From Denitromonas halophila (GTDB taxonomy: Bacteria; Pseudomonadota; Gammaproteobacteria; Burkholderiales; Rhodocyclaceae), in contig NZ_VMNK01000020.1 in the NCBI RefSeq assembly GCF_007625155.1, positions 1 to 56,267 on the forward strand: DNA of 56,267 nucleotides. The letters run 5' to 3'. The notes beneath the pieces are model-generated. The model saw only the letters and a list, made by a program, of their open reading frames with translations, was not told the origin of the DNA and did no database searches. Each line of letters opens with the position of its first letter. The first letter of the stretch is position 1. The position numbers were made by a program, and so were the translations under genes. Shown piece by piece: positions 1-56,267 of the stretch.

Positions 1-138
1 AACCATGCAACAAAATGGCTCTGGACCTACAATCATGAGCGTCCGAACATGGGCCTTGGAGGCATCACCCCGAAACAGAAATTGGCCCTCGTGCCATGAC
101 CTCTACTTCTGGTGAGCGCTAAAAACGGGGGGATTACC

Positions 139-205
139 GGGCGGATAAGCGAAGCGTCTTCTGCCGGGTGAGGTTCTTGGCGGATGACGCTGCGCTTATC
201 CGCCC
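139..205. repeat. REP/MITE-like palindromic repeat (copy 1)
   Basis: Two arms beginning GGGCGGATAAGC (139-150) and ending GCTTATCCGCCC (194-205) form a perfect 12-bp inverted repeat. With one mismatch the arms extend to about 18 bp each. The same core recurs at 11663-11690 and 13769-13848, so this is an interspersed intergenic family. It lies just downstream of the minus-strand HEPN-like gene and could act as its transcript end. Confidence 0.75.
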
Positions 206-220
206 TACGCGCGCTGTAGG

Positions 221-1324
221 TCAGGTGTTACTTCGGTCGTAATAGGATGATATGTACGCAAAGATAGCTTTTACGTATTGCTCCATCGTTCGAACACCTC
301 CGCTCAACCGAGGTGGTTGGTTGCCGTGTGCAACGTGACCTCGGTCAATCAGAATTAAATCTCGTAGAACGCTATTAATCTCGCTTGGTATCACCTTTGA
401 TTCATTGAGCATCACTTTAATTGATGCATTTTTATTTTTTCCGCGCGCCGCTCTGTGCTTATTTTCGAATATTTCGAAGCAGATGCTCAAGCTCAATATG
501 CTGCGCTCGTCCCGATTGTTCATGTATTCAGACACGCCAGAGAAAAAGTTTTGAAGTGCTATTTCTGTCGATGCTGACGTTGCAAGATGTAGCTGAATGT
601 TCCTCCAGATAGTGGAATCAATCGATTTTTCGAAGCCGAGAGGAAATTGAAACTCGGTACAGGCCTCCCACGGACTGACGAGCGCTTTGTGTCGATTATG
701 CCGTTCTTCCATTTTCAGCTTGCATGGAAGTTGATACGAGCTCAGTAGATGTGCTCGCAGACGCAACTCTTGGTCGAAAGGATTAATGTCCGAGGCAATC
801 CACCATTGAAACGTCTTCTCCGATGTCGCTTGCAGGAATCGTTCAAGCCCAGGTGCCACGCCGCATTCTTCTCCGATTACATCAATACGGAGGCCATGGC
901 AATATGTCTGCCCAACCTCTTTGGCGGCATACGCGGGCGGGCCCACAGAGACGCTGGTAACACGATCATCTGGAAGGCGCACGTAAGCTTGACAACAATC
1001 AGAGTGCGCGACGGGTACAAATGCGTCTTCGAAAGAAGATGCCTTGGCGGCATCTTTGTTTATCAAAAATGGAGGGTAAATTCGGTACGTGGTTTCGCCA
1101 ACAGCAAATTCTATTACTGAAGTGATGTCATTGCGTGTTGTAAGGAGGGGTGCGCGTAATTCGATGAAATACGTACACGCGTCTTGCATGAATTCTTGGT
1201 TTTCATGGAATTCACAATCTGATCTATCTTTGCATGCCTTTCTGGTGAATGCGATATAGCGCTCACGATAATGTTTTTGTTCGGTCATTGCGTGATGGCT
1301 AGCCAATTTTAGTGATTCGTTCAT
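221..1324 (-). CDS. Hypothetical protein with C-terminal HEPN-like motif, downstream of rtcB
   Basis: A 367-residue protein of no family I can name. The first 250 residues show no recognisable domain but contain several Cys and His residues. The C-terminal 110 residues look helical and carry R328-x4-H333 in the context RGHVAHG, with a conserved-looking Glu284 in an upstream helix (SICFEIF). That pattern resembles Apea-like/HEPN RNase domains, where R-x4-6-H is the catalytic motif. The gene starts 9 nt after the rtcB stop, and its likely ribosome site (AAGGGG) lies in the last rtcB codons, so the two are probably translated together. Base composition is clearly more AT-rich than the neighbours, which suggests horizontal acquisition. 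The coding assignment is solid; the HEPN call is inference from a short motif. Confidence 0.72.
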   Translation of the reverse strand: MNESLKLASHHAMTEQKHYRERYIAFTRKACKDRSDCEFHENQEFMQDACTYFIELRAPLLTTRNDITSVIEFAVGETTYRIYPPFLINKDAAKASSFEDAFVPVAHSDCCQAYVRLPDDRVTSVSVGPPAYAAKEVGQTYCHGLRIDVIGEECGVAPGLERFLQATSEKTFQWWIASDINPFDQELRLRAHLLSSYQLPCKLKMEERHNRHKALVSPWEACTEFQFPLGFEKSIDSTIWRNIQLHLATSASTEIALQNFFSGVSEYMNNRDERSILSLSICFEIFENKHRAARGKNKNASIKVMLNESKVIPSEINSVLRDLILIDRGHVAHGNQPPRLSGGVRTMEQYVKAIFAYISSYYDRSNT

Positions 1325-1333
1325 AGTAATAAG

Positions 1334-2563
1334 TCACCCCTTCACACAAACCACCTGCTTCAAGGTGTGCACCACCTCCACCAGCGCGTCCTGCGCGGCC
1401 ATCACGGCGTCGATATCCTTATACGCCATCGGGATCTCGTCAATCACTTCCGCATCCTTTCTGCATTCGACGCCGGCCGTCGCGCGCACTTGATCGTCGA
1501 CGGTGAACTGCTTGCGCGCGGCCGTGCGGCTCATGACGCGTCCCGCGCCGTGGCTGCAGGAGCAGAAGCTTTCGGGGTTGCCTTTGCCGCGCACGATGTA
1601 GCTGGCGGCGCCCATGGAGCCGGGGATGATGCCGAGTTGGCCGGCCTGGGCGGAGACGGCGCCTTTGCGGGTGATGAAAACCTCGCGGCCGAAGTGGGTC
1701 TCTTTTTGCACGTAGTTGTGGTGGCAGTTCACCGCTTGCTGGTCGGCGGTGAAGGGCTTTTTGATGACGTGGCGGGCGGCGTCGATGAGGTGGGCCATCA
1801 TCAGTTCGCGGTTGGCGCGGGCGAAGTCCTGCGCCCAGCCGACGGCTTCGACATAGTCGTCGAAGTGCTGCGCGCCTTCGGTGAAGTAGGCCAGATCGCG
1901 GTCGGGCAGGTTGGCGATGTGCTGGCGCATGTCGGTCTGGGCCAGTTCGATGTAGTGGCGGCCGATGGCGTTGCCGACGCCGCGCGAGCCGGAGTGGAGC
2001 ATGAACCACACGCGGCCGGCCTCATCCAGGCAGACCTCGATGAAGTGGTTGCCGGTGCCGAGCGTGCCGAGGTGGGCGTGGTTGTTGGTCTTCTCCAGGC
2101 GGGGCGCCTGCTCGACAAGGCGGCGAAAGCCGGGTTGCAGGCGTTTCCAGGCGGCGTCCACGCTGGCGGGCGGTTTGCCCCAGCTGCCGTGGTCGCGCTT
2201 GCCGCGGGTCATGTCGCGGCCGTGGGGCACGGCTTTTTCGATGGCGCTGCGCAGGCCGTGGAGCTTGTCGGGCAGGTCGGCGGCGTCGAGCGTGGTGCGC
2301 ACGGCCATCATGCCGCAGCCGATGTCCACGCCCACGGCGGCGGGGATGATGGCGCCGAGGGTGGGGATCACGCTGCCGATGGTCGAGCCCTTGCCCAGAT
2401 GCACATCGGGCATCACCGCCAGGTGCTTGTAGATGATGGGCAGGCGGGCGGTGTGGATGAGCTGTGCGCGGGCGGCGTCTTCGACCGGCACGCCGTGGGT
2501 CCACAGCTTGATCGGGGCGGCGCCGGGCAGGGCGAGGGTGTCGTGGTCGGCGGTATGGGGCAT
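1334..2563 (-). CDS. rtcB: RtcB family RNA-splicing ligase
   Basis: A 409-residue protein, close to the 408 residues of E. coli RtcB. The family joins 2',3'-cyclic phosphate or 3'-phosphate RNA ends to 5'-OH ends using GTP and Mn2+. Visible motifs: DVHLGKGSTIG (about 53-63), GVDIGCGM with metal-binding Cys83, GTGNHFIEV (about 169-177), HSGSRGVG (190-197), PGSMGAASY (314-322), and SHGAGR with His338 as the expected guanylylated histidine. All key residues appear present, so the enzyme should be active. No rtcA or rtcR is nearby. The upstream minus-strand neighbour is a MocR regulator (55 nt away), and the downstream neighbour is a HEPN-like gene 9 nt away. The family assignment is firm; the biological substrate is unknown. 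Confidence 0.96.
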   Translation of the reverse strand: MPHTADHDTLALPGAAPIKLWTHGVPVEDAARAQLIHTARLPIIYKHLAVMPDVHLGKGSTIGSVIPTLGAIIPAAVGVDIGCGMMAVRTTLDAADLPDKLHGLRSAIEKAVPHGRDMTRGKRDHGSWGKPPASVDAAWKRLQPGFRRLVEQAPRLEKTNNHAHLGTLGTGNHFIEVCLDEAGRVWFMLHSGSRGVGNAIGRHYIELAQTDMRQHIANLPDRDLAYFTEGAQHFDDYVEAVGWAQDFARANRELMMAHLIDAARHVIKKPFTADQQAVNCHHNYVQKETHFGREVFITRKGAVSAQAGQLGIIPGSMGAASYIVRGKGNPESFCSCSHGAGRVMSRTAARKQFTVDDQVRATAGVECRKDAEVIDEIPMAYKDIDAVMAAQDALVEVVHTLKQVVCVKG

Positions 2564-2618
2564 GGCCAGTCCGGTGTGGGGCGTGTGTTGACGTTAGTGG
2601 CGCGGGCGGGGCGGGCGT

Positions 2619-4037
2619 TCAGCCGCCGCACTGGGCACGGATCAGTGTGCCGAGGGTGGCCACTGCGCGTTCGGACGCGTCGGTCCACGGGTGGCCGGTG
2701 TTGAGGCGGATGCACTGGTTGAAGCCGCGCGTGGCCGAAAAGATCGGGCCGGGGGCGATGCTGATGCCGCGCGCCAGCGCCTGGCGGTGCAGGGCCAGGG
2801 CGTCGGCGCCAGGGGGCAGGGCGATCCACACGAAGTAGCCGCCGCGCGGGCTGGCCAGCTGCACGCCGGGCGGAAAGTGCCGCTCGATGGCGGCAATGGC
2901 CCGCGCGGTCTGGCTGGCCAGGGCCTGGCGCAGACGGCGCAGGTGGTGGTCGTAGCCGCCATGGTGCAGGTAGTCGGCCAGCGCGGCCTGCAGGGGTACG
3001 GCGGTGCCGAGGCTGGTCGACAGCTTGAGCCGCTGCACCGCGCGGGCATGTCGGCCGGCAGCCACCCAGCCGACGCGGTAGCCCGGTGCCAGGCATTTGG
3101 CGAAGGACGACACATGCAGCACCTGCCCGGCGCTGTCGAGCGACTTGGCCGGCAGCGGGCGCGGCTCGCCAAAGTGCAGCTCGGCATACACGTCGTCTTC
3201 GATCAGCGGTACGTCGTGGCGCGCCAGCAGGCTCACCAGTTCGCGCCGGCGATCGTCTGGCACGCAGGCGCCGAGCGGGTTCTGGTGGTTGAGCATGAAC
3301 AGGCAGGCGCGGATCGGGTGGCGGTCCAAGGCCTCGGCCAGTGCGCCCACGTCCACACCTTCGCGCGGATGGGTGGGGATCTCGATCACGCGCAGGCCGA
3401 GCCGCTCGATGGCCTGCAAGCCGCCGTAGAAGGCGGGGGACTCGATGGCCACCAGGTCGCCCGGACGGGTGACCGCCTGCAGGCACAGGTTGATCGCCTC
3501 CATGGCGCCCGAGGTGATGACGATTTCCTCCGGCGACAGGGACACGCCGGCCGACAGGTAACGCAGCGCGATCTGGCGGCGTAGCTCGTCGTTGCCCGGC
3601 GCCAGATCGGTGACGCTGCGCCACGGGTCGAGCCGCCGCGCGCTGACGGCAAGCGCGCGCGCCAGGCGGTCGAGCGGGAACAGCTCGGGGCTGGGAAAGC
3701 CCGAGCCGAGCGGCACCACCTCGCGGTCGCGGGCGGAGTCGAGAATGTCGAAGATGAAGTCGCTCACCGTCAGCGCGGTGGCGTCGGTGCCCGGCCGACT
3801 GACCGGCGGCTCGGCCAGCGTTTGGCCGAGGCGGGAGCGCACGTAGTAGCCCGAGCGCGGGCGTGCCTCGATGAGGCCGCGGCTCTCGAGCAGGGCGTAG
3901 GCCTGCAGCACGGTGGACGGGCTGGCGTTCTGGCTGCGGCAGGCATGGCGTACCGACGGTATCCGTTCGCCGGGGCGCAGGGTACCTTCGGCAATGCGTC
4001 GGGCCATGTCGTCGGCCAGTTGCTGGTAACGGTTCAT
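2619..4037 (-). CDS. MocR-type regulator: GntR HTH fused to PLP aminotransferase fold
   Basis: A 472-residue protein. Residues 1-70 form a GntR-type winged helix (MNRYQQLADD to a GYYVRSR wing). The rest is a fold-type I aminotransferase domain with LIEDDVYAEL, and SFAKCLAPGYRVGW carrying the Schiff-base lysine. MocR proteins usually bind PLP and regulate vitamin B6, amine or amino-acid genes. The open frame extends 65 codons further upstream, but ATG 4037 matches the family N-terminus and leaves the divergent promoter region free. The target is unknown: norE lies divergently and rtcB follows 55 nt downstream, and neither is a classical MocR target. A catalytic aminotransferase role is possible but less likely with the HTH present. 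Confidence 0.9.
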   Translation of the reverse strand: MNRYQQLADDMARRIAEGTLRPGERIPSVRHACRSQNASPSTVLQAYALLESRGLIEARPRSGYYVRSRLGQTLAEPPVSRPGTDATALTVSDFIFDILDSARDREVVPLGSGFPSPELFPLDRLARALAVSARRLDPWRSVTDLAPGNDELRRQIALRYLSAGVSLSPEEIVITSGAMEAINLCLQAVTRPGDLVAIESPAFYGGLQAIERLGLRVIEIPTHPREGVDVGALAEALDRHPIRACLFMLNHQNPLGACVPDDRRRELVSLLARHDVPLIEDDVYAELHFGEPRPLPAKSLDSAGQVLHVSSFAKCLAPGYRVGWVAAGRHARAVQRLKLSTSLGTAVPLQAALADYLHHGGYDHHLRRLRQALASQTARAIAAIERHFPPGVQLASPRGGYFVWIALPPGADALALHRQALARGISIAPGPIFSATRGFNQCIRLNTGHPWTDASERAVATLGTLIRAQCGG

Positions 4038-4067
4038 CGTCCCTCTGTCGTGTGGGTACGCGACACC

Positions 4068-4081
4068 ATGATACGCATCAA
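4068..4081. promoter_or_regulatory. FNR/DNR-like box between mocR and norE
   Basis: ATGAT-ACGC-ATCAA differs at one position from the FNR/DNR/NNR consensus TTGAT-N4-ATCAA. Its centre is about 115 bp upstream of norE and 37 bp upstream of the divergent MocR start. A weak -10-like TGTATT at 4098-4103 would put the box about 35 bp before transcription start. Oxygen- or NO-responsive control of norEF (and possibly ccoG) would fit, but this is inferred from one site. Confidence 0.5.
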
Positions 4082-4189
4082 GCGCGACCCCAATTTCTGT
4101 ATTGCCGGGCGGTCGGACAAACTGTCCCTGCCCGTGGCGAATGCGCTGTGCGCTAATGGTAGCCGTGTTCTTCCCGCCAGGCCGATGCC

Positions 4190-4786
4190 ATGCAACTGAC
4201 GCTCGACGCCATACCTCATTCGCCACCCGCACGCAGTCCGGTCCCCGGCAATCGCGGCATCTGGGTGGGCATTTTCTGCGAGCTGACCGAGTTCGCCTTG
4301 ATGTTCCTCGCCTATGCCTATTTCCGACTCACTTTTCCGGAAGACTTCCATCGCGGTCCAGGCATGCTCAATACCACGGCGGGTGTCACCAATACGCTGG
4401 TGATGCTTACCAGCAGCTACTGCGCCATGCGCGCCATGATCGCCATCCGGCGCAACCAGGCGCGGGTTTGTCTGCGCTGGCTGGTCGCCACGCTTTGTCT
4501 GGGCATCGTGTTTTTGCTGGTGAAGGCCTGGGAGTTCAACTGGAACCTGGATCACGGCGTGGTCGGCACCGGCAACAGCTTCATCGCCATGTACTACTAC
4601 CTCACGCTCAACCATCTGGTGCATGTGGTGTGGGGCTGCCTCGGGCTGATCTGGGCGCTGCTGCGCACCTGGGGCGGGGCCTACAGCCCGGCCGACCACG
4701 AAGGTGTTGAGGCGGCCACGTTGTACTGGCACGCCACCGATCTGGCGTGGATCGTGATTTTCCCGCTCATGTACGTACTGCGTTGA
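4190..4786 (+). CDS. norE: Cytochrome c oxidase subunit III-like protein NorE
   Basis: A 198-residue integral membrane protein of the haem-copper oxidase subunit III family, with about five hydrophobic segments. It has the family signatures ExTEFALMF near the N-terminus (here CELTEFALMF), KAWEF in the middle, and LNHLVHVVWG and WHATDLAWI near the end. At this size, and followed by a NorF-like gene, NorE is the best call. NorE/NorF assist activity or assembly of nitric oxide reductase in denitrifiers. The norCB catalytic genes are not in the window. It starts with ATG 4190 and has only a weak Shine-Dalgarno. A short subunit III of a terminal oxidase is the alternative. Confidence 0.85.
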   Translation: MQLTLDAIPHSPPARSPVPGNRGIWVGIFCELTEFALMFLAYAYFRLTFPEDFHRGPGMLNTTAGVTNTLVMLTSSYCAMRAMIAIRRNQARVCLRWLVATLCLGIVFLLVKAWEFNWNLDHGVVGTGNSFIAMYYYLTLNHLVHVVWGCLGLIWALLRTWGGAYSPADHEGVEAATLYWHATDLAWIVIFPLMYVLR

Positions 4787-4799
4787 AGGAGACCAGACC

Positions 4800-5063
4800 A
4801 TGTCTGCCGAAACTGTTGCGACCCGCATCTGGCTCCTCCTTGTGGGGCTGACCCTGCTCAGTGCCGCATTGGCCGACGGTGGCGTGCCCGGTGCGCTGAC
4901 CGCCCTGATCGCACTGGGTGTGGCGGGCGTCAAAGGCGCGCTGGTGATCCGCCATTTCATGGAACTGGACGGCCGGTTTCCGCGCCTGCGCCAGCTCATG
5001 AACGGCTACATCGTGCTGGTGCCGGCGCTGCTCTTTGTGCTGGGCAGCGTGTTCGCGCAGTAG
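4800..5063 (+). CDS. norF: NorF-like / prokaryotic cytochrome oxidase subunit IV protein
   Basis: An 87-residue protein with three hydrophobic segments, including the motif KGALVIRHFMEL typical of the small subunit IV/NorF family. It lies 13 nt after norE behind a GGAG ribosome site, so the two form an operon. NorF acts with NorE as an accessory of nitric oxide reductase. The gene ends at a TAG that is also the first base triplet of a palindromic repeat. Confidence 0.8.
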   Translation: MSAETVATRIWLLLVGLTLLSAALADGGVPGALTALIALGVAGVKGALVIRHFMELDGRFPRLRQLMNGYIVLVPALLFVLGSVFAQ

Positions 5064-5107
5064 GGCCGGCTTTGGTCGGCCTTGGCGGGTTGAAACCCGC
5101 CCTACGA
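5061..5107. repeat. Palindromic intergenic repeat with GGCGGGTT/AACCCGCC core
   Basis: The stretch begins TAGGGCCGG and ends CCCTACG. Its core is GGCGGGTT (5084-5091), GA, then AACCCGCC (5094-5101). A related CTTGAAACCCGCCCT sequence occurs near 55871. It lies between norF and ccoG, overlaps the norF stop codon, and could form a hairpin that lowers read-through. Confidence 0.6.
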
Positions 5108-5245
5108 CACTGCCGGCCCGCGCGGTGCAATCTGTAGCCCCTGAAAATCGTGTTCTCTGGAACTGTACCGTAATTCGTGGCACTGGTTTACTCGCCTCAC
5201 CCCGTCGGTGCCGCGCCGTGGTGCCGGGGGCGTTCGAGGACCGTC

Positions 5246-6625
5246 ATGACCGTCGCCACCATTACCTTTCACCGCCACCCCCCGCAACAGATTCACCCGC
5301 GCGAGACGGCCGGCCGCTACAACCGCCTGCGCTGGGCCATGGTGTGGTTCAGTCAGGTGATTTTCTACGGCACCTGCTGGCTGCGCTGGGATGACCGCCA
5401 GGCGGTGCTGTTCGACATCGCCGGGCGCAAGGCCTACCTGTTTGGCCTGGTGCTGTGGCCGCAGGATGCGCTGTTGCTGGCCTGGCTGCTGGTGCTGGCG
5501 GCGACGGCGCTGTTCTTCGTCACTGCGCTGGCGGGGCGGGTGTTTTGCGGCTTTGCCTGTCCGCAGACGGTGTATACCGCCATCTTCCGCTGGATCGAGG
5601 CGCGTATCGAGGGCGATCACCTGGCGCGGGCGCGGCGCGATGCGGCGCCCTGGGGCCCGGCCAAGCTGGCCCGGCGCGGCAGCAAGTTTGCGCTGTGGGC
5701 ACTGGTGGCCGGGTGGACCGGCATCACCTTTGTTGGCTACTTCACACCGATGCAGCCCTTGCTGACGGATTTGGCGGCGGGCGCGCCGGGGCCGTGGGCG
5801 GGGGCTTGGATCGTGGGGTACGCGTTGTTCACCTTCGTGCTGGCGGGCTTCGCGCGCGAGATGGTGTGCCTGCACATGTGCCCGTATGCGCGCTTCCAGG
5901 GCGTGATGTTTGACGCCGACACGCTGACCATCGGCTATGACCAGCCCCGCGGCGAACCGCGCCGGCCGCGCGGGGCGCGCCAGGCCGAGCCGGCCGGTGA
6001 CTGCGTGGCCTGTAATCAATGTGTGCAGGTGTGCCCGACCGGCATCGACATCCGCGACGGCCTGCAATACCAGTGCATCAACTGCGGCCTGTGTGCCGAT
6101 GCCTGCGACACGGTGATGACTCATGTCGGCGCGCCCACCGGGCTGATCCGCATGATGTCGGCGCAGCCGGGTGGCCATGCCGCCCACGGCTACTGGCGCG
6201 AAATCGCCCGGCGTCTGCGCACGCCGCGCGCACTGGCCTACCTGGTGGTGATGGCGGCGGTGAGTCTGGCCATGGTCTGGCAACTGGCCACGCGGGTGCC
6301 ACTACAGCTCGACGTGCTGCGCGACCGTCAGTCGCTGGCGCGCGAGGGGGCCGACGGCCGCATCGAAAACAGCTACACCCTGCGCTTGCTGAACATGCGC
6401 GAAGCCGCGCGGAGCGTGGCCATCGAGGTGCGCGACCTGCCCGGCGGCGCGCTGATCGGCCCGGCCGTGCATGCCGTCGAGGCCGGCCGGGTGAGTACGG
6501 TGTCGATCACCGTGGCGGCGCCGCCGGGCGAACGCCGCCAGCAGCCGCTGCGGCTGCAGCTGCAGGCGCTGGACGGCTCGGGTGACCGCGCCGAGGCGGC
6601 CAGCGTGTTCTTCAACCCGCGGTGA
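5246..6625 (+). CDS. ccoG: Cytochrome c oxidase accessory protein CcoG (FixG/RdxA)
   Basis: A 459-residue membrane protein with two ferredoxin-type Fe-S sites. An N-terminal transmembrane region carries FCGFACPQTVY. A soluble region has CVACNQCVQVCP followed by CINCGLCADACD, two 4Fe-4S motifs around residues 253-290. A further transmembrane segment and a C-terminal Ig-like (IG_FixG_C-like) domain follow. CcoG is thought to reduce Cu(II) to Cu(I) during assembly of cbb3 oxidase. It usually sits in ccoNOPQ-ccoGHIS, but here it is alone, next to norEF. ATG 5246 was chosen over an upstream in-frame ATG because GAGG lies 6 nt before it and the N-terminus fits the family. Confidence 0.93.
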   Translation: MTVATITFHRHPPQQIHPRETAGRYNRLRWAMVWFSQVIFYGTCWLRWDDRQAVLFDIAGRKAYLFGLVLWPQDALLLAWLLVLAATALFFVTALAGRVFCGFACPQTVYTAIFRWIEARIEGDHLARARRDAAPWGPAKLARRGSKFALWALVAGWTGITFVGYFTPMQPLLTDLAAGAPGPWAGAWIVGYALFTFVLAGFAREMVCLHMCPYARFQGVMFDADTLTIGYDQPRGEPRRPRGARQAEPAGDCVACNQCVQVCPTGIDIRDGLQYQCINCGLCADACDTVMTHVGAPTGLIRMMSAQPGGHAAHGYWREIARRLRTPRALAYLVVMAAVSLAMVWQLATRVPLQLDVLRDRQSLAREGADGRIENSYTLRLLNMREAARSVAIEVRDLPGGALIGPAVHAVEAGRVSTVSITVAAPPGERRQQPLRLQLQALDGSGDRAEAASVFFNPR

Positions 6626-6631
6626 GCGCGC

Positions 6632-8431
6632 TCACAGGCCGAAGGCGAAAATGACGATCAGCCCGCCCAGCAGCCACGCGGCGCGCAAGGCGCCGGCCTC
6701 GCGGTGGATCAGACCGCGGCTGACCATCCACACGCCGAGGCCGATCTTTACGCAGGCCGCCAGGGCCAGCCACGGCGTGCTGCCCAGCGCGGTGAGCGCG
6801 GGGTTGGCAATAAAGGCTAGTGGCACGATGTACAGCCCGATGCCCAGGCTCATCGCATGGCCGGCCACCTTCAACCACGGTGCGCCCGCCATGCCGGCGG
6901 CGATGAACACCGCGCCGCACACCGGCGGGGTGATGGTCGACAGCAGCGCGAACCAGAAGATGAACAGGTGCGCATGCAGCGGCTCGACGCCAATCTCGAT
7001 CAGTGCCGGGCCGGCGACCGCTACGCAGATGACATAGGCGGCGGTGGTCGGCACTTCCATGCCGAGGATCAAGCAGGCCAGCCCGGTGAGCAGCAGCGCG
7101 CCCCACAGGTTGCCGCCCGACAGACCGAGAATCAGCGAGGTGATCTTGACGCCCAGCCCGGTGATGTTGAGCACGCCGATGATCAGCCCCGCGCAGAAGA
7201 TGATGGCCGCGATGGTGGCGATCTGCCGTGCAGCGCTGACCGCCGCGTCGACCAGCCGGGCACCCCAGCGCGACAGCGAGGGGCGCAGGCGCTCGTCAAA
7301 CAGCAGCAGCGCCGCGGCTGCGCCAGCCGCAGCGGCACCGGCGTATTGCGGCGTGTTGCCCGACAGAAACAGGATGCCGAGCAACAGCCCGAACGGAATC
7401 ACAAAAAACAGCACCAGCCGCGCCACCTTGGCAAAGGGCGGGATGTCTTCGCCGCGCATCGGCTCCAGCCCGTAGCGCCGGCCGTACAGATCGCAGCCCG
7501 CCCACACGCCCCAGAAAAACAGCACCGCCGGCAGTAGCGCCGCCATCAATACTTCGTTGTAGGTGGTGCGCAGCAGCTCGACCATGATGAAGGCGCCCGC
7601 GCCCATCACCGGCGGCATGATCTGCCCGCCCGACGAGGCCACGGCCTCGACCGCCGCCGCCAGCGCGGGCGGATAGCCGAGGCGCTTCATGGTGGGCAGG
7701 GTGATGGCGCCGGTGGAGGCGACATTGGCCGAGGCCGAGCCGGAGATCGACCCGAACAGCGCAGAGGACAGCACAGACACTTTGGCCGCGCCAGCGCGCA
7801 ATCGCCCGGCCACGGCCACCGACGCAGCCATGAAGCCTTGCCCGCCCTCGCCCGCGCTGACGATGGCGCCGAGGATCACGAACACCGCTACCACTTCGGC
7901 CGAGACGCCGGTCAGGCTGCCCCACAGGCCGCCCTCGGTGATGGTCAGCGTGCCCAGAAAACTCGCCAGCGGAATGCCGGCATGGCCGAGCTCACCAGGC
8001 AGGTGCTGGCCAAACAGGCCATAGAGCAGGGCCAGCGCGGCGGTGATGGGCATGGCCCATTTCACTTGCCTGCGCGCCATCTCCAGCGCCAGCAGAATCA
8101 GCCCCCAGGCGACCACGAACTGCGTGGTGCTGCGCAGCCGGCCGTACTGGTTGTCGAGCATTTCGTACTGCACCAGCACGTAGATACAGGCGGCCAGCCC
8201 CAGCGCGCACAGCAGCACGTCGACCGCACGGCGCCAACCGGTGGCGCGCTGCGCGGTGAAAATGAACACGAAGGGAATGGTGGCAATGATGTGCAGCGGG
8301 CGGCTGATGAGGTGGGGGATCAGCCCCGCCATGACCAGCCACAGGTGATAGCCCACCGAGGTGATGGCGAGCGCCACCATGACGGTGTGCAGCGAAAAGA
8401 GGGGATTGGCGGGGGCGGGGGTGTCGGTCAT
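6632..8431 (-). CDS. TRAP transporter fused permease (4TM + 12TM)
   Basis: A 599-residue, very hydrophobic protein in which the small DctQ-like (4 TM) and large DctM-like (12 TM) subunits are joined, as in TAXI-type TRAP systems. Features include GSISGSASANVASTGAI and SSGGQIMPPVMG in the DctM part. TRAP systems import carboxylates using an ion gradient and a periplasmic binding protein. The partner TAXI binding-protein gene lies upstream in the same direction. The start at 8431 (MTDTPAPAN) was chosen because the preceding 82 codons have no membrane-protein character. The gene converges with ccoG, 6 nt apart. The substrate is not predictable from sequence; an aromatic acid is inferred from the catabolic neighbours. 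Confidence 0.92.
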   Translation of the reverse strand: MTDTPAPANPLFSLHTVMVALAITSVGYHLWLVMAGLIPHLISRPLHIIATIPFVFIFTAQRATGWRRAVDVLLCALGLAACIYVLVQYEMLDNQYGRLRSTTQFVVAWGLILLALEMARRQVKWAMPITAALALLYGLFGQHLPGELGHAGIPLASFLGTLTITEGGLWGSLTGVSAEVVAVFVILGAIVSAGEGGQGFMAASVAVAGRLRAGAAKVSVLSSALFGSISGSASANVASTGAITLPTMKRLGYPPALAAAVEAVASSGGQIMPPVMGAGAFIMVELLRTTYNEVLMAALLPAVLFFWGVWAGCDLYGRRYGLEPMRGEDIPPFAKVARLVLFFVIPFGLLLGILFLSGNTPQYAGAAAAGAAAALLLFDERLRPSLSRWGARLVDAAVSAARQIATIAAIIFCAGLIIGVLNITGLGVKITSLILGLSGGNLWGALLLTGLACLILGMEVPTTAAYVICVAVAGPALIEIGVEPLHAHLFIFWFALLSTITPPVCGAVFIAAGMAGAPWLKVAGHAMSLGIGLYIVPLAFIANPALTALGSTPWLALAACVKIGLGVWMVSRGLIHREAGALRAAWLLGGLIVIFAFGL

Positions 8432-8487
8432 GGGGGGGCGTGGCACATTGCCCGCGTGGTCGCAGGTCTGGTTGTGGGCAAAAGCAA

Positions 8488-8509
8488 CGCGGCGTCCGAA
8501 GACGCCGCG
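8488..8509 (-). promoter_or_regulatory. Intercistronic UUCG-tetraloop hairpin
   Basis: In the minus-strand transcript the sequence is CGCGGCGTC-TTCG-GACGCCGCG, a perfect 9-bp stem closed by a C(UUCG)G tetraloop and followed by TTGCTTTT. It lies 18 nt after the binding-protein stop and before the permease gene. Such hairpins commonly stabilise the upstream mRNA or attenuate transcription, giving more binding protein than permease. Confidence 0.8.
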
Positions 8510-8526
8510 CAGGCTTGGCTGGCTGA

Positions 8527-9483
8527 TTACTTCAGCCGATCCGGCACCGCGATGCCGGCCTCGGCGTAGTACTTGAGCGCGCCAGGATGCAACTTGACGC
8601 CGATGTTGTCGAGCAGCGAGGCATCGATACTCTTCCACCACGGATTGGACTTGGCCATCTCGGCCAGGCCCTCCCAATAACTGCGGGTGAGCTGATAGGC
8701 GGTCGCTTCGTCCATGTCGGTGAGCGCGTAGGCGATGACCGGCAGCGAGGTGGTGACCACATCGGTATCCACGCCCGGGTAGGTGCCTTTCGGAATCACC
8801 AGGCGGGTGCGGCCGGTGGCCTTGACCTGCTCATCGGTCATCGACAGCAAGGTGACCGGCGAGCTGGCGGCCGCTTCAACGACGTTGGGCGCAGGCCATG
8901 AACCGGCAGTGGCGAAACCGTCGACCTGGCGGTTCTTCATTGCCGCGCCGGCCCCGGAGAGCTCGATGTCGATCACCTCCACCTTGTCTTCGATGCCGAA
9001 CAGTTTGAAGTTCTTCACCGCCTCGGTGGCGCCGAAGGAGCCCTTGCCGGTCACAAAGCGCTTGCCGGCCAGGTCGGCAAAACTGTTGATGCCCGCGTCG
9101 GCCCGCACCACGTAGTGCATGGTCAGCGACGGAATCGGGAACATCGCGCGGATCTTCTTGAAGGCTTCGTCCGCCGGCTCGAAGGGCTTCTCGCCCGCCA
9201 CCGCCTTCTCGACCAGCGCCGGGGGCGAGGTAAACATGTAATTGGCGTCGCGACCGGCGGCCTCCATCACGTTCTGCACCGAGCCCTGGCTCTCTTCGAC
9301 CGTGACGATGATGGCGCTGGCACTGGCCTTCTTGACGGACTCGCCGATCTGCACGGCCATCTGGTAGTAAGACGTGCCGGCCTTCGCCGCCTTGAGGGTG
9401 ACGCGGGTTTCGGCCGTTGCCAGCGAGGCGCTCAGGGCCAGCGTGAGCGCCGCGCCCAGGGTTGCCATATGTCCAAGCTTCAT
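8527..9483 (-). CDS. TAXI family TRAP transporter solute-binding protein
   Basis: A 318-residue periplasmic protein with a signal peptide (MKLGHMATLG to an AxA site near residue 25). It has typical TAXI features: the early LKAAKAGTSYYQMA segment, VEESQGSVQNV, and GKRFVTGKGSFG. TAXI proteins deliver substrate to fused TRAP permeases, and one follows downstream. ATG 9483 is preferred because GGAGA lies just upstream; an in-frame ATG at 9495 would add four residues. The gene is read away from the adjacent IclR gene's 3' end (same strand, 211 nt apart). The substrate is unknown. Confidence 0.92.
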   Translation of the reverse strand: MKLGHMATLGAALTLALSASLATAETRVTLKAAKAGTSYYQMAVQIGESVKKASASAIIVTVEESQGSVQNVMEAAGRDANYMFTSPPALVEKAVAGEKPFEPADEAFKKIRAMFPIPSLTMHYVVRADAGINSFADLAGKRFVTGKGSFGATEAVKNFKLFGIEDKVEVIDIELSGAGAAMKNRQVDGFATAGSWPAPNVVEAAASSPVTLLSMTDEQVKATGRTRLVIPKGTYPGVDTDVVTTSLPVIAYALTDMDEATAYQLTRSYWEGLAEMAKSNPWWKSIDASLLDNIGVKLHPGALKYYAEAGIAVPDRLK

Positions 9484-9694
9484 AGTTTTCTCCATCGAAT
9501 CGCGTTTCCCGAGAAGGAAACCGGCCAGGTTTTGCCTGACGGAATGTATTGGTTCTTGTTCTGGATGCTGTGCGTCGGGATGCTTCCCGAATGCGGCGAA
9601 AGTACTATCGCACAAAGCGCCGCAGGGGGAGCCGAATTTATTGTTATCGGGTTGTGTCTGCTGTAAATGCTTGGGGTCGACTAAGCCGAAAGTA

Positions 9695-10486
9695 TCAGTT
9701 CTCGGGCCGCGACTGCCCCAGCCGCTGCGAGATTTCGCGGGCGCTGGTCATCAGCCGGGTGGCGATGGGTCCGTCCCAGGCCGGGTCGAAGCTGCTGGCC
9801 GGGCCCATGGCGGTGAGGGCGAGGGTGAGGTGGTTGCCGCTGTCGAAGACGGGGGCGGAGAAGGCGTTGATGCCGGGGATGGGGTTGCCCAGGGCGCGGG
9901 CGAGGCCGTGTTGGCGGATCTCGGCGAGGGTGTCGTCGACATGGCGGCGCGACTGGCGCAGGGCGGGCTGCTCGCCACCGCCGAGTTGGGCCAGCTCGCT
10001 TTCGACCAGCGGGCGGGTGATGCGCTCGGGCAGGAAGGCGGCGAACAGCCGGCCGGTGGCCGAGGCCATGAGCGGGGTCATGACGGTGCCGGGGCGCATG
10101 TTCACATGGATGGGGCGGCTGCATTCTTCGATGCGCACGATGGTTGGGCCGCGGTTGCCCCACACGGCGATGGCGATGTTCAGCTGCAGGTCGTCGGCCA
10201 GCTGGGCGACGGCCGGGGTGGCGGCGCGGATCGGTTCGACCTGTTCGAGTGCCGTCAGCCCCAGTTGCAGCGAGAAGGCGCCCAGGCCGTAGCGGCCGGT
10301 GGCGGCGTCCTGCTCGATGAGGCCAAGTTTGCAGAAGCTGACCAGGTAGGGGTGCGCCTTGGCGGGCGGCATGCCGGCTTCGCGCGCCAGATCGCGCAGC
10401 ATCATGGGGGCGCCGTGGCGAACGAGCGCTTGTAACAGCGTGCCGCCGACTTCGATCGACTGGATGCCTCGGCGATCACGTTCCAT
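9695..10486 (-). CDS. IclR family transcriptional regulator
   Basis: A 263-residue protein with an N-terminal winged helix (residues about 8-65, RGIQSIEVGG to LGLIEQD) and a C-terminal effector-binding GAF-like domain. GINAFSAPVFD near residue 207 is typical of the family. IclR proteins often control aromatic catabolic operons in response to the substrate. It is divergent from the MBL/monooxygenase genes and upstream of the TAXI-TRAP genes. A 36-bp imperfect palindrome in the divergent promoter region is the likely operator. The regulator call is firm; its ligand is unknown. Confidence 0.93.
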   Translation of the reverse strand: MERDRRGIQSIEVGGTLLQALVRHGAPMMLRDLAREAGMPPAKAHPYLVSFCKLGLIEQDAATGRYGLGAFSLQLGLTALEQVEPIRAATPAVAQLADDLQLNIAIAVWGNRGPTIVRIEECSRPIHVNMRPGTVMTPLMASATGRLFAAFLPERITRPLVESELAQLGGGEQPALRQSRRHVDDTLAEIRQHGLARALGNPIPGINAFSAPVFDSGNHLTLALTAMGPASSFDPAWDGPIATRLMTSAREISQRLGQSRPEN

Positions 10487-10565
10487 GGTGTGGATGTCTT
10501 CCTTGTTTTTCGCGGCATCTTAGCAGTTTTCGGGTGTCCTATCGGAGCCTCGTCAGTGAATTAAA

Positions 10566-10601
10566 ATTCGTTATTAACAAAATCATTGACTAATGACGAA
10601 T
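10566..10601. promoter_or_regulatory. Candidate IclR operator (inverted repeat)
   Basis: Left arm ATTCGTTATTA (10566-10576) and right arm TAATGACGAAT (10591-10601) match at 10 of 11 positions as an inverted repeat with a 14-nt spacer. It lies between the divergent IclR and MBL genes and overlaps the -35 element of the plus-strand promoter, as expected for IclR-type control. Confidence 0.6.
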
Positions 10602-10614
10602 CAAAAACTAGCAT
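10586..10614 (+). promoter_or_regulatory. Sigma-70-type promoter for the MBL/monooxygenase genes
   Basis: TTGACT (10586-10591), a 17-bp spacer and TAGCAT (10609-10614) give a good sigma-70 match. Transcription would start near 10621, about 70 nt before the MBL start codon. The -35 overlaps the right arm of the candidate IclR operator. Confidence 0.55.
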
Positions 10615-10690
10615 GAGGATGTCGCGGTTGCCTGGATGTGCGCATCCGATTCGAGCGACCCAGCCCCACACCCAGATCATGGAGCACCTT

Positions 10691-11656
10691 ATGAACACCA
10701 AAGTCTTTGCTTCCCAGGCCGACCTGGAAGTAAAAAAAACCACCTTCGAGCAACTCTCTGCCCACTGCTGGGCCTACACCGCCGAGGGCGATCCCAACAC
10801 CGGCGTGATCATCACAGACGAAGCCGTGCTGATCTGCGACACGCTGGCCACGCCGCTGATGGCGCAGAGCCTGATCGCCGAGATCCGCAAGGTCAGCCAG
10901 GCGCCGATCAAGTATGTGGTGCTGTCGCACTATCACGCGGTGCGCGTGCTGGGGGCGTCGGGTTACAAGGCCGAGGGCATGGAGCAGATCATCGCCAGCC
11001 AGGGCACCTATGAAATGATCGTCGAGCGCGGCGAGCAGGACATGAAGAGCGAGTACGAGCGCTTCCCGCGGCTGTTCCAGAATTTTGACTCCGTGCCGGG
11101 CCTGACCTGGCCGACCATGGTGTTCAAGGACGAGATGACCCTGTACATGGGCGGCCTCGAAGTGAAGGTGATGCACCTGGGCCCCGGCCACACCAAGGGC
11201 GACACCGTGGTGTGGGTGCCGAGCGAGCAGGTGCTGTTCTCGGGTGACCTGGTCGAGTGCGATGCGGCCTGCTACACCGGCGATGCGCAATTGGAAGAAT
11301 GGCCCGCCACGCTGGATGCGATCTCCGCGCTCAATCCGCAGGCCGTGGTGCCGGGCCGTGGCCCCGCGCTGACCTCGCCGCAGAAAGTGGCCGAGGGTCT
11401 GGCCTACACCCGCGACTTCGTCACCACGCTGTTCAGTTCGGCCAAAGAGGCCGCCGCACAGGGTCTGGATCTGAAAGCCGCGATGGCGCTGGTGCGCAAG
11501 AACATGGATCCGAAGTTCGGCCAGGTGTTCATCTATGAGCACTGCCTGCCCTTCGACGTGACCCGCGCGGTGGATGAAGCCAGCGGCATCAAGCATCCGC
11601 GGATCTGGACGGCCGAACGCGACCAGGAAATGTGGCACGCGCTGCAGGCCGATTGA
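10691..11656 (+). CDS. Metallo-beta-lactamase-fold protein with degenerate metal site
   Basis: A 321-residue MBL-fold protein. The usual HxHxDH motif reads H80-Y-H82-A-V-R, so the Asp and His of the second metal site are missing. GPGHTKGD (His167) and SGD (Asp186) are present. The last histidine, normally in a GHG-like loop, is replaced in VPGRGP (around 221-225). Only one metal site (H80, H82, H167, D186) therefore seems possible. The start at ATG 10691 has GGAG six nt upstream; an in-frame ATG at 10679 is less likely. It is the first gene of an apparent operon with the FAD monooxygenase. Function is unknown: a hydrolase or an unusual oxygenase of the local aromatic pathway are both possible, as inference from context. 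Confidence 0.88.
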   Translation: MNTKVFASQADLEVKKTTFEQLSAHCWAYTAEGDPNTGVIITDEAVLICDTLATPLMAQSLIAEIRKVSQAPIKYVVLSHYHAVRVLGASGYKAEGMEQIIASQGTYEMIVERGEQDMKSEYERFPRLFQNFDSVPGLTWPTMVFKDEMTLYMGGLEVKVMHLGPGHTKGDTVVWVPSEQVLFSGDLVECDAACYTGDAQLEEWPATLDAISALNPQAVVPGRGPALTSPQKVAEGLAYTRDFVTTLFSSAKEAAAQGLDLKAAMALVRKNMDPKFGQVFIYEHCLPFDVTRAVDEASGIKHPRIWTAERDQEMWHALQAD

Positions 11657-11662
11657 AACCCC

Positions 11663-11690
11663 TAGGGCGGATAAGCGCAGCGCATCCGCC
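11663..11690. repeat. REP/MITE-like repeat (copy 2, half element)
   Basis: TAGGGCGGATAAGCGCAGCG followed by CATCCGCC, matching one arm of the element at 13769-13848 and the left arm at 139. It lies between the MBL gene and the FAD monooxygenase gene, within a 146-nt gap. Confidence 0.75.
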
Positions 11691-11802
11691 GAACGATGGG
11701 GCAAGAACAACCCCCGGTGGCCCACGGGCCGCCAGATCCCCAACCCGGCGCACAACGAACAGACCGGGCGAGATCCTAAAAATGTCCAAAGGAGGACGCG
11801 AC

Positions 11803-13470
11803 GTGCTGAGTACCTATCAGTATCCCAAGTACGAATATCGCAAGCCGGCTGAACTGGCCGCAGGTGAGAACGGCGCGCCGGGGCGTTACCCGGTAGTGGT
11901 GGTCGGAGCCGGCCCGGTGGGCTTGTCGGCGGCGATCGATCTGGCGATCCAGGGCCAGAAAGTGGTGGTGCTGGACAACGACGACACGGTGTCGATCGGC
12001 TCGCGCGGGGTGTGCTACGCCAAGCGCGCGCTGGAGGTGCTCGACCGCCTCGGCTGTGGCGACGAGATGGTGAATAAAGGCGTGTCGTGGAACGTCGGCC
12101 GCACCTTCTTCCGCGAAGAAGAGGTGTTCAACTTCAACCTCTGCCCCGAGCCGGATCATCACCGCCCGGGCATGATCAACCTCCAGCAGTACTACCTGGA
12201 GGAGTATTTGGTGAAGCGCGCCGTCGAAGTCGGTGTGGATCTGCGCTGGAAGAGCACCGTGATCGCGGTGAACCCCGGCGAAGACACCACCGGCCTGCGC
12301 GTCGAGACGCCCGACGGCGTCTACAACATTGAGGCCGACTGGCTGGTGGTCGGCGACGGCGCCCGCTCGAGCATCCGCACCATGCTGGGGCTGGACATCG
12401 ACGGCAAGATCTTCATGGATCGCTTTCTGATCGCCGACGTGGTGATGAAGGCCGACTTCCCGACCGAGCGCTGGTTCTGGTTTGATCCGCCCTTCCACCG
12501 CAATCAGTCGGTGCTGCTGCATCGTCAGTCAGATAACGTGTTCCGCATCGACTTCCAGCTCGGCTGGAATGCCGACCCGGCGGAAGAGAAAAAGCCCGAG
12601 AACGTCGTCCCGCGCATCAAGGCGATGTTGGGCGATGACCGCGAATTCGATCTCGAATGGGTCAGCGTCTACACCTTCCAGTGCCGCCGCATGAACAGCT
12701 TCCGCCACGGCCGCGTGCTGTTTGTCGGTGACGCCGCGCACCAGGTCTCGCCCTTCGGTGCGCGGGGCGCCAACTCGGGCATCCAGGACACCGACAACCT
12801 GGCCTGGAAGCTCAAGCTGGTGATGGACGGCAAAGCGCCGTCCACGCTGCTCGACACCTACTCCGAAGAGCGCGTGTTCGCGGCCGACGAAAACCTGATG
12901 AACTCGACCCGCTCCACCGATTTCATCACCCCCAAGAGCACCACCAGCAAAACCTTCCGCAACGCCGTGCTGGGCCTCGCCGAGCACTACCCGTTTGCCC
13001 GTGCGCTGGTGAACTCCGGCCGGCTCTCGGTGCCCGCCTACCTCACCGAATCGCGGCTCAACACCGCTGACACCGACGCTTTCGCCGGCAAGATGGTGCC
13101 GGGCGCGCCGATGGACGATGCGCCCATCGAAACCGACACCGGCGAGTCGTGGCTGCTGCAGGTGCTCGGCAACCGCTTCCAGTTGCTGGTGTTTGCCGAT
13201 GACGCGAGCCAGGTGGCCGATGCCGCCGCGCTGGCTGACCTGGCCAACAACACCGTGCCGGTGCAGGTCATTGTCGTTGCCAAGACCGGCATCGCCCCGG
13301 CCGGCCTCAAAACCGTCATCGACACCCGCGGCTGCATTGCCGAACGCTACGACGCCCAGCCCGGCACCTGCTATCTGGCCCGCCCAGACCAGCATGTCGC
13401 CGCCCGCTGGCGCGCCTTCGACGCCGCCGCCGTCAAGAAAGCCGTGGCCGTGGCCACCTGCAACGCCTGA
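11803..13470 (+). CDS. FAD-dependent aromatic monooxygenase (PHBH/MhpA-like)
   Basis: A 555-residue class A flavoprotein monooxygenase. It has the dinucleotide-binding GAGPVGL (35-41), the DG-type motif GDGARSS (around residue 186), and GDAAHQVSPFGARGANSG (about 309-326). The C-terminus has a thioredoxin-like extension common in MhpA- and phenol-hydroxylase-like members. The family uses NAD(P)H and O2 to hydroxylate phenolic or benzoic substrates. The start is a GTG at 11803 with GGAGG seven nt upstream; upstream ATGs lack this. It is followed 11 nt later by the DUF2783 gene. The likely role is ring hydroxylation ahead of a gentisate-, homogentisate- or hydroquinone-type cleavage. The substrate cannot be read from sequence. 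Confidence 0.92.
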   Translation: MLSTYQYPKYEYRKPAELAAGENGAPGRYPVVVVGAGPVGLSAAIDLAIQGQKVVVLDNDDTVSIGSRGVCYAKRALEVLDRLGCGDEMVNKGVSWNVGRTFFREEEVFNFNLCPEPDHHRPGMINLQQYYLEEYLVKRAVEVGVDLRWKSTVIAVNPGEDTTGLRVETPDGVYNIEADWLVVGDGARSSIRTMLGLDIDGKIFMDRFLIADVVMKADFPTERWFWFDPPFHRNQSVLLHRQSDNVFRIDFQLGWNADPAEEKKPENVVPRIKAMLGDDREFDLEWVSVYTFQCRRMNSFRHGRVLFVGDAAHQVSPFGARGANSGIQDTDNLAWKLKLVMDGKAPSTLLDTYSEERVFAADENLMNSTRSTDFITPKSTTSKTFRNAVLGLAEHYPFARALVNSGRLSVPAYLTESRLNTADTDAFAGKMVPGAPMDDAPIETDTGESWLLQVLGNRFQLLVFADDASQVADAAALADLANNTVPVQVIVVAKTGIAPAGLKTVIDTRGCIAERYDAQPGTCYLARPDQHVAARWRAFDAAAVKKAVAVATCNA

Positions 13471-13481
13471 GGAGACCGACC

Positions 13482-13706
13482 ATGTCCCTGATCACCACCA
13501 GCAATTTCGCCGAACCGGGCAAGCGCTACTTTCAGACCTTCAGCCCCGGCGACGACTTCTACGAAGCCCTCATCGACATGCACCGCGACCTCACCGACGA
13601 ACAGTCGGCCATGGTCAACGCGCGCTTGATTCTGCTGTTGTCGAACCATATTGGCGACATCAGCGTGCTGCGCGAGGCGATGGACAAGGCCCGCGAAGGG
13701 GTTTGA
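13482..13706 (+). CDS. DUF2783 domain protein
   Basis: A 74-residue soluble protein with the pattern of DUF2783 (DDFYEALIDMHRDL, then LILLLSNHIGD). It lies 11 nt after the FAD monooxygenase stop behind GGAG, so it is co-translated. Members of this family often accompany class A flavin monooxygenases, and a small partner or stabilising role is plausible but unproven. No cofactor motifs are visible. Confidence 0.85.
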   Translation: MSLITTSNFAEPGKRYFQTFSPGDDFYEALIDMHRDLTDEQSAMVNARLILLLSNHIGDISVLREAMDKAREGV

Positions 13707-13768
13707 TGCGCTCCTGTCGCAGTGAAGAAACGGCGGGCCGCGGCTCGCCGTTTCTCGTTGACCGTGCC

Positions 13769-13848
13769 GTAGGGCGGATAAGCGCAGCGCATCCGCCGAA
13801 CACCGCCCCGACGCGGCACCGATGGCGGATGCGCCTTATCCGCCCTAC
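13769..13848. repeat. REP/MITE-like palindromic repeat (copy 3, full element)
   Basis: The left arm starts GTAGGGCGGATAAG and the right arm ends CTTATCCGCCCTAC, forming inverted termini of at least 13 bp. The interior includes two GGCGGATGCG-type half repeats in opposite orientation. Same family as 139-205 and 11663-11690. Confidence 0.8.
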
Positions 13849-13964
13849 GGCGCTGAGAGGCTCTGCAAGGCCGCGGCGCCCACGCGGTTACGCGCCCGAT
13901 GTTGGACCTTGATTACCCTGCTGGATTCGACCATCCGTTGGCCGGGTCTCGCCCCGGCGGGCGA

Positions 13965-13995
13965 CTTACTTTCTTGCTTGTGCAAGAAAGATAAG
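13965..13995. repeat. Second intergenic palindrome family
   Basis: CTTACTTTCTTGC, a TTGT loop and GCAAGAAAGATAAG form an inverted repeat with a single one-base bulge. It sits in a longer conserved-looking intergenic block (about 13940-14060) of a kind found scattered in proteobacterial genomes. It could fold as a stable hairpin in RNA. Confidence 0.6.
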
Positions 13996-14391
13996 CAAAG
14001 AAGCACACCCCGCCGTCGTGGCCCTTCGGGCTTCCCTCCCTCCGCAAGCACGGGGCGGGCAGCTTCGCAAACTCGCCCTGCGGGCTCAAACAAGCGAAGC
14101 CGCTTTTTCCACCCCGCACTTGCTGCGGTCGGCACGGCAGAGGGGCGAGGTGGGTGCTTGCCTGTGTGGCCTTGGTCGAACCGGGAGGTCGGCTCGGCGG
14201 CAAGGTGCAATAACCGAAGGGCATTGCACCGTTCAACGGTTGCGCCGTGTTGGAATAGATTCAGCCACATCGAATCTACTCAAGGTATGAGCTTTGAGGA
14301 TGGCGGCCTTTTTTTGAGATAACGTGTGATGCTACTGGGTATCGTTGTCGTCTATCACTAGTTCGTATCCAATCAAGCAGGGGGAAAATCA

Positions 14392-14640
14392 ATGAGAACT
14401 GTGCTCTTGACTTCTATTTTCCTCATGATAGCTGGGTGTTCCACAGTCCAAGAAATACGGCGTCCCGACGGCTCAGTGGAGTATTTGATCGCGTGCGGAG
14501 CAAGCCTTGGTTGGAACATCTGCTATGACAAGGCAAACCAAGTGTGCCCTTCGGGCTACAAAACGTTGTTGCGAGATGCCGGCTTCAATCGCAAGGAGTT
14601 GCACATTTCCTGTCCCGCCGAACGTCATAGTTCGCAGTAA
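14392..14640 (+). CDS. Small hypothetical lipoprotein
   Basis: An 82-residue protein with a lipoprotein signal: MRTVLLTSIFLMIAGC, lipobox IAGC, with Cys16 as the lipidated residue. The mature part has four or more further cysteines (ACG, ICYD, VCPSG, SCP), suggesting disulfides in the periplasm. It is preceded by GGGGG about seven nt before the ATG. Base use is more AT-rich than neighbouring catabolic genes, and it stands alone between repeat-rich DNA and a convergent LysR gene. I do not recognise a family. Confidence 0.7.
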   Translation: MRTVLLTSIFLMIAGCSTVQEIRRPDGSVEYLIACGASLGWNICYDKANQVCPSGYKTLLRDAGFNRKELHISCPAERHSSQ

Positions 14641-14801
14641 AGTGAGATAGTCGAAAGGCATTTGCTCTTCCTCCGCCGCTGCTTGCTGCAAAACAGCTGC
14701 GCCAGTCGGACCTACGGGGTAGGCGGACTGAGTCGCCCCGGACGCCATCGTTTGAAGTATCAGCCCTCCAGTGGTCAGAGTGAGCGGGCTTCTCGTTGGA
14801 T

Positions 14802-15710
14802 TCACTTCGCATACCCCTCATGCTCCCCGATATACCGAAACAGAAAATCCCGAAAACTCTGCGACGCGGGCGTGAGCGATCGGCCGTTGCGGCTGAAGGT
14901 GTAGAAGCGTCGTGTCACCACCGGGTCGACCAGCGGGCGCATCTCCAACCCGTACAGCCGCACGAGCGAGGCGGCGTAGGGGATGCAGACGGTGATGCCG
15001 AGGCCTGAACTGACCATGCTGAGGGCGGTGGACATGAAGGCGACGGTGGTGTTGGGGTCGAGGGATTTTTCGCGCATGGCGGTGTGCAGGTCGACCGACA
15101 GGCGTTCGGTGAATTGGCCTTGCAGGGCGATCAGTGGCCAGGCTTCGAGGTCGGTCCAGCCGACGGTTTTCTGTTTGGCGAGGGCGTGATCGGGCGGGAA
15201 GACGGCGACAAAGGGCAGCTCGAACAGGGTGGTGGCGTCGATGTCGGAGTTGGGGTCGCGTTCGGGGCCGACGCCGAAGTCGACCTCGCCGGAGAACACG
15301 CGCGAGACGACGCTCTCGACCGCACAATCGACGAGCCGGATGCGGATGTCGGGGTGTTCGGCGCTGTAGGCGGCGATGACCTCGGGCAGCAGGGTGCAGG
15401 CCATCAGCTGCGGGGCGGCGACGCGCACGGTGCCTTTCTTGAGGGCTTTGAGTTTGGTGGCTTCGTCGATGACGTTGTCGAGGTCGTGCAGGATTTTCTC
15501 GATCAGCGGGTAGAGCTCGCGGCCGGTGTCGGAGAGCTGGATGCGGCGAGTGCTGCGGTCGATCAGGCGCAGGCTGAGCGAGCTTTCGAGTTCCTTGATC
15601 AGGCCGGACAGCGCGGATTGCGTGATGAACAGGCTCTCGGCGGCGAGGGTGAAGCTGCCGGTGCGCGAGACGGCGACAAAGGCGCGGAGCTGGCGCAGGG
15701 TGATATTCAT
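14802..15710 (-). CDS. LysR family transcriptional regulator
   Basis: A 302-residue LTTR with the N-terminal winged helix (MNITLRQLRAFVAV, then SLFITQSALSGLIKELE, residues about 3-62) and a periplasmic-binding-like effector domain. It is divergent from the VOC/FAH/TRAP genes, the classic LTTR arrangement, and the intergenic region has a matching palindrome. The start at 15710 was chosen to match the family N-terminus; the open frame continues 28 codons upstream through the operator. It probably activates the divergent catabolic operon when a pathway intermediate is present. Confidence 0.94.
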   Translation of the reverse strand: MNITLRQLRAFVAVSRTGSFTLAAESLFITQSALSGLIKELESSLSLRLIDRSTRRIQLSDTGRELYPLIEKILHDLDNVIDEATKLKALKKGTVRVAAPQLMACTLLPEVIAAYSAEHPDIRIRLVDCAVESVVSRVFSGEVDFGVGPERDPNSDIDATTLFELPFVAVFPPDHALAKQKTVGWTDLEAWPLIALQGQFTERLSVDLHTAMREKSLDPNTTVAFMSTALSMVSSGLGITVCIPYAASLVRLYGLEMRPLVDPVVTRRFYTFSRNGRSLTPASQSFRDFLFRYIGEHEGYAK

Positions 15711-15711
15711 T

Positions 15712-15733
15712 AGATCATCCGATAAATTGATCT
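15712..15733. promoter_or_regulatory. LysR-type operator palindrome
   Basis: AGATCA (15712-15717), N10, TGATCT (15728-15733): a perfect 6-bp inverted repeat directly upstream of the LysR start codon. It overlaps the -35 element of the divergent promoter, so one site could give both autorepression and activation. Confidence 0.6.
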
Positions 15734-15753
15734 GAAAAAGCTGTTTGTATGAT
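15727..15753 (+). promoter_or_regulatory. Candidate promoter of the VOC/FAH/TRAP operon
   Basis: TTGATC (15727-15732), 15-bp spacer, TATGAT (15748-15753). The short spacer is typical of promoters that need an activator, and the LysR palindrome overlaps the -35. Transcription would start near 15760, about 86 nt before the VOC start codon. Confidence 0.5.
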
Positions 15754-15845
15754 AGATCGTTCTGGGCTGTAATGGACACATCGGCCAGTGGCATCGGCCC
15801 GAAACGCGCAGAGACCGGTCAGGTCCGCATAAAGGAGACAGCAAA

Positions 15846-16394
15846 ATGAGCTTGGTCCAGAAAATCCATCACGTGGCATACCGTTGCATTGACGCGCTGG
15901 AGACGGCGCGCTGGTACGAAAAGCACCTCGACATGAAGCTGGTGCTGTCGATCGCCGAGGACGCCGTACCTTCCACTGGCGCTCCCGATCCCTATATGCA
16001 CATCTTCATGGATGCGGGCATGGGCAACGTGCTGGCCTTCTTCGAGCTGCCGACCTGCTCGCCGATGGGCCGCGACGAAAACACGCCGAACTGGACCCAG
16101 CACCTGGCGCTGGAAGTCGATTCGATGGAAACGCTGATGGCCGCCAAGGCGCGGCTCGAGGCCGCCGGCATTGAGGTGATCGGCCCGACCGACCACGCGC
16201 TGTTCAAGTCGATCTACTTCTTTGATCCGAATGGTCACCGTCTGGAGCTGGCCGCCAACACGCTGCGTCCGGGTATGCTCGAAGCGCTCGACACCGTGAA
16301 GTGGGACATGCTCGAGGAGTGGGCCAAGACCAAGAAGGCGCCCAAGCACGCCGCGTGGATGCACGACGGCAGTTATGTGGAGATGTTCAAGTGA
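15846..16394 (+). CDS. VOC-superfamily metalloprotein (glyoxalase/dioxygenase fold)
   Basis: A 182-residue protein of two beta-alpha-beta-beta-beta modules. Expected metal ligands are His9 (IHHVAYR), Glu67 (FFELP), His86 (QHLALEV) and Glu134 (DPNGHRLELA). The last motif is shared by type I extradiol dioxygenases and glyoxalase I. Strong AGGAGA ribosome site. It is the first gene of the LysR-controlled operon and overlaps the FAH gene by 4 nt. Because the pathway here has isomerase and hydrolase genes but no cupin ring-cleavage enzyme, this protein is one candidate for that step. Lactoylglutathione-lyase-like or isomerase chemistry is equally possible. Function is inferred. Confidence 0.88.
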   Translation: MSLVQKIHHVAYRCIDALETARWYEKHLDMKLVLSIAEDAVPSTGAPDPYMHIFMDAGMGNVLAFFELPTCSPMGRDENTPNWTQHLALEVDSMETLMAAKARLEAAGIEVIGPTDHALFKSIYFFDPNGHRLELAANTLRPGMLEALDTVKWDMLEEWAKTKKAPKHAAWMHDGSYVEMFK

Positions 16395-17407
16395 AACTCG
16401 CAACCCTGAAAGCGGGCGGACGCGACGGCACGCTGGTGGTGGTCAACCGCGACCTCACCCGTTGCCAGCGTGTGCCCGAGGTGGCCGCGACGCTGCAGCA
16501 GGCGCTCGACAACTGGGCCGACACCGCGCCGCAGCTGGCCGCGGTGTACGAGGCGCTCAACAATGGCGCGGCCCGCCACGCCGAGCCCTTTGATGCGGCC
16601 GCCTGCCACTCGCCGCTGCCGCGCGCTTATCAGTGGGCCGATGGCTCGGCCTACATCAACCATGTGGAGCTGGTGCGCAAGGCGCGCGGGGCGGAGTTGC
16701 CCGCGTCCTTCTACACCGATCCGCTGATGTATCAGGGCGGCTCCGACAGTTTCGTCGGCCCGCGCGATACCGTGGTGGCCGATCCGGTCTGGGGTATCGA
16801 TTTCGAAGCCGAAGTGACCGTGGTGACCGGCGATGTGCCCATGGGCGCAACGCCCGAGCAAGCGGCCGAGGCGATTCGCCTGGTGATGCTGGTCAATGAC
16901 GTGTCGCTGCGCAACCTGATCCCCAACGAACTGGCCAAGGGCTTCGGTTTCTTCCAGTCCAAGCCCGCATCAAGCTTCAGCCCGGTGGCGGTCACGCCCG
17001 ACGAACTGGGCGAGGCCTGGCAGGGCGCCAAGCTGCATTTGCCGCTGCTGGTCGAGCTGAACGGCAAGCCCTTCGGCAAGCCCAATGCGGGCGTCGACAT
17101 GACCTTCAACTTCGGTCAGCTGGTGGCGCATGTGGCCAAGACGCGTGAGCTCGAAGCCGGTTCGATCATCGGTTCGGGCACGGTCTCCAACAAGCAGGGC
17201 GACCTGTGGGGGTCGAGCATCGACAACGGCGGCGTCGGTTATTGCTGCCTGGCCGAGGTGCGCATGTACGAAACCATCGAGCAAGGCAAACCGGTGACCC
17301 CCTTCATGCAGCCCGGCGACCGGGTGCGCATCGAGATGAAGGACGCGGCCGGCCACAGCATTTTTGGCACCATCGACAACACCGTGGTGACGCCCCGCGC
17401 GTCGTAG
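16391..17407 (+). CDS. Fumarylacetoacetase-family hydrolase
   Basis: A 338-residue protein with the FAH C-terminal fold. The metal ligands are recognisable: Asp110 (FYTDPLMYQGG), Glu139 and Glu141 (DFEAEV), and Asp170 (VNDVSLRN), with FFQSKPASSFSP following as the substrate loop. The family cleaves C-C bonds in fumarylacetoacetate, fumarylpyruvate or related diketo acids. The start is GTG 16391, overlapping the VOC stop as GTGA, with GGAG 8 nt upstream. With the MaiA-like gene in the same cluster, it probably releases fumarate plus acetoacetate or pyruvate as the last pathway step. Confidence 0.93.
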   Translation: MKLATLKAGGRDGTLVVVNRDLTRCQRVPEVAATLQQALDNWADTAPQLAAVYEALNNGAARHAEPFDAAACHSPLPRAYQWADGSAYINHVELVRKARGAELPASFYTDPLMYQGGSDSFVGPRDTVVADPVWGIDFEAEVTVVTGDVPMGATPEQAAEAIRLVMLVNDVSLRNLIPNELAKGFGFFQSKPASSFSPVAVTPDELGEAWQGAKLHLPLLVELNGKPFGKPNAGVDMTFNFGQLVAHVAKTRELEAGSIIGSGTVSNKQGDLWGSSIDNGGVGYCCLAEVRMYETIEQGKPVTPFMQPGDRVRIEMKDAAGHSIFGTIDNTVVTPRAS

Positions 17408-17444
17408 CCCCGCAGCAACCCAACATAAAAAAGGTGGACGAGAC

Positions 17445-18473
17445 ATGAAAAAGACCCTGATCACCGCAGCCATCGCGCTGCTTGGCAGCACCGCCGCCCT
17501 GGCCGACGAGCCGATCATCCTCAAGGTGGCGCACTTCTGGCCGCCCACCGCGATGAGTCAGCAAAAAGTGCTGGAGCCGTGGTGTGCCAAGATCGAGCAG
17601 GAGTCGGCCGGTCGCATGAAGTGCCAGATCTACCCGGCGATGCAGCTCGGCGGCACGCCGCCGCAACTGATCCAGCAGGCGCAGGACGGCGTGGCCGACA
17701 TCGTGTGGACCCTGCCCGGCTACACCGCCGGCCGCTTCCCGTCGATGGAAGCCTTCGAGCTGCCCTTCATGACCAACCGCGCCGAGCCGGCCAGCCGCGC
17801 TGCGTGGCTGTACTACGAGCAGTTCGGCAAGGAAGACTTCGCCAACGTGAAGCCGCTGGCCTTCCATGTGCATGACGAAGGCTATGTGCACAACAACAAG
17901 CGCCCGATCACCAAGATGTCGGATTTCCGCGGCCTCAAGATGCGCGCCCCGACCCGCATGACCAACAAGATGATCGCCGCCTTTGGCGCCACCCCGGTGG
18001 CCATGCCGATGCCGGCGGTGGCCGAGGCCGTGTCGAAAGGCGTGGTCGATGGCTATGTGCTGCCCTGGGAAGTGATCCCGGCGATCAAGCTGCACGAGAT
18101 GACCAAGTACCACTCCGAGACCGAAGGCTCGCTGCCCTCGCTCTACACCACGCTGTTTGTGGTGGCGATGAACCCGGCCAAGTACGACAGCCTGCCGGAC
18201 GATCTGAAGAAGGTCATCGACGCCAACTCCGGCGCCGATTTCTCGGCCTCGATCGGCAAGGCTTGGGATGTGTCGGCCCCGCCGGCCCGCGAAAAGGCCG
18301 TCGCGCACGGCAACGAGTTTGCCAAGATCTCGGTCGAGGAGCTGACCAAGTGGCGCAAGGTGGGCGACAAGCTGGCCGAGAGCTGGGTCAAGGAAATGAA
18401 TGGCAAGGGCTACAAGGGCCAGGCCATGCTCGACACTGCCAAGAGCCTGATCAAGCAAGCCAACGCACAATAA
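17445..18473 (+). CDS. TRAP transporter substrate-binding protein, DctP type
   Basis: A 342-residue periplasmic protein with a signal peptide (MKKTLITAAIALLG, cleavage after ALA near residue 20). The DctP signature GLKMRAPT carries the carboxylate-binding Arg. It lies 37 nt after FAH behind GGTGGA and is followed by dctQ and dctM. It should capture a carboxylate, here most likely an aromatic or related acid fed to the catabolic enzymes of the operon. This is inferred from position only. Confidence 0.94.
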   Translation: MKKTLITAAIALLGSTAALADEPIILKVAHFWPPTAMSQQKVLEPWCAKIEQESAGRMKCQIYPAMQLGGTPPQLIQQAQDGVADIVWTLPGYTAGRFPSMEAFELPFMTNRAEPASRAAWLYYEQFGKEDFANVKPLAFHVHDEGYVHNNKRPITKMSDFRGLKMRAPTRMTNKMIAAFGATPVAMPMPAVAEAVSKGVVDGYVLPWEVIPAIKLHEMTKYHSETEGSLPSLYTTLFVVAMNPAKYDSLPDDLKKVIDANSGADFSASIGKAWDVSAPPAREKAVAHGNEFAKISVEELTKWRKVGDKLAESWVKEMNGKGYKGQAMLDTAKSLIKQANAQ

Positions 18474-18482
18474 GGTGGGTCA

Positions 18483-18507
18483 CCGGGGCTGGCGTTGCCG
18501 GCCCCGG
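18483..18507 (+). promoter_or_regulatory. Intercistronic hairpin after dctP
   Basis: CCGGGGCTGGC, GTT, GCCGGCCCCGG gives an 11-bp stem (one G-U pair) with a 3-nt loop, 9 nt after the dctP stop. There is no U-run, so it is more likely an mRNA-stabilising or processing element than a terminator. It would favour binding protein over permease. Confidence 0.75.
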
Positions 18508-18560
18508 CGGACGAAGCGCCACTGCGCCTGCGGGCGCGCCTCTGACCAAGAGAGTTCCCC

Positions 18561-19103
18561 ATGGCTGAAGCAATCCCCCGGTCCGACGACATGCCGGACC
18601 CGCGTCCGCGCGACCCGATCGGACGTTTTCTCTACAACTGGTCGATGCTCTCCGCCATCGGCGGCAGCCTGACCCTGTTCGCGATCTGCGGGGTGTCGGT
18701 GTATAGCGTGGTCGGCCGCTGGCTGACCGACGAGCCGGTGCTCGGCGATGTCGAGCTGGTGCAGATGGGTTGCGCGCTGGCCGTGGCCGCCTTTCTGCCC
18801 TGGGCGCAGATGAAGAACGCGCACGTGATCGTCGACTTCTTCACCCACACCGCCTCGCCGGCCGTGCGCGGCGTGCTCGACCGCATTGCCGCGGTGCTGC
18901 TCATGGTGCTGGCCTTCGTCATCTCCTGGCGCAGCTTCGTTGGCGCGTGGGAAGCGTACGAGACCGGCGAGACCACCATGTTGCTCGGCTGGCCACTGTG
19001 GTGGTCCTACACCACGCTCGGTCCGGGCTTCTTCCTGCTCGGCCTGACCGCCGCCTACACCGCTTGGCAAGGCACGCTGCACAGCGAAGGGGGCATGGAA
19101 TGA
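18561..19103 (+). CDS. TRAP transporter small permease, DctQ type
   Basis: A 180-residue membrane protein with four predicted helices (starting about residues 32, 73, 112 and 148) and the DctQ-typical cytoplasmic N-terminus. It overlaps the DctM gene by 4 nt (ATGA), so the two subunits are translationally coupled. It acts with DctP and DctM as the membrane unit of the importer. Confidence 0.92.
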   Translation: MAEAIPRSDDMPDPRPRDPIGRFLYNWSMLSAIGGSLTLFAICGVSVYSVVGRWLTDEPVLGDVELVQMGCALAVAAFLPWAQMKNAHVIVDFFTHTASPAVRGVLDRIAAVLLMVLAFVISWRSFVGAWEAYETGETTMLLGWPLWWSYTTLGPGFFLLGLTAAYTAWQGTLHSEGGME

Positions 19104-20425
19104 GTTCCGTTGAAATCGGCTTCGCCATCGGCGCCTTCACCCTGGTGCTGCTCGCCTTCCGCGTGCACATCGGCATGGCCATGCTGCTCGGCGGCTCCAT
19201 CGGCTACACCCTGGTGTCCGGCTGGGACCCGCTGATGAATTACTTCAAGCACCTCGCTTACGGTCGTTTCTCGGTGTATGACCTGTCGGTGGTGCCGCTG
19301 TTCTTGCTGATGGGCAACGTCGCCGCCAAGGGCGGCCTGTCGCGTCGGCTGTTTGAAGCCACCAATGCCTTTCTCGGGCACTACCCCGGCGGTGTGGCGA
19401 TGAGCGCGATTGGCGCCTGCGCCGGCTTTGGCGCGATCTGCGGCTCCTCGCTGGCCACCGCGGCCACGATGGGGCAGGTGGCATTGCCCGAGCTGCGCCG
19501 CTGCAATTACTCGCCTTCGCTGGCCACCGGTGCGCTGGCCGCCGGCGGCACGCTGGGCATCCTGATTCCGCCCTCGGTGGTGCTGGTGATTTACGCCATT
19601 CTGGCCGAGCAGAACGTGGCCGCGCTGTTCATGGCCGCGCTGATCCCCGGCCTGATCGCCATGTTCGGCTACATGCTGGTGGTGACGCTGTATGCGCGCT
19701 TCGTGCCGGGCAGCGGTCCGGCCTCGGCGCCCCTGCCGTGGCGGCAGCGCCTGCACGCAGTCGGCCGGGTGTGGCCGATTCTGGCGGTGTTCATCACCGT
19801 GATCGGCGGCATCTACGGCGGCATCTTCACCCCCACCGAAGCGGCGGCGGTCGGCACTTTTGCCACCACCGCGCTGGCCGTGGCCTCGCGCGAGATGCGC
19901 TGGCGCGAATTCATGGCGGCGGTGCTTGGCGCGGCCGAAGCGACGGCGATGATCTTCCTGATCCTGCTCGGCGCCGATGTGCTCAACGCCTTCCTGGCGC
20001 TGTCGCAGATGCCGGTGGCGATCGCCGAATGGGTGCTGGCCAGCGGCTACCCGCCGATGGTGGTGTTGTTTGCCATGATCCTGGTCTATCTGCTGCTCGG
20101 CTGCGTGATGGACAGCCTGTCGATGATCCTGCTGACCATTCCGGTCTTCCTGCCCATCATCATGGGGCTCGACTACTGGGGCCTGGGCTATAGCGACAAG
20201 GCGATCTGGTTTGGCATTCTGGCCCTGATGGTGGTCGAGATCGGCCTGATCACGCCACCGGTGGGCATGAACGTGTTCATCATCAATTCGCTCGCCAAAG
20301 ATGTGCCGATGAAGGAAACCTTCCGAGGCGTGCTGCCCTTCCTCGCCTCGGACCTGCTGCGCATTGTGCTGATCGCCTTCTTTCCGGGCGTGGCGCTGTG
20401 GCTGGTGCATGTGTTGGGCGGCTGA
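19100..20425 (+). CDS. TRAP transporter large permease, DctM type
   Basis: A 441-residue protein with about 12 hydrophobic segments and DctM signatures (PLFLLMGNVA, GFGAICGSSLATAATMG, GGTLGILIPPS, IYGGIFTPTEAAAVG). It forms the ion-coupled transport channel. The start is ATG 19100, inside the end of dctQ, with AAGGGGG upstream. The maiA-like gene follows 21 nt later, supporting one operon for uptake and degradation. Confidence 0.94.
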   Translation: MSSVEIGFAIGAFTLVLLAFRVHIGMAMLLGGSIGYTLVSGWDPLMNYFKHLAYGRFSVYDLSVVPLFLLMGNVAAKGGLSRRLFEATNAFLGHYPGGVAMSAIGACAGFGAICGSSLATAATMGQVALPELRRCNYSPSLATGALAAGGTLGILIPPSVVLVIYAILAEQNVAALFMAALIPGLIAMFGYMLVVTLYARFVPGSGPASAPLPWRQRLHAVGRVWPILAVFITVIGGIYGGIFTPTEAAAVGTFATTALAVASREMRWREFMAAVLGAAEATAMIFLILLGADVLNAFLALSQMPVAIAEWVLASGYPPMVVLFAMILVYLLLGCVMDSLSMILLTIPVFLPIIMGLDYWGLGYSDKAIWFGILALMVVEIGLITPPVGMNVFIINSLAKDVPMKETFRGVLPFLASDLLRIVLIAFFPGVALWLVHVLGG

Positions 20426-20446
20426 TGGCCGGCACAGGAGACTGAC

Positions 20447-21091
20447 ATGAAGCTCTACACTTATTTTCGCTCCTCGGCGGCCTACCGCGTCCGCATCGCG
20501 CTCAATCTCAAGGGCCTGCCCTGGGACGCCGCGGCGGTGCATCTGGCACGCGATGGCGGCGAGCAGCATTCGGACGCCTACCGGGCGGTGAATCCCGCCG
20601 AACTGGTGCCCACGCTCGAAGACCGCGGCGCCACGCTGACCCAGTCGCTGGCGATCATCGAGTACCTCGAAGAACTCCGCCCGCAACCGGCCTTGCTGCC
20701 GGGCAACCTGATCGCGCGGGCCCGGGTGCGGGCGATTGCGCAAGCGATTGCCTGCGATATTCACCCGATCAATAATCTGCGGGTGTTGCAATACCTGACC
20801 GGAGAAATGGGCCTGAGTGAAGACCAGAAGATGCAGTGGTATCGGCACTGGGTCGATACCGGTCTGGCGGCGGTCGAGGCCATGCTGGCCGAGCACCCCG
20901 ACACCGGCGTGTTCTGCCATGGCGACACCCCGGGCCTGGCCGATTGCTGTCTGGTGCCGCAGGTGTACAACGCGCGGCGCTTCAACTGCCGGCTCGATCA
21001 TGTGCCGACGGTGATGCGCATTGTCGAGGCCTGCGAGGGCTTGCCGGCCTTCCAGGCGGCATCGCCCGGCGCACAGGCGGATGCCGAGTAA
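20447..21091 (+). CDS. maiA: Maleylacetoacetate/maleylpyruvate isomerase (zeta-class GST)
   Basis: A 214-residue glutathione S-transferase-fold enzyme with the zeta-class motif SSAAYRVRIALN at residues 9-20 and DIHPINNLRVLQYL near 105. These enzymes use glutathione to convert maleylacetoacetate or maleylpyruvate to the fumaryl isomer. The AGGAGA ribosome site lies 7 nt before the ATG. Together with the FAH-family gene in the same operon, it defines a maleyl-to-fumaryl-to-hydrolysis route. Whether the substrate comes from homogentisate, gentisate or another ring cannot be decided here. Confidence 0.92.
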   Translation: MKLYTYFRSSAAYRVRIALNLKGLPWDAAAVHLARDGGEQHSDAYRAVNPAELVPTLEDRGATLTQSLAIIEYLEELRPQPALLPGNLIARARVRAIAQAIACDIHPINNLRVLQYLTGEMGLSEDQKMQWYRHWVDTGLAAVEAMLAEHPDTGVFCHGDTPGLADCCLVPQVYNARRFNCRLDHVPTVMRIVEACEGLPAFQAASPGAQADAE

Positions 21092-22292
21092 GCCCGATGT
21101 GCAGGCGGTGCCCGGGTTGGGCATCGCCATCCTGTTGACCACGCTGGTGGCGCTGGGGCCGCTGTCGACCGACTTCTACCTGCCGTCGCTGCCCGCCATG
21201 ACCGCGGCGCTGGGCACCGATGTGGCCGGTACCCAGCTGACGCTGTCGATTTTTTTGGGCGGGTTCGCCGTCGGTCAGCTGTTCTACGGGCCGTTGTCCG
21301 ACCGCTTCGGTCGCCGCCCGCTGATGCTCGCCGGGCTGATCATCTTTCTTGCCGCCAGCATTGCCTGCGCGCTCGCGCCCAATATCGAGACCTTGATCGC
21401 CGCGCGCTTTGTGCAGGCCATCGGCGCCTGTGCCGGGCCGGTGCTGGGGCGCACGGTGGTGCGTGACCTCTACGGCCCGAAAGACTCGGCGCGCATGCTG
21501 TCGTACATCTCGGCTGCGATGGCGCTGGCGCCGCTGCTCGGGCCGGTGTTCGGCGGCTGGCTGTCGGTAGCCTTCAGCTGGCGGGCGACCTTTGTTTTCC
21601 TCATCATCTACTCGGCCTTGCAAACCGCCGCGACCTGGCAACTGCTTGCCGAGAGCAACCGGCACCCCGACCCCACGGCCATACAGCCGCGGCGCATCCT
21701 GGCCAACTACGCCACGCTGTTGCGCGACACCACCTACCGCGGGGTGCTGCTGTGCAACGGTCTGGCCTATGCCGGCATGTTCGCCTTCATTTCCGGCGCG
21801 CCCTTCGTGTTCATCAACCTGTTCGGCTTCAGTCCACAGACCATGGGTCTGGCCTTCGGGTTGATGGTGTCGGGTTTCATCACCGGCACCATGTCGTCCG
21901 GCCGTCTGGCCTCGCGTCACGGGCCGGATGTGATCCTGACCGCGGGCGTGGTGGTCGGCAGTGCGGGCGGTGTGGTGATGCTGGCCCTGGCGCTGACTGG
22001 TTGGCAGCACCCGGCGGCGATCATGGTGCCCATGTGGCTGGTGACCTGCGGCATCGGCTTCATCATGCCCAACGCCACGGCCATTGCGCTCGCGCCGTGG
22101 CCGACCATGGCCGGTGCCGCCGCCTCGCTGATGGGCTTCTCGCAAATGGCGCTGGCTGCGGCCTTCGGTATCTTTGTCGGTCACAGCTTTACGGATTCCA
22201 CCGTGCCCATGGCCGCCGCCATTTCGGCCGGCATGGGCGGTTCGCTGCTCAGTTATCTTTTGTGGGTGCGTCCGGCCAGCCGACGCGCCTGA
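21081..22292 (+). CDS. Bcr/CflA-type MFS drug-efflux transporter
   Basis: A 403-residue, 12-helix major facilitator. Signatures are STDFYLPSLPAM in helix 1, the motif-A loop YGPLSDRFGRRP, and RFVQAIGACAGPVLGR. Bcr/CflA proteins export drugs or small metabolites by proton antiport. ATG 21081 overlaps the end of maiA by 11 nt, so the gene is coupled to the catabolic operon and may relieve toxicity of an intermediate. The substrate is unknown. Confidence 0.9.
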   Translation: MPSKPDVQAVPGLGIAILLTTLVALGPLSTDFYLPSLPAMTAALGTDVAGTQLTLSIFLGGFAVGQLFYGPLSDRFGRRPLMLAGLIIFLAASIACALAPNIETLIAARFVQAIGACAGPVLGRTVVRDLYGPKDSARMLSYISAAMALAPLLGPVFGGWLSVAFSWRATFVFLIIYSALQTAATWQLLAESNRHPDPTAIQPRRILANYATLLRDTTYRGVLLCNGLAYAGMFAFISGAPFVFINLFGFSPQTMGLAFGLMVSGFITGTMSSGRLASRHGPDVILTAGVVVGSAGGVVMLALALTGWQHPAAIMVPMWLVTCGIGFIMPNATAIALAPWPTMAGAAASLMGFSQMALAAAFGIFVGHSFTDSTVPMAAAISAGMGGSLLSYLLWVRPASRRA

Positions 22293-22301
22293 GGAGGCCT
22301 C

Positions 22302-23180
22302 ATGCGTCGTCGTGCGTTGCATTTGCTGTTGGGCCTGGTCTGCCTGAGCGGCCTGGCGCCGGCTGGCGCGTTTGAGCTGAGGCTTGCGCTGGCAGATGCC
22401 GTGGCCCCGGTGAGCGCCGCCGCCACGCGCCCCGATCAATTGCCACACAGCACCGTTGCGCTCGGGCGCGGGCCGATTCGCGCCGCCTGGCTGGCCGCGC
22501 CGACCGACCGCTACGGCCATGCCGTGCTGGGCGATGCGCTGGAGGCCGGACAGTTGCGCATCGACACGGTCGATGGCCAGGCGCATATCGCCACATTGCC
22601 CGAGACGCGCGTCTTTGAAGACCTCGTGCCGCGGCTGATGGCACTGGGCGGGGGCGGTGACGACGCCGTAGTGGTGGTCGAGAGCGATGCCGACCGCGGT
22701 GCCTCGCTGAGCGTCTGGCGGGTGGATGCCGGCGCCTTGGTGCGCCACGCGAGCAGTGCGTTCATCGGCCAGCCCAACCGCTGGCTCAACCCCGTCGGAA
22801 TCGGCGACTTCGACGGCGACGGGCGCCCCGATCTGGCCGCCGTGCTCACCCCGCACATTGGCGGCATCCTGACGCTCTACCGGGTGGCGCCGCCCCGGCT
22901 GGTTCCGTTTGCCCGCACCGACGATGTCAGCACGCACCGTATCGGCAGCACAGCGCTGGGGCTCGGGCAGGTGCTGCGCGTGGGTGATCGTGATGCGCTG
23001 CTGGTGCCGGATCAGGCGCAGCGGCGCATGCGAGTGCTGCGTTGGGTCGGCGAGTGGCAGACGCTGGCGAGTGTCGATTTGCCCGGGCGCATCGGGGGCA
23101 ATCTGGTGCCGGATGGCCCGGATCGCTGGCGGATGCCCCTGGAAGATGGTCAGGTAGTGGTTCTGCATTTCTTGCGCTAG
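22302..23180 (+). CDS. Exported FG-GAP/VCBS-like repeat protein
   Basis: A 292-residue protein with a signal peptide (MRRRALHLLLGLVCLSG, cleavage after AGA near residue 23). One clear calcium-binding FG-GAP element, GDFDGDGRPDLA, lies near residue 168; other blades are diverged. Such beta-propeller proteins act outside the cytoplasm, but no enzymatic motif is present. It begins 9 nt after the MFS gene, so it may be the last gene of the catabolic transcript. Function unknown. Confidence 0.75.
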   Translation: MRRRALHLLLGLVCLSGLAPAGAFELRLALADAVAPVSAAATRPDQLPHSTVALGRGPIRAAWLAAPTDRYGHAVLGDALEAGQLRIDTVDGQAHIATLPETRVFEDLVPRLMALGGGGDDAVVVVESDADRGASLSVWRVDAGALVRHASSAFIGQPNRWLNPVGIGDFDGDGRPDLAAVLTPHIGGILTLYRVAPPRLVPFARTDDVSTHRIGSTALGLGQVLRVGDRDALLVPDQAQRRMRVLRWVGEWQTLASVDLPGRIGGNLVPDGPDRWRMPLEDGQVVVLHFLR

Positions 23181-23227
23181 AACAAGAAATGCCGGCTCGT
23201 GTGTAAGGAATCGGAAAAAGCGGCGGT

Positions 23228-23255
23228 CTGTCAGGTGAGTCCGCTGTTTTGACAG
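23228..23255. promoter_or_regulatory. Inverted repeat upstream of the Cys-repeat protein gene
   Basis: CTGTCA (23228-23233), N16, TGACAG (23250-23255): a perfect 6-bp inverted repeat 57 nt before the ATG of the small cysteine-repeat gene. Upstream, a GGAAT (about 23208) and a GTC 14 nt later vaguely resemble an ECF sigma-factor promoter. Both are candidates for metal- or redox-responsive control; neither is proven. Confidence 0.4.
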
Positions 23256-23312
23256 TGGGCGAAAGCGGCAAACACAAACCGCAAACCACCATTTTGAGAC
23301 CTGGAGATTCAC

Positions 23313-23567
23313 ATGACCAAGAACCCGACCGCTCGCAAGCTCGCCACCGCCTTTGTCGCCGCTGGTCTGATGGCCGCTGGCAGCATGGCCTACGCCACCT
23401 GCGCGCCGAAGAAAGGCGCCTGCTCGGCACAGCACCCGTGCGCTGCCAAAAAGAACCCCTGTGCCGCCAATCCTTGCGCGGCGAAAAACCCCTGCGCGGC
23501 GAAGAATCCGTGTGCTGCCAAGAATCCTTGCGCGGCGAAAAACCCCTGCGCAGCCAAGAAGATGTAA
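23313..23567 (+). CDS. Exported cysteine hexapeptide-repeat protein (NPCAAK repeats)
   Basis: An 84-residue protein: a signal peptide (residues 1-28, ending MAYA) followed by a 56-residue mature part containing nine cysteines. Six are in NPCAA(K) units, of which the last five are tandem NPCAAK copies encoded by 18-bp repeats with varied third bases. One further unit is HPCAAK. The gene has a GGAGA ribosome site about 7 nt before the ATG. Lys and Cys dominate and aromatic residues are absent from the mature chain, so a compact fold is unlikely without bound metal or disulfides. It is followed 162 nt later by a cytochrome c with the same repeats. I know no described family; a periplasmic metal-buffering or thiol-redox protein is a reasonable guess. 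Confidence 0.82.
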   Translation: MTKNPTARKLATAFVAAGLMAAGSMAYATCAPKKGACSAQHPCAAKKNPCAANPCAAKNPCAAKNPCAAKNPCAAKNPCAAKKM

Positions 23568-23729
23568 TTAGGCCGCCCGCCAAGGTCGCGATGATCGGCT
23601 TGGCGGGCCTCGCCGCTTGCCCTGGCGTGCGAGCACGCCGGGGCAAGTTCGTTCTTGTTCGGCGCCTGTTGGCCATGTCGGCGCAAGCGGCGTTGAATGA
23701 ACCACCCCCAGAGAGAACGGGAGAGACCC

Positions 23730-24434
23730 ATGGCACAGGTATCAACACCCCATACCCTGGTCGCGGCCATGCTGGCTACCGGCTTGATGACCGCGGGTGG
23801 CGCCGCTTTGGCCGCCGCGCCGTGCAGTCCATGCAGTGCCCGTGACCGCAAAGCCTGGTCGGCCAAAAACCCCTGCGCGGCAAAAAACCCCTGCGCCGCG
23901 AGAAACCCCTGCGCGGCAAGGAATCCGTGTACAGCCAATCCGTGCGTCGCCAAAGCTCCCAACCCCTGTGCCGCCAAGGCGATCACGCGCCCGGCCGGTT
24001 ATGTCCCGATGAAGGGCGACGCCACGCGTGGTGAGGCGGTCTTCAATGACACCCAGCTGTCTACCAACGGCTTGTCGTGCAATAGCTGCCATACCGGCGG
24101 CGCCGCCTACAAGGCCAGCTTTGCCCAGCCCTATCCGCATCCGGTGCAGATGGCCATGGACCACTACGGCATGACGCAGATCCACCTCGATGAGATGGTG
24201 CAGCTGTGCATGGTGCGCCCGATGGCGGCGCAGCCGCTGGACTGGAAGTCGCGCGAACTGGCCGATCTGGTGGCCTACGTGAGCATGGTGCAAAAAGGCT
24301 ACAAGCCCAATCCCTGCGCTGCGAAGAATCCATGTGCCGCCAATCCCGGCGCCGCCCGGAATCCGTGTGCAGCAAAGAACCCGTGTGCTGCCCGCAATCC
24401 GTGCGCTGCGAAGAGTCCCTGCAAAGCATCCTGA
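23730..24434 (+). CDS. Monohaem cytochrome c flanked by NPCAAK cysteine repeats
   Basis: A 234-residue exported protein with a signal peptide (about residues 1-29, ending LAAA). The N-terminal repeat zone has six NPC units (NPCAAK, NPCAAR, NPCTA, NPCVAK types). A cytochrome c domain of about 110 residues carries the haem motif CNSCH, with likely axial Met from the downstream QLCMVRPMAAQP segment. The C-terminal zone has six more Cys units, including a terminal SPC, and one NPG unit where Cys became Gly. The ATG at 23730 follows GGAGAG; an ATG at 23697 would add eleven charged residues before the signal. It pairs with the preceding repeat protein. Electron transfer to or from a polythiol or metal-loaded tail is an attractive but untested idea. 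Confidence 0.85.
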   Translation: MAQVSTPHTLVAAMLATGLMTAGGAALAAAPCSPCSARDRKAWSAKNPCAAKNPCAARNPCAARNPCTANPCVAKAPNPCAAKAITRPAGYVPMKGDATRGEAVFNDTQLSTNGLSCNSCHTGGAAYKASFAQPYPHPVQMAMDHYGMTQIHLDEMVQLCMVRPMAAQPLDWKSRELADLVAYVSMVQKGYKPNPCAAKNPCAANPGAARNPCAAKNPCAARNPCAAKSPCKAS

Positions 24435-24484
24435 GCTTGATCCGGCCCGCTGTCGCCGCTATTGTCGGCATGACGGCGCGCTGA

Positions 24485-24519
24485 ACATCGGGCGCCTGAG
24501 GGCGCCCGATGTGTGTTTT
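24485..24519 (+). terminator. Rho-independent terminator
   Basis: ACATCGGGCGCC, TGAG, GGCGCCCGATGT is a perfect 12-bp stem with a tetraloop, followed by GTGTTTT. It lies 50 nt after the cytochrome gene and ends the cysteine-repeat locus. Confidence 0.85.
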
Positions 24520-24614
24520 GCCCGCCGCGAGCGCAACGCTGACGATACCCGGCAGTGCGTTGATGCTGCGCGATCCGATGCTTTGACCGCATTCATGCCC
24601 GAGGAGGGGCCGCC

Positions 24615-25346
24615 ATGTCTTCGACGCTTCGACTGGATGACTATCTGCCCGATCTGGCGGGTATTCCGCGTGCCCGGCGCATGCAGATGCAGGCGGCCGC
24701 GCGTGACATCGAGGAGTGCTATCGGGTCTTGCGCAAGGGCGGTCTGAATGTGGTGGGCGAGGTGCTGCGCGGTGGGGGCGAGTTCGTCGAACTGGCGCAC
24801 TATCCGGCCGACGATGTGTATGACCGCGACACCCATGGTCAGTATTACTATCACGCCCATCGCGGCGTCGACGCCGAGCATGGCCATTTCCATACCTTTG
24901 TGCGCGCCGGTGGCGTGCCCGATGGCCGAGTGCCGTTGGCGGTGCCACATGCCAGCGAAGCCCGTCCGACCGGCGATGCGGCGATCTGCCACCTGATTGC
25001 GGTGTCGATGGATGGCTGGGGCTACCCGTCAGGCTTGTTCACCACCAACCGCTGGGTGACCGACGAGTCCTGGTATGCCGCCGACGACGCCATCGCCATC
25101 CTGCAACACTTCGAGATCGATCACGCCTTCCCCTCGTGGCCGACCAATCGCTGGCTGACGGCCTTGCTGCGCTTGTACGGGCCGCAGATCGAGGGCCTGT
25201 TGCGCCATCGCGACGCGGTCATGTCCGATTGCCAGCGCGACCGGCCGGGCGACGATGTCTACGAAGATCGCAATATTGATGTAATCGGCTACCTGCCGAT
25301 CGCCGTCGACACCTTTGCCGCGGCGCTGACCGAGTCTCTGCGCTGA
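24615..25346 (+). CDS. Conserved hypothetical protein with His cluster (DUF6969-like)
   Basis: A 243-residue cytoplasmic-looking protein with no signal peptide. The striking part is residues 74-93, with histidines at 74, 80, 82, 89, 91 and 93 (YYYHAHR and EHGHFHTF), a likely metal-binding cluster. A Trp/Asn-rich TTNRWVTDE and PTNRWLTALL follow. I associate this pattern with DUF6969 from memory and with limited confidence. It has a GAGGAGG ribosome site and stands alone between two terminators. The enzymatic role is unknown. Confidence 0.8.
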   Translation: MSSTLRLDDYLPDLAGIPRARRMQMQAAARDIEECYRVLRKGGLNVVGEVLRGGGEFVELAHYPADDVYDRDTHGQYYYHAHRGVDAEHGHFHTFVRAGGVPDGRVPLAVPHASEARPTGDAAICHLIAVSMDGWGYPSGLFTTNRWVTDESWYAADDAIAILQHFEIDHAFPSWPTNRWLTALLRLYGPQIEGLLRHRDAVMSDCQRDRPGDDVYEDRNIDVIGYLPIAVDTFAAALTESLR

Positions 25347-25370
25347 GCTTGCGCCTGCAAACAAAGTAAA

Positions 25371-25395
25371 ACGGGCCGATCAACGGCCCGTTTTT
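25371..25395. terminator. Bidirectional terminator
   Basis: ACGGGCC, GATCAAC, GGCCCGT then TTTTT, preceded by AAAA, so it can stop transcription from both the His-cluster gene (plus) and the convergent cupredoxin-like gene (minus). Confidence 0.85.
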
Positions 25396-25412
25396 GCGTG
25401 TGGCCGAGGTGC

Positions 25413-25871
25413 TTAACGCACCACCAGCTTGTAGTCGGGGGTGGGGTTCAGCGGGCAGGAATAGACATATTCGCCGGCCTTGAGCTCGATCTCGTAGTCC
25501 TGCGTCTTGCCGGTGACCAGCCCGCCGCCAGACACGCTGGGCAGCAGGGCGCGGGCGGCCAGGCCGTCGCCGCGCAGCCAGAAACCGAGCTCGTAAGGCA
25601 CGTTCTGGTTGCTGACCCGGAAGACGTAGCGGCCGGGTTGGAGGTTCAGCACCTTGGCCTCGGCCAGGCGCTTGTCGCCGGTTTCGGCATTGATCTTGCG
25701 GCAATCGTCGGCCGTCATGGGGGTGTAGCCGCGATTGATGTCGTGCTCGCTTTCGAGAAACTGGCAGCCGACCTGATTCAAGTGGATCACGGTGGGTTCA
25801 GCGGCTGCCTGGGCGGTGCCCATGCCGAGCGCCAACAGGGCCGCGGTGAGGGGAAGGTGGAAGTGTTTCAT
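25413..25871 (-). CDS. Exported cupredoxin-like hypothetical protein
   Basis: A 152-residue protein with a signal peptide (MKHFHLPLTA, cleavage after AQA near residue 22). The C-terminal strand pattern (YEIELKAGEYVYSCP, then YKLVV) resembles the end of cupredoxins, where a Cys binds copper. Cys139 fits, and Cys36 and Cys57 are also present. A clear downstream Cu-ligand His/Met is not seen, so copper binding is uncertain. The start at 25871 has AGGAGA upstream; a longer frame starting at 26012 lacks this. It stands alone and ends at a terminator. Confidence 0.8.
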   Translation of the reverse strand: MKHFHLPLTAALLALGMGTAQAAAEPTVIHLNQVGCQFLESEHDINRGYTPMTADDCRKINAETGDKRLAEAKVLNLQPGRYVFRVSNQNVPYELGFWLRGDGLAARALLPSVSGGGLVTGKTQDYEIELKAGEYVYSCPLNPTPDYKLVVR

Positions 25872-26001
25872 GGCGGGGTCTCCTGGACATCGGGCAGGCG
25901 GGGCTGCCGGGGTGTTGGGGCGTCCGTTCAGGGCGCTGTCAGGGAGATAGACCCGGCTGAGCTGGCAATGCTTACGGTCGGCGCTCAAAAACAATGACGC
26001 G

Positions 26002-26403
26002 TCAGACGCCATTGCCCATGCGCGTGGCGCGTGGCTGGCGTAGCACGAGCCAATGCGCGGCTTTGTCGGGGTCGGTGAACAGGCGCATGTCGAAGCCGGC
26101 GTTTTGGACGGCGGTCTCGAGAAAATTCTGCGAGCGGTCGTCCGGGTCGATCAGAACGGCGAAGCTGGCCGCACGGTTGACCCCCAGTGTCGGCAATTCT
26201 TCGTGCGCGAACTGGTAGTTTCGGAAGATCGATTCGACATTGCGCGTGCCGCGTGCATCGAACAGAAACCCTTGCGTGCCGTGGGCATCGCCAAACGCGG
26301 TGGCGTCGAGCGCTGCCTGGCGGATCAGATCCAGTGTCACGTCTTCGCTGACCCGACAAAGGACAAAGTGGCCGCACGCTGACAGGGAAAGCGTAAAACC
26401 CAT
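26002..26403 (-). CDS. SpoIIAA/STAS-like hypothetical protein
   Basis: A 133-residue soluble protein with the size and alternating pattern of SpoIIAA/STAS-like domains: an initial beta segment, GFLFDARGTRNVES, then FAVLIDPDDRSQNFLETAVQNAG. The start at 26403 is supported by AGGAGA. It is 130 nt upstream of the cupredoxin-like gene on the same strand. It may bind a small hydrophobic ligand or a partner protein; the family call is tentative. Confidence 0.75.
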   Translation of the reverse strand: MGFTLSLSACGHFVLCRVSEDVTLDLIRQAALDATAFGDAHGTQGFLFDARGTRNVESIFRNYQFAHEELPTLGVNRAASFAVLIDPDDRSQNFLETAVQNAGFDMRLFTDPDKAAHWLVLRQPRATRMGNGV

Positions 26404-26635
26404 GTGTTCTCCTGGCGTGCGCGCCGGGGGCGGTGCTCTATTCGAGCGAGGTTCGTCTTGCGCGCACTTCATGCTCTGACAGTAGCGCGCCCGGCCGGAC
26501 CCGGATAGGGCATGACACAAGCTATAACGAGTCCGCGCCCGACGGTCGGTCTGGCGACAGGGCCGTTCTCAATTTTTTTCTCGCGTTGCCGTAAAGCGTG
26601 TAGTCACCACGTCGATCACTGAGGGAAGGGACACC

Positions 26636-28012
26636 GTGGGTTGGTTAAGTCGATTGCTGGGCGCGGCAGTTGAGGCGGCAAGACCGCAGGCCGCGGCGTC
26701 CGAAGAGGGGGCCGGTCCGGTGGCAGCGGTTGTTGACGCACAGCCCGTACCACCGGTGGATGTCCCGCCGGGGATGTCTGCGCAGAGCGCTGGCGTACTG
26801 GTGTGGGAAGCCGTGGTGGGCGATAAGTCGGAGCCGCTGGGCTATCGCTTCTTCTTGTCCGAGGCAGCCACCTTGCGTGTGCGCGGCGGCGCGCGGGTCA
26901 GGCAGTTTCTGGACGCGATGCTGGTCAGCCATGTCGCCAGCATTTCGCCTGCCTGGCGCAGCCATCGCCAGATTTTCCTGTGTCTGGATGCTGATGCGCT
27001 CGACGCGGTCGCGCTGGCGACGCTCGGCGGCGATGGCGTTCATCTGATTCTGGATTCCGACGCGCGCGGCGAACCCGCCTCCGATGCGTGCATCGCCGCG
27101 GTCACCCAGTTGCGTACGGCGGGTTTCCGGGTCTGGCTGCTGGCCTGCGACGGCGCGCCCTGGCTGGCGTCGCTGGTGCCGCATGCGAGTGGTTTTGCGA
27201 TCAGTCTGGGGGCCGAATCGCTCGATGGCGTGGAACAGTTTGTGGCGGGTTTGAAGGCGACCTATCCGGGCCTGCCGTGGTGTGCGCTCGATGTGCCCAC
27301 CGTTGACGATCTGGCGCTGCCCCATCGGCTCGGCTGTGCCGCCATCACGGGTCCCTTCGTGAGCGAACGGGCGCCCAATCTTGGCGGTCGCTTCTCGCCG
27401 AACGGACTGCGTGTGGCCTCCTTGCTCAGCAAGTTGCGCCAGGGGGCCGAGATTCGCGAAATGGCTGGCGTGCTCAAGCAGGACGTGGCTTTGTCCTACC
27501 GCTTGCTGCGCTATGTGAATGCCGCGGCCTGGGGGCTGGTCAATCCGATCAGCTCCATCGAACAGGCCATGCTCATGCTCGGGCGTCGCCCACTGTACCG
27601 GTGGTTGATGCTCTTGTTGCTCGCTGGTGCGCCCAAGGGCACCTTGTCTGAAGTGCGCGGCGAGGCCACGCTGGTGCGTGCGCGCTTCATGGAGTTGCTC
27701 GGCGCCAGCCTGAGCGTGCCGCAGCGTGACGAGCTGTTTGTGCTCGGCATGCTGTCGCTGCTCGACACCGTCTTGCAGGTGCCGGCCACCCGCGTGCTCG
27801 ACACCCTGCCGATGAGCGACACCATTCGCGCGGCCCTGGCCGGCACCGAGGCTGACAACCCCTACGGCCCGTATCTGGTGCTGGCCCGCGCCTGGGACAG
27901 CGGCGACACCGCCGCCATCCATGCCGCCTGCGAGCGGATCGGGCTGACCCCGGAAGACGCCGGCCGCCTGCATCTGCAGGCTTTCGACTGGGTGCTCGAA
28001 AACGGCAAGTGA
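26636..28012 (+). CDS. Degenerate EAL-like + HDOD domain protein
   Basis: A 458-residue signalling protein of the YuxH type. Residues about 50-245 resemble a diverged EAL domain with no intact EAL catalytic motif, so phosphodiesterase activity is unlikely. Residues about 255-450 are an HDOD domain (LKQDVALSYRLLRYVN). The start is a GTG with GGGAAGGG upstream. Such proteins couple c-di-GMP-like signalling to other outputs. The pel operon further along is a classical c-di-GMP target, but no direct link is shown. It ends 11 nt before a convergent MoaD-like gene. Confidence 0.87.
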   Translation: MGWLSRLLGAAVEAARPQAAASEEGAGPVAAVVDAQPVPPVDVPPGMSAQSAGVLVWEAVVGDKSEPLGYRFFLSEAATLRVRGGARVRQFLDAMLVSHVASISPAWRSHRQIFLCLDADALDAVALATLGGDGVHLILDSDARGEPASDACIAAVTQLRTAGFRVWLLACDGAPWLASLVPHASGFAISLGAESLDGVEQFVAGLKATYPGLPWCALDVPTVDDLALPHRLGCAAITGPFVSERAPNLGGRFSPNGLRVASLLSKLRQGAEIREMAGVLKQDVALSYRLLRYVNAAAWGLVNPISSIEQAMLMLGRRPLYRWLMLLLLAGAPKGTLSEVRGEATLVRARFMELLGASLSVPQRDELFVLGMLSLLDTVLQVPATRVLDTLPMSDTIRAALAGTEADNPYGPYLVLARAWDSGDTAAIHAACERIGLTPEDAGRLHLQAFDWVLENGK

Positions 28013-28022
28013 GCATTGTCGC

Positions 28023-28280
28023 TCAGCCGCCACTGAGCGCCTGCACGAAGAGCACTTCGTCGGTGCCATCGAGGGCGTGCGCCAGCGAGAAAATCTGCAC
28101 GCCGTCGATGAAGCAGCGCATGTGGCGCCTGATCTGCCCCTGCTCGTCCACCATGCGAAAGCGGATGCCCGGAAACTGGCGGTCCAGATCGTCCAGCAGC
28201 GCGCCCAGTGTGCCGCCATTGGCCTCGACCCGCGGCGCGTGGGTGTAGTCATGCAGCGGGGAGGGGATCAGCACGCGCAT
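28023..28280 (-). CDS. MoaD/ThiS-like ubiquitin-fold protein
   Basis: An 85-residue beta-grasp protein ending in Gly-Gly (VQALSGG), as in MoaD, ThiS and archaeal ubiquitin-like modifiers. Motifs include LIPSPLHDYT at the start and DGTDEVLFVQALSGG at the end. Its ATG overlaps the stop of the BNR-repeat gene by 1 nt (TGATG), so translation is coupled. No moaE, E1-like or JAMM protease gene is in the window. A sulfur carrier or modifier working with the BNR protein is inferred. Confidence 0.85.
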   Translation of the reverse strand: MRVLIPSPLHDYTHAPRVEANGGTLGALLDDLDRQFPGIRFRMVDEQGQIRRHMRCFIDGVQIFSLAHALDGTDEVLFVQALSGG

Positions 28281-29413
28281 CAGGCTTGCGGATAGCCGAT
28301 GCTGAGGGCGTAGATCTCGGGCAGATGCCGGGCCAGACACTGCCAGTTGTCGCCCTCGTCGCGGCTGGCCCACAGTTCGCCGCTGGTGGTACCGACATAG
28401 AGCCCCAGTGTGGCTTCGGTGTCGGCGCACATGGCCTGGCGCTTGACCGTCCACCAGGCCTGCTCGGCGGGCAGGCCGTGATCCTGCCGTTGCCAGCTCG
28501 CGCCGCCGTCGCGGCTGCGATAGGCGGCGGGCTTGCCGTCCGGGCTGGTGCGTGGCCACACGGTGTCGCCATTCATGGGGAAGACCCACAGCGTGTCCGG
28601 ATCGTGCGGATGCAGCACCAGCGGAAAGCCGATATCGCCGACCTCGGCCGGCATGTTGTCGCCGATGCGCTGCCAGGTGGTGGCGGGGCGGTCGAGCCGG
28701 TAGATGCCGCAATGGTTCTGCTGGTAGAGCCGGTCGGGCAGCGTGGGGCACAGGCGCACGCAGTGCGGGTCGTGGAAGGTCGGCGTGTCGCGGTCGAAGC
28801 CTTCGACCACGGCGAGACCATCGAGCAGCGGCGTGAAGCTGCGCCCGCCGTCGGTGGATTCGTGCACCCCGCCGCCCGACATGGCGATGTACAGGTGCGT
28901 CGGGTCGCGCGGGTCGATCTGGATGGAATGCAGCTTGGGGCCGTCCGGCGTGCCGTCCTGTTCGGTGCCCATCCACTCGCGGAACGTCGGATCGTCATTG
29001 AGGCAGGAAAACGGCGCCCAGGTGTCGCCGCCGTCGGTCGAGCGGAACAGCCCCTGCGGCGAGGTGCCGGCGTACCACACCTCGGGCTCGCTGGCCGGGC
29101 CGGGCTCGAGCCAGAAGGTGTGCTTGACGCTGCGACCGTTGCCGTCGGCCGTGGTGGCAAAGGCCGGTGGCTGGGCGGCTTCCTGCCAGTTTGCGCCCAG
29201 GTCGGCGGAGCGGAAAAGGGTCGGGCCGAGATGGCCGGTGGACACTGCGGCGAGCAGGGTGCGTCCGTTGCGCGGATCGAGCACCAGATGGTTGATGATT
29301 TGGCCAAGAAAATGCGGGCCATCGAGGCGCCAGTGCTGGCGATCGGTGTCGCCATGCAGAAGCCACGCGCCCTTGCGGGTGGCTACGAGTAGAACGGGGT
29401 GCGCGCTTGCCAT
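28280..29413 (-). CDS. BNR/Asp-box repeat beta-propeller protein (sialidase-like fold)
   Basis: A 377-residue protein with no signal peptide. It has at least five Asp-box motifs (SADLGANW, STDGGDTW, STDGGRSF, SRDGGASW, SRDEGDNW), typical of sialidase/photosystem-stability-factor-like propellers. The catalytic residues of true sialidases are not evident, so an enzymatic glycosidase role is unlikely. Start ATG 29413 has AAGGAGA upstream. It is coupled to the MoaD-like gene that follows. The cytoplasmic pair suggests a scaffold plus small protein partner; function unknown. Confidence 0.88.
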   Translation of the reverse strand: MASAHPVLLVATRKGAWLLHGDTDRQHWRLDGPHFLGQIINHLVLDPRNGRTLLAAVSTGHLGPTLFRSADLGANWQEAAQPPAFATTADGNGRSVKHTFWLEPGPASEPEVWYAGTSPQGLFRSTDGGDTWAPFSCLNDDPTFREWMGTEQDGTPDGPKLHSIQIDPRDPTHLYIAMSGGGVHESTDGGRSFTPLLDGLAVVEGFDRDTPTFHDPHCVRLCPTLPDRLYQQNHCGIYRLDRPATTWQRIGDNMPAEVGDIGFPLVLHPHDPDTLWVFPMNGDTVWPRTSPDGKPAAYRSRDGGASWQRQDHGLPAEQAWWTVKRQAMCADTEATLGLYVGTTSGELWASRDEGDNWQCLARHLPEIYALSIGYPQA

Positions 29414-29582
29414 GGCGGTCTCCTTGTCCGGTGCAGCGACGTGCTGTCGTCATCTGTAGTCGTTGGCGCAGGGCGTTATTCGACAGCACGCCAGCCCCGA
29501 ATTTCAGAATAGGTGGCTGCGCGTCGGCGTCAAATACGATTCCGGGGCGAGGGTGCGGAAGGTGAGCGGAATGAATCCATGT

Positions 29583-29600
29583 GGCATTCGTACAAATGCC
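29583..29600. promoter_or_regulatory. Inverted repeat before the membrane-anchored unknown
   Basis: GGCATT, CGTACA, AATGCC is a perfect 6-bp inverted repeat about 35 nt before the start codon at 29636. A TATATT -10-like element follows it within 5-10 nt. It could be an operator; no regulator is assigned. Confidence 0.35.
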
Positions 29601-29635
29601 TGGGGTATATTCTTGGGTTTTTTGGGGAGGTCGCA

Positions 29636-30292
29636 ATGGCAGCGACATCAAACGCGTCCGGCGGTGTTCGGTTGCTGGTCTTGCTGGTTCTGCTGGGGAT
29701 TTCGGTGTTCCTGCTGGTGAACAAGAACCTGTTTCTGGACAACGTAGCGAGCTGGCGCCGGGGCACGGCGTCGTTCTCGCTCGACCTGAATACGCTGTCC
29801 GGCAGCTTGACTGAGGCCGGGGTGCTGCGCCGATTCCCCGAACTGGAACTGCGCTGCCAGTCGGCGCCGGCCGACATCCAGAACCTGGGCGATCGGGTCT
29901 GCTACAACTACGCGAAGCGTTTCGATGGCTACGGCGCGCACTTTGTCGCCTTTTTCTTGCGCGACGGCAAGCTGGCGAGCATGAAGGTCGATGTGCCGTG
30001 GTGGTGGCATGCCGCCATGGAGAAGCGCTTGATCGAGCGCTATGGCCAGCCGACCGGACGGCAGGTGTTACCGTCGGGCGACCAGCGTCTTGAGGGCTGG
30101 CAGCTTGCGCAGGGTTCGGTGTTCTATAACCGCGACCCGGATCTGAATCCGCTGCAGTGGAATTCCGTGTTCTGGATGAGCGACCGGCAGATCGAACAAA
30201 TGGGCGGGAGCTTTGTTCAGGGTGTGAGCGAACCCAGCGCCACCCGCGCGCAGATGCTGCGCTGGCTGCTCGGCAAGCTGATTCACTCCTGA
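29636..30292 (+). CDS. Membrane-anchored hypothetical protein
   Basis: A 218-residue protein with one N-terminal transmembrane helix (about residues 12-30, VRLLVLLVLLGISVFLLV) and a soluble periplasmic domain containing DVPWWWHAAM and LNPLQWNSVFW. Cys residues in the first part of the domain (about 70 and 85) could form a disulfide. The start has GGGGAGG 6 nt upstream; upstream in-frame ATGs lack this. No family is recognised. It stands alone, divergent from the BNR gene. Confidence 0.8.
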   Translation: MAATSNASGGVRLLVLLVLLGISVFLLVNKNLFLDNVASWRRGTASFSLDLNTLSGSLTEAGVLRRFPELELRCQSAPADIQNLGDRVCYNYAKRFDGYGAHFVAFFLRDGKLASMKVDVPWWWHAAMEKRLIERYGQPTGRQVLPSGDQRLEGWQLAQGSVFYNRDPDLNPLQWNSVFWMSDRQIEQMGGSFVQGVSEPSATRAQMLRWLLGKLIHS

Positions 30293-30326
30293 TCGCAGCC
30301 GGGCAGGGCGCGCCCGGCTGCGATCA
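30290..30326. terminator. Strong hairpin between convergent genes
   Basis: TGATCGCAGCCGGGC (30290-30304), a 7-nt loop, GCCCGGCTGCGATCA (30312-30326): a perfect 15-bp stem that includes the upstream stop codon. There is no U-run, but it sits between convergent genes and likely separates the two transcripts. Confidence 0.65.
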
Positions 30327-30334
30327 GCCATGAC

Positions 30335-33300
30335 TTACAGTAGCACCCGCTCGATGCCGCCATGGTTGGCGCGGTCGACATATTCGGGTAGCCAGTTGTC
30401 GCCGAGCAGGTGCTTGGCGATCTCGACCACGATGTAGTCGGCCTCGATGCCGCCACCGTCGTTGGCGTAACGCGTCAGGCCCTGCAGACAGCTCGGGCAG
30501 GAGGTGAGGATCTTCACCGGTGTGCTGGCGTCGCCCTCGCGCAGCGCGGCGGCGCCTTGCTCCATTTCTTCCTGCTTGCGGAAGCGCACCTGGGTGGAGA
30601 TGTCCGGCCGGGCGACCGCCAGCGTGCCCGACTCGCCGCAGCAGCGGTCGTTGAGGTCGACGCGCGTGCCCATCAGCTCGTTGGCCACCTTGATGCCCGA
30701 ATGGATCTTCATCGGCGTGTGGCAGGGCTCGTGGTACATGTACTTCTGACCGGTGATGCCCTCCAGCTTGACGCCTTTTTCCATCAGGTATTCATGGATG
30801 TCGATCAGGCGGCAGCCGGGGAAGATCTTGTCGAACTGATATTTCATCAGCTGATCCATGCAGGTGCCGCAGGACACCACCACCGTCTTGATGTCGAGGT
30901 AGTTGAGCGTGTTGGCGACGCGGTGGAAGAGCACCCGGTTATCGGTGGTGATCTTCTGGCCCTTGTCTTCTTCGCCCGCCGCGGTCTGCGGATAGCCGCA
31001 GCACAGGTAGCCCGGCGGCAGCACGGTGGTGGCACCGACATGGTAGAGCATGGCCTGGGTGGCCAGGCCGACCTGGCTGAACAGGCGTTCGGAGCCGCAG
31101 CCGGGGAAGTAGAACACCGCTTCGGATTCGTCGCTGCGTAGCTTGGGATTGCGGATGACGGGGATGACCTTGTCGTCCTCGATGTCCATCAGCGCGCGGC
31201 TGGTGCGCTTGGGCAGGTTGCCCGGCATGGGCTTGTTGATGAAGTGAATCACCTGCGCCTTGATCGGCGCCTTGCGCAGCGTGGCCGGCGGTTGCTTGAC
31301 CTGCGACTGGATCAGGCCGAGCGACTTGGCGGTCTTGTGCGCCCAGCGCTGCGCCTTGTAGCCCCATTCGATCATGCCCTTGCGCATCAGCTTGATCGTA
31401 GCCGGGTCCTTGACGGTGAGGAAGGCCATGGCCGCGGCCTTGCCGGGGTTGAAGGACTTCTTGCCCTGGTTGCGCAGCAGGTTGCGCATCTTGATCGACA
31501 CATCGCCGAAGTCGATGTCGACCGGACAGGGGTTCTTGCACTTGTGGCAGATGGTGCAGTGATCGGCCACGTCTTCGAACTCGGCCCAGTGCGCCAGCGA
31601 CACGCCGCGGCGGGTCTGCTCCTCGTACAGGAAGGCTTCGACCAGCAGCGAGGTGGACAGGATCTTGTTGCGCGGCGAGTACATCAGGTTGGCGCGTGGC
31701 ACATGCGTGGAGCACACCGGCTTGCACTTGCCGCAGCGCAGGCAGTCCTTGATGTCGTGGGCGATCTCGCCGATCTCGGTCTGTTCCATGATCAGCGATT
31801 CGTGGCCCATCAGCCCGAAGCTGGGGGTGTAGGCGCGGTCGAGGTTGGCGCCGCGCTGCAGTTTGCCGCGGTTGAAGCGGCCTTCCGGATCGACCTTTTG
31901 CTTGTAGGTCCAGTAGTTGGCCATCTCCGCGTCGGTGAGGAAGTCGAGTTTGGTGATGCCGATACCGTGCTCGCCGGAGATCACGCCGTCGAGCGCGCGG
32001 GCGATGGCCATGATGCGGTCCACCGTCTCGTTGGCGGTCTGCAGCATGGCGTAGTTGTCGGAGTTGACCGGGATGTTGGTGTGCACATTGCCGTCACCGG
32101 CGTGCATGTGCAGGGCCACGAACAGCCGGCCGCGCAGCACCTGGGCGTGGGTGGCGTCGACCTTCTCGCGTACCGGGCGGAACACGTCGCCTTCAAAAAT
32201 CTTGATCAGGCGCGCGCGCAGCTCGGTCTTCCACGAGGTGCGCACCGAGTAGTCCTGCAGGCGGTGGAAGAGCACCGGATTGGCGGCGGTGTTGGTCAGC
32301 TCGCCGGCGGTGATGCCGAACTCGGCAAAGCGGGTTTCGGCCTCGGCCAGCGGGGTGTCGAGGTTGTCGAGCAGCCACTGCCAGCGCGCGCGGATGCGGG
32401 AGACGTAGTCGAGCGCGGCCTGGCGGCGATCGCCGATGATCTCGGCCGGGTCGATGTCGGCGTCCTGCGTGTGCAGCGGCAGCTCGCTCAGCAGCGTGTC
32501 GGTCAGCGCGTCGCACAGCTCGAGCTTGTTTTTGGTCGACAGCTCGATGTTGATGCGTTCGATGTGGTCGCAGTAGTCGCCCATGCGCGGCAGCGGGATG
32601 ACCACGTCTTCGTTGATCTTGAAGGCGTTGGTGTGGCGCGAGATGGCCGCGGTGCGTGAGCGGTCGAGCCAGAACTTCTTGCGCTGCTCGTCGCTGACCG
32701 CGATGAAGCCCTCCGAGCCACGCGCGTTGGTCATGCGGACGACGGCCGAGGTGGCCGTCATCACGGCCTTTTCGTCCAGACCGACGATGTCGCCGACCAG
32801 GACCATCTTGGGCCGGCCGTGGCGCTTGGCCTTGGTGGTGTAGCCGACGGCCTTCACATAGCGCTCGTCGAGGTGCTCGAGGCCGGCCAGCTGCACGCCC
32901 AGGGCGTGGCCTTCGCCGCCCGGCTTGAAGTAATCGGTGATCTCGACGATGGCCGGTACCGCCTCGCGCACCTGGCCGAAGAATTCCAGACACACCGTGC
33001 GCGTGACCGGCGGCATCTTGTGCAGCACCCAGCGCGCCGCGACGATGATGCCGTCGGTGCCTTCTTTCTGCACGCCCGGCACGCCACCGAGGAACTTGTC
33101 CGTCACGTCCTTGCCCAGGCCGTCCTTGCGACAGGCCGCGCCGGGCATGGACAGCAGCTCTTCGCCCAGCGACTTGGTGCCCGAGGCGTCGAAGCGCTTG
33201 AGGCGGAAGTGCACCACGTCCTGCTCGTGGATCTTGCCGAAGTTGTGGTCGAGGCGCTCGACCTCCAGCCAGTTGCCGTCCGGCGTGACCATTTTCCACC

Positions 33301-34225
33301 ACGCCAGGTTGTCGAGCGCGGTGCCCCACAGCACGGCCTTCTTGCCGCCGGCGTTCATCGCCACGTTGCCGCCAATACACGATGCGGAGGCGGAGGTCGG
33401 GTCGACCGCAAACACCCGGCCAGCCGCACTGGCCGCTTCGGCCACGCGCGCGGTGACCACGCCGGCGCTGGTGCGGATGGTGGCGTAGGGTTCGGCCATC
33501 GGGCCATCCAGGCCCGGCAGCACGGTCTCTTCGACCTTGCCGATGTCGATCAGCTTTTCGGTGTTGATGACCACCGAGCGCGCATCGAGCGGCACGGCGC
33601 CGCCGGTGTAGCCGGTGCCACCCCCACGCGGGATGATGGTCAGACCGAGTTCGATACAGTCACGCACCAGATGGCCGATTTCGGCCTCGGTGTCGGGGTA
33701 GAGCACCACGAAGGGGTACTCGACTCGCCAGTCGGTGGCGTCGGTCACATGCGAGACGCGCGCATGGCCGTCAAAGCAGATGTTGTCCTTGCGGGTGTGA
33801 CGCGTCAGCACCCGGGTGGCCTGGCGGCGCAGGTCAATGGTTTCTTCGAACTGCAACTCAAACTGGGCGACCGCCTCGCGTGCCGCGCGCACCAGCAGTT
33901 CGACCTTCTCGCTGCGGTCCTGATCTTCGGACTGCGAATCGAGGCGTCGCTTGTCGATCTCGTTCAGGCGGTGACGCAGGGCCCCCACCAAGGCGCCGCG
34001 CCGGTCGCGGTTGCCGAGCAGGTCGTCCATCAGGTAGGGGTTGCGTTGCACCACCCAGATGTCGCCGAGTACCTCGTAGAGCATGCGGGCCGAGCGGCCG
34101 GTGACACGCTCGCTGCGCAAGGCGTCGAGCACCTGCCAGCTCTCTTCGCCGAGCAGGCGGATCACGATCTCGCGGTCGGAGAAGGAGGTGTAGTTATAGG
34201 GGATCTCTCGCAGGCGCTGGGTCAT
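30335..34225 (-). CDS. DUF3683-type fused FAD-linked oxidase / Fe-S oxidoreductase
   Basis: A 1296-residue multidomain protein. An N-terminal DUF3683-like region (about 1-150) is followed by an FAD-binding type-4 domain with [18 protein letters not shown] near 201. A FAD-oxidase C domain extends to about 800. Two 4Fe-4S motifs follow: [11 protein letters not shown] near 828 and [12 protein letters not shown] near 888. CCG-type segments complete the chain: PGCGSERLF near 1040, CCGYPQ near 1073, SCGTC near 1119, HEPCHTP near 1166 and CCGESG near 1195. It is effectively a GlcD-like and a GlcF-like subunit in one chain. The likely role is oxidation of a 2-hydroxyacid such as D-lactate, glycolate or 2-hydroxyglutarate with electrons to quinone. 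Weak ribosome site; the start is the family N-terminus. The substrate is not determined. Confidence 0.92.
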
Positions 34226-34486
34226 CGGCGTGTCTTGCGGTTGCGTTGGGGGAAACGATGCATTCTATCGAACTGCGGTGCACCATGCAGCCCCAATGAA
34301 AAACCCTGAGCGCAACAAGGCTTTGATTTTCGGCGCTTATCTGCCCGGCGATCATGGCCTGGCCTCCTGTTCCCGGCGGCGCGTGCGTGTTTAGCAAATT
34401 TTGAAGCTTTGCTGATGCAACTCTTAAGAGCGGCGCGCCGGGCGGCTTCGTAAGCTGGCCTCTCGAATCAATCGATGGAGTCCAGC

Positions 34487-34978
34487 ATGAAACTGTTTGC
34501 GAAAGTGGTCCTTGCCGCGGCTGTCGGCGCCAGCCTGCCGGCCCTGGCCGCGCCGGCCGATCCGGTGGCGCGCGGGCGCTATCTTGTCGCGGTGGCCGAC
34601 TGCAACGGCTGCCACACCGCCGGGTTTGCCGAGTCGGGCGGGGCGGTGCCCGAGGCTCAGCGGCTGACCGGCATGGCTGTCGGCTTCAGCGGCCCGTGGG
34701 GCGTGAGCTATCCGGCCAACCTGCGCCTGTCGGTCAGCCGCCAGAGCGCGGAGGAATGGCGGGGGCGTGCCCGTGCCGGCGGCCTGCCTCCGATGCCGTG
34801 GCCGGCCCTGAAGGCCATGACCGACGAGGATTTGAACGCCATCTACGCCTATCTGCGCGCGCTCGGCCCGGCCGGGCTGGCGGCGCCGCAGGCCGTGCGG
34901 CCGGGCGCGCCGATCCCGACCCCGCATTTCGTGTTCGTACCGCAGCCGCCGACCACGGTGGTGAGCGCTACGCGTTGA
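34487..34978 (+). CDS. Exported monohaem cytochrome c
   Basis: A 163-residue protein with a signal peptide (MKLFAKVVLAAAVG, cleavage after ALA near residue 22) and one haem motif CNGCH near residue 44. Conserved Trp and Met (PWGVSY, GLPPMPW) follow, with MPWPALKAM giving candidate axial Met residues. ATG 34487 has GGAG 7 nt upstream, favoured over ATG 34475. The C-terminal 25 residues are Pro-rich. The hemerythrin-like gene follows after 21 nt, so the two may be co-transcribed. It resembles small subunits of alcohol- or aldehyde-oxidising complexes; the redox partner is unknown. Confidence 0.88.
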   Translation: MKLFAKVVLAAAVGASLPALAAPADPVARGRYLVAVADCNGCHTAGFAESGGAVPEAQRLTGMAVGFSGPWGVSYPANLRLSVSRQSAEEWRGRARAGGLPPMPWPALKAMTDEDLNAIYAYLRALGPAGLAAPQAVRPGAPIPTPHFVFVPQPPTTVVSATR

Positions 34979-34999
34979 GTTGCGCACAGGAGAGAGGCA

Positions 35000-35698
35000 A
35001 TGCACATGCGATTCCTACAGCCGACGACCGCCGAGCGCCATGATCTCTACGCCGGCATCCACAAGGGGCTGCGCCTGTTCATGGGTGAGGTGCTGACCGA
35101 ACTCGGGCGTCTCGATACCGACGATGACGCGGCGGTGGCCGAGGCGCTCGCCGCGCTGCAGGTGCTGATCGGCTTTTGTCGCGACCACCTGGCGCATGAG
35201 GACCGGGTGATTCACCCGACGCTCGAGGCCTTGCAGCCGGGCAGCGCCCGGCGGGCGGCCGACGCCCACGCCGAACACGAGGCGAGCCTGCGCTTGCTGG
35301 GGCATCTGGGCGATGAGTTGCGCAGCAGTACCGGGCCGGCGCGGGTCCACGCCGCGGCGCGGTTGTACCGGCAGTTGGCCGCCTTTGTCGGCGAGAGCCT
35401 GCTGCACATGTATGAGGAGGAAACCGAGCATAACGAGGTGCTGTGGGCGGGCCTGAGCGATGCGCAGATCGCCGCATTGCACGGGCGCATCCATGCCCGG
35501 CTGACGCCGGCGGACATGCGCCTGGCGCTGGCGTGGATGGTGCCGGCGATGCGCCCGGCCGAGCGCATCGCGCTGCTCGCGCCCTTGCGCAGCCGGCTGC
35601 CGGCGGCCGCTTTCGACGATCTGCTGGCGGCACTGCGGGCGCGCCTGGGGGACGCGGCGGCGGCGCAGCTGACGGCGGCGCTGCCTCAGGCGGCCTGA
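35000..35698 (+). CDS. Hemerythrin-like (HHE) domain protein
   Basis: A 232-residue helical protein. The first 150 residues form an HHE four-helix bundle with candidate iron ligands His21, His63, His66, Glu67, His93, His136 and Glu140 (from GIHKG, DHLAHEDRVIHP, HAEHEA and LLHMYEEET). The C-terminal 80 residues are extra. Hemerythrins bind O2 or NO via a di-iron site. A GGAGAG ribosome site precedes ATG 35000. It overlaps the convergent PNPOx-GAF gene by 13 nt. A role in O2/NO handling is inferred from the family. Confidence 0.88.
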   Translation: MHMRFLQPTTAERHDLYAGIHKGLRLFMGEVLTELGRLDTDDDAAVAEALAALQVLIGFCRDHLAHEDRVIHPTLEALQPGSARRAADAHAEHEASLRLLGHLGDELRSSTGPARVHAAARLYRQLAAFVGESLLHMYEEETEHNEVLWAGLSDAQIAALHGRIHARLTPADMRLALAWMVPAMRPAERIALLAPLRSRLPAAAFDDLLAALRARLGDAAAAQLTAALPQAA

Positions 35699-37047
35699 AC
35701 GCCCCCGGCGATCAGGCTGACCGGCCGCGCCAGCGCCAGGCGGATGCGGCCGCGGCCGGCCTTCTCGATGCGCAGGTCGGCCTCGCGGTCGGCCAGCCGG
35801 CGGCTGAGCAGGATCAGCCGGGCGTCGAGGTTGTCGGCCACCTCGGGCAGGCGCAGGCGGGGGTCGAGGCGCAGTTCGCGCTTGGAGAACTCGCAGCGGC
35901 CCAGCGTCTGGTGGTCCTGCAGCAGCGCCCACAGGATGCTGCCGGCCACGCCCTTGATCAGGTAGGTGTCGTCGAGAAAGATGCTGCCGTCCTGCGCGAA
36001 GTAGCGCACCCGCAGCGGCGGAGCGGCGGCGTCGGGCGGCGGGCGTGCCGGCACGGCCGGCGTGCCGTCGTCCTCGAGGGCCTCGAATTGCAGCGCGCAC
36101 ATGCACGGCCCGAGCATGGCGCACAGGGCGACCAGCGCGTCTTCCATGTCGTAGTCGAAACGGTATTGCTGGTCGCTCTCGACATACAGCACGGCCATCA
36201 GCCGGTCGCCGGCGCGCACCGGCACGGCGAGTTGGCTGGATGGGTCGGGCAGGCCGGGCAGGGGGATGCTCGCTTCGAGCCGGTCGGCCAGCTCGCCGCC
36301 TTCGAGCTGCTCGCGGATGGCCCGACCGTAGGCGTATTCAGCGGCCGGGAAGATGATGCGGATGGGGGTTTGCTCGCGCGCCGCCACGCCAATCACGCCG
36401 ACCCCGTAGGGGATCTCGGCGCCGGCGCCGGAGCTGGCGTAGCCGCGGCTGGCGACGATGTACAGGCGCGGACGGGTGGCGTCGGCCATCAGCAGCATCT
36501 GGTGCGTGATGCCGAAATGGCGCTCGAGGCACTGCGCCAGGGTGTCGATCAGGTGCTCCAGACTGCGGCAGCCGGCCAGCGCGTCGACACTGCGGCGCAG
36601 TGCCGGCAACAGCGGCGCGCGCGCGACTGGCGGTGGCAGGCTGTGGCCGGGCACGGCCTCGATCGCCAGTACCCGGTAAATATCGGCGCCACGCAGCCGG
36701 AACACGCCGGCCATGCCGGTGTGCGAGGCGATGCCGGCCAGCGTGGCCTTCATGCGTTCGAACAGCGGGCCGGCGGTTTCGGTGCGCAGGTAGCGGATGC
36801 TCAGCCGGTAGCGGGCGGCGGTGTCCGGATCCATCATCAGCACCGTGGCGTGCGGATTGGCCAGGATGTTCTCGCGCGTCTTGTTGAAGAACTGGAAAGA
36901 CAGCGCGACATGCTCCGGGTCGACATACATCAGCTGCGACACATAGGTGACGTTGGGCGTGCCGTCGGGTGCGCAGGTGGCCAGCCCGGCTGGCAGGATG
37001 CCCTCGAGGCAGCTACGCAGGGAGTCGAGATTCAGCACGGTATTCAT
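35686..37047 (-). CDS. FMN split-barrel (PNPOx-like) + GAF + winged-helix-like protein
   Basis: A 453-residue protein in three parts. Residues 1-130 are a pyridoxamine-phosphate-oxidase-like split barrel (GLATCAPDGTPNVTYVSQL, then FFNKTRENI). Residues about 150-320 are a GAF domain (EIPYGVGVIGVAARE, then AVPVRAGDRLMAVLYVES). Residues about 345-440 look like a winged-helix output domain. This is an unusual flavin-plus-GAF regulator layout. It overlaps the upstream PNPOx gene by 4 nt (ATGA) and lies downstream of pelG on the same strand. It may respond to redox or a ligand and act on nearby genes; the winged-helix call is tentative. Confidence 0.8.
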   Translation of the reverse strand: MNTVLNLDSLRSCLEGILPAGLATCAPDGTPNVTYVSQLMYVDPEHVALSFQFFNKTRENILANPHATVLMMDPDTAARYRLSIRYLRTETAGPLFERMKATLAGIASHTGMAGVFRLRGADIYRVLAIEAVPGHSLPPPVARAPLLPALRRSVDALAGCRSLEHLIDTLAQCLERHFGITHQMLLMADATRPRLYIVASRGYASSGAGAEIPYGVGVIGVAAREQTPIRIIFPAAEYAYGRAIREQLEGGELADRLEASIPLPGLPDPSSQLAVPVRAGDRLMAVLYVESDQQYRFDYDMEDALVALCAMLGPCMCALQFEALEDDGTPAVPARPPPDAAAPPLRVRYFAQDGSIFLDDTYLIKGVAGSILWALLQDHQTLGRCEFSKRELRLDPRLRLPEVADNLDARLILLSRRLADREADLRIEKAGRGRIRLALARPVSLIAGGVQAA

Positions 37048-37547
37048 GGCAGGGCGCAGCCGGTGGCCAGACGCTGCCCGGCCTGGGGGCCGGGAGTCTG
37101 GCCGAAGACCTCATCCGGCGTGAAGCGGACAATGCAAAGCGCCTCGGTGGGGCAATGCAGCAGGGCGCGCACGAAGGCTTCGGGGGTGCCGACGGTGGCG
37201 AGGCGGTTGACCATGGTGTCGATGTAAGGCGCCAGTAGCGCGGTATCGTCGGGGTCGCGCTCAACCCGGTGGGCGTCATGCCCCTTGAGCTGGACGGTGC
37301 GGTGGCTTTCCGGTTCGCTGAACACCACGGCGATCCGGCCGTTGGTGGCCAGGGCGCGCAGCACCGGCTCGGCCTGTGGCGCGGCAACCAGCATTCGCAA
37401 GCGGCCGGCGGCCGTGGGGTCGCGACGGCAGCCCAGGCCGCGCACCAGCGTGGCAAAGCCTCGATCGTCGCTGGCGGCGAGATGGATCGACAGGTGGCTG
37501 GTCACGAAGTCGGCCAGCGCGGGGGTGAGCACGGTCGGTGAAGTCAT
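37044..37547 (-). CDS. FMN split-barrel / pyridoxamine 5'-phosphate oxidase-family protein
   Basis: A 167-residue protein with the PNPOx-like split-barrel pattern (LAASDDRGFATLVRGLGC, then GRIAVVFSEPESHRTVQLKG). It lies 58 nt after pelG and overlaps the next gene by 4 nt, so the two split-barrel genes are coupled and possibly co-transcribed with pel. FMN or haem/F420-like cofactor binding is expected, but the substrate is unknown. Confidence 0.8.
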   Translation of the reverse strand: MTSPTVLTPALADFVTSHLSIHLAASDDRGFATLVRGLGCRRDPTAAGRLRMLVAAPQAEPVLRALATNGRIAVVFSEPESHRTVQLKGHDAHRVERDPDDTALLAPYIDTMVNRLATVGTPEAFVRALLHCPTEALCIVRFTPDEVFGQTPGPQAGQRLATGCALP

Positions 37548-37605
37548 GTCGGCGCCCTGAGGTCCGATGGACTAATTTACTCCAAGCTGTGGCCCGCGTG
37601 CGTGG

Positions 37606-38976
37606 CTAACGCAGCATGAAGGTTTCGTACTCCAGCCGGTGCAGTTTGCGGTCGAGCGCGAACAGGCCGTAGAGCAGGGTCAGCAGCACGGCGGCGGCGT
37701 AGCCGTAGCCATAGAAGGCGGCGCCGAGCTGGAGCGACAGCGCGGTGAGGGCGAGGTTGCTGACGCACAGCAGCGCGCACAGGCGCAGCACCAGCGCGCG
37801 CTGGTCGAGGTAGAAGAACACGTTGAGCAGCGCCAGCAGGCCGACCTGCAAGCTGGCGCCGAGTGTCTGGATGTGGAAGAGCGGCAGGTAGAGCGCCGAG
37901 ATACCCAGCGCGGCGAGCACGCTGGGGCCGACGATGATGGCGGCGAGCAGGGCGAGGGTCTGGATCTTGCCGATTTCGGCAAAGCCCTGACGGATGGCGA
38001 GCACCATCTCGTCGCGCATCGATTCGATGGTCTCCAGGCTGCCGCCCTCGCGCACGGCGGTGTAGAAGCGCTCGTGGTAGTCCACGAAGTCGGTCTCGAT
38101 GCGCACCAGAAACACCGCCATGCCGGGGATGATGAACAAATAGGCCATGAACACCGGCAAGTCGTAGATGACCGAGGCGCGCAGCGGGCCGATGATGGCG
38201 GCCGAGGTGTCGGGGTAGAACCAGAACACCAGTTTGTCGGCCCACACCGCGAGGTTGTAGAGCACGCCGATGATCAGCAGGCTGGGGTAACGGTTTTGCG
38301 GTTTCAGAAAGTCGAAACGCACCGCCTCGGTGGCGCTGAAGCTGCGCACCGTCAGCCACCACATGCCGCACAGGAGCGCGAAGTGGCCGAGCACGAAGCC
38401 GGCGAGCAGGCCTTCGAGTGCCCAGTTGCGCGCCAGCAGCGCGGCGCCCACGGTGATGCCGTAGCCGAGCGCGTACATCGCCAGAATGGCGCGGTAGCGC
38501 TTGAGCCCGGACAGAAAGATGGTCAGCACCCAGATGGCGCACAGCTGCGTGAAGCCGGCGATCATCAGCAAGCGGTAGAGCACGTTCTCGCCGGCGAAGG
38601 CGGTAAAAGCGAGCACCGTGGCCAGCGTGCCCGCTGCCATCAGCACCAGACACAGCACGCCGTGCAGATTGGGTAGCACGGTGTCGTGCTTGTGCTCGAA
38701 CAAGCGGTCGGACACATAGCGCGTAAAGGCCAGCTGCACGCCGCCGGTGAGAATCAGTGAGCTGGCGATCAGCCAGGTGACCGACACCTGAAACTGCGTG
38801 ACGCCATGGGATGAGGCGCCCAGCGAGGCGCTGAGCAGGCCGATGGCCAGGATGCCGACAATCGACAGCACCCACGGCCCCGAACCGATCACCCCGGCAT
38901 AGGCATAGGCCTGCACCAGCCCGAGCAGGCTGTCCTTGCGCAAGAGCTTGCGCAGCTCGAAACCGATGCCGGCCAC
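37606..38976 (-). CDS. pelG: Pel polysaccharide membrane transporter PelG
   Basis: A 456-residue protein with about 12 hydrophobic segments of the MOP/Wzx-like flippase superfamily. The N-terminus MAGIGFELRKLL is characteristic of PelG. It works with PelD, PelE and PelF in the inner-membrane synthesis/transport complex for the Pel exopolysaccharide. It is the last pel gene, 10 nt after the RidA-family gene. The operon is otherwise in the standard ABCDEFG order. Confidence 0.95.
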   Translation of the reverse strand: MAGIGFELRKLLRKDSLLGLVQAYAYAGVIGSGPWVLSIVGILAIGLLSASLGASSHGVTQFQVSVTWLIASSLILTGGVQLAFTRYVSDRLFEHKHDTVLPNLHGVLCLVLMAAGTLATVLAFTAFAGENVLYRLLMIAGFTQLCAIWVLTIFLSGLKRYRAILAMYALGYGITVGAALLARNWALEGLLAGFVLGHFALLCGMWWLTVRSFSATEAVRFDFLKPQNRYPSLLIIGVLYNLAVWADKLVFWFYPDTSAAIIGPLRASVIYDLPVFMAYLFIIPGMAVFLVRIETDFVDYHERFYTAVREGGSLETIESMRDEMVLAIRQGFAEIGKIQTLALLAAIIVGPSVLAALGISALYLPLFHIQTLGASLQVGLLALLNVFFYLDQRALVLRLCALLCVSNLALTALSLQLGAAFYGYGYAAAVLLTLLYGLFALDRKLHRLEYETFMLR

Positions 38977-38986
38977 GAATTACCCC

Positions 38987-39337
38987 TCAGTCCACCGCGG
39001 CGGTCAGCGCGATCTCGACGCGCCAGCCAGCCTGCGCCAGCCCGGCCACCTGCACGCAAGCGCGGCAAGGGGCGGTCCCCTCGGCCAGCCAGGCGTCCCA
39101 CACGGCGTTCATGCCGGTGTAGTCGTCCATGTCGACGAGGTAGATGGTGGCCATCAGGATGCGCGATTTGTCGCTGCCGGCCTGGGCCAGAAGGCGGTCG
39201 ATGCTGCCGAGGATCTCGCTGGTCTGGGTTTCGATGTTGGTGTCGATGCTGGCGGGCACTTCGACGGTGTATAGCGTCTGGTTGTGCACCACGATGTCGG
39301 AGTAGCGGGTGGTGGTGCCGTAACGGGTCAGGCTCAT
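38987..39337 (-). CDS. RidA/YjgF-family protein inserted between pelF and pelG
   Basis: A 116-residue Rid-family protein. The conserved Arg in PCRACVQVAGL (about 89-99) is the substrate-carboxylate-binding Arg of imine deaminases, and the C-terminal strand WRVEIALTAAV fits the family. Rid proteins hydrolyse reactive enamine/imine intermediates such as 2-aminoacrylate. The ATG overlaps the pelF stop by 4 nt and pelG follows 10 nt later, so it is truly inside the operon. RidA is not part of the standard pel set, so its role here is unexplained. Confidence 0.9.
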   Translation of the reverse strand: MSLTRYGTTTRYSDIVVHNQTLYTVEVPASIDTNIETQTSEILGSIDRLLAQAGSDKSRILMATIYLVDMDDYTGMNAVWDAWLAEGTAPCRACVQVAGLAQAGWRVEIALTAAVD

Positions 39338-40875
39338 GATTGGCGCTCCTTGGTGAGTGAGGGGGCTAGCGCGCGGTCGTAGACGGCGCGGTAGCGTTGG
39401 AACATCAGGGCGTCACTGTAGCGCGCTTCGACCCGGCGGATGCCGGCGTCGCGGGCGGCGCGCCAGCGTTCGGGGTGGCCGAGCAGGTCGAGCGCGGCGT
39501 CGGCGAGGGCTTGCGGGTCGGCGATGCCGACCACGGCACCGGCGTGGCCAAAGGCGCGGTCCTCGGCGTCGCCACCTTCGATCAGTTGCCGGCAGGCGCC
39601 GACGTCGGTGCTGATGCAGGGCACGCCAGCGGCGAAGCCTTCGAGCACCACCAGCGGTAGCGCTTCGGAGATGGAACTGAGTACCACCAGGCCGATCCTG
39701 GGCAGCAGCGCGTCGATGCGTTGCATGCCGAGCAGGCGCACTTTGTCGCCCAGGTCGAGGCTGTCGATCAGTTGGCGGCACTCGGCCACATAGGCCGGGT
39801 CTTCGTCCAGCGGGCCGGCGATCCAGGCTTCGGCCCCGGGCAGGCGGGTGATGACCGTGCGCATGGCGCGGATGAAGTTCTTCACGTCCTTGATCGGCAC
39901 CACCCGGCCGATCAGGCACAGCACGGGCGGGATCTCGTCGACGCGTTGCGCGCGCAGCGGTGCCAGTCGGGCGATCGCCACGCCGTTGGGAATCACCTGC
40001 GTGCGCTCGGCGGCCGCACCATCGGCGATTTGCCGGCGGCGGTTGGTTTCGTACAGCGAGATGATCGGGTCGGCGGCGTCGTAGCTCAGCCGGCCCATCC
40101 ACTCGAAGAAGCGGATCCACAGCTGGCGGAAGTAGGACAGCTCGGTCGGGTCGCGCTGGAAGGCGTTGCGGTTGTCGTTGATCCACTCACTCTGAAACAG
40201 GTCGATCTTGCGTTCCTTGGTGTAGATGCCGTGCTCGGTGAGGATCAGCGGGCGCCCGGTGGCCTGGGCCAGTAGCGCGCCGAGAAAGCCGGCATAGCCG
40301 GTTGAGATGCTGTGGTAGGCCCGCACCGGGATGAGCTGGTCGGCAATGCGCGCGAGCTGCCACAGCGGCTGGTGCATGATGCGCACCGACCAGAAATAGT
40401 CGACAAAACTGGGGTCGGAGCAGTGCTTGCGGTAGTGGTGGGTAATGCGCTGCCAGGCCGCCTCGGCGTGGCGGAAGTCGTGCTCCGGGATGGCGCCGCC
40501 TGGCTTGATGTGGGCGCAGGCGGCGTGCATCAGTTTGGGCGACACGGCCGCACCGCCGCGAAAGGCCGTGTGCAGGGCGTCGATGTCGGCAAAGGCGGCG
40601 GCGTTGCCGGTGCGTGGGCGCGGCGCATTGGGTGCCTCGGCCAGGCTGTCGTGCAGGAAATGGGTTTCCAGATGCACCACATTGGCCGGCAACTCGTAGC
40701 GCATGGCCGGGTAGTCGTCGCGGCGGCTGCCGAGAAACACCAGCGCAAAGCGCACATCGGGATGGGCCAGCAGGATCTGATGCATCCACGAGGACACCCC
40801 GCCCGACACAAACGGGTAGGTGCCTTCGAGCAGCAGCGCCACATCGGCTTCAGTGGCGGTGGGAGTGGCGCTCAT
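39334..40875 (-). CDS. pelF: Pel glycosyltransferase PelF
   Basis: A 513-residue GT-B glycosyltransferase of family GT4. The N-terminal part has LLEGTYPFVSGGVSSW (about 15-30), characteristic of PelF. The GT4 donor-binding motif E-x7-E is seen in SEALPLVVLEG near residue 410. The start at 40875 follows GGAG by 7 nt; the open frame runs 115 codons further but overlaps PelE coding sequence. It makes the Pel polymer in the cytoplasm. It overlaps pelE by 4 nt and the RidA-family gene by 4 nt. Confidence 0.95.
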   Translation of the reverse strand: MSATPTATEADVALLLEGTYPFVSGGVSSWMHQILLAHPDVRFALVFLGSRRDDYPAMRYELPANVVHLETHFLHDSLAEAPNAPRPRTGNAAAFADIDALHTAFRGGAAVSPKLMHAACAHIKPGGAIPEHDFRHAEAAWQRITHHYRKHCSDPSFVDYFWSVRIMHQPLWQLARIADQLIPVRAYHSISTGYAGFLGALLAQATGRPLILTEHGIYTKERKIDLFQSEWINDNRNAFQRDPTELSYFRQLWIRFFEWMGRLSYDAADPIISLYETNRRRQIADGAAAERTQVIPNGVAIARLAPLRAQRVDEIPPVLCLIGRVVPIKDVKNFIRAMRTVITRLPGAEAWIAGPLDEDPAYVAECRQLIDSLDLGDKVRLLGMQRIDALLPRIGLVVLSSISEALPLVVLEGFAAGVPCISTDVGACRQLIEGGDAEDRAFGHAGAVVGIADPQALADAALDLLGHPERWRAARDAGIRRVEARYSDALMFQRYRAVYDRALAPSLTKERQS

Positions 40876-41864
40876 CGGGGACTCCAGAATTGCGCCACCT
40901 TCTGCACGCCCATCATGCCGCGCCAGCTGGCCAGCGGTGCGAGCAGGCGTCGGACTGCGGTGAAATCGCGTCGCAAGAAGGCCAGCTCTGCCAGATGGGG
41001 CAGGACGCGGTGATCGGGCAGGCCGGCCGCGCGCGCTGCCTCGAAGGCCACCTCGGCCTCTGTCGTGTTGCCTAGCGCCAGCAAACATTGCCCACAGCGC
41101 AGGTAGAGCCCCGCGCCGCTCGGTCGCAGCGCGAGCGCTTCGCGGGCGTGATGCAGCCCCGCCTCGGCGGCATGGGTGCGCAGGTCGCCCTGCGCCAGTT
41201 GCTGGTAAATCAATTCCCAATACAAACCGGCCAGCCGGGTGTGGGCGAGCGCCAGGGCGATGGGGTTGCGCGCGCTGGCGAGCCGCTGGCGTTCAGCCTG
41301 GATCTGGGCGTTGAGTGTTTTCTCCTTGCGGTCGAGCATGCCGTAAGCGAGCAGACGCAGGTCTTCGCTGTCGTCGCCGAGCAGATCGCGCAGTAGCGGG
41401 CTGGCGACGCGGCCGGGCACGTGCTGGAGTGCGACGAGCGCTTTGAGGCGTTGCGGCGTGGGCACCCGCGGGTTGCGCAAAAAGCCACTGACACCGGTCT
41501 GGTGAAAGCCGCTGCGCTCGCGTTGATGCGGATCGAGCGCGGGGAGCTCGAGTGTGCGCAGCCCGCGCGGCCGGCGTATCGCCAGGCGATAGCGGCCGAT
41601 CCACAAGCCGGCCACGATGCCGGCAAAACCCAGCAAGGGGATGAAGGCCGACAGGGAAAACATCAACAGTCCGCTGGCGCGCCCTGAGCGGGCGGTGAGC
41701 GCGGGCATGAGGGCCAGCGCGCTCAGCGCGAGCAGGGCGCTGGCAGTCAGGTGGGCCAGCAAAAAGACGGCCAGGGGGTGTGCGAGGTGCTCGGCAGTGC
41801 CGAGCAGCCACATCGCCAACCCTTCAAGCAGCAGTGCTGATACGCCGCTGAGCAGGGCGAACAT
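40872..41864 (-). CDS. pelE: Pel inner-membrane protein PelE
   Basis: A 330-residue protein. The first 100 residues hold two to three transmembrane helices (MFALLSGVSALLLEGLAMW at the start). A soluble helical, TPR-like part (AGLYLRCGQCLLALGNTTEAEVAFE region) follows. PelE bridges PelD and PelF/G in the synthesis complex. The start at 41864 has GAGG upstream and overlaps the pelD 3' end by 41 nt; the downstream gene overlaps by 4 nt. Position and domain layout match PelE. Confidence 0.9.
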   Translation of the reverse strand: MFALLSGVSALLLEGLAMWLLGTAEHLAHPLAVFLLAHLTASALLALSALALMPALTARSGRASGLLMFSLSAFIPLLGFAGIVAGLWIGRYRLAIRRPRGLRTLELPALDPHQRERSGFHQTGVSGFLRNPRVPTPQRLKALVALQHVPGRVASPLLRDLLGDDSEDLRLLAYGMLDRKEKTLNAQIQAERQRLASARNPIALALAHTRLAGLYWELIYQQLAQGDLRTHAAEAGLHHAREALALRPSGAGLYLRCGQCLLALGNTTEAEVAFEAARAAGLPDHRVLPHLAELAFLRRDFTAVRRLLAPLASWRGMMGVQKVAQFWSPR

Positions 41865-43161
41865 GGCAATCCTCAAGCAGGGTGGACAGCAACTCGGTGG
41901 CCGGTGTGGCGTCGAGCCGGTAGGCATGCAAGGCGATGCCGAATTCGCCCGGCGGCACGCCCAGGTGCTGGGTGAGCCAGGCGTCGAGGCGGTCGAGATA
42001 GCCCTCGATGGCCGCGGCGCCGGCCAGCGGCATGAGCACCAGCAAGGCGTTGCGGTCGTCCTCGCGGGTATGCCAGGTGACATCCAGCGTGCGTTGCAGG
42101 CGGTGCCATTGCAGGGGCAGGTCGTCGAGCACCGGGCGGCTGCCGTAGGTCAGCACCACCACGGCGCTGGGCAAGCCGCTATCGCGGGTGACATGCCACA
42201 TGCGTTTCAACTCGAGGGCGAAGTCGGGCGGGCAGGCCGGCGCGACGGCGAGCACCGGGCGGATGATGTCGCGGCTGGCGAGGCTGTCGGCGTAGTAGCC
42301 GACCAGCAGATTGAGGATCTGCAAGCTGTCTTCGTTCAGCGCGAAAAAGGGCATTGATTCGACCACCAGCACGCCGTGGTCTGTCCCGCGCAGATCGCGC
42401 AGGCGGCTGACCACCAGATACTGGCTGCCGTGGTGTTCGGGCAGCGCATCGCTGGCGACATGGCACAACCCATTTTCAGTGGCGGCGGCCAGCACCAGGG
42501 GGTCGTTCGGCGCGAAGGCGAAGGGTGCGCCGAGCTGGCCGGCGGGGGTGTCGGTGGCATCCATCGGATACAGCGCGGCGCGCTCGACCTGGCAGAACTG
42601 GGCCAGCAGCTTGAGCAGGGCGTCGGCGCCGGGCAGGGGGCCGGCGGTGTCGGTGCCGAGCAACTCACGCAGGCCGGTGAGTGCGTCGCGCATCGACACC
42701 GGCCGGCTGATCAGGTCTTGCTCCAGGCGGTCGTGCGAGACGCGCAGCAGGTAGTGTTGGCGGGTCAGGTGGTCGAGCCGTTCCTGCACATAGCGGGCAT
42801 GGGTTTCGGCGCGGCGCACGCGAGTGCGCCAGATCGAGGCGAATTCGCCACAGACCATCACCAGCACCAGCGTGCCCAGAAAATACAGCTGCGGGGTGGC
42901 CGCGCTGACCTTGCCGGTGCCGGTCAGGCCCAGCCAGCCGACGAGCAGCACGATGCTGCCGATGACGCCCAGCATCGGGCCGTAGCGCAGTGCCAGCAAC
43001 ATCGGGCCGAGCACCGGCCAGGGGAAGCTGGCCCAGGCAAACAGCGGGTCGGCCGGGTTGAGCCACCACGCCGACGCGAGCAGCAGCAGGGGCAGGACGA
43101 CGGTCTCTGCCAGGGCGGAGCTTGTTAATTGGCGGGGTGCGAGCAAGTGTCGGAAAGGCAT
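41824..43161 (-). CDS. pelD: c-di-GMP receptor PelD
   Basis: A 445-residue protein with N-terminal transmembrane helices (to about 110), a coiled-coil, a GAF domain (about 165-300) and a degenerate GGDEF domain. The I-site is intact as R357-T-L-D360. Five residues later the GGDEF signature is replaced by REDDR (366-370), so it should bind c-di-GMP but not make it. That matches P. aeruginosa PelD, which activates Pel synthesis when c-di-GMP is bound. It starts 8 nt after the pelC stop. Confidence 0.95.
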   Translation of the reverse strand: MPFRHLLAPRQLTSSALAETVVLPLLLLASAWWLNPADPLFAWASFPWPVLGPMLLALRYGPMLGVIGSIVLLVGWLGLTGTGKVSAATPQLYFLGTLVLVMVCGEFASIWRTRVRRAETHARYVQERLDHLTRQHYLLRVSHDRLEQDLISRPVSMRDALTGLRELLGTDTAGPLPGADALLKLLAQFCQVERAALYPMDATDTPAGQLGAPFAFAPNDPLVLAAATENGLCHVASDALPEHHGSQYLVVSRLRDLRGTDHGVLVVESMPFFALNEDSLQILNLLVGYYADSLASRDIIRPVLAVAPACPPDFALELKRMWHVTRDSGLPSAVVVLTYGSRPVLDDLPLQWHRLQRTLDVTWHTREDDRNALLVLMPLAGAAAIEGYLDRLDAWLTQHLGVPPGEFGIALHAYRLDATPATELLSTLLEDCHVRPAQRRISTAA

Positions 43162-43169
43162 GCGACGAC

Positions 43170-43697
43170 TTAGCGGACGACGGGTGCGAGCAGTGACTTG
43201 ATCAGGGTTTGTGCCACGGCGGCCAGCGAATCGCGGCCCCAGCCGGTGCGCGCGCCGACGCCGCTCCAGACGGTGCTGCCGTCTTCGACATCAATGATGT
43301 GCAGCGCCAGACCCACCGCCGGCTCGCCATCGACGCCGACCTTGTATTGCCATTCGTCCACCGTGCCGGTGAGCACATAGCGCACGCCGGCGCTGCGCGC
43401 CCAGGCGAGGGCCGCCTCGGTGTCGGCGGCCGGGGCCGGATCGAACAAGGCGTCGCGCGCCGGTGCCGGCGGGCGTACCACCTCCTTGACGCCCAGCGTA
43501 TGCAGCAGGGCGCGGGCCACCGCTTCAGCGCGGGCGCCGGCCATGGGGGTGGTGGTGGCGTTTTCCAGTGTGAGCACGGCCCAGCGGGCGTCGGGCGTGG
43601 CGCTCCGATCGGGCACACGGTCGGTCACGGCGCAGCCGCTAAGGACGGTGATGAGGCACATCAGGCGCAGGACAGGGTGGGCAAGCAAGGTTTTCAT
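43170..43697 (-). CDS. pelC: Pel outer-membrane lipoprotein PelC
   Basis: A 175-residue lipoprotein. The signal has lipobox LSGC, with Cys22 lipidated. The mature domain (GVRYVLTGTVDEWQYKVG, then TGWGRDSLAAVAQ) fits PelC, which forms a funnel ring under the PelB barrel. The length is close to the 172 residues of P. aeruginosa PelC. It starts 15 nt after the pelB stop. Confidence 0.93.
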   Translation of the reverse strand: MKTLLAHPVLRLMCLITVLSGCAVTDRVPDRSATPDARWAVLTLENATTTPMAGARAEAVARALLHTLGVKEVVRPPAPARDALFDPAPAADTEAALAWARSAGVRYVLTGTVDEWQYKVGVDGEPAVGLALHIIDVEDGSTVWSGVGARTGWGRDSLAAVAQTLIKSLLAPVVR

Positions 43698-43712
43698 GTC
43701 GATCCCGTGGGC

Positions 43713-46700
43713 TCAGAAGAACAGTTGATAGTCGAGAAACAGGGTGGAACTGCGGCCGGTCTCGCCTTCGCCGCCCTTGTCGTGTTGCACGCCGAGAAGC
43801 AGCTGATCGGCGCCGAAGACCCGGCCGCTCAGGCCGAACTCCACCCCGTAGCCATAGCCGCGGCCGCTTACATGGTTGAGATCGAGCGTGGCGTAGGGCA
43901 CCAGGGCGCGCTGGAGGCCATGGCGCTGGCGGTTGTTGACCGTCATTCGCGCGCCGCGAAACTGGTAGCTGTCGGGCAGCAGCGGGGCGAGGCCGCCGGG
44001 CAGGATTGACGCCAGCGCCGCGCGGTCGCCGGTGTCGTTGCCGATGTCGGCGCGAAAGCGATAGCCGCCGACATACACGCCGGCTTCGATTTCGGGCCGG
44101 CCGCGGGTCAGGCGGTGGGTGTAGTCGAGTTGCCAGCGATCGGCGCGACCCAGCGCCAGCCCGTGCTGGCTGCTGTAGCGGCTGTGCGCCCATTGGGCGG
44201 CAATGCGCTCGCGCGAGCTGAGGCCGTAGGCGGCGCTGGCGAGCAGTTCGTCCTTCATGCCGGCCACGCGCAGCGCGGCGCTTTCGTTGGCGGGCAGTTG
44301 CGTGCCGGCCTCGAGCGCGAAGGCCCAGCGCTGGTCGAGGGTGAGGTCATGCCCCAGCCAGACGGGGGTGGTGTCGGTCAGGCCGCGACGGCGGGCGACG
44401 CCAAGGCGGGTGAGGCCGGCGTCGGTGGTCCACGCCACTTCGACGCTGGCCTGGCGCTCGTTGGGCGCGGCGGCGAGTGCGCCGCTGCCATTGAGGCGAC
44501 GCTGGATGCTGCCCAGGGTGAGGCTGAGCTTGAGCCGGGGGGCGAGGCGCAGGCGCAGTTCGGCGTGCTGGGCTCGCTCTTTGAAGGCGTCGAGCTTGTG
44601 TGCGGCGGCGTCCAGGCGCAGACGGTGGGCCTGGTCGAGCAGTACCTCGCTTAGTTGCAAATGTAGCGCGTCGTTGTGGCGCTGGTCGTTGGCGGCGGCA
44701 TGGGTGACGCTGGCGGCCACCTCCGGCCGGCCGAGGCGGTCGGCGATTTCGCCGCGCTGGGCGGCGGGCAGGGCCGTGTCGCGGCGGGCGAGGATCTCGG
44801 CCAGCGTGGCGCGCTCGTCACTGGCCAGTGCGACCGCGGCTTCGGCCCACAGCGGGCGGGTCAGGGCGCGGGCGTAGCGCTCCCACAAAAAGCCGCGGGC
44901 GCCGTCGATGTCGCCCTGGTCGAGCAGCCAGCTCATGGCCACATCGCGCAGCAGCGGGGTGTCGAGCGGGTCGGCGTCGCCGTCCTGGCGCATCAGTGCG
45001 CGCAGCAACTGGTCGCTGGCGTCGCCGGGGCGTTGCTGGCGGGCCAGGCGGACCTCCGCGGCGCGTCGGGCCAAGTCGGCGCTCTGGTCGGTCGGTGCAG
45101 TGCGTGGCCGTTGCTGCCACTGCTGTTCGCGCAGATGCCAGGCGCGGTCGATCTCGCCGGCCTGTTCCAGCGTGTCTGCCAGACCCATCATCCACAGGAA
45201 GTCGTCGCGATTGGCGCCGGCGCGCGGCAGCAGATAACGGTCGAGCGCGCGCTGTGGGCGAGACAGCAGTGCGTTGGCCGCGGCCAGGGCGTCATGCAGG
45301 TCGGTGTCGCGGGCCCAGCGGGTTTCGTGGCGGGCGAGCAGGGCGGTGAGGGTGTCGGCCTTGCCGCCGTCGATCAGCAGCCACAGCAGCGAGGCGCGGG
45401 CGGCGGTGTTGGCCGGGTCGTGGGCCAGCGCGGCTTCGAAGTCGTCGCGCGCGGCGTCGAATTCACCGAGGCCCTGATGCCATTGCCCGCGCAGACGCAG
45501 GAAGCTGGCGTTGCGCTCGAGCGCCGTGCGTGGCGCGTCGTCGAGGGCGCGGATGAGCGTGCCCATGGCGGCGTAGTTGCGAGTGGACAGGTGCAGATCG
45601 AGGCTGCGCAGCAGCCAGTCGGGCGTGCCGAGGCGCTCCCAGGCTTGGGCGGCCAGGCGGGCAGCCTGGTCGGGGTGGGTCCGGCGCAGGAGTTCGATCA
45701 GGTCGGCGAAGTCGTCGGGCCGGGCCGTGGGCTGGGGTACGAGCCGGCTCAGGGCGTCGCGTTGCGCATCGCGGTCTTGCAGCAGGCCGGCGAGCGAAGC
45801 GCGCAGTTGCCAGTAGTCGGTCGCATCGTCCGGCGCTTGGGTGCGTGTCGCGTCAAGTGCGGCCAGGGCGGCTTCAAGCTGGCCACGGGGGATCAGCCCG
45901 ACCGCACGGCGCAGGCTGAGCGCGGTGGAGGCGCCGGCGTGCTGTGCCCACATGACCAGCGCGGCGTCGGCGATGGCGCCTTGGCCGGCGCGCTCGGCGA
46001 GGGTGGCGAGCGCGTCGAAGCCAGCATCGGAGGGGTGGCGCGTGGTGTGCGCTTGCAGATAGGCGATGCCGGCGTCGGGCTCGCCGAGGCGCTCATACAG
46101 CGCGGCGATGTCGCGCAGTTGGGCGGTGTCTCGTGGGCGCTGGCGCAACTGGAATTGATGGGCGTCGAGCAGCATGCGGTGCTCGAACAGGCCGGGGGCG
46201 AGGCGAAGCACCTGGGCCCAGGCGTCGGTGTGGTCGTTGCGGGCGAGGTGATACCACTGGGCCAGCGCGTCGGCCGGCTTGCCATGCCATTCGGCTGCCT
46301 GGGCGAGGCGACGGCGCCAGTCGGCGCTGTCGGGGGCCTGGCGCACGGCGGAGAGGCTGAGCACATAGGCGTCTTCGAGCGCACCGGCGCCGAGGAAGGT
46401 GTCGTAGGCGAGGCGGTAGCGGGCGTCGTCGAAGGGCAGGGCGGGGTCGGCATTGCTGCTCAGGGCGACGAGGCGGAAGCTGCCGTCGAGCTGCTCGCGC
46501 AGGCTGAGGCGGATCAGGCGACGGGCGTAGTCAGCGGCGCGGTCGGGCCGGTTGGCGGCGCGGGCGAGCCCGATGAGAAAGGTGAGCGTGGGGGCGTCGT
46601 CGGCGAGCGCGCCGAGTGCCTGGTTGGCGATGGCCAGTGCGGCCGGAAAGTCGCTGATGGCTTGCAGTGTGCGCAGGGCGGCGAGGAAGTATTGGCGTTG

Positions 46701-47351
46701 CGCGGCGAGCCCTTCGCTGCGGTCGCGGGCGAGCAGGTAGGCGCGGGCGGCCAGGTGCGGGTGGGCGTCGCGTCGCAGCGTGTCGGCGAGTGTCTGTGCG
46801 GCGTCGGCATCGATGTCGGCGTTGGCATGCAGGGCGTCGATGGCGTGGGTGGCGATCTCGGTCTGTGTGTGCTGGGCAGCGTAGGTGATCAGGCTGAGCC
46901 GGTCGGCGGTGGACAGGGCGGGATCGCCGGCGAGGGTGCGCAGGATGTGGCGTTGCTGGAGGTTGAGCGCGAGCGGCGTGCGCGCGTCAGGGGCGTCGTC
47001 GACGGTGAAGCGCCAGTCGAGCCACCGGGCGCGGCGGTCGATGGCCGGGTCGGGGTGGCCGAGTAGCGGTGCGATAGCCTGGCGGGCGGCGGGGTAGTCG
47101 CGGCGGGCGTCGTGTTGGGCGGCGAGGGCAAAGCGCATCTGCGCGTTGTCGGTTTCGGTGCGCAGCAGATTGTGCAGGTAGGCGGCGGCCAGCACGTCGC
47201 CCTGACGGGCGCCGAGTGAGGCCTTGACCAGGGTCTCATACGGAAACAGCAGCACCATGCCGGCGGTGGCCAGCGCGCCGAAGATCACCAGCGCACGTAG
47301 CGACACGACACGGGGTCGTTCAGCCGGGGCAGCGGAGGGTGAATGTGGCAT
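43713..47351 (-). CDS. pelB: Pel outer-membrane export protein PelB
   Basis: A 1212-residue protein, close to P. aeruginosa PelB (1193). An N-terminal transmembrane helix (about 21-38) is followed by a very long TPR region to about 890 and a C-terminal beta-barrel (about 900-1212, ending in Phe: LDYQLFF). The TPR part binds PelA and the barrel exports Pel. ATG 47351 is used; a TTG four codons upstream (47363) is the alternative. It overlaps the pelA 3' end by 32 nt. Confidence 0.94.
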   Translation of the reverse strand: MPHSPSAAPAERPRVVSLRALVIFGALATAGMVLLFPYETLVKASLGARQGDVLAAAYLHNLLRTETDNAQMRFALAAQHDARRDYPAARQAIAPLLGHPDPAIDRRARWLDWRFTVDDAPDARTPLALNLQQRHILRTLAGDPALSTADRLSLITYAAQHTQTEIATHAIDALHANADIDADAAQTLADTLRRDAHPHLAARAYLLARDRSEGLAAQRQYFLAALRTLQAISDFPAALAIANQALGALADDAPTLTFLIGLARAANRPDRAADYARRLIRLSLREQLDGSFRLVALSSNADPALPFDDARYRLAYDTFLGAGALEDAYVLSLSAVRQAPDSADWRRRLAQAAEWHGKPADALAQWYHLARNDHTDAWAQVLRLAPGLFEHRMLLDAHQFQLRQRPRDTAQLRDIAALYERLGEPDAGIAYLQAHTTRHPSDAGFDALATLAERAGQGAIADAALVMWAQHAGASTALSLRRAVGLIPRGQLEAALAALDATRTQAPDDATDYWQLRASLAGLLQDRDAQRDALSRLVPQPTARPDDFADLIELLRRTHPDQAARLAAQAWERLGTPDWLLRSLDLHLSTRNYAAMGTLIRALDDAPRTALERNASFLRLRGQWHQGLGEFDAARDDFEAALAHDPANTAARASLLWLLIDGGKADTLTALLARHETRWARDTDLHDALAAANALLSRPQRALDRYLLPRAGANRDDFLWMMGLADTLEQAGEIDRAWHLREQQWQQRPRTAPTDQSADLARRAAEVRLARQQRPGDASDQLLRALMRQDGDADPLDTPLLRDVAMSWLLDQGDIDGARGFLWERYARALTRPLWAEAAVALASDERATLAEILARRDTALPAAQRGEIADRLGRPEVAASVTHAAANDQRHNDALHLQLSEVLLDQAHRLRLDAAAHKLDAFKERAQHAELRLRLAPRLKLSLTLGSIQRRLNGSGALAAAPNERQASVEVAWTTDAGLTRLGVARRRGLTDTTPVWLGHDLTLDQRWAFALEAGTQLPANESAALRVAGMKDELLASAAYGLSSRERIAAQWAHSRYSSQHGLALGRADRWQLDYTHRLTRGRPEIEAGVYVGGYRFRADIGNDTGDRAALASILPGGLAPLLPDSYQFRGARMTVNNRQRHGLQRALVPYATLDLNHVSGRGYGYGVEFGLSGRVFGADQLLLGVQHDKGGEGETGRSSTLFLDYQLFF

Positions 47352-50079
47352 TGGTGCCGTCAAGGTGATAGTGGTGTTTCAGCCCGCTGCGCCCGGAGGC
47401 GACGACAGGGCCTCGCCCTGTCTGCAGGCGGCAGTCGCTGGGGTGAGACAGCGTGAAGGACAGGGGGGTATGTGCCTTCAAGGCAAAATCAATGCCTTTG
47501 GGGTGACCCTGCCAGTGGGTGAGGCGGCCGTTGGCGGAGACGAAACTGGGGATGTCGGCTGCGGTAGCGCCAGTGCGCAGGCTGGCGCGTGAGCTGGCCA
47601 GGGTGGCAAAGCGGCCGTCGGGTCCGCTGGTTGTGCCGGCCAGGCCGGGGCTGTTGGCCAGATCGATGGCGGCAAAATCGGGCGGCAGGCGCAGGTTGTG
47701 CAGCGCATCGGCGTTGCGGATGTGCAGGGTGTCGGGGTCGTCGAGTGCGCGGGCGAGGCTCAGGGTATTGAAGTTGTGCGCCATGGCGATGTAGTCGCTC
47801 GGAAACACCGGCTGCGTGGGCTGCGCGAGCGCCCAGTCGTACACGGTGTGCAGGGCCTTGAGGGCGGCGACCTTGCTGGCGGAATAGGTGTGGTAGTAGA
47901 TGTTGATCGGTTTGAGGCGGCGTGGCTCGCCGGTCATCTTGAAGGTGTCGATGACATCGCGAAAGCCGTAGAAAGGGCCGGTCCAGTCGCTGGTGTACAC
48001 GTTCTCGTTCATCACCGGGGCGTAGGGCTGGAAGTAGGGGCCTTGATGCACGCCGATGGGTGACACCGCGGCCACGGTGGGCCGACGCCGGCTCATGGTG
48101 GTGTTGCCGCCATTCATGTCGAGCAGATTGTGATCGGTGATCAGTTTGAGGGTGTCGGCGTCGGGTGCGGCGTTGCCGCTCCACAGCAGCAGGCGCACGG
48201 GTTTGCCGGCCGGGGCGAGGCGGCTGCGGATGTAGTCGATGGAGCCGAGGATCTCGCGCTCGGGGCTGGGGGTGTAGCCGGGGATGTCGAGGTGGTAGTC
48301 GGCGGCGCGGTCGTCGTCGCGTGCGTCGAACACCTTGCGCCACTTGAAGGGGTGCGAATAGGTGTGGCTGGCGATCTCGACATGCGCCAGGGCGAACATC
48401 TGGCGGGCGATGCCTTCGAGTCGCGTGGCCAGCGCCGGGTAGAGCCCCTGGGGGCTGACTTCGGCCTCGATGACCGACATGGCGTGCGGGATTCGATAGC
48501 GCTTGAGCACGTCGTCGAGCAGTACCTGCGCGGCCAGCGGTGAGCCGGGAAATTCGCCCAGCGACGGGAAGCCATCCCCATCGATGTGCACCATCAGCAG
48601 CCGGCGGCCGCTGGCGGTGGTGGGGTCGGGCACCGGACGCGCGGGCAGGCGCAAGGCGCGCTGCAGGAAAGCGAAGGGGTCGGCGCCCCAGCGACTCTGG
48701 CCTTCGACGCCGGGAAGTTCGACCACCGCAAAGGCGTCGAGCAGATAGCCGCCCCAGGGCATGATGGCGGCGGGGTGGTAAGTCTGGCCATTGGTGTCGG
48801 TCAGCGTGGCCAGCGGAATGCCGCCGGGGGCGGTGATTGGAAGCAGAGTGCCGGCACGGGGGCGCGGCGGCATTTCGAAGCCGATGAGCGGGTCGCTCTG
48901 GCTGAGTGTCAGCGGGGCGGTCGGTGGCAGCGCGAGGCGCAGCCCGAGTCGGGCGGCGGCGCTGTGGCCGAGCTCGAAGCCGAAGTCGTCGAAGATCGCC
49001 ACTTTGGTGCCGGCGTCGATCTGCGTCTGCAGCCAGTGGTGCAGGCGTTCGCCGCGTTTGATGCCGCCGGTCATCCAGGTCACGATGCCGGCATGGATGC
49101 GCGGGTCGAGACGCTCGGGCAGTGCGTCGTCGGGTGTCACATAGTCGGCCACGTAACCGAGGTAGTTGAGCGGCATCTCGATGTAGCGGTGGGCATTGGT
49201 GTAGTTGATGGCGCTGGCTTCGTTCGCGTCATACACCACCAGCACCCGGCGCGGCAGGGCCTCGTTGGCGCCAGTGCCCAGGGTGGTGAGCGAGGGCTCG
49301 GCAATCCACGGGATGATCTCCTCGGCCAGCATGCGGCGCGCCAGTGTGCGCGCTTCGTCGAGCGCGGAGGCGGGCAGGTAGTCGATGCCGATCACTGGCA
49401 GGCCGTAGCGCTGGCGGACTTCATCAAAGCGCGCGAGCAGCCAGCGGCGGTCGGCCTCGGGCACGGCCACATAGCGCGACTGCCCGGCGCTCCAGCCGCG
49501 ATGCACCGACTCGGCGGCCACGGCGAACACCTGCGAATGCACGGCCGGCAGCAATTCGAAGCCGCGATTGAAGATCAGCCGGATGCCGGGGTAGCGCTTG
49601 GCCAGCGTCTGGATGAGCGCTTCCAGCCCGCGCTGGGCGGCGGCCGGGTCGACGTCATCGAGCAGGCGGTAGGCGTCGAGCGTGTCGAGGAAGAAGCCCC
49701 GATACCCACGCTGCCACAGCGGGCCGACGATCCGCTCGGCCATGAACTCGGCCCAGACCGGCTGGCTGACATCGATAACCACGCTACCCCAGTCGGTGTT
49801 GATCTTGCGCTTGAGCGCGGCGGGCACCTCCGCCAGGTAGGCGCGCTGCGGATGGACTTCACCGACGCTCACATAGGCGAACAGGTCGGTGTCGGGGCCG
49901 AGCGCGCCGGGTTGGTGGCCGTGGTCGGGCTCGACCACCACGATGTCGTGCGCGCGCAAGCCGTCGGCGGGGAGGGTGCTGCCGTAGTGGAAAGCGATCG
50001 AAAACGGCGCGGCCTGCAGCTCGCCCAGGCCGAGAAGGCAGGGAAACAGGGCAATCAGGAAGGTGAGCGCGCGGGGCAT
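47320..50079 (-). CDS. pelA: Pel deacetylase/hydrolase PelA
   Basis: A 919-residue exported protein with a signal peptide (MPRALTFLIALFPCLLG, cleavage after QA near 23). An N-terminal glycoside-hydrolase domain (to about 300) is followed by a middle region. A polysaccharide-deacetylase domain has MVHIDGDGFPS near 498 and ASHTYSHPF near 571 (metal-binding Asp and HxxxH). P. aeruginosa PelA is 948 residues. It trims and partially deacetylates Pel in the periplasm. The start at 50079 fits the signal peptide; 32 extra upstream codons are open. First gene of the operon. Confidence 0.95.
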   Translation of the reverse strand: MPRALTFLIALFPCLLGLGELQAAPFSIAFHYGSTLPADGLRAHDIVVVEPDHGHQPGALGPDTDLFAYVSVGEVHPQRAYLAEVPAALKRKINTDWGSVVIDVSQPVWAEFMAERIVGPLWQRGYRGFFLDTLDAYRLLDDVDPAAAQRGLEALIQTLAKRYPGIRLIFNRGFELLPAVHSQVFAVAAESVHRGWSAGQSRYVAVPEADRRWLLARFDEVRQRYGLPVIGIDYLPASALDEARTLARRMLAEEIIPWIAEPSLTTLGTGANEALPRRVLVVYDANEASAINYTNAHRYIEMPLNYLGYVADYVTPDDALPERLDPRIHAGIVTWMTGGIKRGERLHHWLQTQIDAGTKVAIFDDFGFELGHSAAARLGLRLALPPTAPLTLSQSDPLIGFEMPPRPRAGTLLPITAPGGIPLATLTDTNGQTYHPAAIMPWGGYLLDAFAVVELPGVEGQSRWGADPFAFLQRALRLPARPVPDPTTASGRRLLMVHIDGDGFPSLGEFPGSPLAAQVLLDDVLKRYRIPHAMSVIEAEVSPQGLYPALATRLEGIARQMFALAHVEIASHTYSHPFKWRKVFDARDDDRAADYHLDIPGYTPSPEREILGSIDYIRSRLAPAGKPVRLLLWSGNAAPDADTLKLITDHNLLDMNGGNTTMSRRRPTVAAVSPIGVHQGPYFQPYAPVMNENVYTSDWTGPFYGFRDVIDTFKMTGEPRRLKPINIYYHTYSASKVAALKALHTVYDWALAQPTQPVFPSDYIAMAHNFNTLSLARALDDPDTLHIRNADALHNLRLPPDFAAIDLANSPGLAGTTSGPDGRFATLASSRASLRTGATAADIPSFVSANGRLTHWQGHPKGIDFALKAHTPLSFTLSHPSDCRLQTGRGPVVASGRSGLKHHYHLDGTNATFTLRCPG

Positions 50080-50108
50080 CGTTTCGCTTTCAGGCAGATG
50101 GGCGACCG

Positions 50109-50114
50109 AGTATA
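50109..50114 (-). promoter_or_regulatory. Possible -10 element upstream of pelA
   Basis: On the minus strand the sequence is TATACT, a near-consensus -10, about 30 nt before the pelA start codon. No good -35 lies 17 bp upstream, which would fit an activator-dependent promoter. Evidence is limited to one hexamer. Confidence 0.35.
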
Positions 50115-50201
50115 CGGAGCGCGCTAGGCTTGCCGCATGACCGATCGCACGGCGCGGCAGGAATTGCGAAAACAAGTGTTAATTCTTGCGGTTTGACGTC
50201 T

Positions 50202-50624
50202 TCAGGACAGTGCGGCGGCCTGAATCACCGCATAGCGCAGCAGTTTGCCGAGCGCCATCCACGCCGCGCAGGCGACTGGGGGCAGGCGCAACCAGCCAGC
50301 GGCGGCGCACAGGGCGTCGCCAACAACGGGCGCCCAGGCGAGGATCAACACTGGCGCACCGTGGCGCTCGATCCAGGCCGCGCGCGGCGGTGTGGCGCCG
50401 TGCGGAATGGCCCGCGCCATGGCGTAGGTCGTCATCCCGCCCAGGGTGTTGCCGAGGGTGGCCAGTGCCAGCGCCGGCCAGGCCAGCTCGGGATGCAATT
50501 GGAGAAAGCCGGCAAACACCAGCTCCGATCCGCCGGGCAGCAGGGTGGCCGCCAGAAAGCTGGCGACAAACACCGCACCGAGGCCGGTATCGGGGCCGGG
50601 GTCGAGCCAGGTGAGCACTTCCAT
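50202..50624 (-). CDS. YqaA-family membrane protein (VTT/DedA-like)
   Basis: A 140-residue membrane protein with four hydrophobic segments. LLPGGSELVFAGFL and GNTLGGMTTYAMARAIP match the YqaA/SNARE-associated (VTT) family. It lies 122 nt upstream of pelA on the same strand and is divergent from ilvA. A role in lipid scrambling or membrane homeostasis is known for VTT proteins generally. The link to pel is positional only. Confidence 0.87.
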   Translation of the reverse strand: MEVLTWLDPGPDTGLGAVFVASFLAATLLPGGSELVFAGFLQLHPELAWPALALATLGNTLGGMTTYAMARAIPHGATPPRAAWIERHGAPVLILAWAPVVGDALCAAAGWLRLPPVACAAWMALGKLLRYAVIQAAALS

Positions 50625-50743
50625 GAGGACTCGCGGATCAAGGAGGAGGAGATTGTCTCCGATCTGGCGGCAGATTGTGTCTTGCCGCGCTGCGGCATGC
50701 CCTGCTACCGTGCACGTTTCCCTTGAAGTTACAGGCTTTTACG

Positions 50744-52264
50744 ATGAGCACCGCGCACCCAGATTATCTTGAACGCATCCTCAACGCGCAGGTGTACGAC
50801 GTCGCCATTGAAACGCCGCTCGATTTTGCCCCCAGCCTGTCGGCCCGGACCGGCAATCACATCTACTTCAAGCGCGAAGACCTGCAGCCGGTGTTCAGCT
50901 TCAAGCTGCGCGGCGCTTACAACAAACTCAGCAAACTGTCGCCCGAAGCCCTGGCGCGCGGGCTGGTGTGCGCCTCGGCCGGCAACCATGCCCAGGGGCT
51001 GGCGCTGTCGGCGCAGAAAAAGGGCGTGCGGGCGGTCATCGTCATGCCGACCACCACGCCGCTGATCAAGGTCGACGCGGTGCGTCGCCGCGGTGGCGAA
51101 GTGGTGCTGGCCGGCGAGAGTTTTTCCGAGGCCTACACGCACGCCAAGGAGCTCGAAGCCGCCGAGGGGCTGACCTTTGTGCATCCCTTTGACGACCCCG
51201 AAGTGATCGCCGGTCAGGGCACGGTCGGCATGGAGATCCTGCGTCAGCACCCCAAGCCGATCGAGGCCATCTTCTGCTGCGTGGGCGGTGGTGGGCTGAT
51301 CGCCGGCATTGCGGCCTATGTGAAGCGCGTCCGCCCCGAGATCAAGATCATCGGCGTGGAGGCGATCGACGCCGACGCCATGACCCAGTCGCTGGCGGCC
51401 GGTCATCGTGTCGTGCTCGACCAGGTCGGCCTGTTCGCCGACGGCGCGGCGGTCAAGGAAGTGGGCGAAGAAACCTTCCGCCTGTGCCAGTTGTATGTCG
51501 ACGAGATGATCCGCGTCGACAACGACGCCATCTGCGCCGCCATCAAGGACGTGTTCGAAGACACCCGTTCCATCCTCGAGCCCGCTGGTGCATTGGCCGT
51601 GGCCGGCGCCAAGGCCTACGCCGCGCGCGAAGGCCTGCGCGACGCTGCGCTGGTGGCGGTGGCCTCGGGCGCCAACATGAACTTCGACCGCCTGCGCTTC
51701 GTCGCCGAGCGCGCCGAGGTCGGCGAGCAGCGCGAAGCCGTGCTGGCGGTGAGCATTCCCGAACAGCCCGGTTCCTTCAAGCGTTTCTGCAGCCTGCTGG
51801 GCAACCGCAACATCACCGAATTCAACTACCGCTACGCCGACAGCGCCGAGGCGCACATCTTTGTCGGCGTGTCGGTGCACAACCGTGAGGAGTCCCGCGC
51901 GCTGGTCACCAGCCTGGTCGCCGAAGGCCTGCCCTGCATGGACCTGACCGACGACGAAATGGCCAAGAGCCATGTGCGCTACATGGTTGGCGGCCACGCC
52001 CCGCAGGCCGACAACGAAGTCCTCTACCGCTTCATCTTTCCCGAGCGCCCCGGTGCGCTGATGAACTTCCTCACCAACCTGCATTCGGACTGGAACATCT
52101 CGCTCTTCCATTACCGCAACCACGGCTCCGACTCCGGCCGGGTGCTGGTCGGTATGCAGGTGCCCGCCGGCGACAAGACCGCCTTCCAGACCTTTCTCGA
52201 CCGGCTCGGCTACGAATACGCCGACGAGACCGCCAATCCGGCGTATCGCATGTTCCTTGGTTGA
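50744..52264 (+). CDS. ilvA: Threonine ammonia-lyase, biosynthetic
   Basis: A 506-residue PLP enzyme. The lyase domain (to about 325) has FKLRGAYNK with the PLP lysine near 56, the SAGNHAQG phosphate-binding loop, and GGGGLIAG. Two C-terminal ACT-like regulatory domains follow (about 335-500), typical of isoleucine-feedback-inhibited IlvA. It converts threonine to 2-oxobutanoate for isoleucine synthesis. The start at 50744 (MSTAHPDYLER) matches the family; the open frame extends 23 codons upstream. A strong terminator follows. Confidence 0.96.
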   Translation: MSTAHPDYLERILNAQVYDVAIETPLDFAPSLSARTGNHIYFKREDLQPVFSFKLRGAYNKLSKLSPEALARGLVCASAGNHAQGLALSAQKKGVRAVIVMPTTTPLIKVDAVRRRGGEVVLAGESFSEAYTHAKELEAAEGLTFVHPFDDPEVIAGQGTVGMEILRQHPKPIEAIFCCVGGGGLIAGIAAYVKRVRPEIKIIGVEAIDADAMTQSLAAGHRVVLDQVGLFADGAAVKEVGEETFRLCQLYVDEMIRVDNDAICAAIKDVFEDTRSILEPAGALAVAGAKAYAAREGLRDAALVAVASGANMNFDRLRFVAERAEVGEQREAVLAVSIPEQPGSFKRFCSLLGNRNITEFNYRYADSAEAHIFVGVSVHNREESRALVTSLVAEGLPCMDLTDDEMAKSHVRYMVGGHAPQADNEVLYRFIFPERPGALMNFLTNLHSDWNISLFHYRNHGSDSGRVLVGMQVPAGDKTAFQTFLDRLGYEYADETANPAYRMFLG

Positions 52265-52287
52265 GCGGTTTCGCTGAGTCAACAGAC

Positions 52288-52312
52288 AACCCGGCCGCGT
52301 GCCGGGTTTTTT
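52288..52312 (+). terminator. Rho-independent terminator of ilvA
   Basis: AACCCGGC, CGCGT, GCCGGGTT then TTTT, 24 nt after the ilvA stop. A perfect 8-bp stem with a U-run. Confidence 0.9.
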
Positions 52313-52444
52313 GTGTTTGTTCGGCCACTTGCTGGGGCCTCGGTTCGCATTCGTGTGGCTGTGCTCAATCATGACAAAGGCGCGATTGACGCCACCCCGC
52401 CGCCGCACTACGCTCAGCGACCCAACCCCTAGAGATTTCGCGCC

Positions 52445-53251
52445 ATGAGAGCAATTCAATTGCCACCGGTCGCGAGTGCGCTGCGCCATGGACTGGCCCT
52501 GGCTGCATTCGTTTGTACCCTGCCCGTCGGGGCAGAAGCCGTTCACCCCTGGGTGACCGAGTCGCCCCGGCTGGAGAAGAACGCCTATTTTTCCAACCTG
52601 ACATCCGGCGACGTGGTCGACAGCCCCTTTGTCGTCAAATTCGGGCTCTCGGGCATTGGCATTGCCGGGGTCAGTAAACCGGTGTCGCATACCGGCCATC
52701 ATCACTTGATGATCGATCGCGAACTGCCGCTCGACTTTACCCAGCCGCTGCCCTTCAACGATCAGTATGTGCACTTCGGCAAGGGCCAGATGGAGGCGGT
52801 GCTCGAGCTGCCGGCCGGCAAGCACGCGCTGCGGCTGGTGTTTGCGGACGACAAGCACATTCCCAATTTTGTGTACAGCGACGTGCTGCACATCGAAGTG
52901 CGCGGGCCCAGCGGGCGCGACAAGGCTGCGCTGGCCGCCAAGTCGGTCGAGATCCTGACGCCGAGCGAAGGCGCGCGTGTCACCGCGCCCTTCCTGTTCG
53001 GCATGCATGCTTCCGGTTTCAACATCTCGCACAGTGACATCAAGGAAGCGCAGACCGGCCATTTCCGCGTCAAGTTGCACACCGTCGAGGGCAAGACCGA
53101 GGTGATCACCCTGGCGGATGGCCGCACGCAGGTCTGGCTGAACCCGCCGGCGGGCGCCTATGCGGCGGAGCTTGAGCTGGTCAGCAATAGCCAGCCGGTG
53201 CGTACGCTCGGCAGCGCCCCCAGCCGGCGCTTTACCGTCATCGCGCGTTAA
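52445..53251 (+). CDS. DUF4399 domain exported protein
   Basis: A 268-residue protein with a signal peptide (cleavage near residue 32, VGAEA). The first domain (about 40-155) has the DUF4399 signature HTGHHHLMID. A second, more diverged copy (about 165-266) has PFLFGMHASGFNI and TGHFRVKL, so this is a tandem duplication. The His cluster suggests metal binding in the periplasm. Its role is not known. It stands alone after the ilvA terminator. Confidence 0.83.
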   Translation: MRAIQLPPVASALRHGLALAAFVCTLPVGAEAVHPWVTESPRLEKNAYFSNLTSGDVVDSPFVVKFGLSGIGIAGVSKPVSHTGHHHLMIDRELPLDFTQPLPFNDQYVHFGKGQMEAVLELPAGKHALRLVFADDKHIPNFVYSDVLHIEVRGPSGRDKAALAAKSVEILTPSEGARVTAPFLFGMHASGFNISHSDIKEAQTGHFRVKLHTVEGKTEVITLADGRTQVWLNPPAGAYAAELELVSNSQPVRTLGSAPSRRFTVIAR

Positions 53252-53352
53252 GTCCGCTCCGGTCGGCCGCCACCCGGCGGCCGGTGTTGGTCATGCGCAT
53301 GCGCTATAACGCAGTGACTGAACACCGTTTTGATACCGGGGAGGACATTCGC

Positions 53353-54621
53353 ATGGACACCGATCAGCGCGGGCTGTTTTCACCGATCCGCATCGGTACG
53401 CTCGAGTTGCCGGGCCGCCTGTTCAAGACCGCCACGGCCGAAACACGCGCCACGCCCGAGGGTTTTGTGAGCGACGCGGTGCTCGACTTCTACCGCCCGA
53501 TCGCCCGGGGTGGCACGCCGCTGATCATCACCGGCAATATCTACATCAGCCGGCAGGGCAAGTCCGCGCCCTTTCAGCTCGGCGCCGATGACGACGACAA
53601 GATCCCCGGCCTGGCGCGCATGGTGGCCGAGGTGCACGCGCAGGGTGGGCGGATGTTTGCCCAGCTCAATCACTGCGGCCGCCAGGTGGTGCCCAACTTT
53701 GTGGGTGCGACCGAGGTGGTGTCCGCCTCCGCCACCAAAGACCTGCTCACCGGCACCCGCCCGCGCGAGATGAGCGTGGCCGAGATCCGCCAGATCGTGG
53801 CCGACTTTGCCGCCGCTGCCGAGCGCTGCCAGAAGGCCGGCTTTGACGGCGTCCAGATGCACTCGGCCAACGGCTACCTGCTGAGCCAGTTTCTGACGCC
53901 CTACACCAACCGCCGTCAGGACGAGTACGGCGGCAACCTCGAACGCCGCACCCGCTTCGGCCGCGAGGTGCTGGCCGCCATCCGCGCGCGGGTCGGCGCG
54001 GATTTTCCGGTCATCCTCAAGATGAATGGCGCCGACAAACTCCCCCTGCGCGACGGACTGAAAACGCACGAACTGGTGCAGATCGCCAAGATCATGGAGG
54101 CGGCCGGCGTCGACGCGGTGGAGATTTCCGTCGGTCATTACGAATCCGGTTTTCCCATGGTCTGCGGCAGCTTTGGCCGCTGCCTGCGCCACATGGTGCA
54201 GGGGAGCATGGCGCACCTGCCGTGGCTGCGGCGTTGGGCCATGCGCGTATTTCGTCCGTTGATCGCGCTGGCGTCCAACGTGCTGTGGCCGGGCCGCGAA
54301 GGCTTCAACCTCGACTACACGCCCGACTTCAAGGCCGCGCTGACGATTCCGGTGATCTGTGTCGGCGGCTTCCGCACCCGCGCCGCCATGGAAGACGCGC
54401 TGCGGCACGGCCTGTGCGACGCGGTGTCGGCCGGTCGGCCCTTCATCGCCGACCCCTATTTCTACCGCCACCTGTACGACAACACCCCCGGCCCGCGCTG
54501 CGTGGATTGCAACGGCTGTGTCGGTCACCTCGGCGCCCAGCCCGCCGATTGTTACCACCCCACGGTGCGGGCAGAAAAGGACGCGATGCTGGCGGGGGCT
54601 ATGGCTTCGCGGGCGCCTTGA
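53353..54621 (+). CDS. Old Yellow Enzyme-family NADH:flavin oxidoreductase
   Basis: A 422-residue FMN TIM-barrel protein. Motifs are NHCGRQ (substrate-binding His near 115), HSANGYLLSQFL, the family loop YTNRRQDEYGG, and SAGRPFIADP for FMN phosphate. The tail has Cys383, Cys386, Cys389 and Cys400 (CVDCNGC, then C after 10 residues). That resembles the 4Fe-4S site of 2,4-dienoyl-CoA reductase/trimethylamine dehydrogenase relatives, though the following FAD/NAD domains are absent. The start at 53353 follows GGAGG. It overlaps the convergent cupin gene by 23 nt. The substrate is unknown. Confidence 0.9.
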   Translation: MDTDQRGLFSPIRIGTLELPGRLFKTATAETRATPEGFVSDAVLDFYRPIARGGTPLIITGNIYISRQGKSAPFQLGADDDDKIPGLARMVAEVHAQGGRMFAQLNHCGRQVVPNFVGATEVVSASATKDLLTGTRPREMSVAEIRQIVADFAAAAERCQKAGFDGVQMHSANGYLLSQFLTPYTNRRQDEYGGNLERRTRFGREVLAAIRARVGADFPVILKMNGADKLPLRDGLKTHELVQIAKIMEAAGVDAVEISVGHYESGFPMVCGSFGRCLRHMVQGSMAHLPWLRRWAMRVFRPLIALASNVLWPGREGFNLDYTPDFKAALTIPVICVGGFRTRAAMEDALRHGLCDAVSAGRPFIADPYFYRHLYDNTPGPRCVDCNGCVGHLGAQPADCYHPTVRAEKDAMLAGAMASRAP

Positions 54622-54961
54622 GTTCGACCATGATGACGTGCGTAGGGGTGTCGCCGACGTTTTTGCCGATATGGGTTTGTGCCGGGGAGTAGATCACGTC
54701 GCCGGCCTTGAACTCGCGCTGGATGACTTTGCCGTCGGGCAGGGTGATGCTGCGCTTGAAGGGGCTGACGGCGTAGAGCACGAAGGCGGGGTGGTGGTGC
54801 TGTTGGGTTGAGTCACCGGGTTGGTCCTGGTGTTCGAGGACACGGACCTGATCATTTTCGAGGATGACTTTGTATTGGTTGCCGTCGGTGACAACGGGGT
54901 CTTGCGCCAGGGCGGTCAGGGAGGCCAGCGACAGCACGAGGAGTGCGGCGGTTCTCAGCAT
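54599..54961 (-). CDS. Small exported cupin protein
   Basis: A 120-residue protein with a signal peptide (MLRTAALLVLSLASL, cleavage after ALA near 19) and one cupin barrel (QHHHPAFVLYAVS, then GDVIYSPAQTHIG). The His-rich turn could bind a metal. The start at 54961 has GAGAGGTG upstream; the open frame runs 109 codons further without a signal. It converges with the OYE gene. Function unknown. Confidence 0.85.
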   Translation of the reverse strand: MLRTAALLVLSLASLTALAQDPVVTDGNQYKVILENDQVRVLEHQDQPGDSTQQHHHPAFVLYAVSPFKRSITLPDGKVIQREFKAGDVIYSPAQTHIGKNVGDTPTHVIMVELKAPAKP

Positions 54962-55299
54962 GGGACACCTCTCAATCAGGACGCGGGAACGTTCGGAGCC
55001 TGTTGAAGCCCTAGCGTGCGGGCCGAGCAGGCATTGCGTCGCGGCGAAGCGGTGGTGTGCCTGCGATGACGTCTTTGCAGCATAGACCCGGCGCGGGGAC
55101 TGGCAAGCCGTGTGTTGGGCGGTGCGCGCCGGCCGTTTGTCCTGCAAGGGGCCTTGGGGCAAGGCTTTTGCCCGGCAAAGCATTACACTCTGCGTCTTCC
55201 GAAGGGTTTGCGGTGTTCGAACGTGGCGTTTTTTGATGCCGCGCGCCGCTGCGCTTCGATGTTCAATGCGCCGCATGCGCGCAAACAAAGGTTGTTCAG
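54962..55299. other. Intergenic interval, no gene seen
   Basis: A 338-nt divergent gap between the cupin and the winged-helix-like gene. Open frames here lack ribosome sites. I see no clear promoter hexamer pair, RNA gene or repeat. Confidence 0.5.
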
Positions 55300-55797
55300 A
55301 TGCACATTTTTCGTGATGCGGATGCCCCGCTTTTACTGGCCACGCTGATGGCGTCCAAGCGCCGCGCGGCCGATCTGGTCGGTGTGATCGCCGCGCTGGA
55401 TCTGATTCTCGAAGGCGCGATTCCGCCCTCGCCCAAGCTGATTGATTCTTTCGGGCGCCTGTCCACGCATGGTCTGATCGCTGAGGTCGACGGTGGCTAT
55501 GTGCTCACCGCCGAGGGCGAGAAGATGGTGGTCGGCCTGCCCAAGAAGGCCACATCGGATGAACGGGTCGACAGCATCCGCGAAGACCTCGCGGGCTATC
55601 CGCAAGCCGATGACCACCCCGCGGTGGAACTGACGGTCGAGGCCATCCATGCGGCTGTCCTTGCGCACAGGGCATCGAAATCCGGCACCGGCCGCAACAT
55701 GTTGATGCCAAAAACCAAAGCCGCCGAAGCCGCTGCCAAACGCGCCGCACAGTGGCGTCATGCGGCGGCGGCGCGTCGTCGCAAGGCGCAGCGCTAA
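55300..55797 (+). CDS. Hypothetical protein with winged-helix-like N-terminus
   Basis: A 165-residue protein. Residues 1-80 could form a winged helix (LIDSFGRLSTHGLIAEVDGGYVLT reads as a PadR/MarR-like wing). The last 35 residues are an Ala/Lys/Arg-rich basic tail (KAAEAAAKRAAQ, RRRKAQR). That layout suggests nucleic-acid binding, but no family is recognised. No strong Shine-Dalgarno is visible before the ATG. It stands alone. Confidence 0.65.
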   Translation: MHIFRDADAPLLLATLMASKRRAADLVGVIAALDLILEGAIPPSPKLIDSFGRLSTHGLIAEVDGGYVLTAEGEKMVVGLPKKATSDERVDSIREDLAGYPQADDHPAVELTVEAIHAAVLAHRASKSGTGRNMLMPKTKAAEAAAKRAAQWRHAAAARRRKAQR

Positions 55798-55865
55798 GGG
55801 CGCAGATCGCAAGCGCGGTGCTTGGGATGCCTCGATATCGATCAGCATCGGCTTTGGCCGAGCAC

Positions 55866-55920
55866 GGCGGCTTGAAACCCGCCCTGTACGCACTGCAGGG
55901 GCAATTCGCCACCCGTGGCG
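55866..55920. repeat. Palindrome-type intergenic repeat related to 5061-5107
   Basis: GGCGGCTTGAAACCCGCCCT resembles the GGCGGGTTGAAACCCGCC core near 5084, with diverged flanks. It lies in the 182-nt gap between the winged-helix-like gene and the convergent partial gene. Confidence 0.4.
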
Positions 55921-55979
55921 GTGTTGCCAGGCGGTAGCGCGCGTGCTTGAGGATCAGGGCGTCGGCGGGGCGCCCGAGC

Positions 55980-56267
55980 TCATCCCGCCGCCCCGATCAG
56001 CCATGTCACCGGCCGCGCCACGGTGCGCCCGAGCCCATCGAGCACGGCCAGCTGAAAGGCGTTCCAGCGGGTGCCACTGGTTTGTTTGGGCTCGCCTTCG
56101 AGATCGGGGTCGCAACGCATCTGTGTCCAGCCCTGATAATCCTTAACCTCGGGGATGGTGGTGGGGAGGTTTTGGAATTCTGGTTGGTCTCTCAACGTTG
56201 TTTCCGGGAGGACATTTTTGGCGTCAACAACCTCCATTCCCCAGTACTGACCAATCGGCTTCGACGT
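55980..56267 (-). CDS. Hypothetical protein, 5' end outside the window
   Basis: The frame stays open through the right window edge, so the N-terminus is missing. At least 95 residues are visible, with an internal ATG at 56237. The visible part (EVKDYQGWTQMRCDPDLEGEP, then NAFQLAVLDGLGRTVARPVTW) matches no family I know. A truncated reading frame starting at 56237 cannot be excluded. Confidence 0.5.
   Translation of the reverse strand, partial: TSKPIGQYWGMEVVDAKNVLPETTLRDQPEFQNLPTTIPEVKDYQGWTQMRCDPDLEGEPKQTSGTRWNAFQLAVLDGLGRTVARPVTWLIGAAG

Follow-up and report, generated by a model that had tools for sequence, protein, structure and literature searches.

Exported cysteine-array proteins, some fused to haem domains, and their DUF6969 neighbour in Denitromonas halophila and other bacteria

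Metallothioneins are small, cysteine-dense proteins of low complexity, and SoxY presents a single carrier cysteine on its arm; we know of no cysteine arrays in TsdA. According to the sections of PMC6879331 that describe TsdA catalysis, the Heme 1 ligand Cys96 is required for activity and is modified by exposure to substrate, with some forms carrying extra sulfur. The proteins described here combine exported cysteine repeats with haem. An initial annotation of the locus knew of no described family with this array layout, and none was found in the open-access literature, where we also found no paper on DUF6969 or on a system of arrays, haem and DUF6969; as far as that literature shows, the system is undescribed. 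Many bacteria export proteins that consist almost wholly of a repeated cysteine motif, some of them fused to haem domains and usually encoded near a DUF6969 gene. These arrays look like an undescribed means by which cells deal with sulfur or metals beyond the inner membrane.

The Denitromonas locus and its repeats

The window, by which we mean the whole 56,267-nucleotide stretch of D. halophila DNA that was analysed, contains the following features at the array locus:

23313..23567, + strand: small exported cysteine-array protein (84 aa, 9 Cys, NPCAAK units) with a Sec-type N-terminal signal peptide, as judged by eye
23568..23648, + strand: two strong RNA hairpins between the array genes, the second with a T-rich tail
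23730..24434, + strand: array-cytochrome, consisting of a signal peptide, a cysteine array (8 Cys), a SoxA/TsdA-type monohaem domain and a second cysteine array (6 Cys)
23982..24308, + strand: haem domain, with CNSCH and an invariant cysteine whose alignment with SoxA makes it a candidate axial ligand
24485..24512, + strand: terminator-like hairpin 3′ of the cytochrome gene (z −5.4)
24615..25346, + strand: third gene, DUF6969 (PF22308; Pfam 3.6e-80), with no signal peptide recognised by eye
25413..25874, − strand: cupredoxin-like protein with a signal peptide by eye (Pfam match E 0.012, below cut-off)

The length and cysteine count of the small protein come from a recount of its ORF, which bears out its initial description as mostly NPCAAK-type repeats after a signal peptide. 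The array-cytochrome ORF encodes 234 aa, or 245 aa if translation began at an in-frame ATG at position 23697. Its 17 cysteines comprise eight in the array before the haem (six in NPC units, one in APC and one in SPC), two in the single CXXCH motif (CNSCH, residues 117–121), one elsewhere in the haem domain and six in the array after it (five in NPC units and one in SPC), where one further unit, NPGAAR, has no cysteine. The earlier view of a monohaem protein with six repeat cysteines on each side stands for the haem and for the trailing array, and the leading array gains two.

Units of the form NPCAA[KRN] are shared by the small protein and the cytochrome. All 15 units that match NPC[AT]A[KRN] are distinct at the DNA level, and across their first five codons the mean number of pairwise differences was 0.13 for first, 0.00 for second and 3.18 for third codon positions. 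Ratios of pN/pS against five distinct relatives (seven loci were compared, two of which were repeats of the same genomes) ranged from 0.06 to 0.26 for the arrays and from 0.14 to 0.62 for the haem domain; as misalignment of repeat units may inflate pS, only the low pN of the arrays is firm. The proposal that the repeat is selected at the protein level is upheld by these near-exclusive third-base differences and by the low pN. It had been suggested that a lack of homologues or a high dN/dS across the repeats would point to an artefact; homologues exist and the array ratios just given are low, which answers that objection.

The intergenic region at 23568–23660 has a predicted folding energy of −57 kcal/mol (z −5.6), and its hairpin pair is a possible attenuator or processing element. 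The tandem hairpins at 23568–23648 could set a higher yield of the small array protein. Because a terminator-like hairpin follows the cytochrome gene, DUF6969 may form a separate transcript at this locus. A gene for a Bcr/CflA-type MFS efflux transporter lies upstream of the array locus on the same strand (21021–22292). The small array protein recurs in Denitromonas ohlonensis (L117) with five DNA differences, and the window DUF6969 is 98% identical to the D. ohlonensis copy.

Distribution of the arrays and their haem domains

A search for NPCAA[KR] homologues, as first proposed for this locus, did recover array proteins: a degenerate pattern for NPCAAKNPCAA matched at least 116 array stretches. 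The 116 listed stretches are not 116 genomes (L074/L137, L079/L143, L101/L147 and L121/L164, for example, share a contig), and by our ORF rule 114 of them hold an array ORF (the exceptions are L124 and L141). Going by record names, the listed matches are mostly from alpha-, beta- and gammaproteobacteria and Rokubacteria, with a few from Nitrospinota, Deltaproteobacteria and Methylomirabilota and two from cyanobacteria, one of which has no array ORF. One cyanobacterial (Nostocales) stretch that matches the array pattern, L148:4709-6339, holds two short ORFs.

Gene calls in the relatives' loci are our own ORF picks, and the following architecture counts include truncated genes and spurious frames. 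Array ORFs lacking CXXCH occur in 78 of the 116 listed loci (150 aa or shorter in 65), an array-SoxA-type cytochrome in 48 and, by phmmer, an array-P460 protein in 22. The small array protein and the cytochrome, whose co-occurrence had been raised as a question, recur together: 20 of the 48 loci with the cytochrome also have a short array ORF. Among 300 genomes of the window's order, a 24-base array pattern matched 13 (nine with at least two hits and four with one each), and the reversed pattern matched none of the same 300; the array-cytochrome was found at E<1e-30 in 12 and at E≤0.001 in 52. Of ten genomes from the window's genus, six gave a strong match to the cytochrome, two gave array-like matches only and two gave neither.

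The type of the haem domain had been left unstated, and its likeness to SoxA and TsdA missed. It matches the Pfam family SoxA-TsdA_cyt-c (PF21342) at 7.7e-9 (35.9 bits, cut-off 27). A profile of 46 homologues searched against the PDB gave SoxA (1h31) as the best match at 4.2e-6, with the CXXCH and the later cysteine aligned. The predicted structure of the domain (pLDDT 95) returned TsdA and SoxA as top Foldseek hits with probability 1.00 and E-values of 5.7e-3 to 0.02, none of them at E≤0.001. Judged by sequence and structural model, the haem domain is of SoxA/TsdA type. Neither TsdA nor SoxA proper fits, however, since the domain has a single CXXCH and scores only 32.1 bits against the NCBIfam SoxA equivalog model, far under its cut-off of 110. 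The cysteine at residue 160 of the array-cytochrome is invariant in 46 of 46 aligned homologues and is paired by HMMER with the SoxA cysteine, which makes it a candidate axial ligand. C76, P80, L86 and W88 are invariant in this alignment and M81 is present in 45 of 46. We saw no conserved arginine at +13 or +23 from the cysteine, as in TsdA, among the 46 homologues; no arginine after the cysteine is invariant, and K or R occupies +15 in 38 of them.

Other loci join the arrays to a domain resembling cytochrome P460 (L080:3724-4914, L065, L092, L119, L145 and others), mostly in Alphaproteobacteria by record name and in some Rokubacteria. Pfam was applied to the L080 fusion, which scored 32.1 bits against a cut-off of 27. 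As P460 is a different Pfam family from the SoxA type, arrays and haem have apparently been joined at least twice; one type of cysteine array combined with two haem families makes up a widespread module.

DUF6969 and the gene neighbourhood

The third gene, a partner that the initial annotation missed, scores 268.7 bits against DUF6969 (cut-off 27). DUF6969 was found in 42 of 49 array genomes, which were drawn from the 116 listed loci with L081 left out, and in 11 of 299 phylum genomes (Fisher p 2e-36); the phylogeny of the two sets is unmatched, and this and the other co-occurrence p-values ignore kinship. In the 300 order genomes it was present in 20, including 10 of the 12 with a strong cytochrome match and eight of the nine array genomes. 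It lies near an array, that is within 2.5 kb, in 57 of the 114 listed loci, and was absent from the 157 kb of sequence at least 4 kb away, our far class. DUF6969 is the most frequent array neighbour found.

Conversely, 29 DUF6969 copies in the order and phylum samples had an exported cysteine-repeat neighbour in 18 cases by rule and in six more by eye (G042, G076, G102, G141, G225 and G230), leaving five with none (G132, G364, G428, which lies at a contig end, G506 and G580). The G132 copy is on a 7.7-kb contig that carries other operon genes. In control sets the neighbour rule was positive for one of eight tiles, which held another array gene, and for one of 24 unrelated loci, which proved to be the G037 array locus; no part of the window outside 22–27 kb was positive. 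The repeats beside DUF6969 include NPCAAK, NPCGP (L192–L197), KCAPK (L188, L190), KCGAK (L198, L199), PCVKTKAG (L191) and CCAAEG (L226). Because the repeat varies in this way, DUF6969 tracks exported cysteine repeats and not a single motif. Exported peptides of the last two kinds adjoin DUF6969 at L191:7376-7717 and L226:5679-5975, respectively. YeeE, DUF6969 and rhodanese genes stand in a row at L227:3463-6579 with no clear cysteine array.

As a known fold DUF6969 was rejected: its model (pLDDT 91.9) gave no Foldseek match in the PDB at E≤0.001 (best 0.83), and the sole PDB profile match, at E 0.23, was taken as chance. Eight residues (H80, H82, E88, H91, H93, H126, N145 and W147) are invariant in 40 aligned sequences, each of them from an array locus or from the window. 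The pattern HxH...EHGHFH, exact or near, was matched in seven of ten divergent copies, and those of L198 and L199 lack the invariant glutamate and keep both HxH motifs. This histidine/glutamate pattern suggests a putative metal site.

The fullest operons, L235 and L240, carry on one strand genes for an array-cytochrome, a small array protein, a C554-type multihaem cytochrome, DUF6969, a cupredoxin, DUF302 and a YeeE-type sulfur transporter (Sulf_transp); L244 is a P460 version on mixed strands and without the C554 gene. The window retains the array, the cytochrome, DUF6969 and a divergent cupredoxin, relatives of which recur in the fullest operons, and a DUF302-YeeE pair resembling the operon pair is encoded on a different contig of the window's genome. 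The window locus is a reduced copy of this undescribed system.

Near and far counts in the 114 listed loci were 18/0 for C554, 17/0 for cupredoxin, 17/1 for YeeE, 16/0 for FGE-like, 15/0 for DUF302, 18/3 for ECF sigma, 8/0 for CcdA, 8/2 for DUF3179 and 1/0 for MNIO; since no locus piece exceeds 8 kb and operons are often truncated by its ends, these are lower bounds. One-sided near-versus-far tests were modest or not significant for every neighbour but DUF6969 (YeeE 0.03, weak; CcdA 0.09 and ECF 0.15, neither significant), and enrichment of ECF sigma, DUF3179, CcdA and VTT genes was rejected on this basis. FGE-sulfatase-like genes (PF03781, tested for L165) occur beside arrays and DUF6969 in L165, L092, L150 and others (16 of 114 listed loci). 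CcdA and thioredoxin genes are both present in seven of the 48 SoxA-type loci.

Five of the six NPCGP loci beside DUF6969 have half-size YeeE/YedE genes (one half in L192 and two in each of L193–L196), and none was seen in L197. Such pairs resemble PmpA/PmpB as described in the relevant part of PMC11582611. L193–L196 also hold an ArsR gene; for the two that were tested the best NCBIfam model was BigR, at 96 and 110 bits (cut-off 155), and according to the part of PMC5823870 concerned with sensing, BigR responds to sulfide via two cysteines. A rhodanese gene is present in L193 (Pfam-tested), L195 and L196. The NPCAAK protein of L201:3868-6417 (genome G037) lies directly upstream of an MNIO-DUF2063-DoxX operon, in the position of a precursor, and this genome has no DUF6969.

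Proposed role and comparison with known systems

Our preferred reading, which we hold tentatively, is that the arrays carry sulfane sulfur in the periplasm on their many thiols and are coupled to a haem with putative His/Cys ligation. DUF6969, taken as cytoplasmic from its apparent lack of a signal peptide, would act on the arrays before Sec export, keeping the cysteines reduced or modifying them. In the periplasm the arrays would serve as flexible multi-site thiol carriers that load sulfane sulfur, as persulfide or derived from thiosulfate, in a role analogous to that of the SoxY cysteine with many sites per molecule. The SoxA/TsdA-type haem, tethered between two arrays, would then couple sulfur oxidatively to the thiols and hand electrons to the cupredoxin and the C554-type multihaem cytochrome. 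Thioredoxin and CcdA, where present, could reset the arrays, and the YeeE/SoxT-like transporter could import sulfur. The sequences show the arrays and the selection on them, the type of haem domain, the operon context and the association with DUF6969; from these we infer every chemical step.

A sulfane-sulfur carrier would jointly explain the SoxA/TsdA-type haem, YeeE, rhodanese, the BigR-like regulator and CcdA/thioredoxin, and these sulfur-related neighbours make it at least as likely as a metal buffer. Also in its favour are the invariant cysteine of the haem domain, the modifiable ligand cysteine of TsdA, and SoxB, which is over its cut-off more often in array genomes (19 of 49) than in phylum genomes (32 of 249; Fisher p 9e-5, ignoring kinship). 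Several observations stand against it. SoxB does not exceed the cut-off in the other 30 array genomes, and the window's genome has none; there is thus no obligatory link to the classical Sox pathway, which was rejected for the window's genome on the absence of SoxB alone. The arrays of 22 of the 116 listed loci are attached to a P460-like cytochrome domain, not to a sulfur haem, and MNIO operons are close by in five genomes. The YeeE and multihaem proteins that were tested score better with selenium and tellurium NCBIfam models, all below cut-off. Finally, the haem domain is far below the NCBIfam SoxA cut-off, and TsdA-like arginines are not evident.

The initial annotation offered a periplasmic metal buffer with redox coupling as one possibility. 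In its bufferin-like form, with the arrays chelating soft metals (Cu(I), also Zn, Cd or Hg) through many thiols, haem and cupredoxin providing copper redox control and DUF6969 replacing MNIO as maturase or chaperone, this is the main rival, possible though rather unlikely. Cysteine density combined with Sec-type export is consistent with it, as are the cupredoxin-like genes of 17 of the 114 listed loci and the one adjoining the window locus. Of the same 114, 18 have ECF sigma genes nearby, against three in the far class; these point the same way, but with the non-significant p of 0.15 given above. In five genomes (L201, L203, L240, L241 and L242) an MNIO-DUF2063-DoxX operon lies no more than about 8 kb from an array; these operons, and the NPCAAK protein directly upstream of MNIO in L201, whose genome is without DUF6969, argue for a metal role. 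Against it, MNIO is absent from the window's genome. MNIO (PF05114) is moreover not enriched (15 of 49 array genomes versus 76 of 249 phylum genomes) and lies within 2.5 kb in one of 114 listed loci, so that it was rejected as a general partner. Further hints of a metal role, seen by eye only, are genes resembling those for mercury resistance in L203 and P-type ATPase-like genes next to the cysteine-repeat genes in both L198 and L199; visual inspection of 40 listed neighbour clusters recognised no metal export pump. What survives of the buffer proposal is the support from cupredoxin, ECF and the five nearby MNIO operons, set against the missing and unenriched MNIO.

The alternative first raised alongside it, a thiol-disulfide redox buffer or polythiol wire in which arrays form disulfides, the haem takes electrons and CcdA/thioredoxin re-reduces, is improbable. 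The architecture, with haem tethered between arrays, is in keeping with a wire and nothing past it gives direct support: CcdA and thioredoxin co-occur in seven SoxA-type loci but were not seen in the other 41 (8-kb pieces, partly cut) or near the window locus, and YeeE, DUF302 and DUF6969 would go unexplained. Handling of selenium or tellurium oxyanions, with arrays binding or carrying reduced chalcogen, is very unlikely. It draws on NCBIfam matches of the L240 YeeE to selen_YedE_FdhT (107 bits, cut-off 350), the L240 multihaem protein to ExtKL (55, cut-off 250) and the L193 rhodanese to ExtH (70, cut-off 200), every one far below cut-off; the best model for that rhodanese is 3-mercaptopyruvate sulfurtransferase (81, cut-off 250). 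Repeat slippage yielding a functionless low-complexity artefact, which tandem units of variable number might suggest, is ruled out for practical purposes by the 15 of 15 DNA-distinct units with nearly all differences at third bases, the low pN of the arrays, homologues with NPCAAK-type units under many phylum and class names, the two different haem families that carry arrays and the co-occurrence with DUF6969.

If the arrays do carry sulfane sulfur, they would correspond to SoxY with many sites in place of one, and they may account for some YeeE/SoxT-like genes outside sox clusters. A bolder and rather doubtful proposal is that DUF6969 might be a metalloenzyme of a new kind whose targets for modification are the cysteines of exported arrays, whatever their repeat; the products would be MNIO-independent, haem-tethered RiPP-like polymers that carry periplasmic sulfur or metal. 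G037, which lacks DUF6969, has MNIO next to the array, as might be expected if either enzyme could stand in for the other; this single case hints that arrays are modified and that DUF6969 is perhaps an alternative maturase. If arrays are modified, DUF6969 would represent a new class of peptide-modifying enzyme. DUF6969, on which we found no paper and for which the PDB offered no matching fold, gains a testable role.

Metallothioneins resemble the small array protein in being small, cysteine-dense and of low complexity, whereas the arrays are exported, have no Pfam match, are built from a periodic proline-containing unit, can be fused to haem and have DUF6969 as partner. The small protein matched no Pfam or NCBIfam family, including any precursor or metallothionein model. 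TsdA is the nearest solved fold of the haem domain, but as described in part of PMC6879331 it is dihaem, in contrast to the single CXXCH of the array-cytochrome, and equivalents of its Arg109 and Arg119 are not evident here. Bufferins and other MNIO-modified exported cysteine peptides, as the main text of PMC12452194 presents them, likewise have an exported cysteine-rich precursor with a signal peptide adjoining a partner gene; ECF sigma genes lie near some loci, and five genomes hold both systems within about 8 kb. Our locus differs in the lack of MNIO in the window's genome, in its DUF6969 partner without a PDB fold match, in its haem fusions and in its NPC units, and the portions of that main text considered make no mention of cytochrome, DUF6969, CcdA, SoxA, thioredoxin or NPC. 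SoxAX/SoxYZ with SoxT, as outlined in part of PMC11582611, shares with the array loci a SoxA-type haem with a candidate ligand cysteine, a cysteine carrier and a YeeE-like transporter, sometimes with CcdA/thioredoxin; in the system described here, the haem protein is monohaem, SoxB is missing from the window's genome and the proposed carrier is an array of many cysteines.
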